From positions 186,001-250,000 of the forward strand of contig JAHEJJ010000001.1 in NCBI GenBank assembly GCA_024638915.1: a stretch of 64,000 bases of DNA, in the 5' to 3' direction. This stretch comes from Robiginitalea sp. Its GTDB lineage: Bacteria; Bacteroidota; Bacteroidia; Flavobacteriales; Flavobacteriaceae. How positions within the stretch are numbered: position 1 is the stretch's first letter; each line of letters opens with the position of its first letter. A model generated the notes under the pieces. That model worked only from the letters and a program-made list of their open reading frames with translations. It did no database searches and was not told where the DNA came from. A program made the position numbers and the translations under genes. This document shows positions 1 to 64,000 of the stretch, one piece after another.

Positions 1-1
1 C

Positions 2-1342
2 GCTATTTTTATGCATCCAACTACCTGGAAAGCCTCCGGGCACGTAGACGCCTTTAATGACCCACTGATAGACAATAAGGATTCCAAAAAGAGATATAGG
101 GCCGATGTATTGGTAGAAGACCATGTTGCTAAGATCGAAGCCAAGATCGATAAAGAAGTCCAAAAGGCGGCCAAGAGATTTGGGGAATCTTTTGATAAGG
201 AGCAATTCCTAACCACCAACGCACGGGTCCTGGGATATCGCGAGAAAGCAGATACGATCATCAAAAGGCTTACCAGATCTTTGGAGGATGAAAACCTTGC
301 TGATGTCAGATCACTCATTGAAGAGCTCGAGATCGTTTGCCCGTTGTCAGGATCGAAAAACTGGACGGATGTCAAACAGTTCAACCTGATGTTCGGCACA
401 CAATTAGGTGCTTCAGCCGAAAGTGCTATGGACCTTTATTTGAGGCCTGAAACAGCACAAGGCATATTTGTGAACTTCCTCAATGTGCAAAAGACAGGGC
501 GTTTGAAAATCCCTTTTGGGATCGCTCAGGTGGGGAAGGCGTTTAGAAACGAGATTGTTGCCCGTCAGTTCATCTTTCGGATGAGGGAATTCGAGCAGAT
601 GGAAATGCAATTCTTCATTAAACCTGGCAGTCAGAAGGAGTGGTATGAGTACTGGAAAGAAAAGAGGATGAAATGGCATTTGTCACTTGGCCTTGGCGAT
701 GATAATTACCGATTCCACGATCATGATAAACTGGCTCATTATGCAGATGCGGCTGCGGACATCGAATTCAGATTTCCCTTTGGTTTTAAGGAATTAGAAG
801 GCATACATTCGCGAACAGATTTTGATCTGGCGAATCACCAAAAATATTCCGGCAAGAAACTCCAGTATTTCGATACAGACCTGAATGAATCGTATGTGCC
901 CTATGTGGTGGAAACCTCCATCGGTCTCGATAGAATGTTCCTGGCTGTATTTTCCAAATCGCTTGTGGAAGAGGAACTCGAAAACGGCAGCACCAGGACA
1001 CTTCTTAAGATTCCGGCAATTTTGGCCCCCACAAAAGCCGCCGTTTTGCCCTTGGTGAAAAAGGATGGGCTTCCGGAGATAGCACATCGTATTGTGGAAG
1101 ACCTGAAGTGGAATTATAATGTGATCTACGATGAAAAAGACGCCATCGGCCGCAGGTACAGGCGCCAGGATGCCGTGGGGACACCATTTTGTATTACGGT
1201 GGATCACCAAACCAAAGATGATCAAACCGTTACCCTGAGGTATCGTGATTCCATGGATCAGAAGAGGATCCCGTTAAGTGAGGTGAACCGAACCCTTACT
1301 TCTGAACTGGATATGCGTAAATGGCTTCAAAAGATCGGTTGA
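2..1342 (+). CDS. glyS: Glycyl-tRNA synthetase, 5' end outside window
   Basis: Charges tRNA-Gly with glycine in the cytoplasm (class II synthetase, single-chain homodimeric type). In-frame codons Ala-Ile-Phe precede the first visible Met, matching the family's '...AIFMHPTTWKASGHVD' block, so the true start lies upstream of the window. About 446 residues are visible. From memory the Bacteroidota enzyme has roughly 510, so about 65 N-terminal residues are missing. The class II motif 2 region is seen in 'FRNEIVARQFIFRMREFEQM' and motif 3 in 'SIGLDRM'. The C-terminal anticodon-binding domain begins near 'LAPTKAAVLPLV'. The stop codon lies two bases from the stop of the convergent TonB receptor gene, so the two genes nearly abut tail to tail with no room for a separate terminator. 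Confidence 0.97.
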   Translation, partial: AIFMHPTTWKASGHVDAFNDPLIDNKDSKKRYRADVLVEDHVAKIEAKIDKEVQKAAKRFGESFDKEQFLTTNARVLGYREKADTIIKRLTRSLEDENLADVRSLIEELEIVCPLSGSKNWTDVKQFNLMFGTQLGASAESAMDLYLRPETAQGIFVNFLNVQKTGRLKIPFGIAQVGKAFRNEIVARQFIFRMREFEQMEMQFFIKPGSQKEWYEYWKEKRMKWHLSLGLGDDNYRFHDHDKLAHYADAAADIEFRFPFGFKELEGIHSRTDFDLANHQKYSGKKLQYFDTDLNESYVPYVVETSIGLDRMFLAVFSKSLVEEELENGSTRTLLKIPAILAPTKAAVLPLVKKDGLPEIAHRIVEDLKWNYNVIYDEKDAIGRRYRRQDAVGTPFCITVDHQTKDDQTVTLRYRDSMDQKRIPLSEVNRTLTSELDMRKWLQKIG

Positions 1343-1344
1343 AT

Positions 1345-3423
1345 TTAAAAGGTATATCTTAATCGCAGACCGCCATAATAATTTCGATCTGCTCCTGGAT
1401 AGAAATATCGCGGTTCAGAGCCTCCAAAACCTACCGCATTGATCAGTACAGATTGGGCATATACCTCGTTGAAAATATTGTTTATTCCCAGATCAATTCC
1501 TGCAGAAAAGCTTGAGGAAAACTGCCGTGTATAACCCATTCTTGTATTTAGAATCCCAAAAGCTTCGCTATAGAGACTATTGGCATCGGTAAGCGGTATT
1601 TCACCAACATACTGGTAAGTGGTATTCCAGTAGAACTGGCGACCTTTTTCGAGCCGCACACCCCCATTGATGCGGTGCTTCGGAACCCCGGTTAATTCGT
1701 TTCCGGAAAAGTCTTCATCCCCATCCATAAAATCGATAAAACTATGATCGCTAAGGGTATAGCTGATAAAAGGGGACAGTTTAAATTCGTTGCCCAGATA
1801 CCATGAATAGTTCATATCGAGCTCCAGTCCCTGATGTCTTGTTTCACCGGCATTACGCCCTATAAACTGATCTTCGCCTACCCTGTCGGCCACAAGCAGG
1901 TCATTTATATTCATGCGATAAAAGGCCAGATTAAACCATAGTCGGGCTTTTAACAGACTCCAGTTTACGCCAATCTCGTAATTAAATCCTTTTTCCTGTT
2001 CAATATCCGGATTGATAATCCCATCGGGCGTCAGGGTTTCTTCCAGGTTTGGATTAGAAAACCCACGGCTGATATTGCCGTAGACCAGGGAACTGTTACT
2101 AATACGGTACTCGAGATCGAGATTCGGCAACCAGATAAGATCAAAAGTTCTTGAGGCAGTTTTGTTATCGGCCCCGGTATTGAACAGATCGCGATAATCG
2201 TAGTGGGTTTTATTGACGTTTAGGCCTAATTGGGCTTTAAATCTATCGCTCACAGGGATGGCCAAAGAAGCAAAAGCGAATAATTGCCTTCTGAACTCAC
2301 GGTTCTTGCTTAGCAGATCGCCCTGCAGGCTGCCATTTCCATCATTCTCTTCATAGAGATTGTCGTAGGTAGACCAATCATACTCGTCCCTGTAAAATTC
2401 AGCCCCGAAAAGAAATGAAGCCTTACTCTCAAAGAGAGAAAAGCTCCCATTGAAAACAGAGCGGAATCCGTAACCATTGGTAAATTCATCCAGAATATTG
2501 AATGGCCGCGGTTCGTAATGATCCAGATAGGTGTAAAACACACTTGTGGTGTTCTTGAGGTTTTCAAGTACTCCGGTTTTGTAAGAAATACCTGCGAGGG
2601 TGTATTTATTTGCTTCAAAACCCTGAGCCTGAGCCCAGGTAAAAGCGGCTTGGGTAGGGTCTTCTTCAAAGGCAGTCTGACTTAGTGAGCTTGGTATCTG
2701 CGCGGTGTAGTCGATATAATTCAGCAGAATGTTGACCGAACTCCTGGGACCTGTCTTAAAGGAACTATCTAAAAGCAGACCATCCCTTTCGAAACTATTG
2801 TTTTCCCTATAGCCATCTGTTTGCAGATAGTTATAGTGAAATCCAAGTTGAAAACCCTTCTCACGATGTACAAAAGAAAGGTTGTCCTTGATCGTATTGT
2901 ATGAACCAACAGTAAAGTTGTTATAGAGACCAGTGGGTTCATTTTCGCTGTTTTTAGACCTGAGCGAGATCGCGCCACCAAGGTTGGCTCCGTAGGCTGT
3001 GCCCTTTGGTCCCTTCACCACTTCGATCGTGCTTAAATTCTCCAGGTCGAAGGCCTCCAGGGTCGAAAATCCCGCACCGTTGGTAACCGGGATATCATTA
3101 TAATAAAGCCGAAGTTTATCTGTTCCAAAAGGAGTGCGTGCGCCAACCCCCCTGATGGTAATCCTATTGGTATTCAAGGCTCCGGAGAGCACATAAACAC
3201 CTGAGATCTGATTGATAGAACCTCGAAGATCTACCGGGCTGAAATTTTGAAACGCCTTTTCCCTGATTATGGAAGATGGGGTGATACCCAGTGTTACGCT
3301 TTTCTGCGCAGGCGTGTACAATATAACTTCTTCTAGAACAGTTACAGAGTCTTGAGGTATTTCCTGTGCATAGAGCCCGCTAACAACAAAGAGGACAAAA
3401 CCAGAAATGAATCTGTATCTCAT
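1345..3423 (-). CDS. TonB-dependent outer membrane receptor
   Basis: A 692-residue outer-membrane active transporter that would take up a ligand using TonB/ExbBD energy. A signal peptide (about residues 1-19, ending '...SGLYAQ') is followed directly by a plug domain (about 30-160, including 'TIRGVGARTPFG' and 'IEVVKGPKGTAYG'). The rest is a 22-strand-type barrel ending in the aromatic signature 'LRYTF'. There is no N-terminal carboxypeptidase-D-like domain, so it resembles FecA/siderophore-type receptors more than SusC. The ligand cannot be read from the sequence; an iron complex is the usual guess and is only inference. It lies downstream of a small outer-membrane barrel gene on the same strand, with its own -7 box between them. 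Confidence 0.93.
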   Translation of the reverse strand: MRYRFISGFVLFVVSGLYAQEIPQDSVTVLEEVILYTPAQKSVTLGITPSSIIREKAFQNFSPVDLRGSINQISGVYVLSGALNTNRITIRGVGARTPFGTDKLRLYYNDIPVTNGAGFSTLEAFDLENLSTIEVVKGPKGTAYGANLGGAISLRSKNSENEPTGLYNNFTVGSYNTIKDNLSFVHREKGFQLGFHYNYLQTDGYRENNSFERDGLLLDSSFKTGPRSSVNILLNYIDYTAQIPSSLSQTAFEEDPTQAAFTWAQAQGFEANKYTLAGISYKTGVLENLKNTTSVFYTYLDHYEPRPFNILDEFTNGYGFRSVFNGSFSLFESKASFLFGAEFYRDEYDWSTYDNLYEENDGNGSLQGDLLSKNREFRRQLFAFASLAIPVSDRFKAQLGLNVNKTHYDYRDLFNTGADNKTASRTFDLIWLPNLDLEYRISNSSLVYGNISRGFSNPNLEETLTPDGIINPDIEQEKGFNYEIGVNWSLLKARLWFNLAFYRMNINDLLVADRVGEDQFIGRNAGETRHQGLELDMNYSWYLGNEFKLSPFISYTLSDHSFIDFMDGDEDFSGNELTGVPKHRINGGVRLEKGRQFYWNTTYQYVGEIPLTDANSLYSEAFGILNTRMGYTRQFSSSFSAGIDLGINNIFNEVYAQSVLINAVGFGGSEPRYFYPGADRNYYGGLRLRYTF

Positions 3424-3440
3424 GAAAAATTCATTGGGGC

Positions 3441-3448
3441 CAAAAGTA
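3441..3448 (-). promoter_or_regulatory. Bacteroidota -7 box for the TonB receptor
   Basis: Minus strand reads TACTTTTG, an exact TAnnTTTG match, 17 bases upstream of the receptor start codon and just after the stop of the upstream barrel gene. It suggests that the receptor can be transcribed independently of the barrel gene. No clear -33 TTG was found at normal spacing. Confidence 0.6.
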
Positions 3449-3452
3449 AGGA

Positions 3453-3971
3453 TTAAAACCTAAACCCGATGGAGGCTCCAAACCTGTACATGAAGCTGTC
3501 CTGAAATACCTCAGGATTGACATTTCTTCCGAAACCGCCATTGATCTCAAAGCTGAATTTCTGCGACCTGGTAGCCCATTTTCCACCAAGACCCAACCCA
3601 AGTGCAAAGGTATTGTACTCCTGATCTCGAGGATTTACCAGAGGTATATCCGCATCTCTACCGCTATAATAAAGGCCAAAAGCTTCTGCAAAAAACCCTT
3701 CGGCGTAGCCATACCCGAAATACGCCCGGAAATTAGGACCAATGCCAAAATCACCGTTATAATCGCTGCCATCATTGTCAAAATAAAGGGTGGCACCAAT
3801 ACTCATATCGTCTGTGATAAAGCGCTCATAGGAGCCCTCCAAAGTAGTAGTGGCAAGGAATAACCCCATATTGAATTTAACCTCGTTCCTGATCGTTCTA
3901 TCTGGATAGGCCTGAGCAGCCAATCTTGTGGAGAACAATAAAATGGTGAGAATGATAAAAATATTTTTCAT
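3453..3971 (-). CDS. Small outer-membrane beta-barrel protein
   Basis: A 172-residue secreted protein with a signal peptide (about 1-19, ending 'TRLAAQ'). It has alternating hydrophobic and polar beta-strand segments rich in Gly and aromatic residues ('GIGPNFRAYFGYGYAEGFF', 'ALGLGLGGKWATR') and a C-terminal Phe ('ASIGFRF') typical of barrels inserted by BamA. Length suggests an eight-stranded barrel. It resembles DUF3575/OmpA-N-like proteins in overall design, but I cannot assign a named family. The gene lies upstream of the TonB receptor on the same strand and is divergent from xth. Function is unknown. Confidence 0.85.
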   Translation of the reverse strand: MKNIFIILTILLFSTRLAAQAYPDRTIRNEVKFNMGLFLATTTLEGSYERFITDDMSIGATLYFDNDGSDYNGDFGIGPNFRAYFGYGYAEGFFAEAFGLYYSGRDADIPLVNPRDQEYNTFALGLGLGGKWATRSQKFSFEINGGFGRNVNPEVFQDSFMYRFGASIGFRF

Positions 3972-4064
3972 ATCGAAATATGGTTAGCTATAAGACGTAT
4001 TCAATTTGTGTTCCAAACTAGAGCTCCATGGCCAAAAAATCTTCTTTAATCGGGAGGCATTGGT

Positions 4065-4072
4065 TATTTTTG
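4065..4072 (+). promoter_or_regulatory. -7 box for xth
   Basis: TATTTTTG, an exact TAnnTTTG match, 16 bases before the TTG start codon of xth. The predicted transcript would have a leader of only about 10 bases, and no Shine-Dalgarno-like sequence is visible in it. Confidence 0.55.
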
Positions 4073-4088
4073 GATCAAATTCTACTTC

Positions 4089-4850
4089 TTGAAAATCGCA
4101 TCTTACAATGTTAATGGCATACGCGCAGCCACTAAAAAAGGTTTTTCCCAATGGTTGCAAACGGCATCTCCTGATGTACTATGTCTGCAGGAAATCAAAG
4201 CTACAAAAGATCAATTGGATCTCAGCCTCTACGAAAAATGCGGATATCCATACCAATATTGGTTCAGTGCTCAGAAAAAAGGATATAGCGGAGTGGCTAT
4301 ACTTGCCAAACAAAGGCCCGATAATGTGGTTTACGGTACAGGAACAGCTTCTATGGATGATGAGGGCAGGAATATCAGAGCCGATTTCAATGGGGTTTCG
4401 GTGATGAGCCTTTATGTGCCCTCCGGCTCCAATATGGACAGGCTGGGATTTAAACTGGGATATATGGACGATTTACAACAACATATCAATCAGCTTAAAA
4501 AGGAACGATCAGAATTAGTGCTTTGCGGGGACTACAACATTTGTCATCATGCAATAGATATTCACGATCCGATACGCAATAAAAATGTATCTGGCTTTCT
4601 GCCGGTAGAACGAGAGTGGATGACCAATTTTCTTAAATCCGGGTTTACAGACAGCTTCCGGTATTTGAATAGTAACCCGCATCACTATACCTGGTGGAGT
4701 TATCGGGCTAATGCCAGGGCCAGAAACAAAGGATGGAGATTAGACTACGCTATGGTTAGCGATGGTCTGAAAGAACGAATCTCCAGATCGGTCATTCTTT
4801 CAGATGCGATACATAGTGATCACTGTCCGATTATGCTCGAACTCAAATAG
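4089..4850 (+). CDS. xth: Exodeoxyribonuclease III (AP endonuclease)
   Basis: Cleaves DNA 5' of abasic sites and degrades 3' ends in base excision repair. The 253 residues match the normal length of the ExoIII/EEP family. The N-terminus 'MKIASYNVNGIRAA' is the family signature with the Asn-7 region. The metal-binding Glu is in 'LCLQEIKA', the catalytic block in 'LCGDYNICH', and the terminal His-Asp pair in 'IHSDHCPI'. The start codon must be TTG, because the conserved N-terminus begins exactly there and no ATG lies close upstream in frame. The gene is flanked by its own promoter and followed by an independently promoted aldo/keto reductase. Confidence 0.96.
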   Translation: MKIASYNVNGIRAATKKGFSQWLQTASPDVLCLQEIKATKDQLDLSLYEKCGYPYQYWFSAQKKGYSGVAILAKQRPDNVVYGTGTASMDDEGRNIRADFNGVSVMSLYVPSGSNMDRLGFKLGYMDDLQQHINQLKKERSELVLCGDYNICHHAIDIHDPIRNKNVSGFLPVEREWMTNFLKSGFTDSFRYLNSNPHHYTWWSYRANARARNKGWRLDYAMVSDGLKERISRSVILSDAIHSDHCPIMLELK

Positions 4851-4886
4851 AGCAGAATTATCTGTCCTGAAAAAACTTTGAATGCT

Positions 4887-4894
4887 TACTTTTG
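4887..4894 (+). promoter_or_regulatory. -7 box for the aldo/keto reductase
   Basis: TACTTTTG, an exact TAnnTTTG match, 25 bases before the ATG of the Tas-like gene and 36 bases after the xth stop. It supports separate transcription of the reductase. Confidence 0.6.
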
Positions 4895-4919
4895 CACGTC
4901 CATTATGTAATAAGCACTG

Positions 4920-5960
4920 ATGCGCTACACCAGATTACCACATACCGATATTGAAGTGAGCAAGCTTTGCCTGGGAACAATGACCTGGGGAAAGCAGAAC
5001 ACCAAAGAAGAAGGTCACCAGCAGATGGATTTCGCCATGGAAAAGGGGATTAATTTCTTCGACACCGCCGAATTATACCCGATACCGGCTGAAGCTGAAC
5101 GATATGCCCATACGGAGATCATCATAGGAGAATGGTTCAAGAATACAGGAAACAGGGACAAGATTGTTCTCGCTTCAAAAATTGCCGGGAAAGCACCATT
5201 TACAAAGTTCATTCGAACTACAGGCTTCAAAAGGGAATCTATCATTCAAGCGGTGGAGGGGAGTCTGAATAGGCTGCAGACCGATTATATCGATCTATAC
5301 CAGTTACATTGGCCCGAGCGAAGCACCAACTATTTTGGTCAGCGCGGTTATCAACCTTCAACAAGTGACCACTGGAAAGATAATATTCATCAGGTACTCG
5401 GAACACTTGCCGACCTGATTAAAGAAGGGAAGATACGTCATGTAGGCCTTTCCAACGAATCTCCCTGGGGTACCATGCGTTATTTGGAGGAGAGTAAGGT
5501 CCATACCGATCTGCCAAGAATGATCACCATCCAAAACCCTTACAGTTTGCTGAACCGTTTATTCGAAGTAGGTTTGGCGGAGATCTCCATGAGGGAAAAT
5601 ATTGGATTATTGGCATATTCTCCCCTGGGATTTGGGGTGTTAAGCGGTAAATATCTAGGCGATCAAAAACCCGAAAATGCCCGGTTGACCCTCTTTGAAA
5701 ACTACAAACGATATAGTGGTAAAACAGCCATAAAAGCCACACAGGAATACGCTGAACTTGCCAAGGCCCATGAGATTTCACTTACCCAGATGGCATTATC
5801 GTTCGTTAACTCCAGGCCGTTCCTTACCAGCAATATCATAGGGGCTACTACCATGGATCAGTTGCGGGAGAACATAGGCAGTATCGATTTGGAATTGGGC
5901 GAGGAAGTGATCAGGGCCATTGAACAAATTCACGACCGAATTCCTAATCCGGCTCCCTGA
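4920..5960 (+). CDS. Tas-like NADP(H)-dependent aldo/keto reductase
   Basis: A 346-residue cytosolic TIM-barrel oxidoreductase of the aldo/keto reductase superfamily, closest in pattern to E. coli Tas. The catalytic tetrad can be placed: Asp and Tyr in 'FFDTAELYPIP', Lys in 'IVLASKIAGK' and His in 'YQLHWPER'. The start 'MRYTRLPHTDIEVSKLCLGT' is typical of the family. The natural substrate is unknown; Tas was identified by suppressing tyrosine auxotrophy, and its physiological role is uncertain. It faces radA tail to tail with only 14 bases between stops. Confidence 0.93.
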   Translation: MRYTRLPHTDIEVSKLCLGTMTWGKQNTKEEGHQQMDFAMEKGINFFDTAELYPIPAEAERYAHTEIIIGEWFKNTGNRDKIVLASKIAGKAPFTKFIRTTGFKRESIIQAVEGSLNRLQTDYIDLYQLHWPERSTNYFGQRGYQPSTSDHWKDNIHQVLGTLADLIKEGKIRHVGLSNESPWGTMRYLEESKVHTDLPRMITIQNPYSLLNRLFEVGLAEISMRENIGLLAYSPLGFGVLSGKYLGDQKPENARLTLFENYKRYSGKTAIKATQEYAELAKAHEISLTQMALSFVNSRPFLTSNIIGATTMDQLRENIGSIDLELGEEVIRAIEQIHDRIPNPAP

Positions 5961-5974
5961 AAAAACAGTTCTTT

Positions 5975-7336
5975 TTAGGTAAAAAGGGCTTTGGTAATAT
6001 CTTCAATGCGAGTGAGTCTGACGATTTTGATATTAACCTTTTTAACTGAAACCTGATTGCTTTTCGCAATAAATATGGTGTGAAATCCTAATTTATCCGC
6101 TTCCAAAATTCGCTGATCGATTCTCTGCACGGCCCGGATCTCACCTGCAAGGCCTATTTCGGCTGCAAAGCAGGAACCCTTATCCACGGGAATATCTGCA
6201 CCACTCGAAAGTATCGCTGCGACCACTGCAAGATCGATCGCAGGATCATCTACTCTGATACCTCCGGTAATATTTAGAAAAACATCTTTGGCCGCCAGTC
6301 TGAATCCGGCTCTTTTCTCTAATACCGCAAGGAGCATATTAAGCCTTTTGGCATTATAGCCTGTTGTGGATCGCTGAGGAGTTCCGTATACCGCAGAACT
6401 GACCAGGGCCTGGATTTCTATCATCAGGGGGCGGGCACCCTCTAAAGTAGCGGCAATGGCTGTTCCGCTCAGATCTTCTCCATCTTTGGAAATCAACACT
6501 TCCGATGGGTTGCGAATCTCTTTCAGGCCATCCCCTAACATCTCATAAATACCCAATTCTGAGGTCGAGCCAAACCTGTTTTTTAATGAACGGAGTATTC
6601 TGAACACATAGTTATGATCCCCTTCGAACTGTAAAACAGTATCTACCATGTGCTCTAGAATCTTCGGGCCGGCAATATTGCCATCTTTGGTGATATGGCC
6701 GATGAGGATCACCGGAGTATGAGTTTCCTTGGCAAAGCGAATCAGTTCTGAAGTGCATTGTCGCACTTGCGATATACTTCCTGCCGGCGATTCGATGATA
6801 TCAGAATGAAGCGTCTGTATGGAATCGATCACCAATAGATGAGGCTTTATAACCGAAATCTGATCAAAAATACGATGGGTATTGGTCTCGGTAAGAACAT
6901 AACATTGATCGCCATCGCTCTTAAGCCGGTCGGCGCGCATTTTAATCTGACGCTGACTCTCTTCTCCTGACACGTAAAGTGTTTTTTGGGGCAATTTCAG
7001 GACGATCTGAAGGATCAGTGTGCTTTTGCCTATCCCGGGTTCCCCACCCAAAAGAACCATAGAACCGGGGACAAGCCCCCCGCCCAGCACGCGGTTGATT
7101 TCATCATCGTGCAGATCAATTCTGATTTCCTTATCGGTCTGAATTTCCTTTATGGGAAGTGGAGTTGCATTTTTGCCCTTGTTCCCGTCGCGCTTTCGCC
7201 AGGCCTCGTCCTTTTCTTTGTGGATCACTTCCTCTACCACCGTATTCCAGGCTTTACAGACGGTGCATTGCCCAACCCATTTGGCGTACTGGGTGCCACA
7301 GTTTTGACAGAAGTAAGCAGATTTAACCTTGGCCAT
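5975..7336 (-). CDS. radA: DNA repair protein RadA
   Basis: A 453-residue RecA-like ATPase that drives branch migration during recombinational repair. An N-terminal C4 zinc finger (Cys10, Cys13, Cys24, Cys27) is followed by the Walker A motif 'GGEPGIGKST' (97-106). The RadA-specific 'KNRFG' motif is at about 252-256, and the C-terminal Lon-protease-like domain starts near residue 290 without an obvious need for protease activity. The length is normal. It is the last gene of a minus-strand run panC-panD-flippase-esterase-like-radA, separated from the preceding gene by about 105 bases. In that gap the minus strand contains TATCTTTA, a one-mismatch -7 box that could give it its own promoter. Confidence 0.97.
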   Translation of the reverse strand: MAKVKSAYFCQNCGTQYAKWVGQCTVCKAWNTVVEEVIHKEKDEAWRKRDGNKGKNATPLPIKEIQTDKEIRIDLHDDEINRVLGGGLVPGSMVLLGGEPGIGKSTLILQIVLKLPQKTLYVSGEESQRQIKMRADRLKSDGDQCYVLTETNTHRIFDQISVIKPHLLVIDSIQTLHSDIIESPAGSISQVRQCTSELIRFAKETHTPVILIGHITKDGNIAGPKILEHMVDTVLQFEGDHNYVFRILRSLKNRFGSTSELGIYEMLGDGLKEIRNPSEVLISKDGEDLSGTAIAATLEGARPLMIEIQALVSSAVYGTPQRSTTGYNAKRLNMLLAVLEKRAGFRLAAKDVFLNITGGIRVDDPAIDLAVVAAILSSGADIPVDKGSCFAAEIGLAGEIRAVQRIDQRILEADKLGFHTIFIAKSNQVSVKKVNIKIVRLTRIEDITKALFT

Positions 7337-7441
7337 ATCAGATATTCACGATGGCTAAAGATATCGTTGTTGTCTATAAATTCAAAAGAAAAAGATCCGT
7401 AGTATACCCGGACTATTAAGGACTACCTCAAACCAGCAGCA

Positions 7442-8587
7442 TCAGAAGCCAAAGTCTGCTTTCAAAGCATCCATTTTCTCTAGTGCCATCTCTTTGGTAA
7501 GAAAATCAATTTCTTCCATTCCGAATGCTTTTTCGAAAGTCCTCAGCGCTTTTTTGGGCTCACCGAGTTCTTCGTAATATTCGCCCTCGAAGTAAAAGCC
7601 CAGCATTGTGTTGGGGAACTCTTTCTTGCAAAGGTCTGAAAGCGGTTTAAGCGACTGGTAGTCATCCTTTTTTCGGCAGCCTGCATATATAGCCATGATA
7701 TCATTGAGTTCAACTTGCTTTTTAAAGCCGAACAAACTTTCGATAGTACTGTATTTCTCTGCGAGGTAATCGAAAACGGGCTCGTCAGAAGTGAGAATAT
7801 TTTGCTTGTATTCCTTCGGACTAATCGGTTTGAATATCTCAAAAGTGCGTTCCCATGCCTTGCCCAGTCCATAGGTCACTACAGAAATTTCATTCGCTTC
7901 CTCATACTCGTCGTAATAGTAATGCAGCGTTTCTTTATTCAGAGATTTAAGACCTCTGTCCAGGGCCCTGATTTGCTCCAATTCCTCGCTTTTCTCACCT
8001 TCTGAAATTAAATGGTAAAAGATCTTTTGATCTAAATCACTTAACCTGGCTGGAATACGGCTTACCATTTCAGGAGCCAGCAGCGGTGATATACTGATAA
8101 AGGCATTAAAAAGCGATTTGTCTTTAAACAGATAGAAGTTCCCGAAATTAGCCGTAATGTCGTAACCCACAAATATTTTAAATGGCGCTGTATTAAACGA
8201 GGTATCCAGATAGGGTACGATCTCCATTCCCAGGAATTCATAGAATTTCTTTCCCTTTTCCGTCGGTAAACCTGTGTCGCCCTCAAATCCGCAATCCTCC
8301 CATCGCAGTTCGTCCTTGCTTTGGTAAATGCCAACAACAATGGCCTGGGGCATACCCTGAAAATCGCTATAGAATTTGGAGGTCGCCACCACCTGATCGA
8401 AGAGGTATTCGGCGTCGAGTACAACAACCAGCGGATACTTTTTCTCTGGAGTATAATCTTCCGGAAAATAGTATTTTACATCTCGTCTTTCCTGGAGTTT
8501 AAATGATTCAAAAATTTCTTGTTTTACCTGTGCCAGGGATGATAAACAAATGATAAGGGTAAATAGAATGCTAAAAAGGGCTTTCAT
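7442..8587 (-). CDS. Secreted esterase-like alpha/beta-hydrolase fold protein, catalytic Ser absent
   Basis: A 381-residue exported protein with a signal peptide (about 1-20, ending 'SSLAQ'). Residues about 30-260 resemble the putative esterase (esterase D/enterochelin esterase) family: 'YPLVVVLDAEYLFDQV', 'AIVVGIYQSK' and 'EIVPYLDTSFNT'. The nucleophile elbow, normally G-x-S-x-G, reads 'FVGYDITANF', with Asp143 where Ser is expected. The C-terminal part (about 300-380) looks like helical TPR-type repeats ('LGFYFEGEYYEELGEPKKAL'). The protein may be a non-catalytic relative or may use a different nucleophile. It follows the flippase gene by 27 bases and precedes radA, so it is probably co-transcribed with the pan genes. 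Function is unknown. Confidence 0.8.
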   Translation of the reverse strand: MKALFSILFTLIICLSSLAQVKQEIFESFKLQERRDVKYYFPEDYTPEKKYPLVVVLDAEYLFDQVVATSKFYSDFQGMPQAIVVGIYQSKDELRWEDCGFEGDTGLPTEKGKKFYEFLGMEIVPYLDTSFNTAPFKIFVGYDITANFGNFYLFKDKSLFNAFISISPLLAPEMVSRIPARLSDLDQKIFYHLISEGEKSEELEQIRALDRGLKSLNKETLHYYYDEYEEANEISVVTYGLGKAWERTFEIFKPISPKEYKQNILTSDEPVFDYLAEKYSTIESLFGFKKQVELNDIMAIYAGCRKKDDYQSLKPLSDLCKKEFPNTMLGFYFEGEYYEELGEPKKALRTFEKAFGMEEIDFLTKEMALEKMDALKADFGF

Positions 8588-8614
8588 GTAAATGGATTTA
8601 GAAACACTTAACCA

Positions 8615-9580
8615 CTAAGGTTTTCTGTTCCATAACGGCAATATGAGAAAAGATATTGCACCGAAAACCACTACCATCAGTGTTTGTGAGATCCACATTA
8701 TCCAGCCAAAAGCATCTCCCGATACCGGATCGATACCAAAAATCTCGAGGGATTTACTCACGGCTATAGGATATAGGCCAATACCACCATTGGTAGTGGT
8801 TATGGCAAAGGCACCTGCGATAAAGGCGACAAGAAGTTCGCCAAGACCAAGAGCTGCCGTCTCAGCAACCGTATATTTTATCGCCCAGAACATGGCTATA
8901 TAGCATCCCCATATGAATATAGTATGAAGAATGAATGATAATTTTCTCTTCATTCGAAATACGCTGAGTAATCCATCGAGAAGTCCTTTTACGAATCCCT
9001 TTAATTTCATTACGAGCTTTGAATTGGACCGCTTTAGCACCATAAGCAATAATCCTAGACCAAAGATACCTGCCACCGCGATAATGAGAGTACCCGAAAG
9101 ACTGATTCCTTTATCCTCCATAAATTCCAGTATTATATCGGTTTGTGCCAGGAGTGCGATAAAAATAATCAGCATCAACATTAATAAGTCTATGATCCGC
9201 TCGGTTACAATCGTGCCAAAGCCTTTTTCAAAAGGAACATCTTCATAGGTGGCCAGTGCGGTGGCTCTTAATATCTCACCGGATCTCGGAATCCCCAGAT
9301 TGGTTAGGTAAGCCATCAGGATAATAAGAACATTGTTCCTGATTTTGGGTTTATACCCAAGGGGTTCGAGAAGATAGTTCCACCGGATTGCACGTGAAAC
9401 ATGACTCAGCATACCGATAAAAATAGAAATACCGACCCAAAAAAAATCGGCCTCCTTTATATAACGCAGGATCTGCTTTCTATCTTCTTCGGAAGTGATC
9501 ACATAAGAATACCAGACCAAAAAAACTCCCAAGGCAATTGGGAGTGTTAGTTTAAGTATTCTTACCAGATCTCTGTTCAA
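8615..9580 (-). CDS. Flippase-like integral membrane protein (LPG synthase TM domain family)
   Basis: A 321-residue polytopic membrane protein of the lysylphosphatidylglycerol synthase transmembrane-domain family (MprF flippase-like, formerly UPF0104). About eight hydrophobic segments are visible. The family-typical motifs include 'ISIFIGMLSHVSRAIRWNYL', 'NLGIPRSGEILRATALA' and 'TTNGGIGLYPIA'. There is no C-terminal aminoacyl-transferase domain, so it should not be called MprF synthase. It probably moves a lipid or lipid-linked substrate across the inner membrane, but the substrate is unknown. Its start lies two bases after the panD stop, so the genes are likely one operon. Confidence 0.85.
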   Translation of the reverse strand: MNRDLVRILKLTLPIALGVFLVWYSYVITSEEDRKQILRYIKEADFFWVGISIFIGMLSHVSRAIRWNYLLEPLGYKPKIRNNVLIILMAYLTNLGIPRSGEILRATALATYEDVPFEKGFGTIVTERIIDLLMLMLIIFIALLAQTDIILEFMEDKGISLSGTLIIAVAGIFGLGLLLMVLKRSNSKLVMKLKGFVKGLLDGLLSVFRMKRKLSFILHTIFIWGCYIAMFWAIKYTVAETAALGLGELLVAFIAGAFAITTTNGGIGLYPIAVSKSLEIFGIDPVSGDAFGWIMWISQTLMVVVFGAISFLILPLWNRKP

Positions 9581-9582
9581 AA

Positions 9583-9933
9583 CTAGTTTAAAAGATTGTT
9601 TTCCTCATTGGGGAATACCAGCGCAGGATTAAAGGTCTTAGCTTCTTCCAGCTCCATGGTGGCATAGGTGATAATGATCAGTATGTCGCCCACATTTACC
9701 TTGCGTGCAGCAGCACCATTGAGGGTTAATTCTCCGCTTCCCCTCGGTCCTGGAATAACGTAGGTTTCCAATCGTTCACCATTATTGTTATTCACAATTT
9801 GCACCTTTTCACCTCTGATAATATTGGCGGCATCCATCAGATCTTCATCAATGGTAATGCTGCCGATATAGTTCAGGTCGGCACCAGTAACCTTGATGCG
9901 GTGTATTTTAGACTTTACAACTTGGATCAACAT
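9583..9933 (-). CDS. panD: Aspartate 1-decarboxylase
   Basis: Makes beta-alanine from L-aspartate for pantothenate and CoA synthesis. The 116 residues match the pyruvoyl-dependent PanD family. The self-cleavage site Gly24-Ser25 is present in '[10 protein letters not shown]', and Ser25 would become the pyruvoyl group. The conserved Tyr58-region ('[17 protein letters not shown]') and '[14 protein letters not shown]' are intact. It is encoded 13 bases after panC on the same strand, so beta-alanine is produced beside the ligase that uses it. panB is not in the window. Confidence 0.98.
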
Positions 9934-9946
9934 GTGTCAAAATTAA

Positions 9947-10795
9947 TCAATTCAGGGCAACGTTATCGATCAGCCTTATTCCTTCTGCATAAACGGCGAT
10001 AAAAGCCCTGTATTTTTTTCCTTTTATTTTTCTTACTACGGGTTTCAAATTCAGCTCATCCGCAATGACTATATACTCAAGATCAAGATCTGGGTGATCG
10101 GCAAACTGATTCTCAATCCATTTTACTACGGAAGCAGCACTTTTCATGCCAAATTGGACTTTGGCAGCTTTGAGGGAGTGGTAGATAAAAGATGCTTCCT
10201 GTCTGAGTCTTTTTGTCAGTCGGTCATTCCTCGAACTCAGCGCAAGACCCGAAGCCTCCCTCACAATAGAGCAGCCGACAATCTGTACGGGGATCCTACA
10301 TTGTTTAACCAGACTCTTAATGATGAGTAATTGTTGATAATCCTTCTTGCCAAAATAGGCAACATCGGGTCTGACGATGTTCAGAAGTTTTTCAACAACA
10401 GTAGCTACCCCTTGAAAATGCCCGGGTCTGTAACGGCCTTCCATCTGCTGGTCCAGTCCGTTGAACTCGTATTGATCTGATACCAACCCATCGGAGTACA
10501 TCTCCTTTACATCAGGGGCAAAAACAAGGATGTCGGGAGAAATATCCGATAACAAGGAGAGGTCTTTTATTAAATCTCTGGGGTAACTTTCAAGATCACT
10601 TTTATCGTTAAATTGTGTTGGGTTGACAAAAATACTGACCACAACCACCCCGTTTTTGGCTACGGCTCTTCTAACAATTTCAAGATGGCCTCTGTGCAGC
10701 GCACCCATCGTGGGAACCAGTCCGACAACCGTAGCGGCCGATTTTCGCTCATGAATTTCCGACCTGATAGCGTTAATTGTATTTAATACCTGCAT
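9947..10795 (-). CDS. panC: Pantothenate synthetase
   Basis: Condenses pantoate and beta-alanine with ATP to give pantothenate. The 282 residues are normal for the family. The ATP-binding HIGH-type signature is in 'VPTMGALHRGHLEIV' (HRGH at 34-37). Other conserved blocks are 'SIFVNPTQFN', 'YRPGHFQGVATVVEKLLNIV', 'YFGKKDYQQL' and 'SSRNDRL'. It is the first gene of a minus-strand operon panC-panD-flippase and probably beyond, with an exact -7 box 20 bases upstream. It is divergent from the GT5-like gene. Confidence 0.98.
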   Translation of the reverse strand: MQVLNTINAIRSEIHERKSAATVVGLVPTMGALHRGHLEIVRRAVAKNGVVVVSIFVNPTQFNDKSDLESYPRDLIKDLSLLSDISPDILVFAPDVKEMYSDGLVSDQYEFNGLDQQMEGRYRPGHFQGVATVVEKLLNIVRPDVAYFGKKDYQQLLIIKSLVKQCRIPVQIVGCSIVREASGLALSSRNDRLTKRLRQEASFIYHSLKAAKVQFGMKSAASVVKWIENQFADHPDLDLEYIVIADELNLKPVVRKIKGKKYRAFIAVYAEGIRLIDNVALN

Positions 10796-10815
10796 TTTAA
10801 GCTAGAAAAGGGGTG

Positions 10816-10823
10816 CAAACTTA
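10816..10823 (-). promoter_or_regulatory. -7 box for the panC operon
   Basis: Minus strand reads TAAGTTTG, an exact TAnnTTTG match, 20 bases upstream of panC. It lies 31 bases from the divergent plus-strand box for the GT5-like gene. Confidence 0.65.
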
Positions 10824-10854
10824 CTATAATTACTGCTATTCTTCATAATTTTTG

Positions 10855-10862
10855 TAATTTTG
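10855..10862 (+). promoter_or_regulatory. -7 box for the GT5-like/DUF4270 pair
   Basis: TAATTTTG, an exact TAnnTTTG match, 36 bases before the start of the GT5-like gene. It forms a divergent promoter pair with the panC box in a 103-base intergenic region. Confidence 0.65.
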
Positions 10863-10898
10863 CAGCTACGTTTATGCTAGACGCAAAACCCAGAGTTT

Positions 10899-11708
10899 AT
10901 GAATGGTAAAAAGATATTGTTTGTATCTTCCGAATTAGTGCCCTACCTACCCGAGAACGAAGTTTCCTTAATGTCATATGAAGCTCCCAGAATGGTCAAC
11001 AGCAATGGAGGCCAGATAAGGATATTTATGCCGCGATATGGTAATATCAACGAGCGACGGCATCAGCTTCACGAAGTGATCCGTTTATCAGGTATGAATC
11101 TGGTGATCAATGATATGGATATGCCGCTCATTATCAAAGTAGCTTCCATACCACGTGAACGCATTCAGGTATATTTCATCGATAATGAGGAATATTTTAA
11201 GCGAAAGGCCACATTTACTGATGAGAATGGGAAATTGTTCCCGGATAACGATGAACGTGCGATCTTTTTTGCCAAGGGAGTGGTAGAAACCGTTAAGAAA
11301 CTTAACTGGGCACCAGATATCATTCACATCCATGGCTGGATGGCCTCCCTGGTTCCTCTCTACCTCAAGCATTATTATGGTGATGAGCCTCTTTTTGCCG
11401 ATAGCAAGGTGGTCACCTCCATTTATGCCGAAGGCTTTGAAGGGGAGCTCAATAGCGGGATTAAGAAAAAGATCGCATTCGACGGGATCTCTGAAGAAGC
11501 CATTGAACATTTAGATAATCCCAGCTATAATAATTTGTTAAAGGTAGCCGTAGATTTTTCGGATGCCATTATTTTAGCCTCGGAAAATATTCCATCGGAA
11601 TTAAAAGATTACATAACCAACCTTAAAAAACCAGTGTTGCCGTACGTTTCCATCCAAGAATTTGAGGAGGCGTACTCAAATTTTTATAACACAGAAGTTT
11701 TAACCTAG
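10899..11708 (+). CDS. Glycogen/starch synthase-like protein, GT5 N-terminal domain only
   Basis: A 269-residue protein matching the N-terminal Rossmann domain of GT5 glycogen synthases: '[14 protein letters not shown]', '[12 protein letters not shown]' and '[20 protein letters not shown]'. Full GlgA has about 480 residues; the C-terminal GT-B domain that completes the nucleotide-sugar site is absent. The canonical 'KTGGL' near the N-terminus is not present. The protein is therefore unlikely to be a normal glycogen synthase and may be a regulatory or scaffold relative. The gene ends five bases before the DUF4270 lipoprotein gene, implying co-transcription. I recall this pair as common in Bacteroidota, but its role is not established to my knowledge. 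Confidence 0.85.
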
Positions 11709-11713
11709 CCTCA

Positions 11714-13531
11714 ATGATTTACAAATTGATACAAAATACCGCCGCAACGGCAGTATTGGTTGGTGTGATGTTGATGATGTCGTGCCAGGAAGATGGAACT
11801 ACATTAGGTGTCGGTCTTATCGATGAAGCCCCTTTTCGTACAGATATTCAGGAATTTGATGTTTTTGCCTACAATAAAGGGGTAAAAGCAGTTCAAACGA
11901 ACAAACTACCCATTTATCAACTCGGAAATTACGTAGACTCAATTTATGGTCGAACAGAAGCCAGGATTACGACCCAGGTGGGGCTGGCAGGAGGGGTAGG
12001 AAATCCCACCTTTGGTGCTTTGGATCAAGACACCGAAGATTCGGCCAATAGCGATGGAGATGAAAATACAGTTCCGGAAAATGAAACGGTTACAGAGGTT
12101 TTTCTATATATTCCTTTCTTGCAAAATCCGTCAGGTGACAGGGATGCCGATGGGGTAGCTGATGAGTTCGACGTTGATGCTGATGATCCCAATAGCGATT
12201 CGGATGGTGATGGTGTGTCGGATAATCAGGAACGTGTCAACGGGACAGACCCTTTGAATCCCGATACCGATGATGACGGAATCAATGACGATGAGGACGA
12301 TGAAACAGTGGCTAATATTTTTCCAAAAACCGTCGACCTAGACAGTATATATGGTGACCGGGGGGCAGCGTTTAATCTTAAAGTTGAACGTTCGACCTTT
12401 TTCCTCCGTGATCTCGACCCGAATGCTGGCTTCCTGGAAAATCAGGAATACTATTCCACAGCTGAATTTTCCCCGGATTTTGTCGGCGAAACATTTTTCG
12501 ATGGCCCTGTTGAAATCCTTACAGAAGAAATATTGATCTTTAAGGAAGATGACCCGGAAACAGAGGATGTTGATGAATCACTGGAGATAGACCAAAGATT
12601 GCAACCGGGCATTAGAGTGCCACTGGACAACAGCTTTTTTCAGGTGAATATTCTCGACAACGAAGGTAAATCCCCATTATTGAGCCAGGCCAATTTTACC
12701 GATTTCTTCAGGGGGATCCATCTTTCGGTCTCAGACGATGTTCTCATATTATTAGACCTTACCCAGGGCAATATCAGGATAAACTACGAGTATGATGCTG
12801 TTGACGAAGGAAGCGCCGTCACCAGGGTTAATAATTATACTATGACCTTATTAACCGGAGGAGGGAATCAGCCTATAGGCGGTAATGCCGTAAATACCTT
12901 GATCAATGATGCTCTTCCCCCGATGATTGCCAATGAGCTCGACACCGATGTAAATGCCTCGAGTATCTACCTTAAAGGAGGCCCAGGAACATTTGCTGAG
13001 CTTCAACTTTTTGAACCCAACAACGGTGAAAGTATTATCAATGAGATCAAGGAAAATAACTGGATCATCAACGAGGCCAATATTATTTTTTATGTTGACA
13101 GGGGCGCTTTGGATGCTGCCGGTGTTTCCGTGGAACCCCCACGGCTTTATTTGTACAATGCAGACACCAATTCAGCACTGTATAATGTCACTCAGGGAAA
13201 TGAACCGTCTCTTGTAGGTCGTATCGAGTCAAACTACGGCGGAGGACTTGAAAGTGAGAATGGTAAAGGCATTAAATACAAGGTCAAGGTCACCAATTAT
13301 ATCAATGACATCATCGTTCGGGACTCAGCTAACGCCACGCTTGGTCTGGTCGTGACCGCAGATATAACAAATCCGATTGCTATCGATGCCATGCTCGATG
13401 ATACCAACGAAAAAGAGCTTCCAGTGGCGAACTCCTTAACCCCTCTAAGTACAGTTCTGGTGGGAAGCAATGTACCCGATTCGGATGACCGGAAAATGAA
13501 ACTCGAGATTTTTTATACGGAAACCCAGTAG
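11714..13531 (+). CDS. DUF4270 lipoprotein with thrombospondin type 3-like calcium repeats
   Basis: A 605-residue exported lipoprotein. The lipobox is 'LMMSC' with Cys24 as the lipidated residue. The family DUF4270 is recognised from the overall pattern ('[17 protein letters not shown]', 'TEVFLYIPF', C-terminal 'EIFYTET'). Inserted at about 141-197 is an Asp-rich stretch with D-x-D-x-D-G-x-x-D loops ('[12 protein letters not shown]', '[13 protein letters not shown]', '[13 protein letters not shown]') typical of thrombospondin type 3 calcium-binding repeats. The domain location suggests a periplasmic or surface protein anchored in a membrane. Function is unknown. It is the second gene of a two-gene unit with the GT5-like protein. 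Confidence 0.85.
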
Positions 13532-13613
13532 TAATCCATACACGATTTTATACCACTCACAGAATTTTATCGTTATTTAAACTGAAAGATAACAGGGAAT
13601 GCAATAGATCGCT

Positions 13614-13621
13614 TAAATTTG
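13614..13621 (+). promoter_or_regulatory. -7 box for glmS
   Basis: TAAATTTG, an exact TAnnTTTG match, 27 bases before the glmS ATG. The resulting leader is too short to hold a glmS ribozyme. Confidence 0.65.
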
Positions 13622-13648
13622 CTGCAACTACCTGAAATTTGAACGATT

Positions 13649-15496
13649 ATGTGTGGAATAGTAGGTTATATTGGCCATCGGGAAGCTTATCCCATCATTA
13701 TTAAAGGACTCCAGCGACTGGAATACCGAGGTTATGACAGTGCGGGTATTGCACTCTACGATGGAACAGATATCAATTTGGCCAAAACCAAAGGCAAGGT
13801 TGAAGACTTAAAATCACTCAGCGAGACAAGTATTTCCCTCAATGGTTCACTCGGAATAGGACATACTCGATGGGCTACTCATGGGGTGCCTAACCATGTG
13901 AACTCTCATCCCCATTATTCCAATTCTGGAGATCTGGTGATCATTCATAACGGTATCATCGAAAACTACGAATCGATCAAAAAGGAATTGACAAAAAGGG
14001 GCTATGTCTTTGAATCTGATACGGATACCGAGGTATTGATCAACCTCATAGAAGAAGTTAAGAAAAAAGAGGACGTAAAGCTTGGGAAGGCTGTTCAGAT
14101 AGCACTTAACCAAGTGGTTGGAGCCTATGCTATTGCAGTTTTTGACAGACAAAAACCCGATGAGATCGTAGTGGCTAAACTAGGAAGCCCTTTGGCCATC
14201 GGTATTGGCGATAACGAATTCTTCGTAGCATCAGATGCTTCTCCGTTTATAGAATTCACCAACAACGCTGTATACCTTGAAGACGAGGAAATGGCGATTA
14301 TCCGTTTGGGAAAAGAAATTAAGCTTAGAAAGATCCAGAACGACGCCATCGCCTATCCAATGGTACAGGAGCTCCAGCTCAACCTTGAGGAAATAGAGAA
14401 GGGTGGATACGATCACTTCATGCTTAAGGAAATCTACGAACAGCCAAGGGCGATCAAGGATACGTTCAGGGGACGCCTAAGAGTAGCCGAGGGAATGGTT
14501 AAGATGGCTGGCGTTGACCAGAATATCGAAAAGTTCATGAATGCCAAACGAATTATCATAGTCGCCTGCGGTACTTCATGGCATGCTGGACTTGTGGCGG
14601 AGTATATTTTCGAAAATTTTGCACGTATACCGGTAGAAGTGGAATACGCTTCAGAATTCCGTTACCGTAATCCGGTTATAACACGTGATGATATTATAAT
14701 CGCGATCTCACAGTCGGGAGAAACGGCCGATACCCTGGCTGCCATAAAACTGGCCAAAGAACGCGATGCTTTTGTTTTTGGTGTTTGTAATGTAGTAGGC
14801 TCTACGATTGCACGCGAAGCTCATGCCGGAGCCTATACACATGCTGGTCCGGAAATCGGGGTGGCATCAACCAAAGCCTTTACTACTCAAATCACTGTCT
14901 TAACATTGCTCGCATTGAAATTGGCCAAGCAGAAAGGCGAGTTGTCAGATTCCAAGTTTCATGAGTTGCTAACGGAGATGGAAAACATACCGGCCAAAGT
15001 AGAGCTGGCCTTAGAGTCCAATCCGTTGATCGAGATTATAGCCGAGGCCTACAAAGACTCCAACAATTGCCTTTACCTAGGGAGGGGATATAATTTCCCA
15101 GTGGCTCTGGAAGGAGCACTGAAATTAAAGGAGATCAGCTATATCCATGCGGAAGGTTATCCGGCAGCAGAAATGAAGCACGGTCCAATAGCCTTAATCG
15201 ATGAACAGATGCCCGTAATTGTCATAGCCACAAATAACGGTCACTATGAAAAAGTGGTCAGTAATATCCAGGAAATCAAATCGAGAAATGGGCGGATCAT
15301 CGCAGTGGTTACCGAGGGTGATCAACAGGTAAGGGAACTCGCCGACCATGTGGTGGAAGTACCTGATACCATTGAAAGTCTATCCCCTTTATTGACTACA
15401 ATCCCGCTACAATTGCTTTCCTATCATATTGCGGTTATGCGTAATTGCAATGTTGATCAGCCCAGAAACCTGGCAAAGTCTGTCACGGTAGAATAA
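13649..15496 (+). CDS. glmS: Glutamine-fructose-6-phosphate aminotransferase (isomerizing)
   Basis: Forms glucosamine-6-phosphate from fructose-6-phosphate and glutamine, the entry step to peptidoglycan and LPS amino sugars. The length is 615 residues. The Ntn glutaminase domain begins with catalytic Cys2 ('MCGIVGYIG', 'LEYRGYDSAG', 'GHTRWATHG'). Two SIS sugar-isomerase domains follow, with 'CGTSWHAGLVAEY', 'ISQSGETADTLAA' and 'GRGYNFPVALEGALKLKE'. The C-terminus ends in 'NLAKSVTVE', as in active enzymes. It stands alone with its own promoter and a strong intrinsic terminator downstream. Confidence 0.98.
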   Translation: MCGIVGYIGHREAYPIIIKGLQRLEYRGYDSAGIALYDGTDINLAKTKGKVEDLKSLSETSISLNGSLGIGHTRWATHGVPNHVNSHPHYSNSGDLVIIHNGIIENYESIKKELTKRGYVFESDTDTEVLINLIEEVKKKEDVKLGKAVQIALNQVVGAYAIAVFDRQKPDEIVVAKLGSPLAIGIGDNEFFVASDASPFIEFTNNAVYLEDEEMAIIRLGKEIKLRKIQNDAIAYPMVQELQLNLEEIEKGGYDHFMLKEIYEQPRAIKDTFRGRLRVAEGMVKMAGVDQNIEKFMNAKRIIIVACGTSWHAGLVAEYIFENFARIPVEVEYASEFRYRNPVITRDDIIIAISQSGETADTLAAIKLAKERDAFVFGVCNVVGSTIAREAHAGAYTHAGPEIGVASTKAFTTQITVLTLLALKLAKQKGELSDSKFHELLTEMENIPAKVELALESNPLIEIIAEAYKDSNNCLYLGRGYNFPVALEGALKLKEISYIHAEGYPAAEMKHGPIALIDEQMPVIVIATNNGHYEKVVSNIQEIKSRNGRIIAVVTEGDQQVRELADHVVEVPDTIESLSPLLTTIPLQLLSYHIAVMRNCNVDQPRNLAKSVTVE

Positions 15497-15517
15497 TATA
15501 CCTTAAACTCAACAATT

Positions 15518-15547
15518 AAGGCGGATGTTGTTATATTCGCCTTTTTT
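15518..15547 (+). terminator. Rho-independent terminator after glmS
   Basis: AAGGCG pairs with CGCCTT, and the stem can extend inward with G-U and A-T pairs. A run of T residues follows at once. It lies 22 bases after the glmS stop. Confidence 0.8.
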
Positions 15548-15685
15548 ATTTTCTGAGGATTTATCATTAATTCTGCCGTTTTATTATGCACTTTTTATTA
15601 CGAACGCGTCATTTTTCTGATTTTTCAAATTCAAACTAAAAAAATCTGTATCTTGTCCTTTAAACTAACTTAACTAAGGACTATA

Positions 15686-18439
15686 ATGAGAACACGCATT
15701 CTATGTGCCATGCTCTTTTTTAGCGTCATGGCTTATTCCCAAACTACAATCAGTGGACGAGTTGTAGATGCAGAAACCGGCGAACCACTGATCGGCGCAA
15801 CTATTTTGGTGGAAGGCACATCCGCAGGGACGGTCACGGATTTCGATGGCAAATACGACTTAGACGTTTCCCAGGAACTACCTTTTAACGTCACAGTTTC
15901 CTACACAGGTTATAGCACACGGGCCGTTGAAGTAACTTCCGCCACCGACGATCTGGTGATCCGGCTCGATTACACCGCGACCACTCTCGATGAAGTCGTG
16001 CTTGGGGCATCAAGAACGCCGGAACGCGTCTTTGAATCTCCTGTTTCTGTTGAGAGATTTGGTCTCCGGGAAATAAAGAATACTTCATCTGAATCGTTCT
16101 ATGGGGGACTACAAAATCTAAAAGGGGTCGATATCAATACCAACAGTTTAACCTTTCAATCTATAAATACAAGGGGGTTTGCCACTTTTGCCAACAATAG
16201 GTTTCTCCAATTGGTCGATGGTATGGACAACTCCGCTCCAGGGCTGAACTTTGTGCTGGGTAACCTGGTGGGCATGTCGGAATTAGAGGTGCAAAGTGTC
16301 GAGATACTACCAGGAGCATCATCCGCACTCTACGGGGCAGGTGCTTTTAATGGGATCTTGTTTATGCGCAGTAAAAATCCCTTTGATTTTCAAGGTATTA
16401 GCGCCTATTATAAAACAGGGATCACTTCTCAGGAAGCTGCAGGAGATAATGCCTATTACGACTTTGGGATACGCGCCTCTCATGCTTTTAGCGATAAAGT
16501 GGCTATCAAAGCCAATTTCTCGTTTTTAAAAGGGGAAGATTGGCACGCCAATAGCACGGAAGATCTGGCTAACCCGGGAAGAACCAGAACAGATCCCGCG
16601 TATAACGGGCTCAATGTATATGGTGATGATTTTGCTATCTTATTGGATTTTGACGATCCTGTAGGATTTCCTTCCGGGACACTTGGATCAGCTCTGGTGA
16701 CAAGAACCGGATATCAGGAAGCCGATCTGGCCAACTACAATGCAGAGAGTGTAAAATCGGATTTCTCATTTCACTATCGTCCTCTCGGGAATGACCTCGA
16801 ATTTATTTACAACGGCAGAGTGGGAAGAGGTAACACTATCTATCAGGGAGCCAACCGCTACTCGGTCAAAAACTTCATCTTGCAACAACACAAGATCGAG
16901 ATACGAAACAACAATTTTTTCGTAAGGGGTTATATCACATCTGAAAACTCAGGAGATTCTTACGATACCAGATTTACAGCCATCAATATTAATAACCGAT
17001 GGAAATCGAATACGCAATGGTTTACCGAATATACCCAAACCTATATCGGCGCCAGATTGGGAGTGGGTACGGGAGTTATGCTAGATGATGCTGCGGCACA
17101 TGCTGCGGCACGTCAGGCGGCAGATACTGGCAGATTTCAACCGGGCACCCCCGAATTTCAATCAGCATTTAATGCCGTTACCGCGGATGGAGACCTCCTA
17201 ACCGGTTCCAAATTTATCGACAACACAAAATTCAGGCATGCAGATGGAAATTACAATTTTAGCCACCTGTTAGAAGATATCGCTGACATTCAGATAGGGG
17301 GATCGTATCGCGAATATGAATTGAATTCAGGAGGTACGATATTTACAGATGTAGACGGTCCTATTTCTTATAATGAGTATGGGGCCTACTTGCAGATACA
17401 AAAATTATTTTGGGAAGACAATATGAAGTTCACCGGATCTATTCGTTATGATAAAAACGAATTTTTCGACGGGTTTTTCTCGCCCAGGGTTTCGCTGCTC
17501 TACAACTTTGGAAAGAATAGAAATCAAAATTTCAGGGTTTCCGCACAGCAAGGTTTTCGAAATCCAACCACGCAAGATTTATTTATAGGTCTTAACGCGG
17601 GCAGTGCGGTGTTGGTAGGTTCGGCAGTTGACAATCTTGACCGCGATGTGAGAAATTACACGCTGAGCAACGCTGGTGCTATGATTACCGGAACGAGCAG
17701 CGTGCAAATTGTGGGAAGGGCAGCTTACGAAAACGCCTTTTCCCTTAGTTCTGTATTAGCAGGTACTCCTGAAGCGGTTAATACGAGCCTCGTGAAACCC
17801 GAGGAGATAACGGCTTTTGAAGCGGGGTACCGGGCGCAGTTCGGGCGAGTGGCTATCGATTTGAGCGGTTACTACAACAAATACAAAAATTTTATTTCCA
17901 ATACAACAGTACTTGTTCCGTTTTACGGCCAGGCCGGAGACGGAGGGCTTTCACTTCTGGCACTTCAAAACGGAGATAGATTTCCGTACCAGACCTATAC
18001 GAATTCGGAAGCGGATATAAAATCGTACGGGGCTACCATAGGTGTTGATGCAAAGATTTTCGGGAATTTTGATATTGGAGCCAATTATACCTTTGCAGAG
18101 CTCGATTTTGATCAGGCCGCTTTCCCTGACTTCAGGACTAATTTCAACACCCCGAATCATAAGGTTAAAGCCTCTTTTGGCAATACCGCACTCTTTGAAA
18201 ATTTTGGGTTTAATGTAAACTGGAGATGGAGTGATAGCTATTTTTGGCAGGCTACCTTTGGCGATGGAGACATTCCTGCATATAGCGTATTAGATGCTCA
18301 GATTAATTATTCAGTACCCAGTATAAAATCGATTTTTAAAGCCGGCGGATCTAATATTCTTGGAGAGGAATATTTCTCTGCAATAGGTACTGGCGCCGTG
18401 GGATCGATCTTTTATATTTCCTGGACAGTAAACCCTTAG
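15686..18439 (+). CDS. TonB-dependent receptor with N-terminal carboxypeptidase-like domain
   Basis: A 917-residue outer-membrane receptor. A signal peptide (about 1-18, ending 'VMAYSQ') is followed by a carboxypeptidase-D regulatory-like beta-sandwich (about 19-100: 'ISGRVVDAETGEPLIGATIL', 'VTDFDGKYDLDV'). A plug domain follows ('QSINTRGFATFANNRFLQLV', 'SVEILPGASSALYGAGAFNG'), then a large barrel. The N-terminal domain is typical of Bacteroidota receptors, but no SusD-like partner is adjacent, so a polysaccharide system is not indicated. The substrate is unknown. It is monocistronic, bounded by the glmS terminator upstream and its own terminator downstream. A near -7 sequence (TATCTTGT) occurs at about 15649-15656. 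Confidence 0.93.
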   Translation: MRTRILCAMLFFSVMAYSQTTISGRVVDAETGEPLIGATILVEGTSAGTVTDFDGKYDLDVSQELPFNVTVSYTGYSTRAVEVTSATDDLVIRLDYTATTLDEVVLGASRTPERVFESPVSVERFGLREIKNTSSESFYGGLQNLKGVDINTNSLTFQSINTRGFATFANNRFLQLVDGMDNSAPGLNFVLGNLVGMSELEVQSVEILPGASSALYGAGAFNGILFMRSKNPFDFQGISAYYKTGITSQEAAGDNAYYDFGIRASHAFSDKVAIKANFSFLKGEDWHANSTEDLANPGRTRTDPAYNGLNVYGDDFAILLDFDDPVGFPSGTLGSALVTRTGYQEADLANYNAESVKSDFSFHYRPLGNDLEFIYNGRVGRGNTIYQGANRYSVKNFILQQHKIEIRNNNFFVRGYITSENSGDSYDTRFTAININNRWKSNTQWFTEYTQTYIGARLGVGTGVMLDDAAAHAAARQAADTGRFQPGTPEFQSAFNAVTADGDLLTGSKFIDNTKFRHADGNYNFSHLLEDIADIQIGGSYREYELNSGGTIFTDVDGPISYNEYGAYLQIQKLFWEDNMKFTGSIRYDKNEFFDGFFSPRVSLLYNFGKNRNQNFRVSAQQGFRNPTTQDLFIGLNAGSAVLVGSAVDNLDRDVRNYTLSNAGAMITGTSSVQIVGRAAYENAFSLSSVLAGTPEAVNTSLVKPEEITAFEAGYRAQFGRVAIDLSGYYNKYKNFISNTTVLVPFYGQAGDGGLSLLALQNGDRFPYQTYTNSEADIKSYGATIGVDAKIFGNFDIGANYTFAELDFDQAAFPDFRTNFNTPNHKVKASFGNTALFENFGFNVNWRWSDSYFWQATFGDGDIPAYSVLDAQINYSVPSIKSIFKAGGSNILGEEYFSAIGTGAVGSIFYISWTVNP

Positions 18440-18461
18440 AATAAAATCTATAATGAACATT

Positions 18462-18490
18462 AAAAGCACCGCAATCCAGGTGCTTTTTTT
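18462..18490 (+). terminator. Rho-independent terminator after the TonB receptor
   Basis: AAAGCACC and GGTGCTTT form a perfect 8-bp stem with an 8-base loop, followed by more T residues. It lies 22 bases after the receptor stop. Confidence 0.85.
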
Positions 18491-18537
18491 GCGCCAAAAA
18501 ATCTCTTTAAAGCGTTCATATTTAAATCGGAATGGCA

Positions 18538-18545
18538 TATCTTTG
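18538..18545 (+). promoter_or_regulatory. -7 box for atpD-atpC
   Basis: TATCTTTG, an exact TAnnTTTG match, 79 bases before atpD. The leader between contains a 7-bp hairpin (AACGATT at 18561-18567 with AATCGTT at 18578-18584). Confidence 0.65.
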
Positions 18546-18576
18546 CAGCCTGAAAAAACTAACGATTGAGTACTAA

Positions 18577-20136
<1,560 letters not shown>

Positions 20137-20181
20137 AACTTTTGAAAAGAACCGGCGGTTCGTAAATTCAATTTTAGAATT

Positions 20182-20460
20182 ATGTTTCTAGAAATAGTAT
20201 CCCCAGAAGCCACACTTTTTGCAGGAGAAGTCGTTTCAGTAACCGTACCTGGTATTAATGGCGAATTTCAAATGCTATCGAATCATGCCCCCGTCGTATC
20301 ACTACTTCAGGGAGGGGAAGTTAAGATAGAAGGAGATATAGTGCTCGAAGAGGAGTATGCCGACAAATTTACCAACGATTCAAAAGGGAAAACCATTCTT
20401 TCCATCAGTAGCGGTACGGTTGAGATGAAAGACAATAAAGTGATCGTACTGGCAGATTGA
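20182..20460 (+). CDS. atpC: F1Fo ATP synthase subunit epsilon, short form
   Basis: Central-stalk subunit epsilon, only 92 residues against about 135-140 in E. coli. The N-terminal beta-sandwich is intact ('MFLEIVSPEATLFAGEVVSV', 'FQMLSNHAPVVSLL', 'VLAD' end). The C-terminal two-helix domain that inhibits ATP hydrolysis in other bacteria is missing. There is no sign of a frameshift: the stop falls at the domain boundary, and short epsilon subunits are usual in this phylum. It is co-transcribed with atpD. Confidence 0.95.
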   Translation: MFLEIVSPEATLFAGEVVSVTVPGINGEFQMLSNHAPVVSLLQGGEVKIEGDIVLEEEYADKFTNDSKGKTILSISSGTVEMKDNKVIVLAD

Positions 20461-20487
20461 ACGGCAGTACCTGGAATCCCTTTCTTC

Positions 20488-21024
20488 TTATATCTGCCAT
20501 TGTATAAGGTGCCAGACACGTCCACTGAATTTATACACCAGCAGATCTTCAAAACCGATAGCATAATGAGCATTGAGAGATCTGATGTTCTGTTGATCAA
20601 CTTCGGTAATGATCCTCTCATAATCGTTTCTTAATTCCGATCTCATATAGCTGTACAGTCCTCTGAATACTCCTTTTTTCCTATAAAGCTTTTCAACGCA
20701 TACCTGGCCCATAACCATATAAGGGCAGTCTTTTGGAAGGAGCTTTTTTACCCTGTGGAACATCGACTTCAGGACTTCGATCTCATCGGCTAAAACAGGG
20801 TGCATACAAAGTGCATATCCGGCCAGGTCCTTGTTAGATTTCGCGATGATATGAGGGCAAAGCTGGTTCATCCCTATGAGCAGATCGAGCGTATGGTGAA
20901 CCGTTACAAATCCTTCGGATTTTATCTCTTCGGGTTGTAATTGAGACGGCAAATTCCTTTGCTGGAGATCAAGGATCATTTTCAGTTGATCAACAGAAGT
21001 AGATCTTTCATATTGGATATCCAT
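20488..21024 (-). CDS. GNAT-family acetyltransferase
   Basis: A 178-residue protein from the preferred start 'MDIQYERST'; an upstream in-frame Met would add 25 atypical residues overlapping the bioF promoter. The GNAT fold is suggested by 'AKSNKDLAGYALCMHP' (beta4), 'YMVMGQVCVEKLYRKKGVFR' (acetyl-CoA-binding motif A, with R-K-K-G-V in place of the usual Q/RxxGxG/A) and 'RSLNAHYAIGFEDLLVYKF' (beta6 region). The substrate is unknown. The gene converges on atpC with 27 bases between stops and is divergent from bioF, whose promoter box lies in the short shared region. Confidence 0.8.
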   Translation of the reverse strand: MDIQYERSTSVDQLKMILDLQQRNLPSQLQPEEIKSEGFVTVHHTLDLLIGMNQLCPHIIAKSNKDLAGYALCMHPVLADEIEVLKSMFHRVKKLLPKDCPYMVMGQVCVEKLYRKKGVFRGLYSYMRSELRNDYERIITEVDQQNIRSLNAHYAIGFEDLLVYKFSGRVWHLIQWQI

Positions 21025-21077
21025 ATAATTGTCGGTGCTGATAGTCAACTTCAAGTTAATATATATAAAGGATATAC

Positions 21078-21085
21078 TACATTTG
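21078..21085 (+). promoter_or_regulatory. -7 box abutting the bioF start codon
   Basis: TACATTTG, an exact TAnnTTTG match, ends only four bases before the bioF ATG. A transcript starting the usual five or so bases downstream would be leaderless or nearly so. Confidence 0.6.
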
Positions 21086-21089
21086 CCCC

Positions 21090-22259
21090 ATGCAGTCATT
21101 GCCGGAAAAACTCAGACAGAAAATGCACCAAAGGGAGGCTGATAATGCCCTTAGAAAGTTGGTAGTAAGGGACAGCCTTGTCGATTTTACCTCTAACGAC
21201 TATTTGGGTTTTGCCAGAAGTCCTGAGTTATACCATGATATTGACAATTTCCTCAAAGCAAGTGAATACCCACTAAACGGTGCAACGGGATCCAGGCTGC
21301 TTTCAGGAAATCATTCACTTAACGTGGAAGTGGAGAGTTTCTTGTCTGATTATTACCATTGTGAAGCCGCACTGGTTTTCAATTCAGGATTCTTAGCCAA
21401 CCAGGGTATATTGGCGTCATTGCCACAGCGCGATGATCTGGTGATTTACGATGAGTATGCTCATGCGAGTATTCGGGATGGTCTGTCAATAGGATTGGCA
21501 AAAAGCTTGAAATTCAAACATAATGACCTCCACGATCTGTTGCAGGTAATTCGAAGAGCTAAGCAAACGCAAAAAGATAAACTGGATTGCATCTACATCG
21601 TTACCGAGTCTGTATTTTCCATGGACGGGGATTCTCCCGATCTGAAGGCAATGGTAGAATTGTGCAAGGCCGAAAACTGCAGGCTGATAGTAGATGAGGC
21701 CCATGCACTGGGAATATTCGGCTCGAAGGGCAGGGGATTAATCGAAGACTTGAATCTGCGGGATCATGTATTTGCCAGGATCATAACTTTTGGAAAAGCC
21801 CTGGGATGTCATGGAGCCACTATACTAGGAACAACGGACCTTGTGGACTATCTGGTGAATTTTGCCCGAAGTTTTATCTATACCACGGCTATGTCGCCTC
21901 ATTCTTTGTCTTCGATTATTATGTCCCATAAGCACCTCGATTCAGATCCTGGTACCATCGCCAGGGAAAAATTGCTACAGCGAATCTTCTATTTCAAAAA
22001 AATTGTTGTTAAAAACGGCCTGGAAAATCGTTTTATTCCTAGTTATTCCGCTGTACAATCCTGTGTGGTACCAGGTAATGAGATGGTGAAAAACATTTCA
22101 GAGGTACTTATTGGTGAAGGCTACGATGTTAGGCCCATTCTCGCACCTACCGTAGCCAGGAATAGTGAGCGACTCAGATTTTGCCTTCACTCCTATAATA
22201 CGGAAGTGGAAATAAAAAAAGTATTGGATATCTTATCAGAAAGGCTTACCGAAATATGA
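21090..22259 (+). CDS. bioF: 8-amino-7-oxononanoate synthase
   Basis: PLP enzyme of the alpha-oxoamine synthase family that joins pimeloyl-ACP or pimeloyl-CoA with L-alanine, the first ring-assembly step of biotin synthesis. The length is 389 residues. 'DFTSNDYLGFA' and 'NGATGSRLLSGNH' are family signatures. The PLP Asp is in 'LIVDEAHALG' (Asp202), and the Schiff-base Lys is Lys236 in 'TFGKALGCHGA'. KBL and SPT are related families; the neighbouring bioD, bioA and bioB make BioF the clear choice. Its stop overlaps the start of the DUF2007 gene by four bases (ATGA). Confidence 0.95.
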   Translation: MQSLPEKLRQKMHQREADNALRKLVVRDSLVDFTSNDYLGFARSPELYHDIDNFLKASEYPLNGATGSRLLSGNHSLNVEVESFLSDYYHCEAALVFNSGFLANQGILASLPQRDDLVIYDEYAHASIRDGLSIGLAKSLKFKHNDLHDLLQVIRRAKQTQKDKLDCIYIVTESVFSMDGDSPDLKAMVELCKAENCRLIVDEAHALGIFGSKGRGLIEDLNLRDHVFARIITFGKALGCHGATILGTTDLVDYLVNFARSFIYTTAMSPHSLSSIIMSHKHLDSDPGTIAREKLLQRIFYFKKIVVKNGLENRFIPSYSAVQSCVVPGNEMVKNISEVLIGEGYDVRPILAPTVARNSERLRFCLHSYNTEVEIKKVLDILSERLTEI

Positions 22260-22636
22260 AACAAGAATTTTATACCCTTGGCGCTTTCGAATATGTAGCC
22301 GACGTTCAGGTGATTAAAGCCAAGTTGGAATCGGAAGGGATTGCGGTTTTCCTCAGGGATGAGAATACCTTAAGCACAGATCCGCTGATCAGTTCGGCCA
22401 TCGGTGGGGTAAAGCTGCAGGTTTATACCACCGATAAGGAAAAGGCTACGGCAATTTATAACCAGATTAGATCTTATGCCGTGGACGCTGAAGGCCATCC
22501 TGTGGTTTGTCCCAATTGTAAGGCGGCAAGGTCCGAGGTGTACTATAGCAGAAAAGGCTTGCTTTATAAGCTATTTCCTTTTTTAGAACCGAGAAAATAT
22601 CTCTGTTTGAATTGCCAAATGATCACAAGACCATAA
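22256..22636 (+). CDS. DUF2007 protein with C-terminal zinc ribbon
   Basis: A 126-residue soluble protein. Residues about 1-75 match DUF2007, a small ferredoxin-like fold with possible ligand or signal-binding role ('FEYVADVQVIKAKLESEGI', 'IGGVKLQVYTTDKEKA'). The C-terminus carries a zinc ribbon with C-P-N-C at about 85-88 and C-L-N-C near residue 118. It is translationally coupled to bioF (ATGA overlap) and lies six bases before bioD, so it sits inside the biotin operon. There is no known role in biotin synthesis. It could be a passenger or a regulator. Confidence 0.85.
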   Translation: MKQEFYTLGAFEYVADVQVIKAKLESEGIAVFLRDENTLSTDPLISSAIGGVKLQVYTTDKEKATAIYNQIRSYAVDAEGHPVVCPNCKAARSEVYYSRKGLLYKLFPFLEPRKYLCLNCQMITRP

Positions 22637-22641
22637 GGAAA

Positions 22642-23259
22642 ATGAAAAGGATCTTTATCACGGGAATATCCACAGAAGTTGGTAAGACCATCACCGCTTC
22701 GGTTGTTGTTGAAGCTCTGAAAGCTGATTACTGGAAACCCGTGCAAGCAGGGGACCTCGATTTTGGAGATGCTGAAAAGGTTACTTCATTGATAAACAAT
22801 TCTGAAAGTGTTGTTCATCCTTGCAGTTATGAGCTCCGAACACCCATGAGTCCGCACGCAGCCGCAGAGCTCGATGGGATTAGGATCGACCTCAGCCAGA
22901 TCAATGAGCCCGTTACAACAAATCACCTTGTTATTGAAGGGGCAGGAGGACTCCTGGTACCGCTAAACGAGAAGGATACAATTTTAGATCTTATTCAGCC
23001 GGAGTATAAGGTGATGCTGGTGTCGCGTCATTATCTGGGGAGCATTAATCATACCTTACTCAGCCTCCAGGCATTGCAAAACAGAGGATTGAATGTCTCT
23101 ATTATTTTCAGCGGAAATGAAAATCCCTCAACAGAAAAGATCATTGCTCAAAAGACAAATATCGACGTATTGGGCCGTATCGGAGAGGAAAGTACATTTA
23201 ACAAGGAAAGGATTAGTTTTTATGCCAGCCAGTTTAGGGAGAAGTTGAGATCACTTTAA
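22642..23259 (+). CDS. bioD: Dethiobiotin synthetase
   Basis: ATP-dependent enzyme that closes the ureido ring of dethiobiotin from DAPA and CO2. The 205 residues start at 'MKRIFITGISTEVGKT', which is the family N-terminus with the P-loop at about 8-16; a purine-rich AGGAAA precedes this ATG. 'WKPVQAGDLD' (substrate Lys), 'MSPHAAAELDG' and 'IEGAGGLLVPLNE' are conserved. It is the third gene of the bioF operon. Its last nine bases overlap the convergent GT39 gene. Confidence 0.96.
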   Translation: MKRIFITGISTEVGKTITASVVVEALKADYWKPVQAGDLDFGDAEKVTSLINNSESVVHPCSYELRTPMSPHAAAELDGIRIDLSQINEPVTTNHLVIEGAGGLLVPLNEKDTILDLIQPEYKVMLVSRHYLGSINHTLLSLQALQNRGLNVSIIFSGNENPSTEKIIAQKTNIDVLGRIGEESTFNKERISFYASQFREKLRSL

Positions 23260-24765
23260 ATGTCTGTAAATATTTGCATTATCAACACGATCAAGCAATT
23301 TAAAGTCAGCGTTGAGGATCGAATCGAAATAGATATTCTCTTGAACTTGTTTTTTGTCGAATACGCTGCGATTTGTTCTTGTAATTATGATTTCGGGACT
23401 AACCTCTTCCATGATAAACTTAACTTCCTCTAAAGCGGTATCCCTATCTGTATTGTAATAGGGAAACATTTCAGATTTGCAGATATTGCTAGGATGAGTG
23501 GCCGTTTTGGCCGGCGGATATTTCTCCATTACCCAATATCCGATATGGTAAGCCAGAAAAAGAGTCGTTTCATTCTGCAATTGATTTTCATTTAGATAGT
23601 CGGGCACAGTAAAGCCTTCACCATTATAGAAAGTCCCCTTTTGAAATTTGTTTTTCACGATATTGGCATATTCCAGGTAGGTTTCAACAGGCAATAAAAA
23701 TAATACTCCCAATATCCAGGGTGACGCTTTTCTACTGATTTTGCCAAATTCTTTGGCTAAAACGACGGCTACAACAATAAGTAAAGGCGGATAAAGCTGT
23801 ATGAGGTAATGACTATTAATTCTTCCTCCTTTTAAAAAAGATAGCAATAACCCAACAATACTGACCACCAATACAGCCGATTCTATTTTTCTCAATGACA
23901 AGCGGCCTGATTTCCATCCCCAGATAATAAAGAGCAGTATCGGCAGACAAAGACCGATCAATGCCATGGCGGTAGTGCGTCCTGCCTCTGTATATGCCAG
24001 GGGGGCCAGAATTACAGAATCCCACCACATCTGAGCTCTTCCAGTGAAATAATAAGGTAAGAAAGTAAGCAGGATGATGATAAAGGCCGAAAAGGAGAGG
24101 GTGAACAATCTGGAAACAGAGACAAGCATACCTTCATCTCTATAATACCGGCCGAGCAGATATATTCCGAGCAAAAGTATCGGGAAGGCGATACTTATTT
24201 TAACCATTAGCGCGATCCCGAGAGCTATACCAGCCAGAATAATACGGTTTTTATTCCTAGAGAAGAAGAGCAAGTAAAGTGCGCCCATAAAAAATGTCAT
24301 GAGAATATGCTCCGACATTACCCCCTGAATACTTCCAAACATACTCAGTAAAAGGACGCATCCGATACCGCTGAATATTGCGGCTTTCCTATTGCTTAGG
24401 TTTGAAGTGATAGAATACGTAAAAAATGCGGTCAGAGCGACCAAAAGGGCTCCCATAAGCCTTATCGCCAGAAAACTTTTGCCGAACAAATAAATACTGG
24501 AGGCAAAGAACAGGAAAGTGAGCGGTGGTTTAACGTCCCATAGAACAGTATACGGCAGAAACCCATCGACCCAGGCTTGCCCCATCAATATAAAGGTGCT
24601 TTCATCCCGATCGATATAATCCCTGAAAAAGAATGGGAAACGAATAAAAATGCTCATTACGGTCAGAAGCAATAAGACACCTCGTTCTGTGAGAAGGCCA
24701 GATGCCTTGTCTGCCGCTGTTTTATTATCATCCTGGGGCGCGGACAAATCCTGTTTATTTCCCAT
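23251..24765 (-). CDS. GT39/ArnT-like membrane glycosyltransferase
   Basis: An integral membrane glycosyltransferase of the GT-C type that would use a polyprenyl-phosphate sugar donor. About 504 residues from 'MGNKQDLS'; a Met seven codons upstream is possible but would place the start next to bioA. The first periplasmic loop has the acidic motif 'RDYIDRDESTFILMGQAW'. About ten hydrophobic segments follow, then a soluble C-terminal region with a conserved-looking 'LFLAYHIGYWVMEKYPP'. Acceptor and sugar are unknown. It runs antisense between bioD and bioA, overlapping the end of bioD by nine bases. A second, dolichol-phosphate-type glycosyltransferase lies on the same strand upstream across bioA, a plausible partner that makes the lipid-linked donor. 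Confidence 0.85.
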   Translation of the reverse strand: MGNKQDLSAPQDDNKTAADKASGLLTERGVLLLLTVMSIFIRFPFFFRDYIDRDESTFILMGQAWVDGFLPYTVLWDVKPPLTFLFFASSIYLFGKSFLAIRLMGALLVALTAFFTYSITSNLSNRKAAIFSGIGCVLLLSMFGSIQGVMSEHILMTFFMGALYLLFFSRNKNRIILAGIALGIALMVKISIAFPILLLGIYLLGRYYRDEGMLVSVSRLFTLSFSAFIIILLTFLPYYFTGRAQMWWDSVILAPLAYTEAGRTTAMALIGLCLPILLFIIWGWKSGRLSLRKIESAVLVVSIVGLLLSFLKGGRINSHYLIQLYPPLLIVVAVVLAKEFGKISRKASPWILGVLFLLPVETYLEYANIVKNKFQKGTFYNGEGFTVPDYLNENQLQNETTLFLAYHIGYWVMEKYPPAKTATHPSNICKSEMFPYYNTDRDTALEEVKFIMEEVSPEIIITRTNRSVFDKKQVQENIYFDSILNADFKLLDRVDNANIYRHLK

Positions 24766-24808
24766 CTTTGCAAGATAAAAAAACAAAATACCATAAAATA
24801 AAACTTCA

Positions 24809-26077
24809 TTGAAGAAACTTTCGGAAAGAGATCAGAGATATCTGTGGCATCCGCTTACCCAGCACAAAACACATCCCGGGATGTTGGGAATCACTTCGGC
24901 CAAAGGGGTCTTTCTCCATTCTGAAGAAGGCCATAGCTATATCGATGCGATTGCCTCCTGGTATACTTGTATGTACGGACACTGTAATGATTTTATCATC
25001 GATCGTGTCCAAGATCAGATGCGGCAACTGGACCAGGTCGTTTTCAGTGGTTTTACACATAAGCCAGCGATTGAATTGGCTGAAGCCCTGGCAAAAATAC
25101 TTCCAGCGAACCAGCAAAAATTTTTCTTTTCCGATAACGGCTCTACTGCGGTGGAAGTGGCGATCAAGATGGCAATTCAGTATCATTTCAATAAAGGCGA
25201 AAAAAGAAATATAATGCTGGCATTAGAGGAAGGATTCCATGGTGATACCTTCGGGGCGATGTCGGTTTCCGGGCTTTCGGTGTATAATGGCGCCTTTGAG
25301 GATTTCTTTATCAAGGTGATTCGTTTACCCAGACCTACCGAAGACAATATCGAAGAACTTTTACATAAAGCAGAGGTATTGCTTGAGGAAAATGCCATTG
25401 CCGGGTTTATTTACGAACCCCTGGTACAGGGTGCTGCGGGCATGAAGTTGATCGAAGCCTGTCACCTGGATCCATTGCTGGAATTGATGCGGAATTACGG
25501 AGTGTTAACGATAGCTGATGAGGTCATGACCGGTTTTGGAAAAACAGGCTCTAATTTTGCCTCGGATCAGATAAAACATCATCCCGATTTAATGTGTCTC
25601 TCCAAGGCCTTAACCGCTGGTTTATTACCTATGGGACTAACGACCTGTACCCGGGAAATATTCGATGCTTTTTATAGCGAAGAGATCTCCAAGGGATTTT
25701 TCCACGGCCATACTTATACCGCCAATCCATTAGCATGCACTGCTGCTTCTGCCGCACTGGAGTTATTGCTGACCGATGAAATTCAAACGGATATTTGTCG
25801 TATCAATCAGATGCACGCTGATTTTGACGCTCGGATGAAGCGACATCCCAAAGTCGGGAATAGCAGATATACCGGTGTTATCTATGCCCTGGATCTGGCT
25901 GTTTCCATGCAGCGTTATGGAAAACTGCGCGATACGCTTTATAAGAAATTCATGCATAAGGGTGTCTTCTTAAGACCTTTGGGAAATACCATCTACATCT
26001 TGCCACCATATATTATTACCGACGATCAGCTGAGCAAAGTCTACCAGAGTATAGAAGAAGTCATAGATTCAATATAA
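24809..26077 (+). CDS. bioA: Adenosylmethionine-8-amino-7-oxononanoate aminotransferase
   Basis: PLP class III aminotransferase that converts KAPA to DAPA with S-adenosylmethionine as amino donor. The length is 422 residues. The N-terminus 'RDQRYLWHPLTQHK' holds the Trp/Tyr region typical of BioA. 'DNGSTAVEVAIKMA' binds PLP phosphate, Asp is in 'LTIADEVMTGFGKTG', and Lys266 in 'CLSKALTAG' forms the Schiff base. The start is TTG: an in-frame stop lies 15 bases upstream and no ATG fits. The sequence CATCTTTG at 24763-24770, one mismatch from a -7 box, could be its promoter. The stop touches the end of the convergent GT2 gene. Confidence 0.96.
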   Translation: MKKLSERDQRYLWHPLTQHKTHPGMLGITSAKGVFLHSEEGHSYIDAIASWYTCMYGHCNDFIIDRVQDQMRQLDQVVFSGFTHKPAIELAEALAKILPANQQKFFFSDNGSTAVEVAIKMAIQYHFNKGEKRNIMLALEEGFHGDTFGAMSVSGLSVYNGAFEDFFIKVIRLPRPTEDNIEELLHKAEVLLEENAIAGFIYEPLVQGAAGMKLIEACHLDPLLELMRNYGVLTIADEVMTGFGKTGSNFASDQIKHHPDLMCLSKALTAGLLPMGLTTCTREIFDAFYSEEISKGFFHGHTYTANPLACTAASAALELLLTDEIQTDICRINQMHADFDARMKRHPKVGNSRYTGVIYALDLAVSMQRYGKLRDTLYKKFMHKGVFLRPLGNTIYILPPYIITDDQLSKVYQSIEEVIDSI

Positions 26078-26836
26078 CTAATTGTCAACCTCTTTTTTTT
26101 TGCTTTTTTTATGAGATCTATAGATCAAGAACAGGTCGTACCACAGCCTGAAAAAATAGCTCAATTTCACTTTGGAGGCACCGCGATCCACCCATCTTTT
26201 AACAGGCACTTCTTCCATACGCTCTATCGAGTCCTCTATATTAAAGTGATTCAATAATCGGCTGAAAAGTTCCACATCGAACAACCACTTCGAAATAAAC
26301 GTCTGCTCGAAAAGCAAAGGGCTTAATTCGGATTTAAACACCTTGCATCCGCATTGGGTATCATAAACCTTTAAATCCAATATTTTGGAGATCGCTGTGG
26401 CCAATATCCTTCCGATCAAAAATCGTGAAAAGCGCCGATCGACCACGGCCCCTACTTTTAATATCCGGGAGGCGAACACAAAATCCTTTTCAGGTAAATA
26501 GTCCAGATATGAGTAACACTCCTCCAATGAAGTGGCGAGGTCGGCATCTAAATAAGCAATGGCGTCTGAGATGTCTTTTTCAAAACAATGCATAACACCT
26601 TTCTGCACACTGGCCGCCTTACCTGAATTCTTTAGGTTGCTGAGCAAAATGATCTGTTCGGGAAATTCTTCCGACAGTCCATTAAACAAGACCTCGGTTT
26701 TGTCGGTAGAAGCGTCGTTAACCAGACAGAGGCAGGCTTCCGGATAGTTTACTAAAAAGCTTTTGAATTCCTGCGTGGGAAATCTTTCGTATTCATTATA
26801 GGCAGGTATTACAATAGCGATTTTTGCCCTATTCAT
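26078..26836 (-). CDS. GT2 glycosyltransferase, dolichyl-phosphate glucosyltransferase-like
   Basis: A 252-residue GT-A fold enzyme that probably transfers a sugar from a nucleotide donor to polyprenyl phosphate. 'IAIVIPAYNEYERFP' is the N-terminal signature, 'DASTDKTEVL' and 'LKNSGKAASVQKGV' form the nucleotide site, and 'AYLDADLATSLEE' carries the D-x-D metal motif. There is no C-terminal membrane domain, but the Lys-rich tail ('HKKSKKKEVDN') may favour membrane contact. The product could feed the GT39 enzyme encoded on the same strand beyond bioA. A small GGCC-TTC-GGCC palindrome lies in its upstream region. Confidence 0.87.
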   Translation of the reverse strand: MNRAKIAIVIPAYNEYERFPTQEFKSFLVNYPEACLCLVNDASTDKTEVLFNGLSEEFPEQIILLSNLKNSGKAASVQKGVMHCFEKDISDAIAYLDADLATSLEECYSYLDYLPEKDFVFASRILKVGAVVDRRFSRFLIGRILATAISKILDLKVYDTQCGCKVFKSELSPLLFEQTFISKWLFDVELFSRLLNHFNIEDSIERMEEVPVKRWVDRGASKVKLSYFFRLWYDLFLIYRSHKKSKKKEVDN

Positions 26837-26926
26837 CTCTTGGTGGATTGGCCTTCGGCCTAAAGTACGAATTTACAGGTTCTACCTGCTTCAATGAAAA
26901 AATATTAGCTGCGTATTAAAAAAGTT

Positions 26927-26934
26927 TAGATTTG
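26927..26934 (+). promoter_or_regulatory. -7 box abutting the ketosynthase start codon
   Basis: TAGATTTG, an exact TAnnTTTG match, ends four bases before the GTG start, the same unusual spacing as at bioF. The transcript would be leaderless or almost so. Confidence 0.55.
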
Positions 26935-26938
26935 TTCC

Positions 26939-28105
26939 GTGGGATCAGATAAGAGCTTATGCATTGCGATTACGGCGATTGATTCTGTTTCGGCCTTAGG
27001 AACAGGCAGCTCCTGCTGGAAGTCGTTTACTACTCAGCCTCACTTGCTCCAACAAACCATGATATCAGGGAAAAAGGTATGGACCGGGAATATCCCTGAA
27101 GAGCTAAATGCTCAAATACTGCAATTAAAACATAAGAACCCAGGCTATGCTAAGCTAGACAAGAGCGTTCTTCAGGCTATTTGGATTTGCAGACAACTGG
27201 TTGATCAGGCAGGATGGAAATCTGAAGACGGTTATGGTATCAATCTCGGATCGTCCAGGGGTGCGACAGCACTTTTTGAAAAGTATCATAAGGATTTCCT
27301 GGATAATTCCCGGGTTTCAAGTCTTGCCTCCCCTACAACCACCTTGGGGAATATTGCCTCGTGGGTTGCACACGACCTGGGCAGCACCGGACCAGAACTC
27401 TCTCATTCCATTACCTGTTCCACCTCCCTTCATGCCTTGCTGAATGGCATGGCATGGTTAGAAGCCGGACTATCGACTAAATTTTTGATAGGTGGTAGCG
27501 AATCTCCTCTCACTCCCTTTACTATTGCGCAAATGCAGGCCTTGAAGATCTACAGCAGGTACGAAGACTCATATCCGTGCAAAGCAATGGACCTGACTAA
27601 GACCAACAATAGTATGGTATTGGGTGAAGGAGCCGCCGTTGCATGTTTGGAAAAGGGGCCAAAGAAGAACGCATTAGCCCTTGTTACCGGGATTGGTTAT
27701 GCTACTGAAAAACTTGACCATCCGGCCTCTCTATCAGCCAGAGGGGAATGCTTGCAGAAGTCTATGACCATGGCATGTAAAGGAATCGATTTGGCGGAAG
27801 TCGATATCGTGGTAATGCATGCTCCAGGGACCAAAAAAGGGGATCTATCTGAGTATAAGGCGATAGAAAGTGTATTTGGTACTCGTAGTCCGGCCCTTAC
27901 TGCCAATAAATGGAAGATTGGGCATACACTTGGAAGCTCGGGTGTGTTAAATCTTCAGATGGCAGTACTAATGCTAAAGCAACAGGAGTATGTTGGTGTC
28001 CCATATGTAATGAATAGCCGAGCCCCCGGGAAAATTGAAAATATTTTGATAAATGCTGTTGGATTTGGAGGCAATGCGGTTAGCGTACTACTGAAAAAGA
28101 ATTGA
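26939..28105 (+). CDS. Divergent FabF-like beta-ketoacyl synthase of the biotin cluster
   Basis: A 388-residue thiolase-fold condensing enzyme. The nucleophile Cys160 sits in 'SITCSTSLHALLNGM' and the second catalytic His is retained in 'NKWKIGHTLGSSG' (Lys324, His329). The first His motif, HGT in FabF, reads 'MHAPGTKKGD': His294 is displaced by two residues and Pro occupies the usual place. The C-terminal 'NAVGFGGNAVSVL' is intact. GTG is the likely start, because the conserved core begins within ten residues. Placed between bioA and bioB, it is a candidate for elongating a malonyl- or glutaryl-type starter towards pimeloyl thioester. This is inference; a general fatty-acid or secondary-metabolite role remains possible. 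Confidence 0.85.
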   Translation: MGSDKSLCIAITAIDSVSALGTGSSCWKSFTTQPHLLQQTMISGKKVWTGNIPEELNAQILQLKHKNPGYAKLDKSVLQAIWICRQLVDQAGWKSEDGYGINLGSSRGATALFEKYHKDFLDNSRVSSLASPTTTLGNIASWVAHDLGSTGPELSHSITCSTSLHALLNGMAWLEAGLSTKFLIGGSESPLTPFTIAQMQALKIYSRYEDSYPCKAMDLTKTNNSMVLGEGAAVACLEKGPKKNALALVTGIGYATEKLDHPASLSARGECLQKSMTMACKGIDLAEVDIVVMHAPGTKKGDLSEYKAIESVFGTRSPALTANKWKIGHTLGSSGVLNLQMAVLMLKQQEYVGVPYVMNSRAPGKIENILINAVGFGGNAVSVLLKKN

Positions 28106-28167
28106 TCCATTATAATATCACTAGGGAAATTTACATATCCTAATCAGCTTTAATTTAGAGTTGATAA

Positions 28168-28199
28168 TTGTTAGTAATTCGGATTAAGGGTTAATTTTG
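28168..28199 (+). promoter_or_regulatory. Full promoter for bioB
   Basis: TTG at 28168-28170, a 21-base spacer, and TAATTTTG at 28192-28199 match the Bacteroidota -33/-7 pattern. The -7 box ends 20 bases before the bioB ATG, so bioB can be transcribed apart from the ketosynthase. Confidence 0.65.
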
Positions 28200-28219
28200 A
28201 ATTTGTATTTTTAGTTCCT

Positions 28220-29326
28220 ATGACCGAGACAAGAAATAATTGGACCCGAGAAGAAATCCTGGAGATCTACAATCAACCTTTGATGGATTTGCTATATAAA
28301 GCGGCCAGCGTTCATCGTGAAAATCATGATCCAAATACGGTTCAGGTATCAACCCTGATATCCATAAAAACAGGTGGATGCCCTGAAGATTGCGGGTATT
28401 GCCCCCAGGCAGCACGATACCATACCGATATTGAGGGAAATGATCTGATGTCGGTTCAACAAGTCAAGGCACAGGCATTAAGGGCCAAATCCAGCGGTAG
28501 TTCGAGGGTTTGTATGGGCGCCGCCTGGCGCAATGTTAAAGACGGTCCAGAATTTGAGAGTGTTTTGGAAATGGTACGAACCATCAATAAGCTCGAGATG
28601 GAGGTGTGCTGTACCCTAGGGATGTTGACCGAAAACCAGGCCAAACGGTTGGCGGAAGCTGGACTGTATGCTTACAACCACAACCTTGATACCTCTGAAG
28701 ACTACTATAAGGATGTGATCTCCACCCGATCCTATGAAGATAGGCTGACCACAATCGATAACGTAAGAAAAAGCAATGTAACCGTATGCAGCGGGGGGAT
28801 CATTGGTATGGGTGAAAATCCTGAAGACCGGGCAGGGATGCTGGTAGCGCTGTCTACATTAAATCCTCAGCCTGAATCGGTGCCCATCAATGCACTTGTA
28901 GCTGTTGAAGGAACTCCGATGGAGGACATGAAACCAGTTTCGATATGGGAGATGGTTCGTATGGTGGCCACTACCCGAATAGTTATGCCTTTAACTCAGG
29001 TACGCCTCTCGGCCGGGAGAACTCAGATGAGCCGCGAGGGGCAGGCGCTCTGTTTTTTTGCAGGAGCCAACTCGATCTTTGCGGGCGATAAACTTCTCAC
29101 GACTCCCAACCCGGATATGGATGAAGACCTTGAGATGTTCAGGGAATTGGGACTTAATCCACAGAAGGCCTTTGCTAAATCGCCTCAGCCTTCGAGCATA
29201 GCGGCAGAAGATTCGGTACTGGCACCGAACGGGGAAAAACCCGGATGGTCAAGACCTGGCCACAAGATCGAGAGGAATGAATCTTTAAGGACCAAAGGCA
29301 AATCAATCTCGGAAAGCCTCGACTAG
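28220..29326 (+). CDS. bioB: Biotin synthase
   Basis: Radical SAM enzyme that inserts sulfur into dethiobiotin to form biotin. The length is 368 residues. The [4Fe-4S] cluster Cys triad is C54-x3-C58-x2-C61 in 'TGGCPEDCGYCPQAARY'. The [2Fe-2S] ligands are expected in 'SSRVCMGAAWR', 'EVCCTLGMLT' and the Arg of 'VRLSAGRTQM'. 'YNHNLDTSEDYY' is conserved. The C-terminal tail of about 50 residues after 'KAFAKSPQPS' is longer than in E. coli BioB and polar. It closes the biotin gene region. Confidence 0.98.
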   Translation: MTETRNNWTREEILEIYNQPLMDLLYKAASVHRENHDPNTVQVSTLISIKTGGCPEDCGYCPQAARYHTDIEGNDLMSVQQVKAQALRAKSSGSSRVCMGAAWRNVKDGPEFESVLEMVRTINKLEMEVCCTLGMLTENQAKRLAEAGLYAYNHNLDTSEDYYKDVISTRSYEDRLTTIDNVRKSNVTVCSGGIIGMGENPEDRAGMLVALSTLNPQPESVPINALVAVEGTPMEDMKPVSIWEMVRMVATTRIVMPLTQVRLSAGRTQMSREGQALCFFAGANSIFAGDKLLTTPNPDMDEDLEMFRELGLNPQKAFAKSPQPSSIAAEDSVLAPNGEKPGWSRPGHKIERNESLRTKGKSISESLD

Positions 29327-29345
29327 TCTTGTTCACAGAGTTTTA

Positions 29346-29353
29346 TATCTTTG
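29346..29353 (+). promoter_or_regulatory. -7 box for the cupin-like gene
   Basis: TATCTTTG, an exact TAnnTTTG match, 23 bases before the TTG start of the JmjC/cupin gene. A TTG at 29329-29331 is too close (14 bases) to be a standard -33 element. Confidence 0.55.
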
Positions 29354-29376
29354 CCTTCTCTTAAAAACTATCGGTT

Positions 29377-30240
29377 TTGAATCTAAAAGAAGTTCCAAGA
29401 CTGTCCACGATCAGCGCCGAAGCTTTTCTTAACGGGTATTTTAACCCACAAATACCTGTCGTAATCGAAGGGGCTACCAGTCGATGGCCGGCCTATACTA
29501 AATGGAACTTTGACTATATAAAACGGGTTGCGGGCGACAAGATCGTTCCGCTTTATGACGACAGACCGGTAGACTATCGAGAAGGCTTCAATGAGCCTCA
29601 TGCCAGGATGAAGATGTCGGACTACATCGAGCTGCTGCAAAAGGAACCTACCAACTACAGAATTTTTCTTTGGAACATACTCAGGGAAATTCCGGAGCTC
29701 CGCGAAGATTTCGATTACCCGGACTTTGGCCTTAAGTTGATGAAAGGCTTGCCTATGCTATTTTTTGGGGGTTCAGGTTCTTCTACTTTTATGCACTACG
29801 ATATCGATCTGGCCAATATTTTCCACTTCCATTTTGAAGGCGAGAAGGAATGTGTGCTTTTTTCCCAGGCGCAGAATAAGTTCATGTACAAAATACCCCA
29901 TTCCTTAATTTCTCATGAGGGCATCGATTTTTCTGATCCCGATTTTGAAAAGTGGCCCGCCTTAAGGTATTTGGAAGGCTATAGGGCAAGATTGAAACAC
30001 GGGGAGATGATCTATATCCCTGAGGGATACTGGCATTACATGAGATACCTTACCCCTGGCTTTTCTATGAGTTTGAGGGCGGTGGCAAGAACACCAGCCA
30101 ACCTGGGCAAAGCCATTTATAATATTGCCATTATGCGCTATTACGATATGACAATGCGTAAATTAAGAGGAAGGAAGTGGATCGACCGGAAAAATCAAAA
30201 GGCCATAGAACGCACACACAGATTTCTGCCAGGCTCCTAG
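29377..30240 (+). CDS. Cupin-8/JmjC-type Fe(II)/2-oxoglutarate oxygenase-like protein
   Basis: A 287-residue protein of the cupin-like (JmjC-related) group. The metal-binding facial triad can be placed as His140 and Asp142 in 'STFMHYDIDLAN' and His220 in 'YIPEGYWHYM'. The N-terminal 'PVVIEGATSRWPAYTKWNFDY' is typical of FIH-like hydroxylases. Such enzymes hydroxylate proteins or RNA, but the target here cannot be predicted. The start is TTG, since an in-frame stop lies 15 bases upstream. It follows bioB with its own promoter, so a link to biotin is not implied. Confidence 0.85.
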   Translation: MNLKEVPRLSTISAEAFLNGYFNPQIPVVIEGATSRWPAYTKWNFDYIKRVAGDKIVPLYDDRPVDYREGFNEPHARMKMSDYIELLQKEPTNYRIFLWNILREIPELREDFDYPDFGLKLMKGLPMLFFGGSGSSTFMHYDIDLANIFHFHFEGEKECVLFSQAQNKFMYKIPHSLISHEGIDFSDPDFEKWPALRYLEGYRARLKHGEMIYIPEGYWHYMRYLTPGFSMSLRAVARTPANLGKAIYNIAIMRYYDMTMRKLRGRKWIDRKNQKAIERTHRFLPGS

Positions 30241-30345
30241 TATCGCAAATCGTATTTCCTCGAATCGGGTATTTAAAAGTAGCGTATTTACCTTTTTACT
30301 ATTGGATTTATCGTTATGTTTATGACTTAATTTATTTGCGGCTTC

Positions 30346-31509
30346 ATGCAGTTAGTTCCTGTATCTTCTAAAAAAGACCGTAAGGAATTCGTCAGGTTCC
30401 CGGTAAGGCTTTACAAGGATGCCAAACATTGGATCAGACCTATAGATAAGGAAATTGAAGATGTATTTGATCCGGCTAAGAACAAGAGTTTTCGAAGCGG
30501 CGAGTGTCAAAGGTGGCTCTTGAGGTCGAATAACGAAGTTATAGGCAGGATTGCTGCCTTTATTATAGAGAAGAAAACCAAACAAATGCCGGAACGCTCT
30601 TCCGGTATTGGTTTTTTCGAATGTATCAATGACCAGCAAGCAGCCAATATGCTTTTCAATGCAGGAAAACAATGGCTGGAAAAACGAGGTTCAACCTATA
30701 TGGATGGGCCCATAAATTTTGGTCGGCGGGATCGATGGTGGGGACTGCTCACCAAAGGATATGAGCTGGAACCCAATTACCAATGCAACTACAACCATCC
30801 CTATTATCAAGAACTTTATGAGAATTACGGTTTTAAAATATATTTTGAGCAATACACCTTTGTAAGGGTCATTAAAGATCCAGTACATCCACGACTGGTT
30901 TATAAATCCGAAATGGTGGCCAAAGACCCGGATTACACGCTGACACATTTTAAAATGAGTGATTTCGATCGGTTCGCCAAAGATATTATAGAGGTGTATA
31001 ATAAAGCCTGGGTGAACCATGAAGGGGTTACCACCATTTCCCTTGAACAAGGGAAAGCCATTATGAAACGACTTAAATCAGTTATGGTGGAAAAGTTTAT
31101 ATGGCTGGCCTACTACAAAAATAAACCAGCGGCTATTTTTGTCAATATTCCTGAAGTGAATCAAGTTCTGAAGTACGTAAACGGAAAATTAAACCTGCTC
31201 GGCAAGTTGAAATTTCTTTGGTATAAGTCGAGGATTAAACATCGTAAAGTGCTGGGAATTATTTTCGGTGTAGCGCCTGAACACCAGGGGAAAGGAGTAG
31301 ACGGGGCCATTATAGTTGCTTTTGCCAATGAAGCCAGTCAGAATCATCCGCAGTATGAAACCATTGAGATGCACGGGATAGGGGATTTTAACAGGAAAAT
31401 GATCTTGGTGGTAAAACAGGTGGGAGGTGATGTAAAAAAGGTACATACCACATACAGATACCTGTTCGATCGAACACAGGTTTTTGAGCGTATGAAGACA
31501 ATAGGTTAA
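30346..31509 (+). CDS. GNAT-fold N-acyltransferase-like protein
   Basis: A 387-residue soluble protein of a family often left as hypothetical. The C-terminal half has an acetyl-CoA-binding-like motif in 'IIFGVAPEHQGKGVDGAIIV' (Q-x-K-G pattern of GNAT motif A), followed by 'YETIEMHGIGDFNRKM'. The N-terminal half ('RFPVRLYKDAKHWIRPIDKE', 'GRRDRWWGLLTKGYEL') is a conserved second domain, so the protein may be a tandem GNAT. The substrate is unknown. It converges on the fatty-acid hydroxylase gene with nine bases between stops. Confidence 0.78.
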   Translation: MQLVPVSSKKDRKEFVRFPVRLYKDAKHWIRPIDKEIEDVFDPAKNKSFRSGECQRWLLRSNNEVIGRIAAFIIEKKTKQMPERSSGIGFFECINDQQAANMLFNAGKQWLEKRGSTYMDGPINFGRRDRWWGLLTKGYELEPNYQCNYNHPYYQELYENYGFKIYFEQYTFVRVIKDPVHPRLVYKSEMVAKDPDYTLTHFKMSDFDRFAKDIIEVYNKAWVNHEGVTTISLEQGKAIMKRLKSVMVEKFIWLAYYKNKPAAIFVNIPEVNQVLKYVNGKLNLLGKLKFLWYKSRIKHRKVLGIIFGVAPEHQGKGVDGAIIVAFANEASQNHPQYETIEMHGIGDFNRKMILVVKQVGGDVKKVHTTYRYLFDRTQVFERMKTIG

Positions 31510-31518
31510 GGCCGATTC

Positions 31519-32175
31519 CTAAACCAATTCCTTGCTTTTATCTTTTTTGGCTGGTGGCATTGTCCCGAAGACATGATCCCAAAGCGTATTGGATACTCCA
31601 AAAGCTTTATCAGGATAGCGGTAATGGTGCAAACTGTGGTGTTGCCAGATATTTTTGAATCTTTTTGGAGGACGCATCACATGGGTGGCCCTGTGGACAA
31701 AAGAGTACACCAGATATCCGCTAAAAAATCCAGGAAAGAATCCGAAAGTCAGATCGGAAATCCCCATGAGCCAGAAAACTCCATAGAAAATGACAAATAG
31801 GATAGATGCCATGATAAGGCCGGGAACAGGAGGCATCAACAGCCGTTCTTCATCCCTTGGGTACTGGTGATGAGACCCGTGCATGATAAAATGAAAACGT
31901 TGAGACCACTTTGCTTCTGTGACCCAGTGAAAAACAAATCGGTGTAACATATACTCCGCAAAAGTCCAGAAGAACACACCAATTACAAAAAGCCCTGCCA
32001 CAGTTAGCGGAGAAAGGCCAATTTTTATAATCGCCAATGAAATCAACGCTATAATGGTAATCCCATAAACGATGATATTCTGAATAGGATTGGTCTTGGT
32101 GAGGCTTTCCAAAAATGGATTTTTAAAAATCTGCGCCTGTCCGTGTTGAAACTCTGTCGTCACTTTCGGTTTCAT
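31519..32175 (-). CDS. Fatty-acid 2-hydroxylase-like membrane di-iron enzyme
   Basis: A 218-residue integral membrane protein of the sterol desaturase/fatty acid hydroxylase superfamily. Four hydrophobic segments are visible. The His clusters that bind two irons are 'HRFVFHW', 'FHFIMHGSHHQYPRD', 'HRATH' and 'HSLHHYRYPD'. The spacing and the 'RLLMPPVPG' block after the second cluster resemble eukaryotic FA2H/Scs7 alpha-hydroxylases rather than carotenoid or sterol enzymes. A role in 2-hydroxy fatty acids of flavobacterial sphingolipid-like or sulfonolipids is plausible but inferred. A full promoter lies upstream. Confidence 0.85.
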   Translation of the reverse strand: MKPKVTTEFQHGQAQIFKNPFLESLTKTNPIQNIIVYGITIIALISLAIIKIGLSPLTVAGLFVIGVFFWTFAEYMLHRFVFHWVTEAKWSQRFHFIMHGSHHQYPRDEERLLMPPVPGLIMASILFVIFYGVFWLMGISDLTFGFFPGFFSGYLVYSFVHRATHVMRPPKRFKNIWQHHSLHHYRYPDKAFGVSNTLWDHVFGTMPPAKKDKSKELV

Positions 32176-32201
32176 TACTAAAGATTTTTTATTTCGAGAT
32201 G

Positions 32202-32231
32202 CAAATTTACAAAATACTTCACTAAAATCAA
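32202..32231 (-). promoter_or_regulatory. Full promoter for the fatty-acid hydroxylase
   Basis: On the minus strand TTG (plus 32229-32231), a 19-base spacer and TAAATTTG (plus 32202-32209) match the Bacteroidota consensus. The -7 box is 26 bases upstream of the start codon. Confidence 0.7.
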
Positions 32232-32276
32232 CTGATCACGCATATATCAGACAGATTACCGGCTATTTATTTAGAA

Positions 32277-32771
32277 TTATTTGTGCTTCCCAACACCAGC
32301 CAAAGCGAAAGCCTTGTCATAAACCAATTGATGTTCCCAACCCCTGTATAGAAGATAATCCACCAGTTTTCGCTTTTTTTTAGCAAGATCATTTTCCGAT
32401 GAAAGCGCTGCCCATCTTTTTTCAGCCAGTAGGTGGAAGACCCTTAGATAATCATTCGGCCCTAATTCCTCAAGGCCTCTTCTAATATTGTATTTGCTGA
32501 TATTTCTTTTAGCCAGTTCGTTTTTAATTCTCTGTTTACCCCACTTTTTATTGTTGAATTTACCTCGCGCAAATTCTCTTGAAAACCGTGTTTCGTTTAA
32601 AAAATCGTTCTCTATAAGGTGCACCACGATCCGATCGATAGACTCTGGGATCATATGCAGGGCTTTTAATTTATTAATCACCTCCTGATGGCATCGCTCC
32701 TGATAGGCGCAGTAATGCTCCAGTGTTTTAATGGCTTCATCGAGCGTATAGGCTTTATAATTCAATCCCAT
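32277..32771 (-). CDS. recX: Regulatory protein RecX
   Basis: A 164-residue all-helical protein that modulates RecA filament activity. RecX repeats are recognisable: 'KTLEHYCAYQERCHQEVINK', 'LIENDFLNETRFSREFARGK', 'KKWGKQRIKNELAKRNISKY' and 'LVDYLLYRGWEHQLVYDK'. The length is normal. recA is not in the window. It lies 43 bases downstream of the glycoside hydrolase gene on the same strand and may share its transcript. No exact -7 box was found between them. Confidence 0.93.
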   Translation of the reverse strand: MGLNYKAYTLDEAIKTLEHYCAYQERCHQEVINKLKALHMIPESIDRIVVHLIENDFLNETRFSREFARGKFNNKKWGKQRIKNELAKRNISKYNIRRGLEELGPNDYLRVFHLLAEKRWAALSSENDLAKKKRKLVDYLLYRGWEHQLVYDKAFALAGVGKHK

Positions 32772-32814
32772 ATTTTAGGATGTAGTATTTTTGGTCATTC
32801 ATATCCCAGTATTC

Positions 32815-35217
32815 TTATTTCCCGTACAGGATCTCAATGGTTAGCTCGAGGTTCTGGGTGCGATAGATCCATCGGCTATCCACTTCAGTTACAACCACGT
32901 CTCCTTCGATAACCCGGATTGTACTATTATCAGATTTAGGTAGCCGGATCTCGAGCGTCCAGTCTGTTTGGCTCTGGGTTGCTTTTATTCTGCTGGATTC
33001 TGTTGAATTCGAGTAGTACACTGAAACCTCGTTATCGGCAATCTTGACCTTTTCAAGGCTCGCTTCATTCCATGTTTCGGGCATTAAAGGATCGACCACG
33101 ACCAATTTATCAGCTGCATGGGGTTGAATACCAAAAAACTGCTGTACTATAGGAACGGCATAACTGTATATATTCCATGCCTGGGTCATCATGCCATAAT
33201 CCGGTGATACCTCATACATACTGCCCGGGAAAGCATAACTAAATGTTCGGGTCATTCTTTGGAGATATTCGAGGGCCCTATCGGGTCGCCCGTAATTATT
33301 TTCCGAAATGGCTTGTACCCCTGTGGGAAGGGTCATCACAGCTCCGGTATAGGAAAAAACTTTGCTTCCCTTGAAGGATCCGTCATCTGAACCTGCGGAT
33401 TCGTCCCGGTCGATTCCGGTAACGAATACACCAAAAGGACTCACGAAACGCTCTGCTGTATTTAATGCCTTAATAGCTTTCTCTCTATCTGCGATTTGCA
33501 TCTCCATTGGGGTATTGACCACCCAATTGTGATGAAGTACAAAAGGACGTGCTTCGGTCGACGGGTTTTGTCGTATGGTATTCCTGGTTTCTTCAAGTTC
33601 TTCAATGGCCCAGGGCTTATTCAAGGTATCAGCCCTTAGAATTGCATCTTCGATCAAATGCAAAGCCTGTTCATCAGTTCCGATAAAATCGGCATAGGAA
33701 GCAAATTCTTCGGACCAGAATTCCTGATTAATATGTTCCTTTAAAGACGCCGCTATAGTTTTGTATTCCTTCGCCAGATCCTCTTCTCCGAGAACGATCG
33801 CGACCCTTGATGCATCTTCAAATGCCCTCTGGGTATAAGATGCCACGTCTATCATCTCGCTGTCCAGACCGTGAATTTCCATCATTCCAAAACCGTCCGG
33901 GAAAAGATTTTTATTCGAATCCTTCTCATCGAGCAGCCATTTTAAACCTTTTTTAATGGTAGGAAAATAGGCTTCAAGAAATTCCCGTTGTCCATTCCAT
34001 CGATAAATTTCCCAAATCAGAGATGCGAACTGTGGTGTTTCATTGATGTTACCCTCATTAAAAACCGCCCCATTTGTAGACATCTCGTGTATTATCTTCC
34101 CATTACCGTTTACGGCATTGGAGACGCTGTCCAGAAGTTTGATCGTCTTGTAAACAATTTCTGCTTGGCCGATGGCCATATAGCCCCTGAGTGAATATTC
34201 ACTGTCTACGCCAAACCACCAGGGATAATCAGGAATTCCTGCCGAGATGGCGGTTCCTATTCCAGGCACCTCTCTCACGAGCCAGTCACAATTGTATTTA
34301 AGCCATTCAAATGTTTGCTCCAATTCTTTGTCGGGAATACTGAGTTTGGAATACCCTGCCAGTGTGGTCAGACGGTCTTTTTTCTCCTTCAGTAATGCAG
34401 CGTAATTTTCACGGATGTCGCGATAGGTCTTTTCAGCATCTTCTGATGAAGTCACAGAACCGGTTATCACCAGGTTGATGATTTCCTGCTCTCCAGGGAG
34501 CAGGCTAAAGCTGCTGCTTATCTTATTCGATATACCTCTTCCTGAAAGCTCATTAAGGCTCTCACCAGAATTGACAACATCCTTGTCCACGCCATATATC
34601 AATTGCCAATCGCTTTTTGTGTCTGTTACCCGCCATGCATTCAAAACTTTGTCCCATTCGGCCCTGTCCTGACCATCCTCCATCTGAGTGCGCTCACCCA
34701 ACCAGACAGGCATTAGGTCTGCATGACCGGTTATTTCAAACTGTAGGTCATATGGTTTGCTGTCATTGTTTTTAATCACATATTGTACAAAAAGCCCTTC
34801 CCGGTTATCGGGAACAAATTGCCAGCGTTCCGCTGTTATATCGGACGATAGAAAATCAAAATAATGTACATTGGCGGAAGGAAAATTTACAAAGGATTGG
34901 GCACCTTTTAAGGGGAGCAATTGATCGCCGTAACTCAAAACGGCATCGAAACCGTCCATAAGCTTTATCGGGTGTAACCAAACACCGCCCATTTCGCCCT
35001 TTACATGCCAGCCAAGCTCGGGAAAACTTCCATCCTGGTGGCCAACCATATAAACACGGTTTCCTGCCGTCACATAGGGCGAATTGATATATTCTTCTCT
35101 GCCTTCGATTGCAGGACTGTCCTGAAGAATACCATCGATGGTTACAATCTGATTGGTTTGGGAGCAACCAAAGGAGAACAAGACAAGAATGCCGGAAAAC
35201 AAGAATTTAGATTTCAT
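32815..35217 (-). CDS. Lipoprotein glycoside hydrolase, glycogen-debranching (six-hairpin) type
   Basis: An 800-residue exported lipoprotein; lipobox 'LFSFGC' with Cys18. An N-terminal beta-sandwich domain (about 40-290) precedes an (alpha/alpha)6 barrel (about 300-700) like the C-terminal domain of glycogen debranching/amylo-alpha-1,6-glucosidase proteins: 'IPDYPWWFGVDSEYSLRGYM', 'IHEMSTNGAVFNEGNINETP' and 'GIDRDESAGSDDG'. A short beta domain ends the protein. Acidic residues in 'WWFGVDSEY' are candidate catalytic groups. An alpha-glucan or related oligosaccharide is the likely substrate, but other six-hairpin specificities are possible. The anchor indicates action in the periplasm or on the surface, unlike cytosolic debranching enzymes. 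Confidence 0.85.
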   Translation of the reverse strand: MKSKFLFSGILVLFSFGCSQTNQIVTIDGILQDSPAIEGREEYINSPYVTAGNRVYMVGHQDGSFPELGWHVKGEMGGVWLHPIKLMDGFDAVLSYGDQLLPLKGAQSFVNFPSANVHYFDFLSSDITAERWQFVPDNREGLFVQYVIKNNDSKPYDLQFEITGHADLMPVWLGERTQMEDGQDRAEWDKVLNAWRVTDTKSDWQLIYGVDKDVVNSGESLNELSGRGISNKISSSFSLLPGEQEIINLVITGSVTSSEDAEKTYRDIRENYAALLKEKKDRLTTLAGYSKLSIPDKELEQTFEWLKYNCDWLVREVPGIGTAISAGIPDYPWWFGVDSEYSLRGYMAIGQAEIVYKTIKLLDSVSNAVNGNGKIIHEMSTNGAVFNEGNINETPQFASLIWEIYRWNGQREFLEAYFPTIKKGLKWLLDEKDSNKNLFPDGFGMMEIHGLDSEMIDVASYTQRAFEDASRVAIVLGEEDLAKEYKTIAASLKEHINQEFWSEEFASYADFIGTDEQALHLIEDAILRADTLNKPWAIEELEETRNTIRQNPSTEARPFVLHHNWVVNTPMEMQIADREKAIKALNTAERFVSPFGVFVTGIDRDESAGSDDGSFKGSKVFSYTGAVMTLPTGVQAISENNYGRPDRALEYLQRMTRTFSYAFPGSMYEVSPDYGMMTQAWNIYSYAVPIVQQFFGIQPHAADKLVVVDPLMPETWNEASLEKVKIADNEVSVYYSNSTESSRIKATQSQTDWTLEIRLPKSDNSTIRVIEGDVVVTEVDSRWIYRTQNLELTIEILYGK

Positions 35218-35313
35218 AAAGGACTATTGAATTAGCAAGCCTCCTAATCGGATAACATTTAAGATAGCAATAAATATCGATTTAAATTAGATCCGAAAAC
35301 ATGTATAAATACA

Positions 35314-35345
35314 ATAAAAAAAGCGACTCCATTACTGAAGTCGCT
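35314..35345 (-). terminator. Rho-independent terminator after the RNase G gene
   Basis: AGCGACT and AGTCGCT form a perfect 7-bp stem. On the minus strand the hairpin is followed by a run of seven T residues, just after the stop of the Rne/Rng gene. Confidence 0.85.
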
Positions 35346-35349
35346 CGTT

Positions 35350-36897
35350 TTAATTTATGGTTTTACCGTGCTTGTCTTTAAAACGGTATTCTAGATATCT
35401 GTACGCGTCCCTGGGCTGGATCTTAATCCATTTCTTATGTTCCATAAACCATTTGGAACGGATAGAAGGGAATCCTTTTGTAAGATATGCCGAGATAAAG
35501 GGATGTGCATTTAGGACAATTCCTTTGTCTTTCTGCGATCCTTTGAGAATCTTCTCAAGTTCCACATTGATCTTTTCGATAAGAACGATTGGAGCTTCAA
35601 CCTCATTGGCCTTTCCACTCGGATCTTCCTCGGTGGTCTTGATGTTGACCTCAGGTCTAACCCTTTGCCTTGTGATCTGTACAAGTCCAAATTTGCTGGG
35701 TGGAAGTATCTTGTGCTTGGCACGGTCGTCTTTCATTTCCTCTCTGAGGTGGTCGAAGAGTTTTCTTCTGTGCTCAGCACGCACCATATCGATAAAATCT
35801 ACTACTATAATACCTCCCATATCGCGCAAACGAAGTTGCCTTGCAATTTCAGAGGCAGCGAGAAGATTTACTTCTAATGCTGTGTCTTCTTGATTTTTAG
35901 CTTTATTAGAGCGGTTACCGCTGTTGACATCGATAACGTGCAACGCTTCGGTATGCTCAATAACCAAATAAGCACCCTTGCTCATTGAGGCCGTGCGGCC
36001 GAACGAGGTTTTTATTTGTCTTTCGATCCCAAATTTTTCAAAAAGAGGGACCTTGGAGCTGTGCATTTTTACAATGGATTCCTTATCAGGGGCGATTTCG
36101 TGTACGTAATCTTTGATCTGGTTATAAAGTGTCTCATCGTCCACATATATACCGGTAAATGTTTCATTGAATACATCTCTTAGTATTGAAGATGCCCTGT
36201 TCAATTCAACCAGCACCTTGGACGGTGTAGGCGCTTTATACAATTTTTTACACATTGCTGACCATTTAACCAGCAAGTTTTGCAGATCTTTATCTAACTC
36301 TGCTACTTTTTTGCCTTCTGCAACTGTCCTGATAATTACGCCAAAACCTTTTGGTTTAATGCTCTTGACAAGGCGTTTTAGCCTGTCCTTTTCTTCTTTG
36401 CTTCCGATCTTCTGTGATACGGAGACACGATCTGAAAACGGCACCATTACCAGGTAACGTCCGGCAATGGAAAGTTCTGAACTTATACGTGGACCTTTGG
36501 TAGAAATTGGTTCTTTTACAATTTGCACTAAAAGAGACTGATTAGCTTTGATAACATCTTTGATGCTACCATGCTTGTCAATATCTTTTTCAAAAGGAAA
36601 GTTTTTCAAGGTGTAATCCCTGAGTTTTCCTGTGCTTACTCTTCTGATGAACTTTAACATGCTCGATAATTGCGGTCCGAGATCGTGGTAGTGTAAAAAG
36701 GCATCCTTTTCATAACCAACATTTACGAAAGCCGCATTGAGCCCTGTTACGGGTTTCCGGACTTTGGCGATCAGAATGTCGCCAACGTTGAAATTATTAT
36801 CGTTTTCATCCCGGTGAAGTTCAATGAGTTTTCCCTCTTTCAATAAGGCAAAATCGACGGCGTTAGAATCAGATCTTACGATTAATTCTCTATTCAC
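35350..36897 (-). CDS. rng: Rne/Rng family ribonuclease G
   Basis: A 515-residue single-strand-specific endoribonuclease for rRNA maturation and mRNA decay. An S1 RNA-binding domain is at about 35-130 ('VGDILIAKVRKPVTGLNAAF', 'KDAFLHYHDLG'). The catalytic Mg ligands are the Asp residues in 'LHVIDVNSGNRS' and 'GGIIVVDFIDM'. After 'ITRQRVRPE' the zinc-link C-P-x-C of E. coli RNase E is missing; this stretch reads 'VNIKTTEEDPSGK'. There is no long disordered C-terminal scaffold. GTG is preferred as start because 'MNRELIVRS' aligns with relatives; a TTG three codons upstream is possible. A hairpin precedes the start. Confidence 0.95.
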   Translation of the reverse strand: MNRELIVRSDSNAVDFALLKEGKLIELHRDENDNNFNVGDILIAKVRKPVTGLNAAFVNVGYEKDAFLHYHDLGPQLSSMLKFIRRVSTGKLRDYTLKNFPFEKDIDKHGSIKDVIKANQSLLVQIVKEPISTKGPRISSELSIAGRYLVMVPFSDRVSVSQKIGSKEEKDRLKRLVKSIKPKGFGVIIRTVAEGKKVAELDKDLQNLLVKWSAMCKKLYKAPTPSKVLVELNRASSILRDVFNETFTGIYVDDETLYNQIKDYVHEIAPDKESIVKMHSSKVPLFEKFGIERQIKTSFGRTASMSKGAYLVIEHTEALHVIDVNSGNRSNKAKNQEDTALEVNLLAASEIARQLRLRDMGGIIVVDFIDMVRAEHRRKLFDHLREEMKDDRAKHKILPPSKFGLVQITRQRVRPEVNIKTTEEDPSGKANEVEAPIVLIEKINVELEKILKGSQKDKGIVLNAHPFISAYLTKGFPSIRSKWFMEHKKWIKIQPRDAYRYLEYRFKDKHGKTIN

Positions 36898-36911
36898 CTG
36901 ATTCAATTTTG

Positions 36912-36930
36912 ATCCCGCGTAACACGGGAT
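36912..36930 (-). promoter_or_regulatory. Hairpin in the RNase G leader
   Basis: ATCCCG and CGGGAT form a perfect 6-bp stem with a 7-base loop, 14 bases upstream of the GTG start of rng. It has no T tract, so it is not a terminator. It may affect translation or be cleaved for autoregulation, as known for the E. coli rne leader. Confidence 0.45.
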
Positions 36931-37012
36931 AGATTAAACATTTGTTGTTACAGGTTGTATAAACCCGCCGAAATCCTGTTAGGAATTTCTATTTCAATGA
37001 ACGTATAAAACG

Positions 37013-37039
37013 AAAAAGTAGTTATGGCAACTACTTTTT
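37013..37039 (-). terminator. Terminator overlapping the 3' end of the small basic-protein gene
   Basis: An 11-bp perfect stem, AAAAAGTAGTT with AACTACTTTTT, and a 5-base loop. On the minus strand it ends in TTTTT. The ascending arm contains the last Lys codons and the TAG stop of the 29-residue gene. Confidence 0.75.
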
Positions 37040-37120
37040 CTTATGACGGTTAGCTCTCCTTCTCTTTTTTCGTTTATGAGTAGCTACCTTATGTCTTTTT
37101 CTTTTTTTACCACTCGGCAT
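37031..37120 (-). CDS. 29-residue Lys/Arg-rich small protein, probably ribosome-associated
   Basis: An open frame of 29 codons, starting 'MPSGKKRKRHKVATHKR' and ending 'NRHKKK', with 19 Lys, Arg or His residues. The composition and length are those of a ribosomal protein. I recall near-identical short proteins throughout Bacteroidota. It lacks the 'RGK...GxYGKxRP' pattern of bTHX, so that name is not used. A Bacteroidota-specific ribosomal protein, bL38, has been described; whether this is the same protein must be checked. It lies between HU and rng on the minus strand, 30 bases after the HU stop, and is followed at once by a terminator that includes its stop codon. Confidence 0.85.
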   Translation of the reverse strand: MPSGKKRKRHKVATHKRKKRRRANRHKKK

Positions 37121-37150
37121 ATGGTCTTTATTTTCTTTTCAATAATAGTT

Positions 37151-37441
37151 TTACTCAACTCGTACGTTGCTCTTCACTCCTTCAACAAATACCTTAGCCG
37201 GTTTAAATGCTGGAATATTATGAGCTGGAATCTTTATCGTAGTGTTCTTCGATATGTTCCTTCCTGTTTTTTCTGCTCTTTTCTTAATAATAAAGCTGCC
37301 AAAGCCTCTTAAGTATACGTTGTCTCCATTTTCAAGTGAAGATTTTACTTCTTCCATAAAGGACTCAACCGTGGCTTGTACATCACCTTTTTCAATTCCC
37401 AGTTTTTCTGAGATTCTAGATACGATATCCGCTTTCGTCAT
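37151..37441 (-). CDS. HU/IHF-family DNA-binding protein
   Basis: A 96-residue nucleoid-associated protein that bends DNA. The N-terminal helices ('MTKADIVSRISEKLGIEK') and the beta-arm region 'YLRGFGSFIIKKRAEKTGRN' match HU/IHF. The usual Pro at the arm tip is replaced by the region 'ISKNTTIKIPAHNIPAFKPA', as in other Bacteroidota HU proteins. It has its own promoter upstream and is followed by the 29-residue basic protein on the same strand. Confidence 0.95.
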   Translation of the reverse strand: MTKADIVSRISEKLGIEKGDVQATVESFMEEVKSSLENGDNVYLRGFGSFIIKKRAEKTGRNISKNTTIKIPAHNIPAFKPAKVFVEGVKSNVRVE

Positions 37442-37478
37442 GTTTTAAATTTAGTTTACTGTAAGTTTTTCAGGCTTG

Positions 37479-37486
37479 CAAATATA
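37479..37486 (-). promoter_or_regulatory. -7 box for HU
   Basis: Minus strand reads TATATTTG, an exact TAnnTTTG match, 37 bases upstream of the HU start. Confidence 0.65.
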
Positions 37487-37540
37487 TAAATTAAATTCAT
37501 TCCATAGTCTTAAACGACTAATTTTAAGTATATAAACTGT

Positions 37541-37548
37541 TAGTTTTG
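37541..37548 (+). promoter_or_regulatory. -7 box for mutY
   Basis: TAGTTTTG, an exact TAnnTTTG match, 18 bases before the chosen ATG of mutY. It argues against the upstream in-frame TTG at 37546, which lies inside the box. Confidence 0.6.
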
Positions 37549-37566
37549 TGGCTTATTATTTATAAG

Positions 37567-38613
37567 ATGGATTTTTCCGAAAAAATACTAAACTGGTACA
37601 TGAAAAACAGGCGCGATCTTCCATGGCGTACCACAAAAGATCCTTACAAGATCTGGTTATCGGAAATTATCCTGCAACAAACCAGGGTTGTTCAAGGGAT
37701 CCCTTATTACCTAAAATTCATAGAACACTATCCTACTGTGGAGGCTCTTGCTGAGGCCGGCGAAGATCAAGTGCTCAAGCTATGGCAGGGGTTGGGTTAT
37801 TATACACGGGCCAGGAATTTACACGCCACTGCTAAAATTGTCACTCACGAGCTCGGGGGAACATTTCCGGGTGATTATGATGATTTACTTAAGCTAAAAG
37901 GCATAGGAGACTACACAGCAAGTGCCATTGCCTCTATTTGTTTCGATAAACCCGAGCCGGTAGTCGACGGTAACGTTCTCCGGGTGCTGGCACGATATTT
38001 TGGCATCACTATGCCGATCAATAGTCCCGGGGCCGTAAAATATTTTAAAAAACTCGCCAGGGAAATTATGGAAAAGGAGGAGGTGAGGGACTATAATCAG
38101 GGTATTATGGAATTCGGGGCCATTCATTGTACACCGAAGAGCCCGAAATGCCAAAGCTGTCCTTTAGTGACAGGCTGTGTGGCATTGGCAGAGGGTAAAG
38201 TATCGGAACTACCGATCAAAATAAAGAAAGGCAGGATAAGAAAGCGTTACTTTAATTATCTGGTAGGAATCGATGCGAATAACAATACGAGGCTTGTGCA
38301 GCGGTCGAAGAACGATATCTGGAAACGCCTATATGAGTTTCCACTGCTCGAATCTGAATCCGAATTAAAGACCGGTCAGGTTCTTACCCGTTGCAAAGAT
38401 CTCTTGCAGATCAGTGATATTGGAGAGGTCTATGAAAACAATACGAACGCAGTGATTCACAAATTATCGCACCAGCAACTCCACACCAAGTTCTGGATTG
38501 TCAGAACTAATGATCATTTTAAATCAGGAATCCCGGTAGAACAACTCGATGAGTATCCCGTACCTGTACCGATTGCTGACTTTATCAAAACATTTAAAAA
38601 TTCGTACTTTTGA
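37567..38613 (+). CDS. mutY: A/G-specific adenine glycosylase
   Basis: Removes adenine mispaired with 8-oxoguanine in base excision repair. 348 residues from 'MDFSEKILNWY'. Catalytic Glu33 is in 'WLSEIILQQTRV', the helix-hairpin-helix in 'LLKLKGIGDYTASAIAS', and catalytic Asp134 in 'PVVDGNVLRVLARYF'. The [4Fe-4S] loop is 'HCTPKSPKCQSCPLVTGC', with C-x6-C-x2-C-x5-C. The C-terminal NUDIX-like domain that reads 8-oxoG begins near 'RKRYFNYLVG'. It is the first gene of the mutY-ssb-gldE-gldD arrangement typical of Flavobacteriia. Its stop codon overlaps the ssb promoter box. Confidence 0.97.
   Translation: MDFSEKILNWYMKNRRDLPWRTTKDPYKIWLSEIILQQTRVVQGIPYYLKFIEHYPTVEALAEAGEDQVLKLWQGLGYYTRARNLHATAKIVTHELGGTFPGDYDDLLKLKGIGDYTASAIASICFDKPEPVVDGNVLRVLARYFGITMPINSPGAVKYFKKLAREIMEKEEVRDYNQGIMEFGAIHCTPKSPKCQSCPLVTGCVALAEGKVSELPIKIKKGRIRKRYFNYLVGIDANNNTRLVQRSKNDIWKRLYEFPLLESESELKTGQVLTRCKDLLQISDIGEVYENNTNAVIHKLSHQQLHTKFWIVRTNDHFKSGIPVEQLDEYPVPVPIADFIKTFKNSYF
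38605..38612 (+). promoter_or_regulatory. -7 box for ssb inside the mutY stop region
   Basis: TACTTTTG, an exact TAnnTTTG match, 16 bases before the ssb ATG. Its last two bases are the first two bases of the mutY stop codon. Confidence 0.6.
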
Positions 38614-38628
38614 TCCAATAAAATAATT

Positions 38629-39090
38629 ATGAGCGGAACACTGAATAAAGTGATGCTGATAGGGCATCTGGGCGATGAGGTAAAAATGCATTATTTCGAG
38701 GGAGGTAACTGTATCGGACGATTTCCAATTGCTACCAATGAAACCTATACCAACAGGCAAACTGGTGAAAAAGTAACCAACACCGAATGGCACAATATTG
38801 TAGTTCGGAACAAGGCGGCGGAGATTTGCGAAAAATATCTTCACAAGGGAGATAAAATCTATGTGGAAGGCCGACTCAAAACCAGGCAATGGCAGGGTGA
38901 AGACGGAAATATGCGCTACACCACTGAGGTACATGTCCATGATTTCACATTTTTATCGACTCGGCAGGATGAACCGACAGGAGGTGCTCCACAACCGGCG
39001 AAATCTACTGCAGACCACCCCGTTGAGAAAAGCCCGCGTGAAGCTCAACCCATAAATGAGCCAGAACCGGAAGACGATCTGCCTTTCTAA
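38629..39090 (+). CDS. ssb: Single-stranded DNA-binding protein
   Basis: Binds and protects single-stranded DNA during replication and repair. The 153 residues have an OB fold (about 1-110: 'LNKVMLIGHLGDEVKMHYFE', 'TEWHNIVVRNKAAEICEKYL', 'YVEGRLKTRQWQ'), then a flexible Pro/Glu-rich linker and the acidic protein-interaction tip 'EPEDDLPF'. It begins 15 bases after mutY and precedes gldE by 26 bases. Confidence 0.96.
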   Translation: MSGTLNKVMLIGHLGDEVKMHYFEGGNCIGRFPIATNETYTNRQTGEKVTNTEWHNIVVRNKAAEICEKYLHKGDKIYVEGRLKTRQWQGEDGNMRYTTEVHVHDFTFLSTRQDEPTGGAPQPAKSTADHPVEKSPREAQPINEPEPEDDLPF

Positions 39091-39116
39091 AGCATTTAGC
39101 TATAAACATCTGACTA

Positions 39117-40445
39117 TTGGACCCTGACCCCCTTAGTTTATTGTTTGGTTTTGCAATGGTAGAAGGCGCACTAGCCCTCAAATTTGTTATTCTGCTGGTA
39201 CTTCTCCTTTGTTCTGCACTGATATCTGGTGCTGAAGTAGCCTTTTTTGGGTTATCGCAAACCGAAGTCAAGTCTATCGATGAGGAAAAGACAACCAAGG
39301 GGAAACTCGTGGTGGGTCTTTTGGGCAAACCAAAGAAATTACTTGCTACAATACTGATAGCGAACAATGCGATCAATATTGGCATCGTGCTTTTATTCAA
39401 TTCTATCGGGGATACGATATTCTCATCGATTAATTATCAACTGTTCGGGTTTGTATCGGTGCGTTTTCTTCTAGAAGTGGTATTGGCAACCTTTTTTATT
39501 CTGATGTTTGGAGAAATTCTTCCCAAGATCTACGCCAATCGCAACAGCCGTCAGTTTGCCCATTTCATGGCTTATCCGCTAAAATTCCTCGATGTTTTGT
39601 TCACGCCTTTTAGCGTCCCGATGAATGTTTTGACCCGTCTGATGTACAGAAGACTCGGTAGACAGAAATCGAACCTGAGCGTAGATCATCTTTCCCAGGC
39701 CCTGGAGCTTACCTCCGAAGGAGATACCACAAAAGAAGAACAGAAGATCCTTGAGGGGATAGTATCATTTGGCAACACCGATACAAAACAGGTGATGCGC
39801 CCAAGGATCGATATTTTTGCATTGAGTGAAGAAATGAAATTCATCGAAGTACTCGAAGAAATCAAGAATTACGGATATTCGAGGATTCCTGTATTTTCAG
39901 AAAATCTCGATAATGTTCTTGGGGTATTGTATGTAAAAGACCTGTTGCCCTATATAGAAAGGAAGACATTTAATTGGCTGTCCCTGATCAGGGAACCCTA
40001 TTTTGTTCCGGAAAACAAAAAACTCGACGATCTTCTATTGGAGTTTCAGGATAAGAAAAATCACCTGGCCGTAGTGGTTGATGAATATGGCGGGACTTCG
40101 GGTATAGTCACTCTCGAGGATATTATCGAAGAGATCGTTGGAGATATCAGCGATGAGTTCGACGATGAAGACCTGGTATATTCCAAACTCGATGAATTTA
40201 ATTATGTTTTCGACGGAAAAACGACTCTTAAGGATTTCTACCGGGTGGTTAAAATAGATAGCGAAACAGAATTTGAAGAACAAAAAGGGGAGTCAGAAAC
40301 CATTGCGGGATTTGTTCTGGAGATCGCTGGCAGTTTCCCCAAGCGAGGTGAAAAGGTACTGTTTAATAATTATGAATTCCTGGTTGAAAGCCTTGATAAA
40401 AAACGGCTTAAACAAATTAAAGTTACACTGCCACATGCCTCTTAA
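39117..40445 (+). CDS. gldE: Gliding-motility protein GldE (CNNM/CorC-like)
   Basis: A 442-residue inner-membrane protein with an N-terminal DUF21/CNNM domain of three to four membrane segments ('LALKFVILLVLLLCSALISG', 'VVLATFFILMFGEILPKIYA'). A CBS pair ('VMRPRIDIFALSEEMKFIEV', 'YGYSRIPVF') and a CorC/HlyC C-terminal domain follow. Its place between ssb and gldD identifies GldE; in Flavobacterium johnsoniae, extra gldE can partly compensate for gldB-type defects. The start is TTG, giving 'MDPDPLSLLFG', close to the known GldE N-terminus. The stop overlaps the start of gldD by 11 bases, so the two are translationally linked. Confidence 0.92.
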   Translation: MDPDPLSLLFGFAMVEGALALKFVILLVLLLCSALISGAEVAFFGLSQTEVKSIDEEKTTKGKLVVGLLGKPKKLLATILIANNAINIGIVLLFNSIGDTIFSSINYQLFGFVSVRFLLEVVLATFFILMFGEILPKIYANRNSRQFAHFMAYPLKFLDVLFTPFSVPMNVLTRLMYRRLGRQKSNLSVDHLSQALELTSEGDTTKEEQKILEGIVSFGNTDTKQVMRPRIDIFALSEEMKFIEVLEEIKNYGYSRIPVFSENLDNVLGVLYVKDLLPYIERKTFNWLSLIREPYFVPENKKLDDLLLEFQDKKNHLAVVVDEYGGTSGIVTLEDIIEEIVGDISDEFDDEDLVYSKLDEFNYVFDGKTTLKDFYRVVKIDSETEFEEQKGESETIAGFVLEIAGSFPKRGEKVLFNNYEFLVESLDKKRLKQIKVTLPHAS

Positions 40446-40995
40446 AAATATTCTGACATTTCTGATCTCCATCCTTATCCTATGTTCCTGCAAGGAAGAG
40501 GTACTGCCAAAACCCAAAGCAATGCTCCGGTTGGAATACGAAACCGGCGATCTTCAGCCTTATAAAACAAAGGCGTACCAATTCGAATTCAACAAAAGGG
40601 CCGTTATAGAAAAAGAGTCTGAAAATTCAGTCACCCTTAAATATCCCGATATGAAAGGGTCTATTTTTATGTCGTACAAACCCGTGAAGGGAGATTTGAA
40701 CAAACTGCTGAGCGATGCACAAAAACTCTCCTATGAACACGTGGTAAAGGCCGATAATATTATCGAACAACCTTATATCGATGAAAACATGCGAGTTTTT
40801 GGAATGTATTACGAGGTAAAAGGTAATGCTGCTTCACAAGCACAGTTCTATCTCACAGACAGCCTGCATCACTTTGTAACCGGGTCCCTGTATTTCTATG
40901 CCAAACCCAATTACGATTCCATATACCCGGCGGCGGTATACCTTCAAAAGGATATACGCCAAATCATGGAAACGCTCAGATGGAAAGAAGAATAA
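40435..40995 (+). CDS. gldD: Gliding-motility lipoprotein GldD
   Basis: A 186-residue lipoprotein; signal 'MPLKNILTFLISILILCSC' with the lipidated Cys at about 17 or 19. GldD is needed for gliding and type IX secretion in F. johnsoniae. Recognition rests on the 'PKPKAMLRLEYETGDLQPYK' region and on the position after gldE. A much longer in-frame extension upstream lies wholly inside gldE and is not credible. Presence of gldD/gldE suggests the organism has the gliding/T9SS machinery, though visible gliding cannot be inferred. Confidence 0.93.
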   Translation: MPLKNILTFLISILILCSCKEEVLPKPKAMLRLEYETGDLQPYKTKAYQFEFNKRAVIEKESENSVTLKYPDMKGSIFMSYKPVKGDLNKLLSDAQKLSYEHVVKADNIIEQPYIDENMRVFGMYYEVKGNAASQAQFYLTDSLHHFVTGSLYFYAKPNYDSIYPAAVYLQKDIRQIMETLRWKEE

Positions 40996-41045
40996 TTAGG
41001 TTATAATCGATTAACGTCATTGCTATTTTGGGAATATCGTTCCAC

Positions 41046-41990
41046 ATGGAGGATTATAGTAAAAAGGACCTTTTAGAGTGCTATAGGCTGATCGAACCCT
41101 ATATTCACAATACCCCGGTTATGTCTTCAAGACTGATCGACGAAATCGTAGGGGCAAAGGTTTATTTCAAATGCGAGAACTTCCAAAGGATGGGGGCTTA
41201 TAAAATGAGAGGAGCGACCCATGCCATATTAAGACTTTCTTCCGATCAAAGGGCAAAAGGAGTTGTTACACACTCCTCGGGTAATTTTGCCCAGGCCCTT
41301 GCCTTAGCAGCACAGTCTCTTGGGGTCACCGCTCATATAGTGATGCCTTCCGATGCTCCGGCGGTTAAGAAGTCTGCAGTGATCAACTATGGTGGCAGGA
41401 TCGTGGAATGTGAGCCAAATCTTGAGGCGAGGAAAGCTATGGCCGATAAGGTGGCTTCGGAGACCGGTGCCAGTTTTCTCCATCCTTCAAATGACAGGGA
41501 TGTGATATTGGGACAGGGAACCGCATGCATGGAATTCCTCAAGGAACATCCCGATCTCGATTTTATTTTTGTTCCTGTAGGGGGCGGCGGACTTATTGCC
41601 GGGACTGCCCTGGCCGCAAATTTTTTTAGCAAGGGAACAAAAGTAATCGGGGCGGAACCTTTTGAAGTAGATGATGCGTACCGTTCTTTCCATAGTGGCC
41701 ACATAGAGACCAATCTGACAACAAATACCATGGCCGATGGGCTAAAGACCATATTGGGCGACCAAACCCTGCCAATTATCCTTCGTCTTGTCGACAGAAT
41801 AATCAGAGTCGAAGAAAAGGAAATATTGTCGGCTATGAGACTTATTTGGGAACGGATGAAGCTTGTGGTAGAGCCCTCCAGCGCAGTAGCACTTGCGGCG
41901 CTGATCAGATCATCTCAAGAATACACAAATTCGAAAATAGGGATCATAATCAGCGGTGGTAATGTAGATCTGAGCAAACTGTCTTTTTGA
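41046..41990 (+). CDS. PLP-dependent threonine/serine dehydratase or serine racemase-like enzyme
   Basis: A 314-residue fold-type II PLP enzyme. The Schiff-base Lys is in 'CENFQRMGAYKMRGATHAI', the substrate loop is 'THSSGNFAQALALAAQ', and the phosphate-binding Gly cluster is 'VPVGGGGLIAG'. There is no C-terminal ACT domain, so it is a catabolic-type threonine dehydratase or a serine racemase rather than the feedback-controlled biosynthetic IlvA. ATG 'MEDYSKKDLLE' is preferred over a TTG 18 bases upstream. It follows gldD by 50 bases with a near -7 sequence (TATTTTG) upstream. Confidence 0.9.
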   Translation: MEDYSKKDLLECYRLIEPYIHNTPVMSSRLIDEIVGAKVYFKCENFQRMGAYKMRGATHAILRLSSDQRAKGVVTHSSGNFAQALALAAQSLGVTAHIVMPSDAPAVKKSAVINYGGRIVECEPNLEARKAMADKVASETGASFLHPSNDRDVILGQGTACMEFLKEHPDLDFIFVPVGGGGLIAGTALAANFFSKGTKVIGAEPFEVDDAYRSFHSGHIETNLTTNTMADGLKTILGDQTLPIILRLVDRIIRVEEKEILSAMRLIWERMKLVVEPSSAVALAALIRSSQEYTNSKIGIIISGGNVDLSKLSF

Positions 41991-42001
41991 TCATATTTAA
42001 A

Positions 42002-42439
42002 TCAGTTGGTATTTTCAAGAATTTTCTCTGCTTCCCCGATACTCTTATCGATCTGTTCTTTCAGGGCTTTTACTTTTTCTTCTTCCTCGGCCAACCACTC
42101 CTTTTTTTCAGCTGTCAGGGTTTTGCCGTTGAGGATCTCATCGGAATCAAAGCGGTCACCAAATCCCTGCATCCAGTCCATCATTGCCTTATGAGCTTCC
42201 TGCAGATCTGTCATCGCCTTGTGATACTTTTGGCCAACCTCAGTAGAATCCACCTTTGGTTTTAGTTCTCCCACGAGTTTACCGATAGTGCTCATCTTGG
42301 GCATCACCTCGTCGTGGATAGCCATAACTTGTTCCATTTTACTGCTGCCCTCTGTAGAATCGGCTGATTTTTTCTCTTCCTTACAGGCCAGGATAAAGAG
42401 GATAAAAGACAAACCGGTTAAGAATATTTTAGATTTCAT
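42002..42439 (-). CDS. Small helical lipoprotein of unknown function
   Basis: A 145-residue lipoprotein; lipobox 'FILAC' with Cys19. The mature part is charged and almost wholly helical ('MEQVMAIHDEVMPKMSTIGK', 'EEEEKVKALKEQIDKSIGEA'), likely a helical bundle or coiled coil. I know of similar Bacteroidota proteins only as hypothetical, sometimes mislabelled as viral inclusion proteins. It converges on the dehydratase gene with 11 bases between stops and has its own exact -7 box. Confidence 0.8.
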   Translation of the reverse strand: MKSKIFLTGLSFILFILACKEEKKSADSTEGSSKMEQVMAIHDEVMPKMSTIGKLVGELKPKVDSTEVGQKYHKAMTDLQEAHKAMMDWMQGFGDRFDSDEILNGKTLTAEKKEWLAEEEEKVKALKEQIDKSIGEAEKILENTN

Positions 42440-42459
42440 AGGTTTATGCGTTTAAGGAT

Positions 42460-42467
42460 CAAAATTA
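42460..42467 (-). promoter_or_regulatory. -7 box for the small helical lipoprotein
   Basis: Minus strand reads TAATTTTG, an exact TAnnTTTG match, 20 bases upstream of the start codon. Confidence 0.6.
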
Positions 42468-42525
42468 AGCATCTGGGCCCAAATGTTAGGCTAAAATATA
42501 TGACTTTTGCAGCAAATTACTATCC

Positions 42526-43437
42526 ATGAGCGATGTCAACCGAAAGTGGCTATACCTCATCGTACTCTCGATTATTTGGGGGACCTCCTATATACTGATC
42601 AAAAAAGGCCTCGAAGGGTTCTCGGCAATTCAACTGGGAGCGGTTCGGATTGTACTGGCATCGTTTTTTCTATTCCTTATCGGATTCCGGACACTTAGGA
42701 GTATTTCCAGAAAGCATTGGAAATGGATCGCCTTATCGGGGCTTGTAGGAAGCCTTTTCCCCATTTTCCTCTATGCATTTGCACAAACAGAGATCGACAG
42801 CGGAATTGCAAGTATATTGAATTCACTTGTTCCACTCTTTACAATTTTGGTCGGAGCCATGGCCTTTAATATCTCCTTTACAAAAAGGCAATTGCTTGGC
42901 GTCTCGGTCGGCCTGGTAGGTGCAAGCATGCTTATTTTTCTGGGTGCGGATCTCAACCCAAATCAGAATTACTGGTATGCCAGTTTGGTGGTTTTGGCAA
43001 CCGTATGTTACGCTTTTAACGCAAATATAATTAAGGATAAACTTCAGGAAGTATCTCCCCTGGCCATTGCTGTTGGCAATTTCGCTTGTATTCTTCCCGC
43101 TGGGATTGTGATGCTCATATTCTCTGGAGCGTTTAGCCAGGATGTGATAAAAGGCCCTGACTTCCTCAGTTCTCTGGGGTATCTTGTGATACTATGTATT
43201 ATGGGGACCTGCGTAGCCAAGGTAATGTTCAACAAGCTTATTCAAATTTCTTCACCGGTCTTCTCTGTTTCAGTCACCTATCTTATTCCAATAATCGGGA
43301 TTTTCTGGGGATCGATCGACGGGGAGACATTTTCGATCCTTCAATTCATGGCTGCCATGGTGATTTTGCTCGGGGTATATCTGGTAAATAGCCAGAGAGC
43401 TTCCAGGCTGCGTAAAAGCTCACTGTCGGGATCCTGA
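42526..43437 (+). CDS. EamA-family drug/metabolite exporter
   Basis: A 303-residue inner-membrane protein with ten predicted membrane helices in two EamA repeats. 'LIVLSIIWGTSYILIKKGLE' marks the first and 'LAIAVGNFACILPAGIVML' the second; 'YAFAQTEIDSGIASILNSLV' is a typical helix 3-4 block. These proteins export amino acids or other metabolites; the substrate is unknown. It is divergent from the small lipoprotein gene. GACTTTTG, one mismatch from a -7 box, lies near 42503. Confidence 0.9.
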   Translation: MSDVNRKWLYLIVLSIIWGTSYILIKKGLEGFSAIQLGAVRIVLASFFLFLIGFRTLRSISRKHWKWIALSGLVGSLFPIFLYAFAQTEIDSGIASILNSLVPLFTILVGAMAFNISFTKRQLLGVSVGLVGASMLIFLGADLNPNQNYWYASLVVLATVCYAFNANIIKDKLQEVSPLAIAVGNFACILPAGIVMLIFSGAFSQDVIKGPDFLSSLGYLVILCIMGTCVAKVMFNKLIQISSPVFSVSVTYLIPIIGIFWGSIDGETFSILQFMAAMVILLGVYLVNSQRASRLRKSSLSGS

Positions 43438-43540
43438 CATCCGGTTAAATTTTGCTAATTTCATAAATCGTATTTTTTAACTGTAACAAAGAGGTTTTTC
43501 CTTGCTCTTTGCATTAGTGAAATCAAAAAAATTAAAAACG

Positions 43541-44290
43541 ATGAATACTATGCTCAAATCAATCTTATTCGGCGCATCGGCCATTTTGGCTTTAAACTTC
43601 CTTTCAGCTCAGAAAAAAGAAGTGAAGGTCGCTTCTTTTGACAATGTCATCATCAGCCCTCATATAGAAGCAATCTTTACTGAAGGAGACAGGGAAATGG
43701 TCATCATCGAAGATGCAGACGTACCCCTGGAGAAATTAAATATTAAGGTAGATGGGAACACCCTGAAAATCTACCTGGACGGCGCTAAGACTTATACCAA
43801 ATCAAAAAAGGTCAAATACGACGACAATGATGAAAAGCAGCAACTATATTCAGGAACTCAGGTTAGCCTTACGATAACGTACAAGCACCTAAAAAGTCTT
43901 TCGGTAAGAGGAGAGGAAAACTTTAGGCTTGAGAGTCCCATAGATCAAAACTCACTTGAACTTAGCCTGTACGGTGAATCGGATATGAGGATAAAATCTG
44001 CTGTTGTGGAAGATTTGAAGGTGGTCATCTATGGCCAGAGTTATCTAAGGATCGATGCCGGGGAATCTTATTACCAGAAATACAAGGCTTATGGTGAAAG
44101 CGAGGTGAATACCCTGGGTATGAGCAATAAGACAGCCAAAATAACCGCCTTTGGGGAAAGCGAGTTCAGGCTCAGCGTCTCCGATCGCTTAAAAGTTACT
44201 TCCTATGGCGAAGCTGAAATAAATTATAAAGGGGACCCATCTATCGATAAAGGTATTGTTCTGGGTGAAAATTCCATCAGAAAAATCTAG
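43541..44290 (+). CDS. DUF2807 (head GIN domain) secreted protein
   Basis: A 249-residue exported protein from 'MNTMLKSILFG', with a signal peptide ending about 'LNFLSAQ'. The mature protein is a DUF2807 parallel beta-helix. Six copies of a [Y/F]-G-E/Q-S/A-like turn recur about every 20 residues (near 123, 144, 164, 184, 204 and 222), for example 'LYGESDMRIK', 'IYGQSYLRID' and 'AFGESEFRLS'. Such proteins are sometimes labelled autotransporter adhesins, but no transporter domain is present. Function is unknown, probably envelope or surface. Confidence 0.85.
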   Translation: MNTMLKSILFGASAILALNFLSAQKKEVKVASFDNVIISPHIEAIFTEGDREMVIIEDADVPLEKLNIKVDGNTLKIYLDGAKTYTKSKKVKYDDNDEKQQLYSGTQVSLTITYKHLKSLSVRGEENFRLESPIDQNSLELSLYGESDMRIKSAVVEDLKVVIYGQSYLRIDAGESYYQKYKAYGESEVNTLGMSNKTAKITAFGESEFRLSVSDRLKVTSYGEAEINYKGDPSIDKGIVLGENSIRKI

Positions 44291-44357
44291 GATTAATATA
44301 TCAGTTGAAAATTGCCCTGTAGCAGAGAAGACTTTTTTGCCACAGGGTTTATCCTTA

Positions 44358-46436
44358 TTATTCAAATTCGGCCGCTGCCATATCTTCATTGATAGTCGCT
44401 TCAAGCAATTTGCTCTCTAATACTTCCGTCCCAAGGGTTCCAATAGTCCTGGTAGGGAATTTAATCCCCTGAAATTCCTGGTAATCCTTAAATGTGATTT
44501 CCTGAACCTGACTTTGTCCGTTCATCTCAATGGTGGTAATTTCCTTCACCTTTAAACCTGTTTCAACGTCATAGAAATATGATGCCTGAACAACACTTCC
44601 AGGAATGTCGATACGATAGGCATCCCTGCCATCTATTGCCTCAATTCCTGCCAACTGAGATCTTTTAGAGCCGGATATACCCAACTCGGGCAATATACCC
44701 ATGGCATAGGCGAGATCCTTTTGCATATCAGGGGGTAAAGCCACTTTGTTAGCTCCCTGTTTCATAAAGAAGCCGGTTCCATTGGCCAGGACTCCCATCA
44801 TAGGATTATCATTCATATAGGTAGTCTGGACATATTTGCCATTAACCCTTTTTTCTTCTGTCTTTACCTTGGTTCCCATCGCTGATCCTTCATAAACCAG
44901 TTTAAGAGAATTTATCGCCTTAACCTGCTCTTTCCCGCCTATAGCCTCCAGATAATCATCGATCACTTTCATTACATCTAATCCCTCCGGCAAGTCGTTG
45001 GAATAATTGGGTTTATCTACTTTATCAGCATAGGTATCGTAATAGAAAACCGGAATATTTCTGCCTTTATAAGGGATCTTTTCCAGCTTTTCGCTTACTT
45101 CTGCTCCCTTACCTGTAACTATGATTCTAGCATTATCGAGGTTAAAGTATTTTTGTGCGGCTTTTTGGACATCTTCCACGGTCAGGGCATTGAGCCGCTC
45201 AAGATAGGTGGTGTAGAAGTCAGATGGCAGCTCTTCGGTCTCTATATTTAAGGCATAACGGGCGACGGTTTCCGGTTTTTCGAGAGCTAGCACAAAACTT
45301 CCTACATATTTCGCCTTTGTGGTTTGGAGTTCTTCGGCAGTTACCGGCTCTTTAACGATGCGTCCGACCTCTTTGATGATCTCTATTACCGCGCTGTCGG
45401 TCACCGCATTTCTCACACTGGCTGAGGCCGAGAATAAGGCCGGGGCGTATTTGTCGTTGCCAACACGCGAGAAGGATCCATAGGTAAAGCCCTTGTCTTC
45501 CCGAAGATTCTTATATAGTCGCCCTAAAGCCCCTCCGCCAAGAATCCTGTTTGCGATCAAGGCTGCCAGGTAGTCGGGGTCCTTCATTTTCAGGTCGATC
45601 AGATTTTGCATGCTGATTTCAGACTGTACGGCATTAGGCATATTTATAAAATTGATCTGAGTGTATTGGGTGTTGAGAGGATCGGAATAATTTATGATCA
45701 AGGGTGAAGATTTGATCCAAGCTGAAAAATGCTTTGTTACCAGTTCCTTTGCACTTTCAAAATCTATATCCCCGATCACAACCAGGTACGCATTTGAGGG
45801 GACGAAATAATCTATATAAAATTCTCTAATGTCTTCAAGTGAAACATTACCAACAGACTCTTCGGTCAGGAATTCGCCATAAGGATGGTCCGCTCCGTAA
45901 GCCAGGGCATTTTGCAGTCGGCCATGGATGGCAGACACATCTTTCTCCTGGGCTTTCAGGGCGGTCAGCAATTTGGCTTTTTCCTTGTCGAATTCTTGCT
46001 GTGTAAAATTCGGATTGCTAATCCCATCGGCCATCAATTCCAGAATCCTGGGAAAATATTTAGATAGGGAATTCGCCGAGGCACTTTGGGGACCAAAGCT
46101 AATGCGAGCTCCCAAATAGTCAATTTCTTCGTTATAATCGTCTTTCGATATCGTGGTTGAACCGTTCCCGAGCAGGCTACCCATCAATGAAGCTACGCCA
46201 GCCTTCGCCCCCTCACTGATCGGTGGATTGTCGATCAGTAATTGAACCGATACGCGGGGCAGTTTATTGTTTTCCACGACCAATACCTTTAATCCGTTCG
46301 GCATTTGAAAAGATTGGGGTACCTCCAGGTTAATTTTAGGAGCCGGGCCTGCACCTGGCACTTTACTGCGGTCTATCTGGGCCGATAAGTGAAGGCTCGT
46401 TAAGATGACCAGGAAATATATTACAGATTTTCTCAT
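44358..46436 (-). CDS. M16 metallopeptidase family protein, non-catalytic subunit type
   Basis: A 692-residue exported protein (signal peptide 'MRKSVIYFLVILTSLHLSAQ'). Two M16 domains span about 40-450. The zinc motif H-x-x-E-H expected after strand 2 is replaced by 'VASLMGSLLGNGST', so this chain should not bind zinc. The second domain keeps the substrate-side 'GGGALGRLYKNLREDKGFTY' motif. A C-terminal region (about 480-690) resembles LolA-like lipoprotein-sorting beta folds. It is encoded six bases after an active M16 gene, as expected for a heterodimeric processing peptidase. Confidence 0.9.
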   Translation of the reverse strand: MRKSVIYFLVILTSLHLSAQIDRSKVPGAGPAPKINLEVPQSFQMPNGLKVLVVENNKLPRVSVQLLIDNPPISEGAKAGVASLMGSLLGNGSTTISKDDYNEEIDYLGARISFGPQSASANSLSKYFPRILELMADGISNPNFTQQEFDKEKAKLLTALKAQEKDVSAIHGRLQNALAYGADHPYGEFLTEESVGNVSLEDIREFYIDYFVPSNAYLVVIGDIDFESAKELVTKHFSAWIKSSPLIINYSDPLNTQYTQINFINMPNAVQSEISMQNLIDLKMKDPDYLAALIANRILGGGALGRLYKNLREDKGFTYGSFSRVGNDKYAPALFSASASVRNAVTDSAVIEIIKEVGRIVKEPVTAEELQTTKAKYVGSFVLALEKPETVARYALNIETEELPSDFYTTYLERLNALTVEDVQKAAQKYFNLDNARIIVTGKGAEVSEKLEKIPYKGRNIPVFYYDTYADKVDKPNYSNDLPEGLDVMKVIDDYLEAIGGKEQVKAINSLKLVYEGSAMGTKVKTEEKRVNGKYVQTTYMNDNPMMGVLANGTGFFMKQGANKVALPPDMQKDLAYAMGILPELGISGSKRSQLAGIEAIDGRDAYRIDIPGSVVQASYFYDVETGLKVKEITTIEMNGQSQVQEITFKDYQEFQGIKFPTRTIGTLGTEVLESKLLEATINEDMAAAEFE

Positions 46437-46442
46437 GGCGTT

Positions 46443-47771
46443 TTAGTTTGCGGTGGCAGATTCTGGTAAATATTCCAGTACCACCCTTTGATTGGGATTC
46501 AGGTATTTTTTAGCTACCTCCAATATTTCCTCACGGGTTATGGACCGATAAATATCGATCTCCTCATTGATCAGGTTGGTATTCCCATAAAGCAGGTAAT
46601 AATTGGTGAGGGAACTTGCAATTCCTGCCAGACTGCTGTTCGCATTAACAAAACGATTCTCAAATTTGTTTTGGAGCTTTTCAAAATCGCGTTCAGAAAT
46701 CAGTTCCATTTGCATTTTCGTTATTTCTTCATCTATTTGGCCCACCAGGCTTTCTAGGGGATTCTCTCCCACCGGAAGACCACCTACCACATAAGCTCCG
46801 TAATCTTCCTGGCTTACATTAAAGGCAAAGACCGTTAGTGCTGTTTTTTGTTCATCGACCATTTTTTTATAGAGTTTGGAACTCTTCCCATCGCTCAGAT
46901 AGGTAGAAATCATATCGAGAACATAGGCATCTCTCTCGCTTTGAGAAGGGGTACGGTAGCCTAGGAAAATAGCCGGAATCTGGATATTAGCGTCATGGAA
47001 TTTGGCTTTTAGCGGTCCCTTAATAGGGGCTTCCTTATAGGTTTTTCTTTCGATTTCTGCACCTCGTTCTATAGGACCGAAATAGGCTTCGATAAGCTTT
47101 TTTGTCCGATCGGTATCAATGTCGCCAGCTACTACAAGGACAGCGTTATTGGGCACATAGAATTTTTGATTGAAGGCCTTAAAATCATCAAGGGTGGCAC
47201 TGGCCAGATGTTCCATGGAACCAATGGTAGTCCACCGGTAGGGATGTTCTTTAAACAAATGCTTGAACATTTGCTCCTGCCATCGTCCGTAAGGGGCATT
47301 ATCGACCCGTAAACGTCGCTCTTCCTGAACTACCTCACTCTGAACATCCACTCCAACCTGGTTGATAACAGGATGCATTAGTCGTTCAGATTCCATCCAT
47401 AACCCAACCTCCATCGTATTCGACGGCAGGGTGACATAGTAGAGTGTTCTGTCCTGATTGGTCGTGGCGTTATCACTACCACCATTAGAACTAACGATCT
47501 TATCCCATTCACCTCTTGCAATATTTTTACTTCCCTCGAAAAGAAGGTGTTCGAAAAAATGGGCAAAGCCGGTTTTGTTTGGATCTTCATTTTTTGCACC
47601 CACGTGGTAGGCCACTGAAATATTGACTACAGGTGCACTGTTATCCTGGTGGAGTATAACATGTAGACCATTGTCAAGGTTATATTCCTCAAAGACTACT
47701 TCCTGGGACAGAATTCCTGTATGCCATCCCATCAGCAGCAAAGTCAAAATGGCAAATTTTCCTATCTTCAT
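46443..47771 (-). CDS. M16 zinc metallopeptidase, catalytic subunit
   Basis: A 442-residue exported peptidase from 'MKIGKFAILTLL'; a longer start 19 codons upstream would add a non-signal N-terminus. The inverted zinc motif is intact as H71-F-F-E74-H75 in 'GFAHFFEHLLFEGSKN', with the third ligand Glu expected in 'VVQEERRLRVDN'. The second domain has 'LGYRTPSQSERDAYVLDMIS'. It pairs with the zinc-lacking M16 protein encoded next. Probable role: degradation of peptides in the periplasm; the natural substrate is unknown. Confidence 0.92.
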   Translation of the reverse strand: MKIGKFAILTLLLMGWHTGILSQEVVFEEYNLDNGLHVILHQDNSAPVVNISVAYHVGAKNEDPNKTGFAHFFEHLLFEGSKNIARGEWDKIVSSNGGSDNATTNQDRTLYYVTLPSNTMEVGLWMESERLMHPVINQVGVDVQSEVVQEERRLRVDNAPYGRWQEQMFKHLFKEHPYRWTTIGSMEHLASATLDDFKAFNQKFYVPNNAVLVVAGDIDTDRTKKLIEAYFGPIERGAEIERKTYKEAPIKGPLKAKFHDANIQIPAIFLGYRTPSQSERDAYVLDMISTYLSDGKSSKLYKKMVDEQKTALTVFAFNVSQEDYGAYVVGGLPVGENPLESLVGQIDEEITKMQMELISERDFEKLQNKFENRFVNANSSLAGIASSLTNYYLLYGNTNLINEEIDIYRSITREEILEVAKKYLNPNQRVVLEYLPESATAN

Positions 47772-47941
47772 ATGTTTGGTATTATATAATTTGTAAGGGG
47801 TAATAAATCTCAAAATCAGATGCTGCAAGATTATAAATTTTTAGGAGCTGCTGTGGGTTTAAACAGATTCTTTAACAAGAATTTATGGGATAATAAGCCA
47901 ATATTACTAACTTTAAAGAAACCTCAGAAAAAACTTTGTCT

Positions 47942-48397
47942 ATGATGCGTTTTGCCCTTCCGATACGTTTTGGTATAGCCACTAGCGGTAGCCTTATTGC
48001 ATATTTCCTGATTTTATCGCTCTTTGGCCTGCATACCAATGTATTTTTTAGTCTTTTTAATGGCGTGATCACAGGTTTTGGGATCTACGAAGCCATAAAA
48101 TATTTCAGATTGGCTGAGGGCGACACATTCGATTATGGCCGTGGGTTTAAAACTGGCATTGTTACCGGCTTTATGGCTACTATTATATTCACCATCTTTT
48201 TCGCACTTTATTCCACTGAGATCGATAAAGAATTCCTACCTGCGCTTTCGAGCGCTTGGTTTAAGGATTTAAGTAATTTTGAAGCCATCTTATTCTTTAC
48301 TGTGGCGATTATGGGTTTTGCCACTACTTTGGTACTTACGCTCTCCTTTATGCAACTTTTTAAAAGCTCCAATAATCCTAAGAAGAATCAGGGTTAA
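47942..48397 (+). CDS. DUF4199 integral membrane protein
   Basis: A 151-residue inner-membrane protein with four hydrophobic segments ('GIATSGSLIAYFLILSLFGL', 'VFFSLFNGVITGFGIYEAI', 'GIVTGFMATIIFTIFFALY', 'FFTVAIMGFATTLVLTLSF'). The short loop 'GDTFDYGRGFKTG' between helices 2 and 3 is a DUF4199 hallmark. ATG at the first or second Met of the Met-Met start is preferred over a TTG just upstream. No function is known. It precedes rplU, which has its own promoter. Confidence 0.85.
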   Translation: MMRFALPIRFGIATSGSLIAYFLILSLFGLHTNVFFSLFNGVITGFGIYEAIKYFRLAEGDTFDYGRGFKTGIVTGFMATIIFTIFFALYSTEIDKEFLPALSSAWFKDLSNFEAILFFTVAIMGFATTLVLTLSFMQLFKSSNNPKKNQG

Positions 48398-48414
48398 AAA
48401 GCAGTGCCTTAAGC

Positions 48415-48444
48415 TTGCAGAATCGTTTTTAAGCATTATATTTG
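48415..48444 (+). promoter_or_regulatory. Full promoter for rplU-rpmA
   Basis: TTG at 48415-48417, a 19-base spacer, and TATATTTG at 48437-48444 match the Bacteroidota consensus. The 52-base leader contains CGCCTTT and AAAGGGCG, which can form an imperfect hairpin with one bulged G. Confidence 0.7.
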
Positions 48445-48496
48445 CACCCGCCTTTATAAAAAGGGCGAGGAAAAAATTTATTAATAAATTCATGCT

Positions 48497-49063
48497 ATGT
48501 ACGCAATTGTAGAGATAGCAGGGCAGCAATTTAAAGTTGCAAAAGACCAGAAAGTGTATGTACACCGCTTGCAGGAAGAAGAAGGGAAAAAAGTTAGTTT
48601 TCACAATGTTCTCCTGCTCGAAGAAGGTAAAAACATCACTGTTGGCGCCCCGGCTATAGACGGAGCCTCTGTTGAAGCTAAAGTCGTAAAACATTTGAAA
48701 GGCGATAAAGTAATCGTCTTCAAGAAAAAAAGGCGCAAAGGATACCAAAAGAAAAATGGTCACAGGCAATATCTGACCGAATTAATGATCGAAGGTATAG
48801 TTGCGAAAGGCGCTAAAAAAACTGCAGTATCAAAACCCAAGGCTGCCACACCAAAAGCGGCTGCCACTGATAAAAAGGTTAGTACGCCTAAAAAGGAAAC
48901 CACAACTGCTAAAAAGACCACTCCAAAAAAAGCAGTTGCCAAACCAGCAGAAAATCTTTCGGCTAAAACGGTAGCAGAATTAAAGGAAATGGCAAAAGCC
49001 AAAGGGATTACAGGAATCTCCTCTATGAAGAAAGCAGATTTGATAAAGGCGCTGAGCAAATAA
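48497..49063 (+). CDS. rplU: Large-subunit ribosomal protein bL21 with C-terminal extension
   Basis: Ribosomal protein bL21 of 188 residues; the usual length is about 103. The normal domain is intact ('MYAIVEIAGQQFKVAKDQKV', 'VIVFKKKRRKGYQKKNGHRQ'). It is followed by an Ala/Lys/Pro/Thr-rich linker (about 108-150) and a terminal 35-residue helical module ('AELKEMAKAKGITGISSMKK', then 'ADLIKALSK') resembling the Rho N-terminal/SAP-like fold that binds nucleic acid. It is co-transcribed with rpmA, 22 bases downstream. Confidence 0.97.
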   Translation: MYAIVEIAGQQFKVAKDQKVYVHRLQEEEGKKVSFHNVLLLEEGKNITVGAPAIDGASVEAKVVKHLKGDKVIVFKKKRRKGYQKKNGHRQYLTELMIEGIVAKGAKKTAVSKPKAATPKAAATDKKVSTPKKETTTAKKTTPKKAVAKPAENLSAKTVAELKEMAKAKGITGISSMKKADLIKALSK

Positions 49064-49085
49064 GAAATTTTAAAAACAGTACATC

Positions 49086-49346
49086 ATGGCACATAAGAAA
49101 GGTGTAGGTAGTTCTAAAAACGGAAGAGAATCCGAATCGAAACGACTCGGAGTAAAAATATTTGGAGGTCAGGCTGCCCTAGCTGGTAATATTATCGTAA
49201 GGCAAAGAGGCACAAAACATAATCCTGGCGATAATGTTTATGCCGGGAAAGACCACAGTTTGCACGCCAAGGTCGATGGGATAGTTCGTTTTGATAAGAA
49301 AGTGAGCGGGAAATCTTATGTTTCCATCGATCCTTTCAAAGTATAA
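49086..49346 (+). CDS. rpmA: Large-subunit ribosomal protein bL27
   Basis: Ribosomal protein bL27, 86 residues, near the peptidyl-transferase centre. '[19 protein letters not shown]', '[20 protein letters not shown]' and '[16 protein letters not shown]' are conserved. The N-terminus starts directly with the functional tail, without the cleaved extension seen in Firmicutes. It forms an operon with rplU and ends at a strong terminator. Confidence 0.99.
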
Positions 49347-49370
49347 ACCCAAAGTTTTTGAAGAAAATAT

Positions 49371-49396
49371 ACCCCGGTATTTCCGGGGTTTTTTTA
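49371..49396 (+). terminator. Rho-independent terminator after rpmA
   Basis: ACCCCGG and CCGGGGT form a perfect 7-bp GC-rich stem with a TATTT loop, followed by a T run. It lies 24 bases after the rpmA stop. Confidence 0.9.
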
Positions 49397-49447
49397 TAGT
49401 TCTACTTTAAGATTCCATGTAAGGCACTACTGGTCTTGGTAAGATGG

Positions 49448-49969
49448 TCAAATCAATTTCCCTGCAACTTCATGCCAGCTGTTCACCCTTTCAAAACCAT
49501 TCGAATGAACATTATGTGGGGAGGTGAAAAGAAGCGATCTCCCATTGAAATTCTTTAGATTATAACTGCGATCGTCAATTAAGATATCTCCTTTTAAAAT
49601 ATGCTTGTCTCCACAAAGGATCCTGTTCTTCCAATTGATAAAAGGGAAAAAGTCATCGAGCCAATCCGATTTCTCTTTTAACGAATTGGGATACTGCATG
49701 GCGGCAGAAGCGATATATAGGTCATAGTGCTTAACGAGCTGTTCGAGGATTTGCTGGCTTCCCTCAATGGGTTTTAGCATGCTGAAGAACCCGTTGCGAG
49801 TAGCGTGCTTTCTAACACTCTCCTGCCTTTCTTGAGGTACACATTGCCAAACTTCTTTACCATAACATTCCTCCAGTGTGAGTTGTTCACCGAATTCCTG
49901 GTTGTACAGCTCTATGTGTGCCCAATAGGTATCGGCGATCACCTCATCCATGTCCACGAATAGTGTCAT
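49448..49969 (-). CDS. 5'(3')-deoxyribonucleotidase (NT5C family, HAD fold)
   Basis: A 173-residue HAD phosphatase that probably dephosphorylates deoxyribonucleoside monophosphates. Motif I is 'LFVDMDEVIAD' with the nucleophile Asp6 and acid/base Asp8; motif II is 'LYIASAAM'; motif III/IV is 'KGDILIDDRSYNL'. The length and the cap region ('YGKEVWQCVP') fit the NT5C family. It has its own -7 box and lies downstream of ahcY, separated by the ahcY terminator. Confidence 0.9.
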   Translation of the reverse strand: MTLFVDMDEVIADTYWAHIELYNQEFGEQLTLEECYGKEVWQCVPQERQESVRKHATRNGFFSMLKPIEGSQQILEQLVKHYDLYIASAAMQYPNSLKEKSDWLDDFFPFINWKNRILCGDKHILKGDILIDDRSYNLKNFNGRSLLFTSPHNVHSNGFERVNSWHEVAGKLI

Positions 49970-49989
49970 ATAACGATTTTTGTACTCTG

Positions 49990-49997
49990 CAAAGATA
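49990..49997 (-). promoter_or_regulatory. -7 box for the deoxyribonucleotidase
   Basis: Minus strand reads TATCTTTG, an exact TAnnTTTG match, 20 bases upstream of the start codon and immediately after the ahcY terminator. Confidence 0.6.
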
Positions 49998-50010
49998 AAC
50001 CGATTTTAAA

Positions 50011-50041
50011 AAATAACCCCCGGGTTGAACACCCGGGGATT
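50011..50041 (-). terminator. Rho-independent terminator after ahcY
   Basis: CCCCGGGT and ACCCGGGG form a perfect 8-bp stem with a 5-base loop. On the minus strand it is followed by a T-rich stretch. It lies 24 bases after the ahcY stop. Confidence 0.85.
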
Positions 50042-50065
50042 TTTATTTATTGGTATCAGGAACTA

Positions 50066-51382
50066 TTAGTACCGGTAATAATCAGGTTTAAAAGGACCTT
50101 TAACTTTTACCCCAATATACTCTGCCTGATCCTCATTTAGTTCGGTCAATTCTGCATCGAGTCGTCCGAGATGGAGCCTGGCAACTTTCTCATCGAGATG
50201 TTTGGGCAACATATAGACCTTGTTTTCATAATGATCACTGTTATTCCAAAGTTCTATTTGGGCGAGCGTTTGATTGGTAAATGAATTACTCATAACAAAA
50301 CTCGGATGCCCAGTGGCACAACCAAGGTTTACCAAACGACCCTCTGCCAGCACAATGATGTCCTTTCCATCTATGGTATACTTGTCTACCTGAGGTTTTA
50401 TTTCGTCTTTGGTATGACCAAAATTCTGGTTTAGCCATGCCATATCAATTTCATTGTCAAAGTGGCCGATATTACAAACGATCACCTTATCGCGCATCTT
50501 TCTAAAGTGATCTTCGCGTAGAATATCTTTATTGCCCGTTGCGGTAACCACCACATCTGCTTCGCTGATCACATTCTCAAGCCTTTTCACTTCGTAGCCG
50601 TCCATACAGGCCTGAAGCGCACAGATAGGGTCGATTTCTGTAACGGTAACTATGGCTCCTGCTCCCCTGAAGGAAGCAACTGTACCTTTACCAACGTCAC
50701 CGTAACCTGCAACAACTACTTTTTTACCTGCCAACATGGTGTCAGTAGCACGTCTGACCGCATCCACAGCGCTTTCCTTACAACCATACTTATTGTCGAA
50801 TTTAGACTTGGTCACCGAATCGTTGACATTGATGGCCGGCATGGGAAGCACCCCATTTTTAAAACGCTCGTAAAGTCGGTGAACACCAGTGGTCGTCTCT
50901 TCCGAAAGACCTCTGATGCCAACAGTGAGTTCGGGATACTGATCCAGGACCATATTCGTGAGGTCACCCCCGTCGTCCAGAATCATATTCAGTGGCTCCC
51001 GCTCTTCGCCAAAGAAAAGCGTCTGTTCTATACACCAATCGAACTCTTCCTCGGTCATCCCTTTCCAGGCATATACCGGGATACCGGCAGCTGCGATGGC
51101 TGCCGCCGCATGGTCCTGAGTTGAAAATATATTACAGGAACTCCAGGTTACTTCAGCACCTAAAGCCACGAGAGTCTCAATTAGAACCGCCGTCTGTATG
51201 GTCATATGAAGACACCCGGCTATACGGGCACCCTTCAAGGGCTGAATCTCATGGTACTCTTCACGCAGTGCCATTAAACCAGGCATTTCTGCCTCGGCCA
51301 ATTCGATTTCTTTTCGTCCCCAGTCTGCCAGGGAAATGTCTTTCACTTTAAAAGGTACATAAGGGACCGTTTTGGTACGCAT
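50066..51382 (-). CDS. ahcY: Adenosylhomocysteinase
   Basis: Hydrolyses S-adenosylhomocysteine to adenosine and homocysteine in the methyl cycle, using tightly bound NAD. 438 residues from '[20 protein letters not shown]'; a Met 14 codons upstream gives an atypical N-terminus and lies near the promoter. Signatures include '[20 protein letters not shown]', '[17 protein letters not shown]', 'DDGGDLTN' and the NAD loop '[19 protein letters not shown]'. The C-terminus '[11 protein letters not shown]' carries the Lys/Tyr that complete the neighbouring NAD site. Its promoter faces the PPTase gene. Confidence 0.98.
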
Positions 51383-51435
51383 AACTTTTTTATTTTTACA
51401 TTCGTTTCGTTGTAACCACTGCATTCAGTGTTTTG

Positions 51436-51443
51436 CAAAGGTA
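51436..51443 (-). promoter_or_regulatory. -7 box for ahcY
   Basis: Minus strand reads TACCTTTG, an exact TAnnTTTG match, 53 bases upstream of the ahcY start and 20 bases before the divergent PPTase start. Confidence 0.55.
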
Positions 51444-51463
51444 ATGATAACCTTAAAAATCCC

Positions 51464-52096
51464 ATGCCTCTTTATAAAACTATTCACATTTCAGCCGATG
51501 TAGTGCTGCATATTTGGAAAATCACCGAGAGCGAGGAAGAACTTGCCCAAGGGATCGTCCTGACGGAAAGTTGCAACAGGAGGATGAGCGGCATGCGATC
51601 TGTATTGCATAGGAAGGGATTTTTGAGTATCAGGCATCTTATGCAACAGGAGGGGTATCAGGATAAGGATTTATATTACGACGAAATTGGCAAACCTCAT
51701 CTTTGTGATGGAAATCATATCTCCATCACTCATTCATATATTTTTACAGGTATTATCATAAGCCGTCAACAGCGCGTGGGTATCGATATCGAAAAACAGA
51801 GAGATAAAATTATCCGGATAGCGCGTAAGTTTACCTCCTTTGATACCGGGCAGGACGATGTTTCTCAAGAGCAACTCATAAAAAAACTAACCAAAATATG
51901 GGGAGCCAAAGAATCGCTTTACAAGATTTGTGCACTTCAGGGCCTCAGCTTTTTTAAAAACATTTATATCGAAGAGAAATTCGATAAAAAAGAGTGGTTT
52001 AAAGGGGAGATTGAATTCGGAGATTTTTACGCGACATTCCGAATCTCACATCTCGAGTTTGAGGGATTTAGTTGTGTTTATGCCTTAAAAGACTGA
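51464..52096 (+). CDS. Sfp-type 4'-phosphopantetheinyl transferase
   Basis: Transfers phosphopantetheine from CoA to carrier proteins. 210 residues from 'MPLYKTIHIS'. The metal-binding motif 'VGIDIEKQRD' (Asp108, Glu110) and 'KIWGAKESLYK' (W-x-x-K-E-S-x-x-K) are intact, and 'ISITHSYIFTGIIIS' is the substrate strand. No carrier protein gene is close by, so it may be the general ACP-activating enzyme. It precedes the thiamine-binding protein gene by six bases and may start that operon. Confidence 0.9.
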   Translation: MPLYKTIHISADVVLHIWKITESEEELAQGIVLTESCNRRMSGMRSVLHRKGFLSIRHLMQQEGYQDKDLYYDEIGKPHLCDGNHISITHSYIFTGIIISRQQRVGIDIEKQRDKIIRIARKFTSFDTGQDDVSQEQLIKKLTKIWGAKESLYKICALQGLSFFKNIYIEEKFDKKEWFKGEIEFGDFYATFRISHLEFEGFSCVYALKD

Positions 52097-52102
52097 TAGA
52101 CT

Positions 52103-52363
52103 ATGGAGATTTCTGTGGAATTAACATTTAGCCCGCTGCAGGACGATTTTGAGCAGCATATCATCCGATTTATCAAAAACTTAAGGGCATCGGACCTGAC
52201 TGTATTGGAAAACCCTCTGAGCACACAGGTATATGGCGAATTTGACCAGGTGATGGATACGCTTCAAAGGGAAATTAGAAAAAGCCTGGAAGAATTAGAA
52301 CAGGGCCTGTTTTATATAAAACTGGTAAAGACGAATAGAAGCGATTATGAGCCACATTTTTGA
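52103..52363 (+). CDS. Thiamine-binding protein (YkoF/MTH1187-like)
   Basis: An 86-residue cytosolic protein with a ferredoxin-like fold of the thiamine-binding/YkoF type. The family-typical start 'ISVELTFSPLQDDFEQHIIR', the 'PLSTQVYGEFDQVMDTLQRE' core and the helix after it are present. Such proteins bind thiamine or its pyrimidine part. Its last 17 bases overlap the PnuC-like permease gene, and the cluster ends with a TPP-riboswitch-controlled receptor, which strongly supports a thiamine role. Confidence 0.88.
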   Translation: MEISVELTFSPLQDDFEQHIIRFIKNLRASDLTVLENPLSTQVYGEFDQVMDTLQREIRKSLEELEQGLFYIKLVKTNRSDYEPHF

Positions 52364-52985
52364 TTGGCTTTTCAGCCAGTATGATGGTATTCCGTCCTAT
52401 CTTGTGGTTTTGGAATTGATTGCGGTGATCTTTGGTTTTCTCAGTGTCTGGTATGCCAAAAGGGAGAATATTCTTGTATTTCCCACCGGGATTATTTCGA
52501 CAGCTATTTTTGTCTATATCCTTTGGATATTTGGACTATTGGGCGATATGCTGATCAATGCCTACTACTTCTCTATGAGTATTTACGGCTGGTATCTCTG
52601 GACTCGAAAGGTAGATGCAACTCATTTTATTCCTATAACCAGGACAAGCTATAAGGAAAAAGGCTATTCACTTTTGTTATTTCTGCTGACTGTGGCATTT
52701 GTGACTGGAGTGTATATTTGGTTCGACAAATTCAACAATTGGACCGCCTATGTGGATACGTTAACGACCGCTATATTTTTTGTCGGGATGTGGCTAATGG
52801 CTAAAAAAAAGTTGGAAAATTGGACCTTTTGGATCATAGGAGATGTTATTTCCATACCTCTGTATTTGTTCAAAGGACTTATTTTTACCTCGTTTCAGTA
52901 TTTGCTGTTTACCCTAATCGCAATCTTTGGATACCTTGCATGGAAGAAAAACTTAAACAAAAGCCCACAGACCTTATTAAAATAG
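52347..52985 (+). CDS. PnuC-family vitamin permease, probably thiamine (PnuT-like)
   Basis: A 212-residue inner-membrane facilitator with about seven hydrophobic segments. PnuC-family residues appear in 'NAYYFSMSIYGWYLWTRK', 'YVDTLTTAIFFVGMWLMAKK' and 'NWTFWIIGDVISIPLYLFKG'. PnuC proteins import nicotinamide riboside, while close relatives (PnuT) import thiamine. Context (thiamine-binding protein, TPP riboswitch) favours thiamine; the neighbouring NadR-like kinase leaves nicotinamide riboside open. The gene overlaps its upstream neighbour by 17 bases and its downstream neighbour by 46. Confidence 0.92.
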   Translation: MSHIFDWLFSQYDGIPSYLVVLELIAVIFGFLSVWYAKRENILVFPTGIISTAIFVYILWIFGLLGDMLINAYYFSMSIYGWYLWTRKVDATHFIPITRTSYKEKGYSLLLFLLTVAFVTGVYIWFDKFNNWTAYVDTLTTAIFFVGMWLMAKKKLENWTFWIIGDVISIPLYLFKGLIFTSFQYLLFTLIAIFGYLAWKKNLNKSPQTLLK

Positions 52986-53503
52986 TGGTATTTGGCCCTG
53001 AGTCTACTGGAAAGACGACACTGGCAAAACAATTAGCGGCTCATTATAATACGGAATGGGTTCCTGAATACGCACGCGAATATCTACAGGAGAAATGGGA
53101 CAGGGAACAAAAAACCTGTGAGCCTCATGATCTGCTTCCGATAGCCAAGGGCCAGATACGACTGGAAAATCAGCTATCGGAAAAAGCCGATAAATTACTG
53201 ATTTGCGATACCGATCTATTGGAGACCAAGGTATACTCAGAGGCCTATTACGTAGGGTCCTGCGATCCCTTGCTGGAAAAGTATGCGCTCGAAAATCAAT
53301 ATGATCTGTATTTGCTTACCGATATTGATATCCCATGGGAAAAAGACGATCTTCGTGATAAACCCGACGAGAGAGAACATATGTTCGTGTATTTTAAATC
53401 AGCACTTGAAAAATATCAGCGAGATTTTGCTATCTTAAGAGGAGACCAGTACGCGCGCTTAAAAACAGCCATTTTACACATCGATAAGCTCTTGAACAGA
53501 TGA
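52940..53503 (+). CDS. NadR-like P-loop kinase (AAA_28 family), substrate uncertain
   Basis: A 187-residue cytosolic kinase resembling the ribosylnicotinamide kinase half of NadR, without the adenylyltransferase half. 'VVFGPESTGKTTLAKQLAAH' is the P-loop region, and 'WVPEYAREYLQEKW', 'LICDTDLLETKVYSEAYY' and 'DDLRDKPDEREHMFVYF' are NadR-kinase signatures. It probably phosphorylates the imported vitamin and so traps it. In this thiamine cluster the substrate may be thiamine rather than nicotinamide riboside; this is untested inference. The start 'MEEKLKQKPTD' lies inside the permease gene, and the stop overlaps the DUF4301 gene by four bases. Confidence 0.87.
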   Translation: MEEKLKQKPTDLIKIVVFGPESTGKTTLAKQLAAHYNTEWVPEYAREYLQEKWDREQKTCEPHDLLPIAKGQIRLENQLSEKADKLLICDTDLLETKVYSEAYYVGSCDPLLEKYALENQYDLYLLTDIDIPWEKDDLRDKPDEREHMFVYFKSALEKYQRDFAILRGDQYARLKTAILHIDKLLNR

Positions 53504-55035
53504 CGAATTTTTCCGAAAAAGATCTCAAACAATTATTCTCAAAAGGGATCAGTGAAGAAAAAGTACTGGACCAGATCCGAATATTTGAAGAAGGGATCCC
53601 CAATATTAAACTCGACCGTCCTGCGGTGGCTGGCGATGGTATCCGTAAGTTCACCAAAACTCAGAAAACCAAGCTTGTAAAACTTTACGATGCCAATCGG
53701 GAGCGCTATAAACTTCTGAAATTTGTACCGGCTTCCGGGGCAGCTTCAAGGATGTTCAAGTCCCTCTTCGGATTTCTGGAATCATTCGATCCTGAAAAAG
53801 AAGATCTCGCCTCTTTTTTGGCCGGCAAGGCCAATAAAGATATTGAGCAGTTTTACAATGGACTGAAAAATTTCCCCTTTTATCCTGAAATACAGGAACG
53901 CATTAAAGGCACCAAAGACGAGAAATTGCTGGCTTTTATCCATGAAATGCTCGATAAAGATAAATTGCATTTCGATTTTTATCCGAAAGGATTGCTGCCA
54001 TTTCATAATTACCGCGGGCGTGTAGTCACTGCTTTTGAGGAACACCTTAAAGAAGGAGCCCTTTATGGCAGTTCGAATAATATCGCCCGATTGCACTTTA
54101 CAGTATCAGAACAACACGAAACGATGTTCCACGACCATTATCAGGAGATCAAAGGAAGATTAAGCCGCAATACGAATACAGAATATATCGTAAACTTTTC
54201 TCAACAGAAACCTTCGACCGATACAGTTGCGGTAACCGAAGAAAATACGCTCTTTAGGGAACTTGACGGAAGTCTTCTGTTCAGGCCAGGCGGCCATGGG
54301 GCACTAATAGAAAATCTTAATGACCAGGACGCCGATATTATCTTTATCAAGAATATCGATAATGTGGTGGTGGATAGTTATGCTGAAGAAATCGCTTTCA
54401 ATAAAGAGATGCTGGCAGGGTTGCTCATTCAAAAACAGCAAAAAGTATTTCAATATGCCAAAATTCTGCATATGGAAGATTTATTGACCGAGCAACTCAT
54501 AGAAATTCGTGAATTTTTATTCCGCGAACTAAATGTCCGATTACCGGAAAATTACGACTCATACAGTATTGCCGAACAGATCGAAATCCTTAAGGATAAG
54601 ATCAACCGACCGATCAGAGTTTGCGGGATGGTCAAAAACCAGGGAGAACCAGGTGGAGGCCCCTTCTGGGTTGTCGATCCCCAGGGACATGTTTCCCTTC
54701 AAATCATCGAATCGGCACAGGTAGACAGCAAGGATGCTGGACAGTCAGATATTTTTGAGAATTCTACTCATTTTAATCCTGTGGATATCGTCTGTGGGGT
54801 CAGGAACTACAGAGGGGAGAAATTCAACCTTCTCAATTTTGTGGATCAGCGACAAGGGTTTATCTCGAAAAAAACCAAGGACGGAAAAGCACTGAAAGCA
54901 CTCGAATTACCCGGTCTTTGGAATGGGGCGATGGCCTACTGGAATTCGATCTTTGTGGAGGTCCCTCTCATCACTTTTAACCCGGTTAAATCTGTTAATG
55001 ACCTGCTGAAATCGCAACATCAGCCAGAAAGCTGA
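53500..55035 (+). CDS. DUF4301 protein, nucleotidyltransferase-like
   Basis: A 511-residue cytosolic protein of DUF4301. The N-terminus contains 'KFVPASGAASRMFKSLFGFL', a Gly/Ser/Arg loop like those of NTP-transferases, and 'FRPGGHGALIENLNDQDADI' with 'IFIKNIDNV' resembles UDP-sugar pyrophosphorylase cores. The C-terminal part ('RVCGMVKNQGEPGGGPFWVV', 'THFNPVDIVCGVRNYRGE') is well structured and conserved-looking. Function is unknown; a role in vitamin or sugar nucleotide metabolism is possible. It overlaps the kinase gene by four bases (ATGA), so it belongs to the same operon. Confidence 0.85.
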   Translation: MTNFSEKDLKQLFSKGISEEKVLDQIRIFEEGIPNIKLDRPAVAGDGIRKFTKTQKTKLVKLYDANRERYKLLKFVPASGAASRMFKSLFGFLESFDPEKEDLASFLAGKANKDIEQFYNGLKNFPFYPEIQERIKGTKDEKLLAFIHEMLDKDKLHFDFYPKGLLPFHNYRGRVVTAFEEHLKEGALYGSSNNIARLHFTVSEQHETMFHDHYQEIKGRLSRNTNTEYIVNFSQQKPSTDTVAVTEENTLFRELDGSLLFRPGGHGALIENLNDQDADIIFIKNIDNVVVDSYAEEIAFNKEMLAGLLIQKQQKVFQYAKILHMEDLLTEQLIEIREFLFRELNVRLPENYDSYSIAEQIEILKDKINRPIRVCGMVKNQGEPGGGPFWVVDPQGHVSLQIIESAQVDSKDAGQSDIFENSTHFNPVDIVCGVRNYRGEKFNLLNFVDQRQGFISKKTKDGKALKALELPGLWNGAMAYWNSIFVEVPLITFNPVKSVNDLLKSQHQPES

Positions 55036-55112
55036 ATCCTTGGTGATACCTCCATAATTAACTTTGTTTATAACCATCTTCATCAGGGCTATGAATTCTC
55101 AGATTCCTGACT

Positions 55113-55120
55113 TACTTTTG
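55113..55120 (+). promoter_or_regulatory. -7 box driving the TPP riboswitch
   Basis: TACTTTTG, an exact TAnnTTTG match, ends three bases before the 5' strand of the riboswitch P1 stem. Transcription would begin at the aptamer itself. Confidence 0.7.
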
Positions 55121-55122
55121 TT

Positions 55123-55234
55123 CCATCTCAAAGGGGTGCTTTTTTGTTGATCGACGAATCCTTTTTCGTTATCGGGATAAAGAGGCTGAGATTAAACCCA
55201 TTGAACCTGGGCGGGTAATGCCGCCGAGGGATGG
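55123..55234 (+). promoter_or_regulatory. TPP riboswitch (THI element)
   Basis: The thi-box core is present in order: 'GGGGTGC' at 55133-55139, 'AGGCTGAGATTAAACCC' near 55192, 'TTGAACCTGGGCGGGTAATG' from 55201, and the closing 'CCGCCGAGGGATGG'. CCATC at 55123-55127 pairs with GATGG at 55230-55234 to form P1. The loop of the sensor arm is long ('TTTTTTGTTGATCGACG'). About 160 bases separate it from the TonB receptor. That region has a hairpin (CCGGAA near 55281 with TTCCGG near 55299) but no T-rich terminator, so translational control is more likely than termination. It should repress the receptor when TPP is plentiful. Confidence 0.92.
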
Positions 55235-55394
55235 CAACTGGGGGGTTAAATTTCCGTTCATTAGCCACGAGATGAAAAGCCGGAAACGTAGGATTCCGTT
55301 CCGGTGACATCTTTCCCATGGGTGGCGGAACACATTTCGCCTAAATAGCAAACATAAAGAATAATTACCCCTTTTATTCGTAAAATGGTTACGA

Positions 55395-57566
55395 ATGAAA
55401 AGAATTATCCCAATTCTCCTAACAGGCTTTTTTGCTTTAATTGCCCGCGGACAAGAAGTCTCACCCGACAGCCTGGAGAGTAAAGAGATCGTTCTGGATG
55501 AAGTGCTGGTATCAGCACTAAGGGCAACCAAAGAATTACCCCTGACTTTTAGCGATCTTACCAAGGAGGAGATAAGTCCCAGAAATCTTGGACAGGATAT
55601 CCCGATACTGATGAATTTTCTTCCAGCTGTCGTTACAACCTCCGATGCAGGCGCAGGAATAGGCTATACGGGGATACGTGTCCGGGGGAGTGATGCTACC
55701 CGCGTAAATGTCACTATAAATGGTATTCCCTATAATGATTCGGAATCTCAGGGAACATTTTGGGTGAATATGCCCGACTTTGCATCTTCCACCCAAAACC
55801 TACAATTGCAGCGGGGTGTTGGCACCTCAACCAATGGAGCAGGGGCTTTTGGTGCCAGTCTTAATTTATTGACAGATGGGGTTTCTAAGAACGCCTATGG
55901 ACAAATTTCTTCTTCTTTTGGCAGCTTTAATACCTTCAGGGCCAATGTGAAATTCAGTACAGGATTGCTGAGCGAAAAATTTGAATTAGCCGGACGACTT
56001 TCCAGAATTACCTCTGATGGGTATATAGACCGGGCCTCTTCTGAGTTGGAATCCTACTTTCTTCAGGGCGCTTATGCCACCGATAAAACACTGGTTAAAG
56101 CACTGCTGTTCGGAGGACATGAAACTACCTACCAATCCTGGTTCGGTATCGATGCGGAGACCCTTCAAAGTGACCGGACCTTTAATCCGGCAGGATTGTA
56201 CACAGACCAGGATGGCGGGATCAGGTTTTACGACAACGAGGTCGATAACTATAAACAAGACCATTTTCAACTCCACTGGAGTCAGGTGCTATCGGAGCGC
56301 TGGAAAGCAAACCTTGCCTTCCATTATACTTACGGCAGGGGATTTTTTGAGCAGTACCGTGAAGAAGATGATTTTGAAACCTATGGTATAACACCTTTTG
56401 AGGTGGAAGGGGAACTCGTTACGAGTACGGATCTGATCAGGCGCAGGTGGCTCGACAATGATTTTTATGGAACCGTCTTTTCCGCACTATATGCCGCAGA
56501 TCAATGGGATTTTATTCTCGGAGGAGGTTGGAACAATTACCTTGGCGATCATTTTGGCGAGATCATCTGGGCGCGTTTTGCCGGAGATACGGATATAAGA
56601 GATCGATACTATGACGATGATTCGCAAAAAACCGATTTCAACATATTTGCCAAAGCAAGCTATGTACTGAAAAAGAAGTGGCGGTTTTTTGGCGATCTGC
56701 AATTCAGGACGGTTGCTTATACCGCCAATGGAGAGGATACCGGCTTGGTAGATGATACGTTTAATTTTTTTAACCCAAAAGCAGGAATAACATTTAACCT
56801 CAACCCCTTAAGTAGCTTCTATTTTTCCTATGCAATCGCCCAAAGGGAGCCCAACAGGAATGACTATGAAAGCGGAAGCCCCAAACCGGAAAAACTAAAT
56901 GATTTTGAATTGGGTTGGCGATATACCAAATCGAAAAGCAGCATAAACACGAACCTGTATTATATGAGGTATAAAGACCAGCTTGTACTTACCGGGGAAC
57001 TGAACGATGTGGGAGCACCTTTAAGGGCCAATGTAGGAGATAGCTACAGGCTTGGGCTGGAGATCGATGGACGATTTTCTTTCGGTAGTAAATTTATATG
57101 GCAACCGAACCTGGCCCTCAGTGTAAATCGTAATTTGGACTTTCTTTTTCAGCGCGATGGTGTGCTGCAAAACCTGGGAGATACCAACATTGCCTACTCA
57201 CCTTCCGTTGTCGCCGGCAATATCCTGACCTTACTCCCAATGGAAGATTTGCAAATTTCACTACTGACAAAATATGTGGGGGAGCAATTTATGGGCAATA
57301 TCGATTCGGAGAATTCAAAACTGGCAGCGTATTCACAAACCGACCTCAACATTCAATACCAGATAAAAACTAGGGGGTTCTTGAAAAGTATAATTCTATC
57401 GGGCCTGGTCAACAACATATTTGATGCTAAATATGTGTCCAATGGTTATTTCTTTACATTCGATGACGATTTTTCCAATCCCGGTACAATCACCACTATA
57501 GAAGGAGCAGGATACTACCCACAGGCAGGGATTAATTTCCTGCTGGGGGCAACTATAGAATTTTAG
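55395..57566 (+). CDS. TonB-dependent receptor, predicted thiamine uptake
   Basis: A 723-residue outer-membrane receptor with a signal peptide ('MKRIIPILLTGFFALIARGQ'). The TonB-box/plug region holds 'GAGIGYTGIRVRGSDATRVN' and 'LQRGVGTSTNGAGAFGASLN', and the barrel ends 'LLGATIEF'. There is no carboxypeptidase-like domain. Control by a TPP riboswitch and the nearby permease and thiamine-binding genes indicate thiamine or a phosphorylated derivative as ligand, as proposed for OMR1-type receptors of Bacteroidota. The direct sequence similarity alone would not tell this from an iron receptor. Confidence 0.92.
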   Translation: MKRIIPILLTGFFALIARGQEVSPDSLESKEIVLDEVLVSALRATKELPLTFSDLTKEEISPRNLGQDIPILMNFLPAVVTTSDAGAGIGYTGIRVRGSDATRVNVTINGIPYNDSESQGTFWVNMPDFASSTQNLQLQRGVGTSTNGAGAFGASLNLLTDGVSKNAYGQISSSFGSFNTFRANVKFSTGLLSEKFELAGRLSRITSDGYIDRASSELESYFLQGAYATDKTLVKALLFGGHETTYQSWFGIDAETLQSDRTFNPAGLYTDQDGGIRFYDNEVDNYKQDHFQLHWSQVLSERWKANLAFHYTYGRGFFEQYREEDDFETYGITPFEVEGELVTSTDLIRRRWLDNDFYGTVFSALYAADQWDFILGGGWNNYLGDHFGEIIWARFAGDTDIRDRYYDDDSQKTDFNIFAKASYVLKKKWRFFGDLQFRTVAYTANGEDTGLVDDTFNFFNPKAGITFNLNPLSSFYFSYAIAQREPNRNDYESGSPKPEKLNDFELGWRYTKSKSSINTNLYYMRYKDQLVLTGELNDVGAPLRANVGDSYRLGLEIDGRFSFGSKFIWQPNLALSVNRNLDFLFQRDGVLQNLGDTNIAYSPSVVAGNILTLLPMEDLQISLLTKYVGEQFMGNIDSENSKLAAYSQTDLNIQYQIKTRGFLKSIILSGLVNNIFDAKYVSNGYFFTFDDDFSNPGTITTIEGAGYYPQAGINFLLGATIEF

Positions 57567-57669
57567 CTCTTAAATTTAGGTCAGAGCCAGGCCTAGGATA
57601 GGTCGATGATATTTTTAACTCAGATGATGCCCGGAAAAATTATAGAGATCCAGATCTACGTTCATTTGA

Positions 57670-58116
57670 TTAATTGCTTATCAGTACGGAACCCCCACTT
57701 TTAACTGCCCGGTATTCTAGCATATCATAATAACGCTCTCCATCGTCCGGACGGTTGAGTTGCTGACCCGTAAGCAAGTTGTATTCAAATTCTTCGCAAT
57801 TGCAGGTAGCTACCTGACCATTGGATTCCATCGTGGAACATGAACTTGGTGCATGATTGGGACAACTGGCTTCAAAGGCCCTGAATAGATCAAAACCTGT
57901 ATTTACTACATAAACACCCCTGACACCTACCCCCTGGCTTTCAACTAAAACAGCATTACCAATATTGGTCAACGGGCTGTAGAGTGGTAAGTTAAGATTG
58001 ACCTCAAAATTGAATTTAACATCTGCCAGAAAAGGATTTCTGCTGCCTTCATCATTGGAACAAGACAGGGCCGTAAGGAACAGTATCAGCGTGCTAAATC
58101 GTATCGGGAATCTCAT
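57670..58116 (-). CDS. Lipoprotein with degenerate Rieske-like domain
   Basis: A 148-residue lipoprotein; lipobox 'LTALSC' with Cys19. The C-terminal 70 residues resemble a Rieske [2Fe-2S] fold. The first ligand pair is near-normal ('EASCPNHAPSSC': Cys85, His88), but the second, normally C-P-x-H, reads 'ATCNCEEFEYNLLTG': Cys105, Cys107 and Glu108, with no His. It may bind a cluster by other ligands or none at all. It is convergent with the thiamine receptor (about 100 bases apart, no obvious terminator seen) and divergent from greA. Confidence 0.75.
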   Translation of the reverse strand: MRFPIRFSTLILFLTALSCSNDEGSRNPFLADVKFNFEVNLNLPLYSPLTNIGNAVLVESQGVGVRGVYVVNTGFDLFRAFEASCPNHAPSSCSTMESNGQVATCNCEEFEYNLLTGQQLNRPDDGERYYDMLEYRAVKSGGSVLISN

Positions 58117-58157
58117 GATATCGGTGTAATTCTGGTCAAATTTGAGTAAAATTTATG

Positions 58158-58165
58158 TATATTTG
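58158..58165 (+). promoter_or_regulatory. -7 box for greA
   Basis: TATATTTG, an exact TAnnTTTG match, 185 bases upstream of greA. It predicts a leader of about 180 bases, the longest in the window. Confidence 0.65.
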
Positions 58166-58169
58166 CGTT

Positions 58170-58333
58170 AAATCCTCTTTAAAAAAGGGGATTTTGCTAT
58201 TAGTACCACTCCAACAAAACGCTATTTTTCCTAAATTATTTAGAATAAATAAGTTACGATCCTTTAAGCGTTGTGTTGAACAAGACAATGGGTCGGACCC
58301 ATAAGGCTGATCCAGCCGTTTCCTATCGGAAAC
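58170..58333 (+). ncRNA. Structured leader of greA with attenuator-like hairpin
   Basis: At the predicted transcript start an 11-bp stem (58170-58180 with 58184-58194; one G-U pair, AAA loop) ends in TTTT and resembles an intrinsic terminator. Further on, AACGCT at 58218-58223 can pair with AGCGTT at 58267-58272 around a small CTAAA/TTTAG hairpin. Three hairpins then lie back to back just before the start codon: ATGGG/CCCAT (58288-58302), GGCTG/CAGCC (58305-58317) and GTTTCC/GGAAAC (58318-58333). It may be a regulatory leader, or give a short RNA like GraL from the E. coli greA leader. Family unknown to me. Confidence 0.5.
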
Positions 58334-58350
58334 ATTAAAAGCGTGAAGTT

Positions 58351-58827
58351 ATGAGTAATATTTCTTATTACACGGAGGAAGGATTACAGAACTTAAAAGA
58401 TGAACTCAATCATCTCCGTGACGTAGAGCGGCCAAAGGCGTCTCAGGCCATTGCAGATGCCAGGGACAAGGGCGATTTATCGGAAAATGCCGAGTACGAT
58501 GCCGCGAAAGAAGCACAGGGCCTTTTAGAGCTGAAAATATCGAAGCTTGAAGAAGTAGTGGCCAATGCAAGACTAATAGATGAGTCTCAATTAGACACCA
58601 CCAAGGTTTTGGTACTGTCGACTGTGAAGCTTAAAAATCAGCAAAATGGCATGGAAATGTCCTATACACTTGTTTCGGAAAGTGAGGCTGATCTGAAGGC
58701 AGGTAAAATATCGGTTACTTCACCTATAGGTAAAGGACTTTTGGGAAAAGAAGTGGGCGACGTAGCAGAAATTGAAGTACCCAATGGCAAGCTAAAGTTC
58801 GACATACTTGAGATCAGTCGTGAATAA
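58351..58827 (+). CDS. greA: Transcription elongation factor GreA
   Basis: Rescues backtracked RNA polymerase by stimulating transcript cleavage. 158 residues: an N-terminal coiled coil ('LQNLKDELNHLRDVERPKAS') with the catalytic acidic tip 'GDLSENAEYDAAKEAQ' (Asp and Glu), then a C-terminal FKBP-like domain with 'VTSPIGKGLLGKEVGDVAEI'. It has a long structured leader. The HIT-family gene follows 25 bases later. Confidence 0.97.
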   Translation: MSNISYYTEEGLQNLKDELNHLRDVERPKASQAIADARDKGDLSENAEYDAAKEAQGLLELKISKLEEVVANARLIDESQLDTTKVLVLSTVKLKNQQNGMEMSYTLVSESEADLKAGKISVTSPIGKGLLGKEVGDVAEIEVPNGKLKFDILEISRE

Positions 58828-58852
58828 ATTAACCAAAACCTAGCCGAGGACC

Positions 58853-59245
58853 ATGCCCAGCTTATTTACCAGAATTATCGATGGAGAGATTCCATGCTAC
58901 AAAATCGCAGAAGATGCTGATTTTTTTGCCTTTCTAGACATCAACCCGAATTCCAAAGGTCATACGCTCTGTGTGCCTAAAAATGAAATGGACAAAATTT
59001 TTGATCTGGATGAAGAAACCTATATGGGGCTGATGACCTTCTCACGAAAAATAGCCAAGGCTATAGAGGCAGCAATACCCTGCAATCGGGTAGGTATGAC
59101 AGTGATTGGTCTGGAAGTCCCTCATGTTCACGTTCACCTGATCCCACTTCATTCTATGGAGAATGCTACTTTTCAGCATAAGGAAACGCTTTCAAAAGAA
59201 GAGTTTGAATCTATCGCAGAGAAGATTCGATCTAAAATTGTATAA
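58853..59245 (+). CDS. HIT-family nucleotide hydrolase/transferase
   Basis: A 130-residue cytosolic HIT protein of the HINT type. The N-terminal 'FTRIIDGEIPCYKIAED' and the active-site triad 'VPHVHVHLIPL' (H-x-H-x-H) are intact. HINT proteins hydrolyse adenosine phosphoramidates and acyl-AMPs; the physiological role is uncertain. It is probably co-transcribed with greA. Its end overlaps the convergent zinc-ribbon membrane protein gene by 14 bases. Confidence 0.95.
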   Translation: MPSLFTRIIDGEIPCYKIAEDADFFAFLDINPNSKGHTLCVPKNEMDKIFDLDEETYMGLMTFSRKIAKAIEAAIPCNRVGMTVIGLEVPHVHVHLIPLHSMENATFQHKETLSKEEFESIAEKIRSKIV

Positions 59246-59588
59246 TTCCATTTAAATACAGGTAGAACCCGGCAGCTATTAATGCGATCAGTACCAAAAT
59301 TAGCGCGTAAAAAAATAAGGTAAAACTTGTTTTTGAAGCCTTTGGTTCTACAGTCTTCTGGTAGTATTCGAAAATACGTTCAATGTCTTCGGTCCATTTC
59401 ACCGGATAGATTATAGAATTGCACTTATTGCATCTGATCTGGTGTTCTACTACGTCGGTAACCCTGTGGTAAAATTTACTATACAAATGTTTCTGGAAAA
59501 AACTCAGGGTCATATCCTGATTAAAACATTCCGGGCAATTGTTGGTAATCACCGATTCCTTTATAATTTCAAGCTTTTCTTTTGCCAT
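59232..59588 (-). CDS. Zinc-ribbon protein with C-terminal membrane helix
   Basis: A 118-residue protein with two Cys pairs, C18-x2-C21 ('NNCPECF') and C53-x2-C56 ('IRCNKCN'), forming a likely zinc ribbon. A single C-terminal hydrophobic helix (about 88-113) follows, so the ribbon probably faces the cytoplasm from a tail anchor. Function is unknown. It lies two bases after the histidine kinase gene on the same strand and may take part in the same pathway. Confidence 0.78.
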   Translation of the reverse strand: MAKEKLEIIKESVITNNCPECFNQDMTLSFFQKHLYSKFYHRVTDVVEHQIRCNKCNSIIYPVKWTEDIERIFEYYQKTVEPKASKTSFTLFFYALILVLIALIAAGFYLYLNGIIQF

Positions 59589-59590
59589 AA

Positions 59591-60739
59591 CTAGTGATTT
59601 ACTCTAAGAGATATTTGCATTATGGTTCCTTCCTTAGTGGAGGATAATACTTTTATCTTACCCTGGTGATATTCCTCCACGATACGTTTCACCAACGACA
59701 GTCCTAAACCCCATCCTCTTTTTTTGGAAGTGAAGCCCGGATTGAATATAGTATTGAAATTTCCTTTCGGGATCCCCTGCCCTGTATCGGAAACCAGAAT
59801 ATTGACATATTTACCCATAGGCAGAATCTCAATGGATATGTTGCCTTTACCCTTCATGGCGTCGATACCGTTTTTAACGAGGTTCTCTATAGTCCAGTGA
59901 TATAGAGACCGGTTTAACATCACGGTCGTTTTGCCTACCTCAGATTGAAAAGTAAAGTGGATTAGCTTTGAGCTTCTCAGTTTAAGATATTCGAATGCGT
60001 TTCGGGTTTCTTCAACTATATCCAGGGGGGTGAGAATGGGTAGAGATCCGATTTTCGAGAATCGTTCGGTAATGGTTTCAAGACGATTGATATCTTTCTC
60101 TATTTCACGGGTGATATCCTTATTTATCTTTTCAGCTTTTAATAACTCATTCCACCCTAAAAGAGATGTCAGTGGCGTGCCTATTTGATGAGCGGTTTCT
60201 TTCGCCATGCCCGCCCAGAGTTTATTCTGCTCGGAAGCTTTATTCGTCTTAAAGAAGAAAAAGATCACTGCTCCGAAAAGGAAAATAATCAGCAACAGGG
60301 CGATCGGGTAGTATTTTAGCTTATTGAGTACCTCGGAATTTCCATAATATAAAGTGGCCAGATGTTCCCCTTTGTCTTCCATGACGATAGGCCGGTTTTC
60401 ACTCCGGAATTGTTTCATTTTCTTTTGAAGATATAAGGTGTCTTCCGAAAGTTCATCAGGGATATTGTTGGTTTTCATAGAACCATCCCGGTTCACCAAA
60501 ATCATGGGGGTAGAGGTATTGTTCTGAAATACCTTCAGAGGAAGATTACCGGGATCAGCATCTGCCGGCAAAGAGAGAAACTCGGTTTGCGCTGTCGCCC
60601 ATATCTCCATTTTATAACGCTCTTCCTCCTTGAATTTTTTGAAAAAGCTATTGGTGTTCCAAAGGATCAAGCTCACGATTACAAACGACGCGATCAGCAA
60701 AACAATGTTTGAAGTCTTCTTCTTTGGATTAAAGTTCAT
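59591..60739 (-). CDS. Membrane sensor histidine kinase without adjacent regulator
   Basis: A 382-residue two-component kinase. Two membrane helices (about 10-30 and 142-163) flank an extracytoplasmic sensor of about 110 residues. The H-box is 'MAKETAHQIGTPLTSLLGW' with His184. The ATP site has N in 'ENLVKNGIDAM', G1 in 'VSDTGQGIP' and G2 in 'KRGWGLGLSLVKRI'. No HAMP domain is seen between helix 2 and the H-box. No response regulator gene is near, so its partner is elsewhere. The zinc-ribbon membrane protein follows directly. TATCTTTA on the minus strand, a near -7 box, lies upstream. Confidence 0.92.
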   Translation of the reverse strand: MNFNPKKKTSNIVLLIASFVIVSLILWNTNSFFKKFKEEERYKMEIWATAQTEFLSLPADADPGNLPLKVFQNNTSTPMILVNRDGSMKTNNIPDELSEDTLYLQKKMKQFRSENRPIVMEDKGEHLATLYYGNSEVLNKLKYYPIALLLIIFLFGAVIFFFFKTNKASEQNKLWAGMAKETAHQIGTPLTSLLGWNELLKAEKINKDITREIEKDINRLETITERFSKIGSLPILTPLDIVEETRNAFEYLKLRSSKLIHFTFQSEVGKTTVMLNRSLYHWTIENLVKNGIDAMKGKGNISIEILPMGKYVNILVSDTGQGIPKGNFNTIFNPGFTSKKRGWGLGLSLVKRIVEEYHQGKIKVLSSTKEGTIMQISLRVNH

Positions 60740-60847
60740 CCGGTATTTGCTTGATGCTAAAGATAACTCAATTTGATATATAATGTTGTATTTAGCATTG
60801 CTTCACATGCAGTATTTAGCTTCCATTTTACGTACCTTTATGGCCCT

Positions 60848-61738
60848 ATGAACAAAGTTGTTTCCATCAATACTAAAGACATTCCCACCCCTCGGTTACA
60901 CGCCTATTTGCTGGGCGCTGTAGGGCCCAGACCCATCGCTTTTGCGAGCACTGTAGATCGGCAGGGGCGTCCTAATCTTTCCCCTTTTAGTTTTTTTAAT
61001 GTGTTTAGCGCCAACCCACCTGTTATGATCTTTTCACCGGCAAGGAGGGTCCGCAATAATACCATCAAACACACCCTGGAGAATGTACATGAAACCAGGG
61101 AAGTAGTGATCAACATCGTTAATTATAGGATGGTACAACAAATGTCATTGGCGAGCACCGAATATCAAAAGGGCGAAAATGAATTTGTTAAAGCCGGGCT
61201 GACCATGGTGAAGTCGGATCTAGTAAAACCCTTCAGGGTAGGTGAATCACCGGTCCAATTCGAATGTAAGGTGACCAAGGTAGAATCTCTGGGAGAGGAT
61301 GGTGGTGCGGGAAACCTTATCTTCTCAGAGGTATTGAGAATCCATATAGACACTGCCATGCTCGATAAGGACGGGAATATCGATCAATTTAAAATAGACC
61401 AGGTAGCCCGCATGGGGGGCAATTGGTATTCACGGGCCCAAACTGGAATGTTTGAGGTGCCAAAACCCTTATCATCCCTGGGTATAGGAGTTGACCGTAT
61501 CCCGGATACAATCCGCTTCAGTAAGGTACTCACCGGAAATGACCTTGGTATGCTGGGGAATATCGAAGCAATTCCCGATTCGGATTCGGTGGAGGCATTT
61601 TTGAAAGAAAATATTGAGATACGTGCTATTATCAGTTCAGATGATATCGATAGGATACATCAAAAAGCCCGGGAATATCTGGCCTCTAAAGATATTGACT
61701 CGGCCTGGAAAGTACTATTGGCTGCCGACACGCTTTGA
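60848..61738 (+). CDS. Flavin reductase-like FMN-binding split-barrel protein
   Basis: A 296-residue protein from 'MNKVVSINTKDIPTPRLHAY'; an earlier in-frame start lies in the region upstream of the divergent kinase and is unlikely. The flavin reductase-like domain (about 20-200) has 'GAVGPRPIAFASTVDRQGRP' and 'SPFSFFNVFSANPPVMIFSP', which bind FMN. A C-terminal helical region (about 240-296) is of unknown function. Members reduce flavins or serve as small oxidoreductases; partner unknown. TACCTTTA, one mismatch from a -7 box, lies just upstream. Confidence 0.9.
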   Translation: MNKVVSINTKDIPTPRLHAYLLGAVGPRPIAFASTVDRQGRPNLSPFSFFNVFSANPPVMIFSPARRVRNNTIKHTLENVHETREVVINIVNYRMVQQMSLASTEYQKGENEFVKAGLTMVKSDLVKPFRVGESPVQFECKVTKVESLGEDGGAGNLIFSEVLRIHIDTAMLDKDGNIDQFKIDQVARMGGNWYSRAQTGMFEVPKPLSSLGIGVDRIPDTIRFSKVLTGNDLGMLGNIEAIPDSDSVEAFLKENIEIRAIISSDDIDRIHQKAREYLASKDIDSAWKVLLAADTL

Positions 61739-61747
61739 GAACTTGGA

Positions 61748-61870
61748 ATGAAAAGAATCCAATTATTCGAATTAGAAGACTTGGGCTGGTTCCCAAAGTC
61801 ACTGAGAAGAGCCGTAAAAAAAAATGGAAAGAAATTGGGAACCTACCTCTTGGGTCTCCCTACTAATTAG
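61748..61870 (+). pseudogene. Possible 5' remnant of a methyltransferase gene
   Basis: A 40-codon frame starting 'MKRIQLFELEDLGWFPKSLR' nine bases after the flavin reductase stop. I recall this N-terminus from a group of Bacteroidota class I SAM-dependent methyltransferases ('...LFEFEDF.WFP..LR'). After about residue 20 the resemblance ends and a stop follows, so the catalytic domain is absent. It is either a decayed remnant or a small gene that happens to look similar. An 8-A run lies in the region where the similarity ends. Confidence 0.4.
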
Positions 61871-61901
61871 TTATATTAACCCCATTAAAATTTATGAAGT
61901 A

Positions 61902-62276
61902 ATGGAAATTCAGGGTACGATTAAATTAATAGACGAAACTAAAACCTATGGCAATAACGGTTTTAGAAAAAGAGAAATGGTTCTGACAACGGAGGAACAA
62001 TACCCGCAGCATCTCCTTGTAGAATTTGTGCAAGACAAAACAGATCTTTTGCAAAATTTTAGTGTCGGACAAAAAGTAAAGGTAAGTATCAATCTCAGGG
62101 GCCGTGAATGGAATAGCCCGCAGGGAGAAACCAAATATTTCAATTCTATCCAGGGATGGCGGATTGAGGCGCTTGAACAGACGGAAGGTTCCGAAGCACC
62201 ACCTACTCCTCCAATGGAGGCATTTGAACCTGCCGAGGAGCTCAAGGAAGAGGACTATGACGACCTTCCTTTTTGA
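61902..62276 (+). CDS. DUF3127 OB-fold protein with SSB-like acidic tip
   Basis: A 124-residue protein from 'MEIQGTIKLIDETKTYGNNG'. Residues about 1-90 match DUF3127, a probable OB fold ('QKVKVSINLRGREWNSPQGE', 'KYFNSIQGWRIEAL'). A Pro/Glu-rich tail ends in 'EEDYDDLPF', nearly the same as the SSB C-terminal tip in this window ('EPEDDLPF'). An upstream start that would overlap the small ORF gives an atypical N-terminus. Probably a DNA- or RNA-binding protein sharing SSB's protein partners; this is inference. Confidence 0.88.
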   Translation: MEIQGTIKLIDETKTYGNNGFRKREMVLTTEEQYPQHLLVEFVQDKTDLLQNFSVGQKVKVSINLRGREWNSPQGETKYFNSIQGWRIEALEQTEGSEAPPTPPMEAFEPAEELKEEDYDDLPF

Positions 62277-62359
62277 TTAAGAATCGAGAAATTTGGGCTG
62301 TACCAAACCCTGTTTACCACTATTTTAAGTAAACAGCGTAAGAATCAAACGATGAGGTT

Positions 62360-63736
62360 GTGAGGCTAACAAGATTCATAGAAACCCTTTTTAGGAGGTA
62401 CCTGCCCTCACCCTTCACCATTGCCATTTTACTCACCGTTTTAACGGTCCTCCTGGCATTGGCATTTGCTGACCTTCCGGAGGATGAAAATCGCTTTGTA
62501 ACCATTATTGGTTTTTGGGAAGAAGGTATATGGAATACCGGCCTTTTGGTATTTGCCTACCAGATGATGCTTATTCTGGTACTTGGACATGTGCTGGTGT
62601 TGAGCAAACCGATGGAAAAACTCATCCACCGGCTTAGTCACTTTGTAAAAGGCACCGCTGATGCTGCTGTAATCGTAGCCTCCACAACGATGATCGTCTC
62701 ATTTTTTAACTGGGGATTGGGACTTATTTTTGGGGCTTTACTGGCCAGAAAGGTTGCCGAATATGCCCAGGCACGAGATATACCTTTGAATTATCCTTTG
62801 ATAGGGGCTGCTGGTTACACCGGACTTATGGTCTGGCATGGCGGTATCAGTGGTTCTGCACCTATCAAAGTATCGGAGCAGGGACATCTTAAGGAGCTTA
62901 TGGCAGCCTTTGGAAGCCCTGAGTTAATTTCCAGACTACCGGAATACATCCCTTCTTCTGAAACTGTTTTTAGCAGTTGGAACCTTCTCATATTTGTGAT
63001 TGTTGTGCTCCTGGTATCGCTTTTGGCCCATCGCCTTGGTAAGATCGTCCAACCTACAAAACTCGAACTCACAACTTTCAAATTCAAAGATCACCAGGAT
63101 GAGGTTCCCAGCGGAGCGGAAAAATTAGATCGCTCAATGCTTTTATCCACGTCGGTTGGGATACTCATTCTATTGGTTTTCGGTCTGCGCTATTCCGCAA
63201 TGATCATCAGCCTGAATATCACCCCCAATATGTTAAATCTTTTTATGTTGGGACTGGCCCTTATCCTTCACGGAAATTTTAGAAATTTTTTGCTGGCCAT
63301 CGAAGAAGCGATAGGGGATACTTCAGGTATTCTCATTCAGTTTCCATTATATTTCGGTATTATGGGGATTATGGGAAACAGTGGTATGATCAGTGGGATA
63401 TCAGATTTTTTTATTTCCATTTCCAACGAGACCACAATGCCCATATTTACTTTCCTGAGTGGTGGGCTGGTCAATATCTTTGTCCCCAGCGGAGGGGGTC
63501 AATGGGCCGTGCAGGGCCCACTTGTTTTAGAATCGGCGCTCCGGTTAAATGTTCCGCTGTCTAAAGCTGTGATGGCTCTAGCCTACGGTGATCAGATTAC
63601 TAATATGCTACAGCCGTTTTGGGCATTGCCACTTCTGGGGATTACCAAATTGAAAGCCAAGGAAATTCTGCCCTATACACTAATGTTTATGTTTGTAGGT
63701 ACCCTGGTGTATATCACGGGTTTACTGCTGGTATAA
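62360..63736 (+). CDS. AtoE-type short-chain fatty acid transporter
   Basis: A 458-residue inner-membrane transporter with about 12 hydrophobic segments. Family blocks: '[20 protein letters not shown]', '[20 protein letters not shown]' and '[20 protein letters not shown]'. The family takes up short-chain fatty acids such as butyrate or acetoacetate. GTG is the likely start ('[20 protein letters not shown]'); an ATG eight bases upstream is out of frame. The position after DUF3127 and before aat suggests no special pathway. Confidence 0.92.
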
Positions 63737-63746
63737 GCAGGTTTTG

Positions 63747-63754
63747 TATTTTTG
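63747..63754 (+). promoter_or_regulatory. -7 box for aat
   Basis: TATTTTTG, an exact TAnnTTTG match, 16 bases before the TTG start of aat. Confidence 0.6.
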
Positions 63755-63770
63755 TTGTAAAATAAGACAC

Positions 63771-64000
63771 TTGGAAAAGCAGAAAAATACGATCACTTTC
63801 CTAACTGAAAAGTTAGAATTTCCACCTATACATCAGGCCAGTGCAGAGGGTCTGTTGGCCGTCGGGGGTGACCTGTCGCCAGATCGACTACTTCTTGCAT
63901 ATTCAAGTGGTATTTTTCCATGGTTCAATGAAGACTCCCTGATCCTATGGTGGTCTCCAGATCCGAGGATGGTCCTTTTTCCCAAAAAGATAAAAGTATC
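63771..64000 (+). CDS. aat: Leucyl/phenylalanyl-tRNA-protein transferase, 3' end outside window
   Basis: Adds Leu or Phe to the N-termini of proteins with Arg or Lys ends, marking them for ClpS/ClpAP degradation (N-end rule). The first 76 residues are visible. '[20 protein letters not shown]', '[16 protein letters not shown]' and '[15 protein letters not shown]' are unmistakable Aat signatures. TTG is the likely start, placed five codons before '[12 protein letters not shown]'. The gene runs out of the window; the full protein should have about 210-230 residues. Confidence 0.95.

Follow-up and report, generated by a model that had tools for sequence, protein, structure and literature searches.

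A FabF-type ketosynthase in the biotin gene cluster of Flavobacteriaceae is a candidate source of the pimeloyl moiety

Background

Biotin synthesis requires a seven-carbon (C7) chain whose far end carries a free carboxylate. In E. coli, BioC masks this carboxylate as a methyl ester and BioH removes the ester later, because the pockets of the fatty-acid enzymes are hydrophobic. Biotin synthesis varies in this first half, for which the enzymes are often unknown; a large survey listed 74 gut species with bioFADB and no pimeloyl source (PMC6593275). Condensation of three malonates, an old proposal for the origin of the pimeloyl moiety, was set aside because of the same hydrophobic pockets (PMC7645780).

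The closest described system is BioZ of alphaproteobacteria, a ketosynthase of the biotin cluster that replaces BioC-BioH (PMC7645780, PMC8024396). An Arg in the distal pocket was predicted for free-carboxyl primers by Cronan's group, for BioZ (PMC7645780), and three residues have been implicated by docking and mutation, among them R147, which fills this role in BioZ (PMC8024396). No glutaryl-ACP is known in nature (PMC7645780). Another single-gene solution is BioE, a diiron oxygenase of Elizabethkingia and Chryseobacterium that is controlled by the MocR-type repressor BioL (PMC12915131).

The ketoacyl synthase (KAS) described here resembles BioZ in its place in the biotin cluster, in a proposed free-carboxyl primer whose charge would be offset by an Arg at the pocket end, and in a proposed product that would pass to fatty acid synthesis (FAS II) as a 3-ketoacyl-ACP. 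BioZ, however, is a FabH-type KAS III that uses glutaryl-CoA (PMC7645780, PMC8024396), whereas the bio-linked KAS is of the KAS I/II type (PF00109/PF02801) with a Cys-His-His site. Since the two belong to different families, the pocket Arg would have arisen separately in each. Like BioE of the sister family Weeksellaceae, the KAS appears to be the bio cluster's single gene dedicated to pimeloyl supply, but BioE is an unrelated protein that cleaves long-chain acyl-ACP/CoA (PMC12915131), and no genome was found with both. With the BioC-BioH/BioG route of E. coli and others, the proposed KAS route shares the building of pimeloyl-ACP through FAS II; that route keeps the carboxylate covered by a methyl ester, and neither BioC nor BioG was found with the KAS. 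Our search of the open-licence literature found no report of a bio-linked FabF-type enzyme.

Results

The window, by which we mean the whole stretch of 64,000 nucleotides analysed, comes from a Robiginitalea genome of 3.04 Mb that is 98% complete. A preliminary description of its sequence had noted a 388-residue FabF-like protein between bioA and bioB, and the open reading frame, its ketoacyl-synt domains (PF00109, E = 6.8e-17; PF02801, E = 1.1e-16) and the flanking TIGR00508 and TIGR00433 matches bear this out (Table 1). The N and C parts of the ketoacyl-synt domain score 62.3 and 61.4 bits, above the curated cut-off of 20.8, which places the protein in the KAS I/II superfamily, and no ACP_syn_III domain of the BioZ class (KAS III) was found in addition to PF00109 and PF02801. 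In nearly all relatives bioA and the KAS gene are directly adjacent, without the second glycosyltransferase. An in-frame ATG near position 22642 may be the true start of bioD. A quick scan of the window for strings like BirA half-sites gave isolated matches only, none of them near the bio genes.

Table 1. Features of the biotin cluster in the window
Feature	Position	Strand	Remarks
bioF, 8-amino-7-oxononanoate synthase-like	21090..22259	+	TIGR00858 is the best hit; its 309 bits fall short of the equivalog cut-off of 426
DUF2007-like small protein	22256..22636	+	Between bioF and bioD; cluster member in 45/80 named loci
bioD, dethiobiotin synthase	22612..23259	+	Above cut-off
Glycosyltransferase	23251-24786	-	Interrupts the bio cluster between bioD and bioA; common to 14/80 named loci
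bioA, adenosylmethionine-8-amino-7-oxononanoate transaminase	24809..26077	+	TIGR00508, above cut-off
Second glycosyltransferase	26078-26836	-	Between bioA and KAS; in only 1/80 named loci
Bio-linked KAS, 388 aa	26939..28105	+	GTG start; proposed pimeloyl-ACP-forming condensing enzyme
Arg107 codon of KAS	27257..27259	+	Aligned to I108, a gating residue of FabF; coordinates derived from the residue numbering
bioB, biotin synthase	28220..29326	+	TIGR00433, above cut-off
cupin_8 (JmjC-like) gene	29377-30240		3' of bioB; same place in 39/80 named loci

At the catalytic site, Cys160, His294, Lys324 and His329 of the window KAS correspond to C163, H303, K335 and H340 of FabF, and with the motifs HAPGT (294-298) and GFGG (375-378) the Cys-His-His and Lys set and the gating loop of KAS I/II enzymes are all present. 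Across 70 bio-linked members the catalytic residues and G375, F376 and G377 are invariant, with G378 in 68, which extends to the relatives the earlier observation that the nucleophile Cys160 and Lys324/His329 are kept. The same description had His294 shifted by two residues, and this reading did not hold: HMMER, MAFFT and profile alignments all place HAPGT on H303-G-T-S-T307 of FabF without a gap. A displaced catalytic His is thereby ruled out, all four catalytic residues being in place, and the impression of one probably came from pairing HGT with PGT. Membership of the KS-Q or chain-length factor groups is not indicated either, as the active-site Cys is found in 70/70 bio-linked KAS. Whether compared by sequence, by profile or by fold, the window KAS finds its best PDB matches among FabF enzymes; the predicted model (pLDDT 86) was used for fold only. 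A second KAS of the window genome (G000:C17:22270-23016) has a very long branch and an unusual HLTA at the His site.

The acyl pocket is where the enzyme departs from FabF and FabB. In FabF the pocket is gated by I108 and F202 (PMC7138838), and the window KAS has Arg107, Gln198 and Met199 in this region. The position of I108 is Arg in 70/70 members of the bio clade, that of G201 is Gln in 69/70 and that of F202 is Met in 65/70, and T305-S306 is replaced by Pro-Gly in 70/70; the position of F133 mostly holds a small residue. The 24 other KAS compared show Ile, Val or Gln at position 108, or a gap, and Phe or Tyr at position 202. The motifs with the Arg and HxPG were found at all 80 named loci. 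Judged from these alignments, the informative change of the bio-linked KAS is the invariant Arg in the acyl pocket and not the His. Alignment to FabF suggests that Arg107 points toward the pocket; the part of the predicted model that forms the pocket lid (residues 126-136) has pLDDT below 50.

We built a maximum-likelihood tree of the 70 bio-linked KAS and the 24 others, a set made up of FabF and FabB from E. coli, the FabF of the window genome and further KAS from Bacteroidota. The branch that splits the two sets has an SH-aLRT of 100 in a quick search with some long branches, so the bio-linked KAS lie outside the FabF/FabB clade, and the genome's own FabF groups with E. coli FabF. Against the FabF equivalog TIGR03150 the window KAS scores 122.7 bits where 493.75 are required. 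This score and the tree position rule out a housekeeping FabF. The KAS thus shares with FabF and FabB the fold, the domains, the catalytic residues and the GFGG gating loop with its Phe, but has only about 22% identity to them over the whole fold, forms its own clade and is linked to bio genes.

A search of named genomes yielded 80 relatives with 53-59% identity, from Flavobacterium, Zobellia, Maribacter, Kordia, Cellulophaga and others. In 79/80 of these genomes at least one bio gene lies within 8 kb of the KAS, and the order bioF-bioD-bioA-KAS is found at 72/80 loci, often with bioB next. Distant members from other families or classes show bioF-bioD-bioA-KAS-bioB (G116, G111), bioD-KAS (G013), bioB-bioF-bioD-KAS (G296), bioF-KAS (G306), bioA-KAS (G188) and bioB..bioFDA..KAS (G182), and some divergent members have bare bioF-bioD-bioA-KAS-bioB operons with no additional gene. 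The linkage of the KAS to bio genes exceeds chance. The preliminary description had proposed a neighbourhood survey and a KAS family tree as checks and had counted a placement with secondary-metabolite or general FabF enzymes, with no linkage to bio genes, against its idea; the tree gives a clade apart from FabF/FabB, and the bio linkage is conserved.

Among 148 genomes of the order, 50 carry bioB above cut-off. The KAS (E <= 5e-66, with the next hit at only 1e-24) is present in 33 of them, all with bioB, while bioC and bioG occur together in 3 and the BioE profile in exactly 12, all from one genus of a single family (f5). In the f5 genomes a GntR/MocR regulator and a protein of about 207 residues with E-x-x-H motifs precede bioF-bioD-bioB-bioA, and BioE was identified here by this context and these motifs, not by the sequence from PMC12915131. 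The three sets do not overlap, and each genome of the order in which bioB and bioD occur together carries one, and only one, of KAS, BioE and BioC+BioG. One 54%-complete genome (G075) has KAS and bioB with no bioD detected. Two near-complete genomes of the window's family (G018, G124) have bioB and none of KAS, BioE and BioC, and were rejected as counter-examples: both have lost bioD along with the KAS and are therefore probably dethiobiotin salvagers. Their bioB is 62% (G018) and 81% (G124) identical to that of the window.

The genome-wide searches for pimeloyl sources covered BioC, BioG, BioW and BioE; no P450, as a BioI route would need, was seen among the annotated bio-cluster genes. The absence of bioC and bioW, first noticed for the window, extends to the whole window genome, in which no bioC, bioG or bioW was found and the best BioC score is 54 bits, true bioC genes of the order scoring 127-205. 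BioW was found in 0/39 genomes checked (a B. subtilis control was detected), and the KAS genomes showed no bioC-class score, no BioG and, in every case, no bioE. The KAS is thus bio-linked in genomes without genes for BioC/BioG, BioW or BioE, a context like that of BioZ, and no other candidate pimeloyl source was recognised in them.

Shared descent confounds these distribution profiles and weakens simple statistics, since the genomes of the order that lack the KAS come from about three lineages; the window's family is the better test. In this family the KAS is present in 26/26 bioD-positive genomes and 0/12 bioD-negative ones, and two genera (g2 and g3) each hold genomes with both genes and genomes with neither, indicating that the KAS is lost when the pathway is lost. 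In a sample of the phylum, 30/345 genomes have the KAS, all of them with bioD and none with bioC or BioE.

About two dozen bioD-positive genomes elsewhere in the phylum gave no KAS, BioE or BioC by the same searches, so other routes exist, and one might hide in KAS genomes too. Five loci with bioD and late biotin genes are of this kind (L206, L209 and L212-L214, in G256, G373, G148, G294 and G333); at L206 a Nudix/winged-helix (NrtR/AraR-like) gene upstream of bioB-bioF-bioD-bioA is a possible biotin regulator. In other Bacteroidota families a FabH-type KAS III adjoins bioB/bioA (L217:10919-11950 in G150; L216:5896-6885 in G213); its best match is NCBIfam PRK05963, and a BioZ-type route may be present in the phylum.

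Discussion

Given its linkage to bio genes, its exclusivity with respect to other routes and its invariant pocket Arg, the KAS is very probably the missing first enzyme of biotin synthesis in these genomes, and we put the probability that it is a dedicated enzyme supplying the pimeloyl moiety at about 0.85. The preliminary description had suggested that Flavobacteriia have a condensing enzyme dedicated to pimeloyl-ACP, and the bio linkage, the separate clade, the route exclusivity and the co-loss with bioD all support this; retention of the nucleophilic Cys makes the decarboxylating role offered there as an alternative less likely. There is a strong likelihood that the moiety is supplied by condensation of a free-carboxyl primer with malonyl-ACP by this FabF-like KAS I/II enzyme. 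Judging from the pocket residues, it is also likely that the omega-carboxyl primer is accepted unmasked: a pocket Arg in an elongating-type enzyme, with no methyltransferase or esterase beside it, points to the joining of an unmasked primer, and because such an Arg suits a free omega-carboxylate, the ester masking of BioC/BioH would be unnecessary.

In the proposed mechanism, Cys160 would load a short acyl chain ending in a free carboxylate, and Arg107, probably aided by Gln198, would hold this carboxylate where FabF has its hydrophobic gates. The loaded chain would then be condensed with malonyl-ACP, the most likely decisive step being the condensation of a glutaryl-thioester to 3-oxopimeloyl-ACP; reduction of this product by generic FabG, FabZ and FabI would give pimeloyl-ACP for BioF to use. 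The same KAS might build the glutaryl primer from malonyl, or the primer might be glutaryl-CoA from lysine breakdown; it may be carried on CoA or on ACP.

If the KAS built its own primer, it would extend a malonyl thioester twice (C3 to C5 to C7) with the carboxylate left free and with generic FAS II enzymes. No further dedicated gene would be needed, and the bioF-bioD-bioA-KAS-bioB operons hold none; the scheme also matches the old three-malonate proposal (PMC7645780). On the other hand, malonyl on the active-site Cys is prone to decarboxylation, Arg107 may sit too deep for a C3 carboxylate, and FabG, FabZ and FabI would have to tolerate the carboxylate. We consider this double extension to have slightly less than an even chance, and it is only tentatively that we propose a fifth pimeloyl route, in which an Arg-pocket KAS I/II would use malonyl units with a free omega-carboxylate in two ordinary FAS II cycles. 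That the KAS joins glutaryl-CoA, derived from lysine catabolism, to malonyl-ACP in a single step and never uses a malonyl primer is a reasonable possibility, though one we would not expect. Alphaproteobacterial BioZ carries out the same condensation (PMC7645780), and the carboxylate of a five-carbon primer would fall near the site of FabF I108, that is, of Arg107; yet KAS I/II enzymes classically take acyl-ACP, and many KAS-bearing genomes are small (1.3-2.0 Mb) and may lack the means to make glutaryl-CoA.

The remaining explanations fit the data less well. Because weakly BioC-scoring methyltransferases occur in every genome, the KAS might elongate a masked malonyl ester with the help of an unrecognised methyltransferase and esterase encoded elsewhere. 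This is improbable, given the low BioC score and lack of BioG in the window genome, a pocket Arg that is ill-suited to a neutral ester, and the absence of the KAS from genomes with true bioC/bioG. More improbable still is a KAS that serves lipid or secondary-metabolite synthesis and lies in the biotin cluster by chance: Bacteroidota often have KAS paralogues of this sort, but the near-universal bio linkage, the co-loss with bioD and the exclusion with BioE and BioC argue against it. Least credible of all is that the KAS is the general FabF that serves fatty-acid synthesis, or a KS-Q/CLF-type decarboxylase; the Pfam domains and the fold are indeed those of FabF, but the genome has a separate FabF that groups with that of E. 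coli while the KAS falls outside and far below the equivalog cut-off, and the invariant Cys160 is unlike KS-Q/CLF proteins.

Conclusions

If this assignment is true, the KAS would join BioZ as the second case in which a fatty-acid ketosynthase was independently converted to the use of dicarboxylic primers, and it could be used as a small component in producing biotin or pimelate. Flavobacteriia have been named as major biotin producers of aquatic systems (PMC9561691), and the missing step of the pathway would be assigned for most sampled biotin-making Flavobacteriaceae and for several other Bacteroidota.
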